A stretch of 12,580 nt of DNA from Sedimenticola sp. (GTDB taxonomy: Bacteria; Pseudomonadota; Gammaproteobacteria; Chromatiales; Chromatiaceae): the NCBI GenBank assembly GCA_027041035.1, contig JALULB010000005.1, positions 1 through 12,580 on the forward strand, written 5' to 3'. Made by a program: the position numbers and the translations under genes. The number at the start of each line of letters is the position of its first letter. The first letter of the stretch is position 1. Under the pieces are notes generated by a model. It was given only the letters and a program-made list of their open reading frames with translations. It did not search any database and was not told the origin of the DNA. This document shows positions 1 to 12,580 of this stretch, one piece after another.

Positions 1-2
1 GG

Positions 3-1631
3 CTGGGCTATCTTGGGGTATTTCGGATCCCGTGGCTGGCGGAGGCGTCTGGCGTCTTCTTTTTTGCCGCCGGGATCGTGTTTCTGTTGCGTCTACGTAC
101 TCGCCTGCACCTGCCGCCGGACTGGCCGCTGTGGATGCTGATTCCCCTACTCAGCTTGTTGCTGCTGGTGATCGGCAAGTCCTGCTATTTCGATGGCGGT
201 TTCAACAACCACGATGATCTGCGCAGTATCGCGCTGACCGGAGCCTTCGCGGCCAACGCTCTGAAACCGGCGTTTCCGACCGATCTGTCGATCCCGATCA
301 GCTATTCCTATTATGCCTATGAATGGAGCGCCTATCTGTATCGGGCCGTGCGAGGTATTGGTCTGCCATCGCTGCCGGTATTGTTGGTCAATCTGGCCTT
401 GGTGGCGTTCTTCTATCGCCTGCTGGTGGATATCGGAAGAAAGCTGATTTGCGGTTTCTCCCTGCATCACTATCTGCTGCTGACATCGATTCTGACATTT
501 TACGGCTTCGATTATCTGCATGACCCGGTATGGTCCGCGCGGCATCTGGAATGGTGGAATGATCACCAATTGACGCAGTTCAGCAGTTATCTGCACTGGA
601 CGAGTCAGTATCTCTTTGCCGCTGGCCTGGCCTTGTATGCCTTTGTCCACCTGCGTGATTTCCTCGATTCCGGCGAGACACGTGATGCTTGGTGGTTTCT
701 GATTCTTCATGCGATCAGCGCGGGCATCGGCGCGATCGTCTTTGTTTGGTCTACTTGGGCCATCCTGGCCTATATCCTGATACGCCTGATCGTCGGCGAC
801 CGGCGCGCGCTGTGGCGACGCTTGCTGAAGTTGGTCCCACGCGCCGTGCTGGTCATCTTGCTGCTGATGCTGCCCGTGGTCTTCGCCTTTGTCGGTCGCG
901 AGGTGATCGTGTCGTTCTCGATCTGGCCGCATTTCTGGTTCCATTCGCAGGGTGAAAGCCAGCATGCGCTGCTGTTCAATCTGTGGGTGACATTACAGGA
1001 ACTCGGGCCGTTTCTGTTCGCCGGCCTGTTACTGATTCCGTTCGGCCGGTGGCTCGATCGGCAACGCGATGGCAGCGGTTTCGGCCAGCTGTCGATCTAT
1101 CTTTTCGCGTTATTGCTGATTTCGTTCTTTTCCACCAGCCCCTATTTTGATTGGTTTACCCGCGGCATTTTACTGCTGGTGATCATGGCGGCCTTTTATA
1201 TCACGGCGTTATTGGCGCCACTCGTCGACAGCCGGCATCCACTGTTGCTGTCGATTTTCGCCTTGATACTGGCGCCACAGCTGTTCAATGCTTTCCTGGA
1301 GCACGACTTTCGCCGCCAGCAATGCCGCCCGGCCAACCAGTTCTCTCATCAGATCAATGCCGGCGTGCCATTGGATAGCGTGATCTTCTATCCCGGGTCG
1401 ACACAGGGCATGCTGGGTATCGCCATGGCCGGGCGCGCGGCATTGGCGCCGGGCGCGAGCGATTATCTGAAAACCTATCGCAATACCGAATCGTTTCTGC
1501 ATGAACGGATCGGTTGGTCACACCCTTTCGAACCTTGTCGGCGAACAGCCTTCGGCGAGAGCACGCCGGGTGGCGGCTATGTCCGTCTGGTCGATGGCAA
1601 GGCGGAGTACATGGAGTGCGCGGATGAATAG
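3..1631 (+). CDS. Polytopic membrane protein, possible GT-C-type glycosyltransferase (5' partial)
   Basis: The reading frame is open to the left edge (from base 3), so the true start lies outside; GTG at 78 is unlikely to be the start because coding, hydrophobic sequence continues upstream. About 542 residues are visible. There are roughly 11-12 hydrophobic segments, then a soluble C-terminal tail of about 110 residues from around 1300 on. An Asp-Asp pair in a polar loop after an early membrane segment (bases 213-218, in FNNHDDLRS) is the kind of acidic motif found in the first outer loop of GT-C glycosyltransferases, which use lipid-phosphate sugars outside the membrane. The link to GT-C is inference: no family signature is decisive. 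An O-antigen polymerase or other polysaccharide membrane protein is the alternative. It overlaps the next gene by 8 bases, so the two are probably translationally coupled. The GT2 and GtrA genes further down fit a GT-C partner. Confidence 0.72.
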   Translation: MGYLGVFRIPWLAEASGVFFFAAGIVFLLRLRTRLHLPPDWPLWMLIPLLSLLLLVIGKSCYFDGGFNNHDDLRSIALTGAFAANALKPAFPTDLSIPISYSYYAYEWSAYLYRAVRGIGLPSLPVLLVNLALVAFFYRLLVDIGRKLICGFSLHHYLLLTSILTFYGFDYLHDPVWSARHLEWWNDHQLTQFSSYLHWTSQYLFAAGLALYAFVHLRDFLDSGETRDAWWFLILHAISAGIGAIVFVWSTWAILAYILIRLIVGDRRALWRRLLKLVPRAVLVILLLMLPVVFAFVGREVIVSFSIWPHFWFHSQGESQHALLFNLWVTLQELGPFLFAGLLLIPFGRWLDRQRDGSGFGQLSIYLFALLLISFFSTSPYFDWFTRGILLLVIMAAFYITALLAPLVDSRHPLLLSIFALILAPQLFNAFLEHDFRRQQCRPANQFSHQINAGVPLDSVIFYPGSTQGMLGIAMAGRAALAPGASDYLKTYRNTESFLHERIGWSHPFEPCRRTAFGESTPGGGYVRLVDGKAEYMECADE

Positions 1632-2706
1632 TTTCTGGCCGGGCAGACGGGTGCTCGTCACGGGGCACACCGGCTTCAAGGGCGGTTGGCTGGTCTTGCT
1701 GCTGCATCGTCTGGGCGCGCGCGTCAGCGGTTATGCCTTGCCGGCCGAGGAGCGATCACTGTATCGCCAGGCGGGTATCGCCGAGCTGTTGGAAGCCGAA
1801 TGGCTGGAGGATCTGCGTGACGAAAGCGCGCTCCGGCGGGCATTGCTGGACGGTCGGCCGGAGGTGGTGATTCATCTTGCGGCCAGGGCGCTGGTGCGTG
1901 AATCCTACGACCAGCCGGTCGAGACCTTCGATACCAATATACTCGGCAGCGCGCGTTTGCTGCAGGCGCTGCGTTTTTCGGCTTCGACGAAGGCCTGTGT
2001 GATGGTCACGTCGGACAAGGTGTATGAAAACCATGAATGGCCGCATCCCTATCGTGAGAGCGATTCACTGGGGGGGCGGGACCCATACAGCGCTAGCAAG
2101 GCCGCGATGGAACTTGTTGTGGCGGCCATGCGTCAGTCGTTCTTCTCCGCCGGGAATGTCACCGGCATAGCCACCGCGCGCGCGGGTAATGTGATTGGCG
2201 GTGGTGACTGGGCGAAGGATCGTCTGTTGCCGGATATCGCCGAGAGCCTGGCGAACGATGAGCCGATGCTGTTGCGTCACCCCGAGGCGGTACGCCCATG
2301 GCAGCATGTGCTGGAGCCATTGACAGGTTATCTGCGTCTGGCACGGTGCCTGATCGAACGGCCCGGTGAGTTTCGCGAGGCGTGGAATTTTGGTCCCTGG
2401 ATGCAGCAACGTATCAGCGTCGGCGAGGTGTTGTCACGCAGTCGGCACTACTGGGATGGCGTGGAGTTACGTGTTCAGCGTGTCGACGATGCTGGCAAGG
2501 TCGAACACCAGGAGTTGAATCTGGATATCTCGAAGAGTGTCACTCGACTTGGCTGGCGACCGCGACTGGATTTCGACGAGGCGCTGGCCTGGACACTGGG
2601 TTGGTACCGTCGGTATTACCGGGAGGATGGAACAGGTTCAGCCCCGCGGGCGCATTGCCTGGAGCAGATCGAGGACTATCTGGCGATGGAGGAGTCCGAA
2701 AGATGA
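1624..2706 (+). CDS. rfbG: CDP-glucose 4,6-dehydratase
   Basis: Converts CDP-D-glucose to CDP-4-keto-6-deoxy-D-glucose with bound NAD+, the second step of the CDP-3,6-dideoxyhexose pathway (rfbG, also ddhB), in the cytoplasm. The 360-residue product has the usual family length. It shows the Rossmann motif GHTGFKG at residues 14-20, the S130-D131-K132 triad that CDP-glucose dehydratases carry where dTDP-glucose dehydratases have T-D-E, and the Y155-x3-K159 pair (DPYSASK). The ATG at 1624 is chosen because the protein then begins [20 protein letters not shown], as relatives do; an upstream in-frame ATG at 1501 lies inside the previous gene and would add 41 unrelated residues. The start overlaps the previous stop (ATGAATAG) and its own stop overlaps the next start (ATGA). 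A run of seven G lies at 2070-2076 inside the gene. Confidence 0.95.
2688..2694 (+). promoter_or_regulatory. Strong ribosome binding site for the rfbH-like gene
   Basis: GGAGGAG sits 8 bases before the ATG at 2703, close to an ideal Shine-Dalgarno sequence and spacing. It matters because it supports the long form of the RfbH protein with its extra N-terminal domain. The internal ATG at 2952 (residue 84), where an ordinary RfbH would begin, has no comparable site in front of it. Confidence 0.75.
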
Positions 2707-4256
2707 GTGAATTCCGTGAGGGCGCGGTGGTCGCTCTGGCCGGGCCGCTGCGCGATGCCCGGCATGCCCTGGTGCTTGGCGAGGTTCGCGACGGCGTATG
2801 CGAGGCCGTGCTGCTGACTGAAGACGCGGCTGTCGGCGATGAGCCAATACCCGCCGAGGCCGGTGCTCCAGCCCTGTATGTTCTCCCCGATGCCCGCCTG
2901 CTCATGCGTGCTAGTGAGATGGATTCCGTGGTCGGCCAGCTCGACAGTGCCATGCTGGAAACCGTTTGGCGAGGCCTGGTGCTGGCGGATACGCGCCGCC
3001 ATTTCAGGGCAAAATCGACGGCGGAAAGCGTCGCCGGCGACACGCGCGTGCGCGTTTCCGGTCGAGTCTATGACGACAGCGATGTCTGTGCTCTTGTCGA
3101 TTCTTCACTCGATTTCTGGCTGACCAGCGGACGTTATCATGCCCGATTCGAAAAGCAGTTCGCGCGCTTTCTTGGCGTGAAGCACGTGTTGCCGGTCAAC
3201 TCCGGTTCGTCGGCCAATCTGCTTGCGGTGGCGACCCTGACCTCGCCGAAGCTGGGTGATCGCGCCTTGCGTCCCGGCGATGAGGTGATCAGCGTGGCCG
3301 CCGGTTTTCCGACCACGGTGAACCCGTTGCTTCAGTACCGACTGGTGCCGGTGTTCGTCGATATCGAGTTGCCGACCTATAACGTCGACCCAGCACGGTT
3401 GGAGGCGGCGGTATCCGATAAAACCCGCGCGATCATGCTGGCGCATACCCTGGGGAATCCTTTCAATCTCGATGCGGTCAAGGCGGTGGCGGAGAAACAT
3501 GACCTATGGCTGATCGAGGATTGTTGCGATGCGCTGGGTTCGACCTACAACGCGCAAAAGGTGGGTACCTTTGGTGATCTGGCCACTTTCAGTTTCTACC
3601 CGGCACACCATATCACCATGGGCGAGGGTGGCGCGGTGGTGACCAATAGCGCGGAACTCAAACGCATCGCCGAATCCTTCCGTGACTGGGGGCGCGATTG
3701 CTGGTGCGATACCGGTTGCGACAACACCTGCCGCAAGCGCTACGCCTGGCAACTCGGGGATCTGCCCGCGGGCTATGACCACAAGTACACCTATTCGCAC
3801 GTCGGTTACAATCTGAAGATCACCGATATGCAGGCGGCGATCGGTTGCGCGCAGATGGAGCACCTGCCCGGCTTCATCGAACGGCGGAAACATAACTTTC
3901 GCTATCTGCGCGATGCCCTTGAGCCACTCTCCGGGCACTTGTTGTTGCCCGAACCAACCGCGAAAAGCGAGCCATCGTGGTTCGGTTTCCCGCTGATGTT
4001 GAAGGAGGGTGAACGCGGCGCGTTGTTGACTTACCTCGAAGAAAAGCGGATCGATAGCCGGCTGCTATTCGGCGGGAATCTGATCCGCCAACCCTATTTT
4101 TCCGATCAGCGCTATCGTGTTCATGGTGACCTGCCGAATACCGACCGAACGATGAACGATGCGCTGTGGCTGGGGGTATATCCTGGATTGGACTCGGCCC
4201 GGATCGATAGCGTGGTCGATGCGTTAAACGGCTTCTTTGTCGGAGGTTGGGGATGA
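2703..4256 (+). CDS. rfbH: RfbH-type CDP-4-keto-6-deoxyglucose 3-dehydrase (E1) with extra N-terminal PemK/MazF-like domain
   Basis: E1 removes the C3 hydroxyl of CDP-4-keto-6-deoxyglucose using PMP and a [2Fe-2S] cluster (rfbH/ddhC/ascC). The aminotransferase-fold part is clear: the internal-aldimine lysine is replaced by histidine (H302 in [13 protein letters not shown]), the mark of dehydrases, and four cluster cysteines are present, C275, C333, C335 and C343. These equal the Yersinia E1 positions H220, C193, C251, C253 and C261 plus a constant 82, so the catalytic part is complete. The odd part is about 82 additional residues at the front of this 517-residue protein (family about 435). 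They resemble PemK/MazF: REGAVVAL, an R20 in RHALVL, T39 after a hydrophobic strand (VLLTED), and a closing V-x-G-x-L-x(4)-L segment (residues 77-85). That domain call is inference. The start is supported by GGAGGAG and ATGA coupling to rfbG; the end overlaps the next gene by 4 bases. Confidence 0.93.
4242..4246 (+). promoter_or_regulatory. Ribosome binding site for the ThDP enzyme gene
   Basis: GGAGG lies 6 bases before the ATG at 4253 and fixes that start over a TTG at 4247, which overlaps the edge of this site. The ATGA overlap with the rfbH-like stop codon gives translational coupling. Confidence 0.7.
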
Positions 4257-6055
4257 CGATGCGGGTTGCCGACTATATTGCCGACCACTTGGCGAGGGCC
4301 GGGCTGGATACCGTGTTCATGGTGACGGGTGGCGGCGCAATGCATCTGAACGATGCTTTTACCCGGCATCCCGGTTTGGAATGCTTCTTCAATCATCATG
4401 AACAGGGTTGCGCTATCGCCGCCGAGGGTTATGCGCGGGTGGCACGGCGTCCGGCGGTCGTCAATGTCACGACGGGTCCGGGCGGTACCAATGCGATCAG
4501 CGGTGTGTTTGGCGCGTGGACCGATTCGGTTCCAATGATCGTGATCTCCGGTCAGGTCAAGCGTGCAACCATGGCGCGCTACTGCGACCCCGTGCCGCGC
4601 CAGCTCGGTGATCAGGAGATCGATATTGTTCCATTGGTCGCGTCGATCACTAAATATGCGGCCTTGGTCAGCGAGCCGGAATCTATTCGCTATCATCTCG
4701 ACCGGGCGTTAAAGGAAGCGAGCAGCGGACGCCCCGGCCCTGTTTGGCTTGACGTGCCTATCGATGTGCAGTCGGCGCGCGTCGATCCGGCGCGGCTGGA
4801 TGGGGCGATCGTTTCGCAAGGCGAGACTCATGGTGATATGGAAACAGCAGTCGCGGCAATACTTGATGCTATCGGCCAGGCCGAGCGTCCGGTCATCCTG
4901 CCGGGTACCGGGGTCTGGTCGGCTGGCCAGCGCGAGAATCTGCTCACGCTGGCCGAAAGGTTGTGCATCCCCGTCGCTACCGCCTGGAACGCGCATGACC
5001 TCGTCGCCAATGATCATCCCTGCTATGCAGGCAGACCCGGGACGGTCGGTGATCGAGCCGGTAACTTCGTGGTGCAGAGCGCCGATCTGATTATCGTGCT
5101 CGGTTGTCGCTTGAATATCCGTCAGATCAGCTATAACTGGCGGCAGTTCGGACGAGCCGCGCGCAAGATCATGGTGGATGTCGACCCGGCTGAATTGCGT
5201 AAGCCTACCCTGGATATCGACTTGCCTATTGAGGCGGATCTCAAGCAGTTGATGCCCGCGTTGGTGGCCGGGACAGCGGGTCGTGAGCAGCCTGATTTTT
5301 CTGCTTGGCTGGCCTGGTGCCGTGAACGAGTCAGTGGCAACCCGGTGGTACAGGAGCGATACCGCGAGCAGGAAAGCCCAATCAATCCCTATGTGTTGAT
5401 GGATGCACTTTCGCCTCGGCTGGCTGATGATGAAGTGATCGTCTGCGCCAACGCAACCGCGGCGGTGGTTGCTTTCCAGGTGCTCGAACTGCGCGCGGGC
5501 CAACGCTTGTTCTCCAATTCTGGTAGCGCTTCGATGGGCTATGACCTGCCGGCGGCTCTCGGCGCCAGCGTGGCGCGTGGTGGGCGCCGCGTCCTGTGTC
5601 TCGCGGGTGATGGCAGCATCATGATGAATCTACAAGAGCTACAGACTATTGCAAATTACCGTTTGCCGGTAAAGGTGCTGCTGTTGAACAACAGTGGCTA
5701 CCTGTCGATACGACAGACGCAGACGGCTTATTTTAGCGATAACCTTGCGGGCTTCGATGCAAGTAGCGGCGTCAGTCTGCCGGACTTCGAAAGCCTGATG
5801 ACCGGATTTGGTCTGCCTTTCCGGCGTTGCGACAATCACACTGGGCTGGTTGATGCTTTCGAATGGCTATTGGCGATGGATGGTCCGGGGGTGTGCGAGT
5901 TCATGCTTGATCCCGAGCAAGCCTTTGAACCCAAGCTGGCATCAAAGATGTTGCCGGATGGACGCATGAGTACGCCGCCATTGGAGGATATGTATCCATT
6001 CATGTCGCGAGACGAATTGACGCGTAACCTGAAAATTCCACCGATTGATGAGTAA
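4253..6055 (+). CDS. Thiamine diphosphate-dependent acetolactate synthase-like enzyme (possible YerE-type two-carbon transferase)
   Basis: A 600-residue enzyme of the acetolactate synthase/pyruvate oxidase family. The N-terminal PYR domain has the cofactor-activating glutamate E50 ([16 protein letters not shown]) and a [10 protein letters not shown] loop; the C-terminal PP domain has the Mg/ThDP motif GDGS (residues 452-455) ending in N479-N480. Family members decarboxylate a 2-keto acid such as pyruvate and transfer the resulting acyl-type unit. Beside rfbG and rfbH, the closest known parallel is YerE, which adds acetyl to C4 of a CDP-3,6-dideoxy-4-keto-hexose in yersiniose synthesis; similar ThDP proteins are common in polysaccharide clusters. 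The ThDP family assignment is firm, the sugar substrate is inferred from context. True housekeeping acetolactate synthase is unlikely: no regulatory subunit is nearby and the surroundings are all sugar genes. The start is ATG 4253, overlapping the previous stop. Confidence 0.88.
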
Positions 6056-6059
6056 AGCG

Positions 6060-6065
6060 AGAGGA
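6060..6065 (+). promoter_or_regulatory. Ribosome binding site for the NeuB-like gene
   Basis: AGAGGA is located 2-7 bases before the ATG at 6068, in the 12-base gap after the ThDP enzyme stop. The spacing is slightly short but no better start exists. Confidence 0.5.
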
Positions 6066-6067
6066 TT

Positions 6068-7171
6068 ATGAGTCTTTCCGAGGCAAAGAAGATATTTGAT
6101 GGCCTGTTTGTTCTGGAGGTCGCAAACAACCATTGGGGTTCGGTCGAGCGTGGTCTGAAGATCATAGAGGTCTACCAGCGTGTGGTGCGTTTCAACAGCG
6201 TGCGCTCGGCGATCAAACTGCAACTGCGTGATGTGGATAGCTTTATTCATGAGGATTATCGCGATCGCGAGGACATACGCTATATCAAAAAGACCCTGGA
6301 TACGCGTATGTCGTTTGATGACTATGCGACCTTGGTTCGAGCGATACGACAGAACGGATGCATTGCGATGGCAACGCCATTCGATGAGAAATCCGTGGAT
6401 GATTGCGTTGCCCTTGGCATTCCGATTCTGAAGGTGGCGAGCTCTGATATTAACGACTGGCCGCTGTTGGAGAAGATCGCCTCGACTCGTCTTCCCGTAT
6501 CGGTTTCCACTGGAGGGTCATCCGAAAAAGATGTCGACGATATTGTTAGTTTCTTCACTCGACGCCAGATCCCTCTTGCTGTTAATCATTGTGTTTCGCT
6601 CTATCCATCTGAGGATTACGACTTGGAACTGAATCAGATCGACTATCTGAGTGACAAGTATCCTGACGTGGTGATTGGGTTGTCTACCCATGAATATCAC
6701 GACTGGAGTTCGTCGATCATGATGGCTTATGCAAAGGGAGCGCGTACCTTTGAACGTCACGTCGATATCGAGATGGATGGTATACCTGTATCCCCGTATT
6801 GTTCTCTGCCTCATCAGATTGATGAGTGGTTTAAATCCTGGAGCAAGGCGAAGGAGATGTGCGGGGCTCCCGGTACTCAAAAGCGGAACCCTAAGCGGGA
6901 AGAGATCAAGTATTTAGATGCGCTGGTGCGTGGAGTGTATGCGGCACGAGATCTTCCAAAAGGGTATGTGTTCGAAAAAGATGAATTGAACGAGGCGATC
7001 AGTATGAGAATACCTTTGTTGAAAGGGCAGATATCTTGCCGAGAATTGATGAGTGGCGAACGTATTAATCGTGATATCAAAGCTGGTGATCCGATTATGA
7101 TTGACGACGTAGATACTCCCTATGCCGAGCGCGACGAATTGAAACAATTGATCTATGAGCGCGGGATTTAA
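6068..7171 (+). CDS. NeuB-family (sialic acid synthase-like) PEP-condensing enzyme with SAF-like C-terminus
   Basis: The 367-residue product matches the NeuB fold: a TIM barrel followed by a small SAF (antifreeze-like) domain. Visible landmarks are E17 and N21-H22 (LEVANNHWGS), K50-x-Q52 (IKLQLRD), TPFDE at 103-107, K122 (LKVASSD), STGG at 147-150, H174-C175 (VNHCVSLYP), GLSTH at 204-208 and ERH at 229-231, then a SAF-like stretch from about residue 295 (RGVYAARDLPKG). Known members join phosphoenolpyruvate to a sugar aldehyde, giving nonulosonic acids. Family landmarks are conserved but altered: typical GLSDH is GLSTH and typical EKHF is ERHV, so the acceptor may differ. No amino-sugar enzymes and no CMP-sugar synthetase are in the window, so ordinary sialic or legionaminic acid synthesis is not supported. 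The base composition is more AT-rich than in the genes before it. Family firm, substrate unknown. Confidence 0.87.
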   Translation: MSLSEAKKIFDGLFVLEVANNHWGSVERGLKIIEVYQRVVRFNSVRSAIKLQLRDVDSFIHEDYRDREDIRYIKKTLDTRMSFDDYATLVRAIRQNGCIAMATPFDEKSVDDCVALGIPILKVASSDINDWPLLEKIASTRLPVSVSTGGSSEKDVDDIVSFFTRRQIPLAVNHCVSLYPSEDYDLELNQIDYLSDKYPDVVIGLSTHEYHDWSSSIMMAYAKGARTFERHVDIEMDGIPVSPYCSLPHQIDEWFKSWSKAKEMCGAPGTQKRNPKREEIKYLDALVRGVYAARDLPKGYVFEKDELNEAISMRIPLLKGQISCRELMSGERINRDIKAGDPIMIDDVDTPYAERDELKQLIYERGI

Positions 7172-7173
7172 GT

Positions 7174-8232
7174 TTGGCGGTGACTCGGTTAAGGCCTGTA
7201 TTTGGCGGCATGGATGAGCTGCTTGAACGCGGAGAGCCACTGTTTCGTGCGCTTTCCGGGGCGCACATCTTTCTGACCGGTGGAACGGGTTTTTTTGGTC
7301 GATGGTTGTTGGAAGCGGTTCATTCAGCGGGTGCTCGCTTAGGAGTCGATATTTGTGTAACCGTGATCAGTCGTGACCCAAGGCGTTTTGCGTCGGCGGT
7401 ACCACACTTGGCCGATGCGTCCTGGCTAACACTTGAGTTGGGTGATGTACGTGACTTTGATTTGCCTCGCCAACATTTTAGTCATCTTATTCACGCGGCT
7501 ACCGATACCTCGGCACGGGCTGCCGCTAAGCCTCTAGAACGTTTAGACAGCATGGTCATGGGTACTCGACGAGTGCTGGATTTTGCTGTCGATTGCCATA
7601 TTCAAGACGGCCTGCTGACTAGTTCGGGTGCGGTTTATGGCCACACCGAAGCGGGTAGAAACGGTGTGTCTGAGTTGAGTCTGGCGGCTTGTGATTGTTC
7701 GAATCCAGACTCGGATTACGCTGAAGGTAAACGTATGGCCGAACTGATGTGCGCGTTGGTTGGGCGTGAAAACGGATTGAAGATGCGAATCGCTCGTTGT
7801 TTCTCATTCGCTGGTCCTGGTTTACCCCTTCGAGGACATTTTGCGGTTGGCAATTTTGTTGCGGATGCGTTGGCGGGGAATGTCATACGAGTGCGAGGTG
7901 ACGGTCGCCCAATTCGGTCCTATCTCTATGCTGGGGATCTGGTGCTTTGGTTGCTGACAATTTTGCTACGAGGTGATGCTTTACGCCCTTACAACGTTGG
8001 ATCGGATCGGCCGATGTCGATACGCGAGATTGCTGAACGTGTGCGTGATTTGTTGGCGCCAGCTACCTCTGTAGTGATTCAGACTGAGATGACGGGTGGC
8101 AGTGTGAGCTATTACCTGCCAAACATCGAACGGGCAAGACGGGAGCTTGGATTGGATGTATGGACCGATTTCGATGATGCGGTCCACTATATGGCGGATT
8201 GGTCGCGATCGAAATCTGAGGGTTTGAAATAA
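7174..8232 (+). CDS. NAD-dependent epimerase/dehydratase family protein (extended SDR)
   Basis: An extended short-chain dehydrogenase/reductase acting on a nucleotide sugar. It has the glycine motif TGGTGFFG near the N-terminus, the serine in TSSGAVYG and the Y-x3-K pair in DYAEGKRM, followed by the substrate-side segments typical of the family (RSYLYAGDL, PYNVGSDRPMS). Proteins of this kind with TGGTGFFG and SSGAVYG occur widely in polysaccharide clusters; their exact reactions are mostly not established. Here it could reduce or epimerise a keto group on the CDP-sugar, the role YerF plays after YerE, but this is inference. The start is uncertain: TTG 7174 (352 residues), GTG 7180 or ATG 7210 (340 residues). 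None has a good Shine-Dalgarno site; TTG or GTG keeps the tight spacing of the operon, while ATG would leave a 38-base gap. The stop overlaps the next start by one base (TAATG). Confidence 0.87.
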   Translation: MAVTRLRPVFGGMDELLERGEPLFRALSGAHIFLTGGTGFFGRWLLEAVHSAGARLGVDICVTVISRDPRRFASAVPHLADASWLTLELGDVRDFDLPRQHFSHLIHAATDTSARAAAKPLERLDSMVMGTRRVLDFAVDCHIQDGLLTSSGAVYGHTEAGRNGVSELSLAACDCSNPDSDYAEGKRMAELMCALVGRENGLKMRIARCFSFAGPGLPLRGHFAVGNFVADALAGNVIRVRGDGRPIRSYLYAGDLVLWLLTILLRGDALRPYNVGSDRPMSIREIAERVRDLLAPATSVVIQTEMTGGSVSYYLPNIERARRELGLDVWTDFDDAVHYMADWSRSKSEGLK

Positions 8233-8990
8233 TGGATGAAATGCAAGTAACACTGGCTGGTCGTCGGGCTCTGGTGACGGGTGGTAGGCGTGGCATTGGT
8301 CGGGCGATTGTGCTGGCATTGGCGCGGTCTGGAGCGAGCGTAGTGGCAGCAGCACATAGCGAAGATGATGCGGGCTTGTTGCGTCAGGCAGAAGAGGAAG
8401 GTTTGGCAATTGAATATTGTTCCGTTGACCTTAATGACCGTGGCTCCCGCGCCGATATGATCAATAATATATTAGCCGACGGCGATGTAGATATTCTTGT
8501 TAACAATGCCGGGGCTCAGGTGCGGAGACCGTTGCTTGAGTATGGCCTGGAACAGTGGGATACGGATATGGAGCTATTGCTAAGTTCGATGTTTGATTTG
8601 TCCCAGGCGTTGGCGCGAGAAATGGTGGCACGTGGCTATGGACGCATTATTAATCTGTCGTCAATCAGTGGTTTTCAAGGAGCACGAAATATTGCGGGCT
8701 ATACCACAGCGAAGCATGCCGTTATTGGGCTAACCAAGGCATTGGCGAACGAACTTGGCATATACGGCGTAAATGTTAATGCCATTGCTCCGGGAATCTG
8801 CGAGACTGACATGACGACGGATGTGACTACCAATAAAGAGCATGCCGAGATCATCCGTGGGCGTATACCGTTAGGCCGCTTCGCTACTCCGGAGGACGTT
8901 GCAGGTCCAGTGCTTTTCCTCTGTAGCGATGCAGCGGCTTATGTGCATGGACAGACGATGTTGGTTGATGGCGGTTGGTTGGCGAGGTAG
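8232..8990 (+). CDS. Classical SDR-family oxidoreductase, KduD/gluconate 5-dehydrogenase-like
   Basis: A 252-residue NAD(P)-dependent oxidoreductase of normal classical-SDR length. It carries the cofactor motif TGGRRGIG (residues 16-23), the structural NNAG, the catalytic S144, Y157 and K161 (GYTTAK), and the C-terminal VDGGWLAR seen in KduD-type enzymes. Family members oxidise or reduce sugar-acid and keto-sugar carbons such as C5 of 2-keto-3-deoxygluconate. In this cluster it most likely acts on a keto group of the growing sugar, perhaps working with the adjacent radical SAM enzyme or on the ThDP-derived branch; the substrate is not visible from the sequence. A fatty-acid FabG role is less likely given the setting and the KduD-like C-terminus. 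It begins at ATG 8232, sharing one base with the preceding TAA. Confidence 0.9.
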   Translation: MDEMQVTLAGRRALVTGGRRGIGRAIVLALARSGASVVAAAHSEDDAGLLRQAEEEGLAIEYCSVDLNDRGSRADMINNILADGDVDILVNNAGAQVRRPLLEYGLEQWDTDMELLLSSMFDLSQALAREMVARGYGRIINLSSISGFQGARNIAGYTTAKHAVIGLTKALANELGIYGVNVNAIAPGICETDMTTDVTTNKEHAEIIRGRIPLGRFATPEDVAGPVLFLCSDAAAYVHGQTMLVDGGWLAR

Positions 8991-8995
8991 GGGCA

Positions 8996-10000
8996 ATGCG
9001 CATACAAGCTAAGGAACTACGCTGCAAGACGCGTGAATCTCTAGAGAAAGTCATTCCTCTTCCTGCACCCTATGTTGTATATATCGACCCGACAAATGCT
9101 TGTAACTTTCGTTGTGCATTCTGCCCAACTAGTGATAAGCAGTTGCTCGCGGATGTTGGGCGAGATACCCGTATGATGCGTTATGAGACATTTACTCGTG
9201 TCGTGGATGAATTGAAGGCGTTTGATGTCCAATTTCGCCTGATCAATTTGTACAAAGATGGCGAGCCATTGTTGAATAAGCGATTTATTGATATGGTCAA
9301 GTATTTGCGGGACGCGGGTATTACTGATCGTATCTGGACAAAAACTAATGGTGCCTTGCTTGATCCGCGGCTTAATCAGCAGTTAGCTGATTCTGGGCTG
9401 AATCATATTTGTATCTCGGTTGAGGCTGTTGACAAAAAAGGTTATAAGCGTATCGCGGATGTGGATATCGATTATCAGAAGTTTCGTGATAATGTGAGTG
9501 ATCTATATCAGCGCAGTGGAAACTGTGAAATATATATAAAGATCGCCGATAGCGGGTTAAGTAAAGAACAGATTGAAAAATTTTACGCGGATTTTGAAGG
9601 GATTAGCGATAAGATTGCGGTAGAAAAATTGATGGGTTGGTCGAATTCGGACGCCAAAGATTTTACACTTGGCACCGATCCTGATACCTACGATGGGGGG
9701 GTGTTCGAGGATAAGCAGGTTTGTGCCTACCCCTTTTACGTGCTTGCTGTGAATGCTACTGGATTGGTATCCGTATGCGGAAACGATTGGTCACAAAAAG
9801 CGCTAGCTGGCGACAATCGTAAAATGACGCTAAAAGAGATATGGAACGGCGAGCAATTATATCAGCTACGCAGGGATCATCTACAGTTGGATCGATCAAA
9901 GGTCGCCGCTTGCGCTGATTGCTACTATCTGAAGATAGTGCCAGACAATATCGATTCATATCGACTAAAGATTCTCGATAAGATCAGTAAAGGTAGGTAG
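8996..10000 (+). CDS. Radical SAM enzyme with twitch/SPASM-like auxiliary cysteine region
   Basis: A 334-residue radical SAM protein. The C-x3-C-x2-C motif that holds the SAM-binding [4Fe-4S] cluster is C36-C40-C43 (TNACNFRCAFCP). Near the C-terminus lie C243-x12-G-x4-C261 and C306-x2-C309, the first half of a SPASM pattern; the later C-x5-C-x3-C part is missing, so a single auxiliary cluster, as in twitch domains, is likely. Such enzymes abstract hydrogen atoms from substrates; in sugar pathways they catalyse dehydrogenation, deoxygenation or epimerisation at otherwise unreactive carbons. The substrate here is unknown and presumably a CDP- or lipid-linked sugar. ATG 8996 is chosen over an earlier in-frame TTG at 8975 because GAGG at 8984-8987 precedes it and the earlier start would overlap the SDR gene. 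A G7 run lies at 9695-9701. The gene is AT-rich relative to rfbG and rfbH. Confidence 0.88.
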   Translation: MRIQAKELRCKTRESLEKVIPLPAPYVVYIDPTNACNFRCAFCPTSDKQLLADVGRDTRMMRYETFTRVVDELKAFDVQFRLINLYKDGEPLLNKRFIDMVKYLRDAGITDRIWTKTNGALLDPRLNQQLADSGLNHICISVEAVDKKGYKRIADVDIDYQKFRDNVSDLYQRSGNCEIYIKIADSGLSKEQIEKFYADFEGISDKIAVEKLMGWSNSDAKDFTLGTDPDTYDGGVFEDKQVCAYPFYVLAVNATGLVSVCGNDWSQKALAGDNRKMTLKEIWNGEQLYQLRRDHLQLDRSKVAACADCYYLKIVPDNIDSYRLKILDKISKGR

Positions 10001-10001
10001 C

Positions 10002-10967
10002 ATGCCAAATTCCCGTAAGAAAATTAGCGTATTGACGGCCTGTTTCAATGAAGAGGAGAATATTTTTGAGATATATTCTCAGGTTAAGGAGCAGTTCGAT
10101 AAGTTGCCGCAGTATGATTATGAACACGTTTTTATCGACAACGATTCTGGTGATGGGACAGTGGATATTTTGCGGGATATTGCTGCAAATGATTCGGCGG
10201 TGAGAGTGATTGTCAATTCGCGTAATTTTGGGCATGTGAGATCGCCGTATCATGGGATATTGCAATGTCGCGGAGAAGCGGTTATCTACATCGTTGCGGA
10301 TTTGCAAGATCCACCAGAGATGATACCTCGATTTCTAGAGAAATGGGAGGAGGGTTACAAGATAGTTATTGGTGTCAAGGAAGGTAGCGAAGAGAATTAT
10401 TTGATGTATAGGATCCGTTCATTGTATTACGATATCCTGGAGCGTATCTCTGAGGTTGATCAGATAAAAAATTACACGTGTTTTGGGCTATATGACCAAT
10501 CATTTGTCGCTCTGTTGCGTACCTTGGATGATCCCTACCCCTATCTTCGCGGCCAGGTAGCAGAGTTTGGGTTCAATCGATATGCCGTTCCCTATAAACA
10601 GCCTCGGCGTAAGGCTGGAGAAACAAAAAATAATTTTTATACACTATACGATATGGCAATGAATGGTTTTGTTAATCATTCGAAAGTGCCGTTGCGATTG
10701 GCAGGGCTGGTCGGGTTTATTAGTGCTGGAGTAAGTTTTCTTACAGGGTTTTTTTATTTAATCTACAAGCTCATGTTCTGGGATGAATTTGACCTTGGTA
10801 TCGCACCAATGGTAATAGGGTTTTTCTTTTTCTCGTCGATCCAGTTGATCTTTATTGGCATGATAGGAGAGTATGTTGGCGCTGTGTACACCCAAGTTAA
10901 AAAGCGGCCGTTGGTGATTGAACGTGAGCGCATCAATTTTGATAAAGATCGAGAGGACGAAAGTTGA
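10002..10967 (+). CDS. Family 2 glycosyltransferase, DPM1/GtrB/ArnC-like polyprenyl-phosphate sugar synthase
   Basis: A 321-residue GT-A fold enzyme with two C-terminal membrane segments (about residues 227-260 and 264-295). The N-terminal half has the family start SVLTACFNEEENI, the IDNDSGDGT loop and the acidic ADLQDPPEM motif typical of dolichol/undecaprenyl-phosphate glycosyltransferases. These move a sugar from a nucleotide donor to polyprenyl phosphate on the inner face of the membrane. Here the donor is plausibly the CDP-sugar made by the cluster, though known GtrB and ArnC enzymes use UDP-sugars, so that is a guess. A GtrA-family gene lies one gene downstream, as is common for this type. 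It starts one base after the radical SAM stop, with an AAAGG-AGG-like region just upstream, and ends overlapping the rfbF start by 4 bases. It is strongly AT-rich: 13 G/C of 60 in 10621-10680. Confidence 0.92.
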   Translation: MPNSRKKISVLTACFNEEENIFEIYSQVKEQFDKLPQYDYEHVFIDNDSGDGTVDILRDIAANDSAVRVIVNSRNFGHVRSPYHGILQCRGEAVIYIVADLQDPPEMIPRFLEKWEEGYKIVIGVKEGSEENYLMYRIRSLYYDILERISEVDQIKNYTCFGLYDQSFVALLRTLDDPYPYLRGQVAEFGFNRYAVPYKQPRRKAGETKNNFYTLYDMAMNGFVNHSKVPLRLAGLVGFISAGVSFLTGFFYLIYKLMFWDEFDLGIAPMVIGFFFFSSIQLIFIGMIGEYVGAVYTQVKKRPLVIERERINFDKDREDES

Positions 10968-11737
10968 CTAAGGCTGTCATCCTTGCCGGCGGACTTGGCA
11001 CCCGGTTGTCGGAAGAAACGCATCTCAAGCCCAAACCGATGGTCGAGATCGGTGGGCGCCCCATTTTGTGGCACATCATGAAGATCTATGCGGCTCACGG
11101 AATCAACGAGTTCATCATATGTACCGGCTACAAGGGCTATATAGTAAAGGAATACTTCGCGAACTATCCCTTGCATATGTCCGATGTCACCTTTGATTTT
11201 TCCAAGGACAGCGTCGAAGTACATCAGCGTTATGCCGAGCCTTGGCGGATAACGTTGGTCGATACCGGTATGGATTCGCAGACCGGAGGACGCTTGGGCC
11301 GGGTCAGGGAGTATATTGGCAACGAGGATTTTTGCTTTACCTATGGTGATGGCGTTGCTGATATCGACGTGAGTAAGCTGATCGGTTTTCATCGCGCGCA
11401 TGGCGCGCGAGCGACTGTTACCGGGGTCCAACCGCAAAGCCGTTTTGGTACGCTGGAATTCGATGGCGACAAGGTGACGCAGTTCGAGGAAAAGCCGCCT
11501 GGAGAAGCAGGTTGGATCAATGGCGGTTTCTTTGTGCTTTCTCCCAAGGTACTGGATCTGATCGATGGAGATCAAACCATATGGGAGTCGGGTCCGCTAC
11601 AGCGCTTGGTCGCCGACGAGCAGCTTCGAATTTTCAAGCACAAGGGTTTCTGGAGACCTATGGATACACTGCGCGACAAGCATCATCTTGAAGCATTGTG
11701 GCAAACCGGGGAGGCGCCATGGAAGTGCTGGAGCTAG
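10964..11737 (+). CDS. rfbF: Glucose-1-phosphate cytidylyltransferase
   Basis: Makes CDP-glucose from CTP and glucose-1-phosphate, the first step of the CDP-3,6-dideoxyhexose route (rfbF/ddhA). The 257-residue product has the same length as the enterobacterial enzyme and aligns throughout: LAGGLGTRLSEET with the nucleotide-binding loop, KPKPMVEIGGRPILWHIM, GYKGYIVKEYFANY, LVDTGMDSQTGGRL, FTYGDGVAD, FEEKP, INGGFF and the closing APWKCW. The start is TTG at 10964, giving MTKAVILAGG, which matches the family N-terminus; no ATG is available nearby. TTG overlaps the GT2 stop (TTGA), and GAGAGG at 10951-10956 may serve as ribosome binding site. In Salmonella and Yersinia this gene is next to rfbG and rfbH; here it is placed after seven other genes, at the edge of a sharp rise in GC content (36 of 60 in 10981-11040). 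Confidence 0.96.
   Translation: MTKAVILAGGLGTRLSEETHLKPKPMVEIGGRPILWHIMKIYAAHGINEFIICTGYKGYIVKEYFANYPLHMSDVTFDFSKDSVEVHQRYAEPWRITLVDTGMDSQTGGRLGRVREYIGNEDFCFTYGDGVADIDVSKLIGFHRAHGARATVTGVQPQSRFGTLEFDGDKVTQFEEKPPGEAGWINGGFFVLSPKVLDLIDGDQTIWESGPLQRLVADEQLRIFKHKGFWRPMDTLRDKHHLEALWQTGEAPWKCWS
11708..11714 (+). promoter_or_regulatory. Ribosome binding site for the GtrA-family gene
   Basis: GGGGAGG is 4 bases before the ATG at 11719, inside the end of rfbF. It favours this start over an in-frame TTG at 11698 and explains the 19-base overlap between the two genes. Confidence 0.7.
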
Positions 11738-12135
11738 CTGACGATATACAGCCCGTGAAATGGCATATCGAGTTTCTGCGCTACGGCTTTGCCAGTGCCT
11801 TGGCGTTGTTGGTGGATGCTGGCAGTCTGTACTTAATCACGGAGTACCTTGGCGTCGATTACCTGTTGTCGGCGGCGATCGGGTTCTTGCTCGGCATGGT
11901 GACGATCTACGTATTGAGTATCCGCTGGGTGTTTGCCAGGCGGACGCTGGAGGACCAGCATAGGGAGATCGTGCTATTCGTGCTGATCGGCCTGGTCGGT
12001 ATGGCGATCAATGAGGCGGGGATGTACGTCTTTACCGAGATGGCTGGGTTTCACTACATGGTTTCAAAGTTGTTTATTACCGGTGTGGTTTTCCTGTGGA
12101 ATTTTGGTATCCGCAAATGGTTGTTGTTTAGATGA
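11719..12135 (+). CDS. GtrA-family membrane protein, likely lipid-linked sugar flippase component
   Basis: A small integral membrane protein of 138 residues with four predicted membrane helices, the normal GtrA size and layout. It shows the family start EFLRYGFASALALLVDAGS, an arginine-rich cytoplasmic turn (IRWVFARR) between helices 2 and 3, and the closing NFGIRKWLLFR. GtrA proteins are thought to move polyprenyl-phosphate-linked sugars across the inner membrane for use by an outer-facing glycosyltransferase. The GT2 gene one position upstream is the natural partner that would make the lipid-linked sugar, and the membrane protein at the left end of the window could be the acceptor enzyme; both pairings are inference. 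The stop is followed 12 bases later by the next gene. Confidence 0.9.
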   Translation: MEVLELADDIQPVKWHIEFLRYGFASALALLVDAGSLYLITEYLGVDYLLSAAIGFLLGMVTIYVLSIRWVFARRTLEDQHREIVLFVLIGLVGMAINEAGMYVFTEMAGFHYMVSKLFITGVVFLWNFGIRKWLLFR

Positions 12136-12147
12136 AGTTGAACGCTT

Positions 12148-12580
12148 ATGAGTAAAGAAAATCCCGTGGCGGTTATCATTGGCGCCGGCCCCGCTGGGCT
12201 GACCGCGGCATGGGAGTTGCTGCGGCGGACCGATGTTAAACCGCTGGTCTTCGAGATGACCCAGGATACCGGGGGTATCTCGAAGACGGTCAACTACAAG
12301 GGCAATCGTATCGACATCGGAGGGCACCGGTTCTTTTCAAAGTCGGATCGGGTGATGGATTGGTGGCTGGATGTACTACCGGTCGAAGCGGGTGATCAGA
12401 CGGCCCAACTGGATATCCATTACCAGGGTAAGCAACGCCAGCTGGATCTGGACGATCAGCGACCCGATCCCGAGAAAACCGACGAGGTTTTCTTGATTCG
12501 CCAGCGCTTGTCGCGGATTTTTTATCTACGGCGTTTCTTCGATTACCCGCTGTCGCTGAGTTTGACGACATTGCGTAACC
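12148..12580 (+). CDS. FAD-dependent oxidoreductase, UDP-galactopyranose mutase/protoporphyrinogen oxidase-like (3' partial)
   Basis: Only the first 144 codons are in the window, open to the right edge. The N-terminus has the dinucleotide-binding motif G12-A-G-P-A-G17 ([16 protein letters not shown]), an acidic residue E36 at the end of the second strand that would bind the FAD ribose, and [12 protein letters not shown], a flavin-contacting segment typical of the amine oxidase/UDP-galactopyranose mutase-like proteins in polysaccharide clusters. The family includes isomerases and oxidases; which reaction this one catalyses cannot be said from the fragment. The start ATG 12148 has only a weak upstream site (GAAG at 12134-12137). 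Its GC content is back to the high level seen at the left of the window. Confidence 0.85.

What the first reader, a model, noticed from the sequence alone, without database searches (positions are those of the whole stretch)
1624..10000. Candidate pathway to a new branched or chain-extended CDP-sugar
RfbG and RfbH give a CDP-3,6-dideoxy-4-keto-hexose intermediate. In known branched sugars (yersiniose; related erwiniose and caryophyllose) a ThDP enzyme then adds carbon at C4. Here the ThDP enzyme is followed without a gap by a NeuB-family synthase, two SDRs and a radical SAM enzyme. Two carbon-carbon bond-forming families plus a radical enzyme in one operon suggest a sugar with more carbons or changes than yersiniose. 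The NeuB homologue could condense PEP with the acyl branch or with a separate aldehyde.
Basis: inference. Interest (0 to 1): 0.72.

Follow-up and report, generated by a model that had tools for sequence, protein, structure and literature searches.

The report
NeuB-fed long-branch sugar pathway
This bacterial gene cluster looks like a pathway for a rare branched surface sugar in which an enzyme usually labelled a sialic-acid synthase instead makes the side chain that a vitamin-B1 enzyme then attaches to the sugar.

Summary
The genes are as described: an uninterrupted operon of RfbG, RfbH, a ThDP enzyme, a NeuB-family synthase, two SDRs and a twitch radical SAM enzyme, then GT2, RfbF and GtrA. 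Best reading: NeuB condenses PEP with a free aldehyde to a 2-keto-3-deoxy acid; the YerE/JanthE-like ThDP enzyme decarboxylates that acid and adds its 3-hydroxyacyl group to C4 of CDP-4-keto-3,6-dideoxyglucose, giving an erwiniose/caryophyllose type of side chain. Evidence: a ThDP gene accompanies this NeuB clade in 74 of 80 loci. Of 19 sampled genomes with such a ThDP gene, 18 hold NeuB, an HpaI-type aldolase or DmpFG; NeuB and the aldolases never share one of 135 loci. DmpFG makes 4-hydroxy-2-oxovalerate, a kind of donor that ErwE is reported to prefer. The window's ThDP groups with aldolase-linked ones. In 18 genomes no CMP-sialate-synthetase-type gene shares a contig with this NeuB. My searches found no paper stating this role, but three key papers were not held. 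No enzyme was assayed; the exact sugar is unknown. New variant of a known kind.

The parts
78..1631 (+). membrane protein, probable GT-C-type glycosyltransferase; frame is open back to the start of the contig, so it may be cut there
   Evidence: ORF; no Pfam family even at E 0.1; role inferred from hydrophobicity and neighbours
1624..2706 (+). RfbG, CDP-glucose 4,6-dehydratase
   Evidence: TIGR02622 432.7 bits over cut-off 278.45
2703..4256 (+). RfbH, CDP-4-keto-6-deoxyglucose 3-dehydrase, with about 90 extra N-terminal residues
   Evidence: NF011936 702.3 bits over cut-off 423; match begins at residue 94 of the frame scanned
4253..6055 (+). YerE/JanthE-like ThDP enzyme, predicted acyl transferase to C4
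   Evidence: TPP_enzyme N/M/C; 400.9 bits to JanthE 8rph; E50, D453, G454 and N480 in invariant columns of 10 relatives (their catalytic roles are recalled)
6068..7171 (+). NeuB-family synthase, predicted PEP + aldehyde to 2-keto-3-deoxy acid (ThDP donor)
7174..8232 (+). extended SDR (Epi), predicted reductase of the side-chain ketone; ATG alternative at 7210
   Evidence: PF01370; found in 39 of 80 NeuB loci; role inferred
8232..8990 (+). classical SDR, nearest NCBIfam models KduD (below cut-off), tailoring
   Evidence: 241-244.5 bits vs cut-offs 338.85 and 369; beside the radical SAM gene also in L110
8996..10000 (+). twitch-type radical SAM enzyme, BtrN/DesII-like, tailoring
10002..10967 (+). 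GT2, PgfS/ArnC-like, predicted transfer of the sugar to polyprenyl phosphate
   Evidence: PF00535; PgfS 186.8 bits, below cut-off 500; GT2 in 58 of 80 NeuB loci
10964..11737 (+). RfbF, glucose-1-phosphate cytidylyltransferase
   Evidence: TIGR02623 445.5 bits over cut-off 300.25
11719..12135 (+). GtrA-family membrane protein, predicted flippase
   Evidence: PF04138 79.9 bits

Best explanation
The operon makes a CDP-linked 3,6-dideoxyhexose with a long hydroxylated chain at C4. RfbF, RfbG and RfbH (with a reductase not seen among the window genes) make CDP-4-keto-3,6-dideoxyglucose. NeuB condenses PEP with a small free aldehyde R-CHO to R-CHOH-CH2-CO-COOH. The ThDP enzyme decarboxylates this acid and adds the R-CHOH-CH2-C(=O)- group to the C4 ketone. 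The extended SDR reduces the new side-chain ketone. The SDR + radical SAM pair then deoxygenates or epimerises a side-chain or ring carbon. GT2, GtrA and the membrane protein carry the sugar across the membrane by a Gtr-type route. Shown by sequence: gene identities, operon, linkage, replacement by aldolases. Inferred: each reaction, the substrates, the order of steps. Unknown: the aldehyde, and hence the chain length.
For: (1) Linkage: in 80 loci found with NeuB alone, 74 carry the ThDP gene, three of them as fragments at a contig end; it is the commonest neighbour of those scored, within 4 kb on the same strand in 71 of 80. In a 398-genome sample NeuB is in 11 of 19 ThDP genomes and 2 of 379 others; within the 37 RfbH genomes 11 of 17 against 0 of 20, p = 1.4e-5. 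(2) Replacement: of the 19 ThDP genomes, 8 have NeuB beside ThDP, 6 have an HpaI-type aldolase and/or DmpFG in the same locus, 4 have NeuB-cupin or DmpFG on another contig, 1 has none. No locus of 135 scanned has both NeuB and an aldolase. Three DmpG proteins pass the 4-hydroxy-2-oxovalerate aldolase equivalog and the one DmpF tested passes its own. (3) Phylogeny: the window ThDP forms a set with support 97 with two HpaI-linked ThDPs and one unassigned; six RfbH-linked ThDPs without any donor enzyme stand apart on a branch with support 99. (4) Chemistry in print: ErwE prefers 4-hydroxy-2-oxo acids and does not use pyruvate; MMAR_2332 is said to have a similar preference; caryophyllose carries a 1,3,4,5-tetrahydroxyhexyl chain at C4, i.e. 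C2' unsubstituted, as the model predicts; JanthE accepts 4-hydroxy-2-oxovalerate, with benzaldehyde as acceptor. (5) No CTP_transf_3 match shares a contig with this NeuB in 18 of 18 genomes, while the second, 28%-identical NeuB of two of them has such matches on its contig.
Against: No biochemistry on any NeuB of this clade was found. Six of 80 NeuB loci show no ThDP (L055, L079, L083, L097, L100, L107) and only three of these lie on contigs under 4.3 kb. Two genomes (G313, G498) have the NeuB-cupin type without a ThDP match, and L020 (G227) shows none in 16.9 kb. In G375, G382 and G434 NeuB-cupin and ThDP lie on different contigs, and in G310 DmpFG lies with RfbFGH on another contig than ThDP. 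G450 has a 58%-identical ThDP and no donor enzyme in 14.6 kb (genome 57% complete). Five of the six HpaI-type proteins match PF03328 weakly (25.7-36.8 bits, cut-off 25) and no NCBIfam model at E 1e-6; the sixth is below the HpaI equivalog cut-off (153.1 vs 368.8); one tested (L135) has no solved relative by sequence. The six donor-less ThDPs could not be tied to a sequenced YerE. I could not examine the known producers (M. marinum, P. atrosepticum, R. palustris) by sequence.
Confidence: 0.77

Rival explanations
1. NeuB belongs to a separate nonulosonic-acid (sialic, legionaminic, pseudaminic) pathway and only shares the locus.
For: It has the NeuB + SAF architecture and NeuB fold.
Against: Far below the NeuB and PseI equivalog cut-offs; no CTP_transf_3 match on its contig in 18 of 18 genomes (draft contigs, so nearness across contig breaks is not excluded), while NeuB paralogues in G659 and G661 have them on their contigs; ThDP in 74 of 80 loci.
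Confidence: 0.05
2. The ThDP enzyme adds acetyl from pyruvate (yersiniose type) and NeuB then condenses PEP with a carbonyl of the branched sugar itself.
Against: NeuB enzymes act on aldehydes, and an acetyl branch offers a ketone (established family chemistry, recalled); in other ThDP loci aldolases that make free 4-hydroxy-2-oxo acids stand where NeuB is missing; gene order varies.
Confidence: 0.06
3. ThDP makes an ordinary yersiniose-like sugar, and NeuB makes an independent ulosonic acid for the same polysaccharide.
For: Both could be glycan precursors.
Against: No CMP-sugar synthetase among the window genes; within the RfbH-positive genomes NeuB occurs only together with the strict-threshold ThDP; RfbH-linked ThDPs without a donor enzyme stand apart in the tree.
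Confidence: 0.06
4. The NeuB product is attached by ThDP not to the CDP-sugar but to another ketone or aldehyde acceptor made in the locus (for example a cyclitol).
For: RfbH is seen in 29 and RfbG in 23 of 80 NeuB loci (many loci are cut by contig ends); a DHQ-synthase-like gene is present in 7 of 80.
Against: In this window RfbF, RfbG and RfbH are in the same operon.
Confidence: 0.06

Closest known systems
Erwiniose pathway (ErwE, Pectobacterium atrosepticum)
   Same: ThDP enzyme couples a hydroxy-functionalised 2-oxo acid to CDP-4-keto-3,6-dideoxyglucose (review PMC12247030, part of text read)
   Different: Window has NeuB, not DmpFG, as the presumed donor maker; the ErwE locus itself could not be examined, so its donor source is unknown here
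Caryophyllose (MMAR_2332, Mycobacterium marinum lipooligosaccharide)
   Same: Long 4-C side chain with unsubstituted C2' on a 3,6-dideoxy-xylo-hexose, the pattern the NeuB route predicts
   Different: Donor-making enzyme not found in the papers seen nor by sequence here; the window adds SDR and radical SAM
Yersiniose pathway (YerE)
   Same: CDP-4-keto-3,6-dideoxyglucose as acceptor, ThDP enzyme at C4
   Different: Two-carbon branch from pyruvate, so no donor synthase is needed
JanthE (PDB 8rph)
   Same: Homologous ThDP enzyme, 400.9 bits over residues 3-591; accepts 4-hydroxy-2-oxovalerate
   Different: JanthE has a CDG motif and groups with a DmpFG-linked ThDP; the window has GDG and lies in the NeuB/HpaI part of the tree
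N-acetylneuraminate / pseudaminate synthases (NeuB, PseI)
   Same: Fold and family; PEP-dependent condensation (family knowledge)
   Different: Below equivalog cut-offs, no CMP-sugar synthetase on the contig, partnered with ThDP

Membership tests
CDP-3,6-dideoxyhexose entry pathway (RfbF/G/H) | RfbF, RfbG and RfbH over curated cut-offs in one operon | tested here: met
   445.5, 432.7 and 702.3 bits, all over cut-off
CDP-3,6-dideoxyhexose entry pathway (RfbF/G/H) | RfbI-type reductase partner of RfbH | not tested
   None among the window genes identified; genome not searched for it
YerE-like ThDP enzymes | TPP_enzyme N/M/C domains, homology to a characterised member, catalytic Glu and ThDP motif | tested here: met
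YerE-like ThDP enzymes | ketone-accepting carboligation | not testable with these tools
   needs an enzyme assay
Erwiniose-type (long-branch) pathway | ThDP enzyme with its own 4-hydroxy-2-oxo acid source in the locus | tested here: inconclusive
   NeuB in that place is inferred, not shown; no DmpFG among the window genes, DmpFG present in 3 other ThDP loci
N-acetylneuraminate synthase (NeuB equivalog) | TIGR03569 over cut-off | tested here: not met
   113.2 bits vs 399.65
Nonulosonic-acid pathway | CMP-sugar synthetase (CTP_transf_3) with NeuB | tested here: not met
   No PF02348 match on the NeuB contig in 18 of 18 genomes; own genome none but 63% complete
NeuB superfamily (PF03102 + SAF) | both domains and the fold | tested here: met
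Twitch radical SAM enzymes acting on sugars or cyclitols (BtrN, DesII, SpeY) | CX3CX2C and one four-Cys auxiliary cluster site | tested here: met
   C36/C40/C43 and C243/C261/C306/C309 invariant in 4 sequences; the naming of the twitch pattern is recalled
Twitch radical SAM enzymes acting on sugars or cyclitols (BtrN, DesII, SpeY) | action on a sugar or cyclitol | not testable with these tools

The most novel reading that the evidence does not exclude
NeuB-family enzymes have a second, widespread role: making 2-keto-3-deoxy acids that are not kept as acidic sugars but are spent as acyl donors by a partner ThDP enzyme, interchangeable with HpaI-type and DmpFG aldolases. In this organism the resulting long-branch CDP-sugar is further remodelled by a radical SAM + SDR pair, giving an undescribed monosaccharide. 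Many genes annotated as sialic-acid synthases in environmental bacteria would then be misread.
Probability: 0.55. Interest if true: 0.78.

Novelty: new variant of a known kind. Interest (0 to 1): 0.63.

Why it matters
It offers a general answer to where the side chain of long-branched sugars comes from: a dedicated condensing enzyme makes the donor. The held review describes the donors of ErwE and MMAR_2332 but, in the parts read and the term search made, not their source. The idea makes simple predictions: which clusters give two-carbon or longer branches, and where PEP carbons end up. It also warns that NeuB-like genes in environmental genomes, for example in Accumulibacter, where NeuB homologues are used to predict nonulosonic acids (PMC8053191, abstract and one section read), may belong to branched-sugar pathways. 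It suggests a function for the structural-genomics protein 3g8r and a natural donor for JanthE, whose physiological substrates are reported as not identified.

Tried and rejected
Sialic-type acid pathway: rejected, see rivals. Chance neighbours: rejected by the RfbH control. Of 21 RfbH loci from the 20 RfbH genomes without a strict ThDP match, 8 had a weaker ThDP (2 with an HpaI-type gene, 6 with none) and 13 had no ThDP and none of NeuB, HpaI or DmpG over threshold; L180 had one weak DmpG-like hit (23%, 52 bits) below the 100-bit threshold. The genomes are related, so the Fisher values overstate independence: the 11 NeuB+ThDP genomes fall in 6 genera.

Led nowhere: Rfam, tRNA, promoter and terminator scans (no clear excess over shuffles), plasmid searches (ThDP: 23 records at 30-32% identity, ilv-type where annotated; NeuB: one 28.7% hit). 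PADLOC gave viperin matches to the radical SAM enzyme (best 50.6 bits over residues 31-183), which I take as general radical SAM resemblance. No solved relative of one donor-less ThDP (L186) was found at E <= 1e-90. A search of a further group returned 48 genomes; all 14 ThDP genomes in it were already among the 19, so it added no count.

Literature: searches listed no paper that ties NeuB to ThDP branching; only titles and abstract starts were seen for most, and searches listed fewer papers than they matched (67, 21, 1,058, 67). Passages only were seen of PMC12188165, PMC7821131, PMC5706390, PMC4703794, PMC9912281, PMC4403928, PMC13354803, PMC12507525, PMC12395582, PMC4753412, PMC4743980 and PMC12016536. 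Three papers cited by the review (PMC9306805, anie.202404045, anie.202403535) are not held, so this role of NeuB may already be in print there or in a thesis.
Full report

IS THE NEUB-ThDP PAIR REAL? I scanned the named genome collection with that NeuB alignment. ThDP was not part of the query. A ThDP gene is present in 74 of 80 loci, counting three fragments at a contig end (L034, L050, L080). In 71 of 80 it is within 4 kb on the same strand, the most frequent of the neighbours scored; GT2 follows with 45 and FkbM with 43. Six loci lack it: L083, L097 and L100 on contigs under 4.3 kb, and L055, L079 and L107 on longer ones. In a separate sample of 398 genomes of the window's phylum (the same handles recur in the three searches), NeuB (E <= 1e-40) occurs in 13 genomes, the ThDP gene (E <= 1e-105) in 19 and RfbH (E <= 1e-120) in 37. 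NeuB and ThDP coincide in 11; Fisher p = 6.6e-15, or 1.4e-5 within RfbH-positive genomes (11 of 17 against 0 of 20). The genomes are related (6 genera among the 11), so the p-values are only a guide.

THE REPLACEMENT PATTERN. If NeuB makes the ThDP donor, ThDP loci without NeuB should have another donor maker or use plain pyruvate. I examined the loci of all 19 ThDP genomes. Beside ThDP: NeuB or NeuB-cupin in 8 (G000, G321, G275, G281, G307, G355, G363, G446). Same locus: an HpaI-type aldolase (PF03328) in G424, G325, G371 and G482, and DmpG with DmpF in G482, G517 and G324, 6 genomes in all. On another contig: NeuB-cupin in G375, G382 and G434, and DmpFG beside RfbFGH in G310 (L200). None: G450 (57% complete; 14.6 kb seen). 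So 18 of 19 genomes have one of the three (tally). The three DmpG proteins score 370-386 bits against the 4-hydroxy-2-oxovalerate aldolase equivalog (cut-off 286), and the one DmpF tested 375.9 against acetylating acetaldehyde dehydrogenase (cut-off 282.25). The HpaI-type proteins are weaker: 25.7-36.8 bits against PF03328 (cut-off 25) for five, 99.9 for the one of L137, which stays below the HpaI equivalog (153.1 vs 368.8). Over 135 scanned loci NeuB never co-occurs with HpaI or DmpG. As a control I took 21 RfbH loci from the 20 RfbH genomes without a strict ThDP match: 13 have no ThDP and none of the three donor makers; 8 have a weaker ThDP (228-343 bits), 2 of them with an HpaI-type gene.

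THE TREE. A 47-row ThDP tree (29 rows from loci outside the named scan, 17 of the 80 named loci with L050 dropped as truncated, and JanthE; quick IQ-TREE, LG+G4) sets the six donor-less, RfbH-linked ThDPs apart on a branch with support 99. JanthE pairs with the DmpFG-linked L139 (59% identity, support 95), and L139 and L140 show the CDG motif that JanthE is reported to have. The window ThDP sits in a set (support 97) with two HpaI-linked ThDPs (L135, L136) and L134. So close ThDP relatives work beside either NeuB or an aldolase. Switches are few: all labels need 11 changes, 7 being the least possible, and the HpaI label needs 3. The simplest common denominator of the neighbours is their product, R-CHOH-CH2-CO-COOH. 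The root is a midpoint, so the direction of change is not shown.

CHEMISTRY IN PRINT. The 2025 review PMC12247030 (parts 1 and 2 of 5 and the first part of its reference list read, plus term passages; [quoted passage not shown] MMAR_2332 (caryophyllose) has a similar preference. Caryophyllose is 3,6-dideoxy-4-C-(D-altro-1,3,4,5-tetrahydroxyhexyl)-D-xylo-hexopyranose (PMC5706390, passage). The missing hydroxyl at C2' is what a PEP- or pyruvate-derived methylene would leave (my inference). JanthE accepts 4-hydroxy-2-oxovalerate (with benzaldehyde) and its physiological substrates are not identified (PMC12188165, passages). The word NeuB does not occur in the review, and I found no paper on the source of these acids among those listed by searches; three cited papers that might hold it could not be read.

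NOT A SIALIC-ACID PATHWAY. I looked at 18 genomes: G000 and the genomes behind 17 of the 80 named loci, chosen by me among loci with ThDP. NeuB and ThDP lie on one contig in all 18. PF02348 (CMP-sugar synthetases, including the Kdo type) matches in 17 of 18 genomes, never on that contig. In two of them a second NeuB, only 28% identical, has PF02348 matches on its contig (G659:C30 and G661:C14). The window's own genome gave no PF02348 match but is incomplete, and contigs are draft, so nearness across a break is not excluded.

VERDICT. Class of product and joint pathway: well supported. NeuB as donor maker: likely (0.77), not shown. Identity of the aldehyde and the final sugar: unknown. It works like the erwiniose and caryophyllose systems; by sequence its ThDP enzyme belongs to the YerE/JanthE-like branching group, with a donor maker for which I found no description.

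Noticed in passing
window 12148-12580 and contig L017 12148-13747: The amine-oxidase-like gene after GtrA changes frame near 12572-12579 against its 528-aa homologue in L034: a frameshift or an assembly error.
   Followed up: partly
L040, L045, L050, L062, L076, L085, L099; also L133: Seven of 80 NeuB loci carry a DHQ-synthase-like gene and six an FGGY kinase, and the HpaI-type locus L133 has a DHQ-synthase-like gene too: possibly a carbocyclic branch or acceptor.
   Followed up: partly
L019, L020, L022-L032: A longer NeuB type (about 500 aa) carries a cupin-like C-terminal part (named from motif, not tested); ThDP lies in the same locus in 7 of 13 such loci.
   Followed up: partly
PDB 3g8r (Chromobacterium violaceum): A structural-genomics protein labelled spore-coat polysaccharide protein E is the nearest solved relative of this NeuB and may share its function.
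   Followed up: no
L057, L061, L079, L092, L096: Five Accumulibacter loci carry this NeuB clade, four with ThDP. A paper that predicts nonulosonic acids from NeuB homologues in this genus left its most divergent sequences out of its tree; whether these are the same genes was not tested.
   Followed up: no
window 2703-4256: RfbH has about 90 residues before the start of the family match; some relatives have long ORFs too (550-610 aa by mechanical ORF calling).
   Followed up: no
window 9001-11000: G+C falls to 0.43-0.44 over the radical SAM and GT2 genes against 0.56-0.62 over the first 6 kb, in keeping with a swapped cassette.
   Followed up: partly
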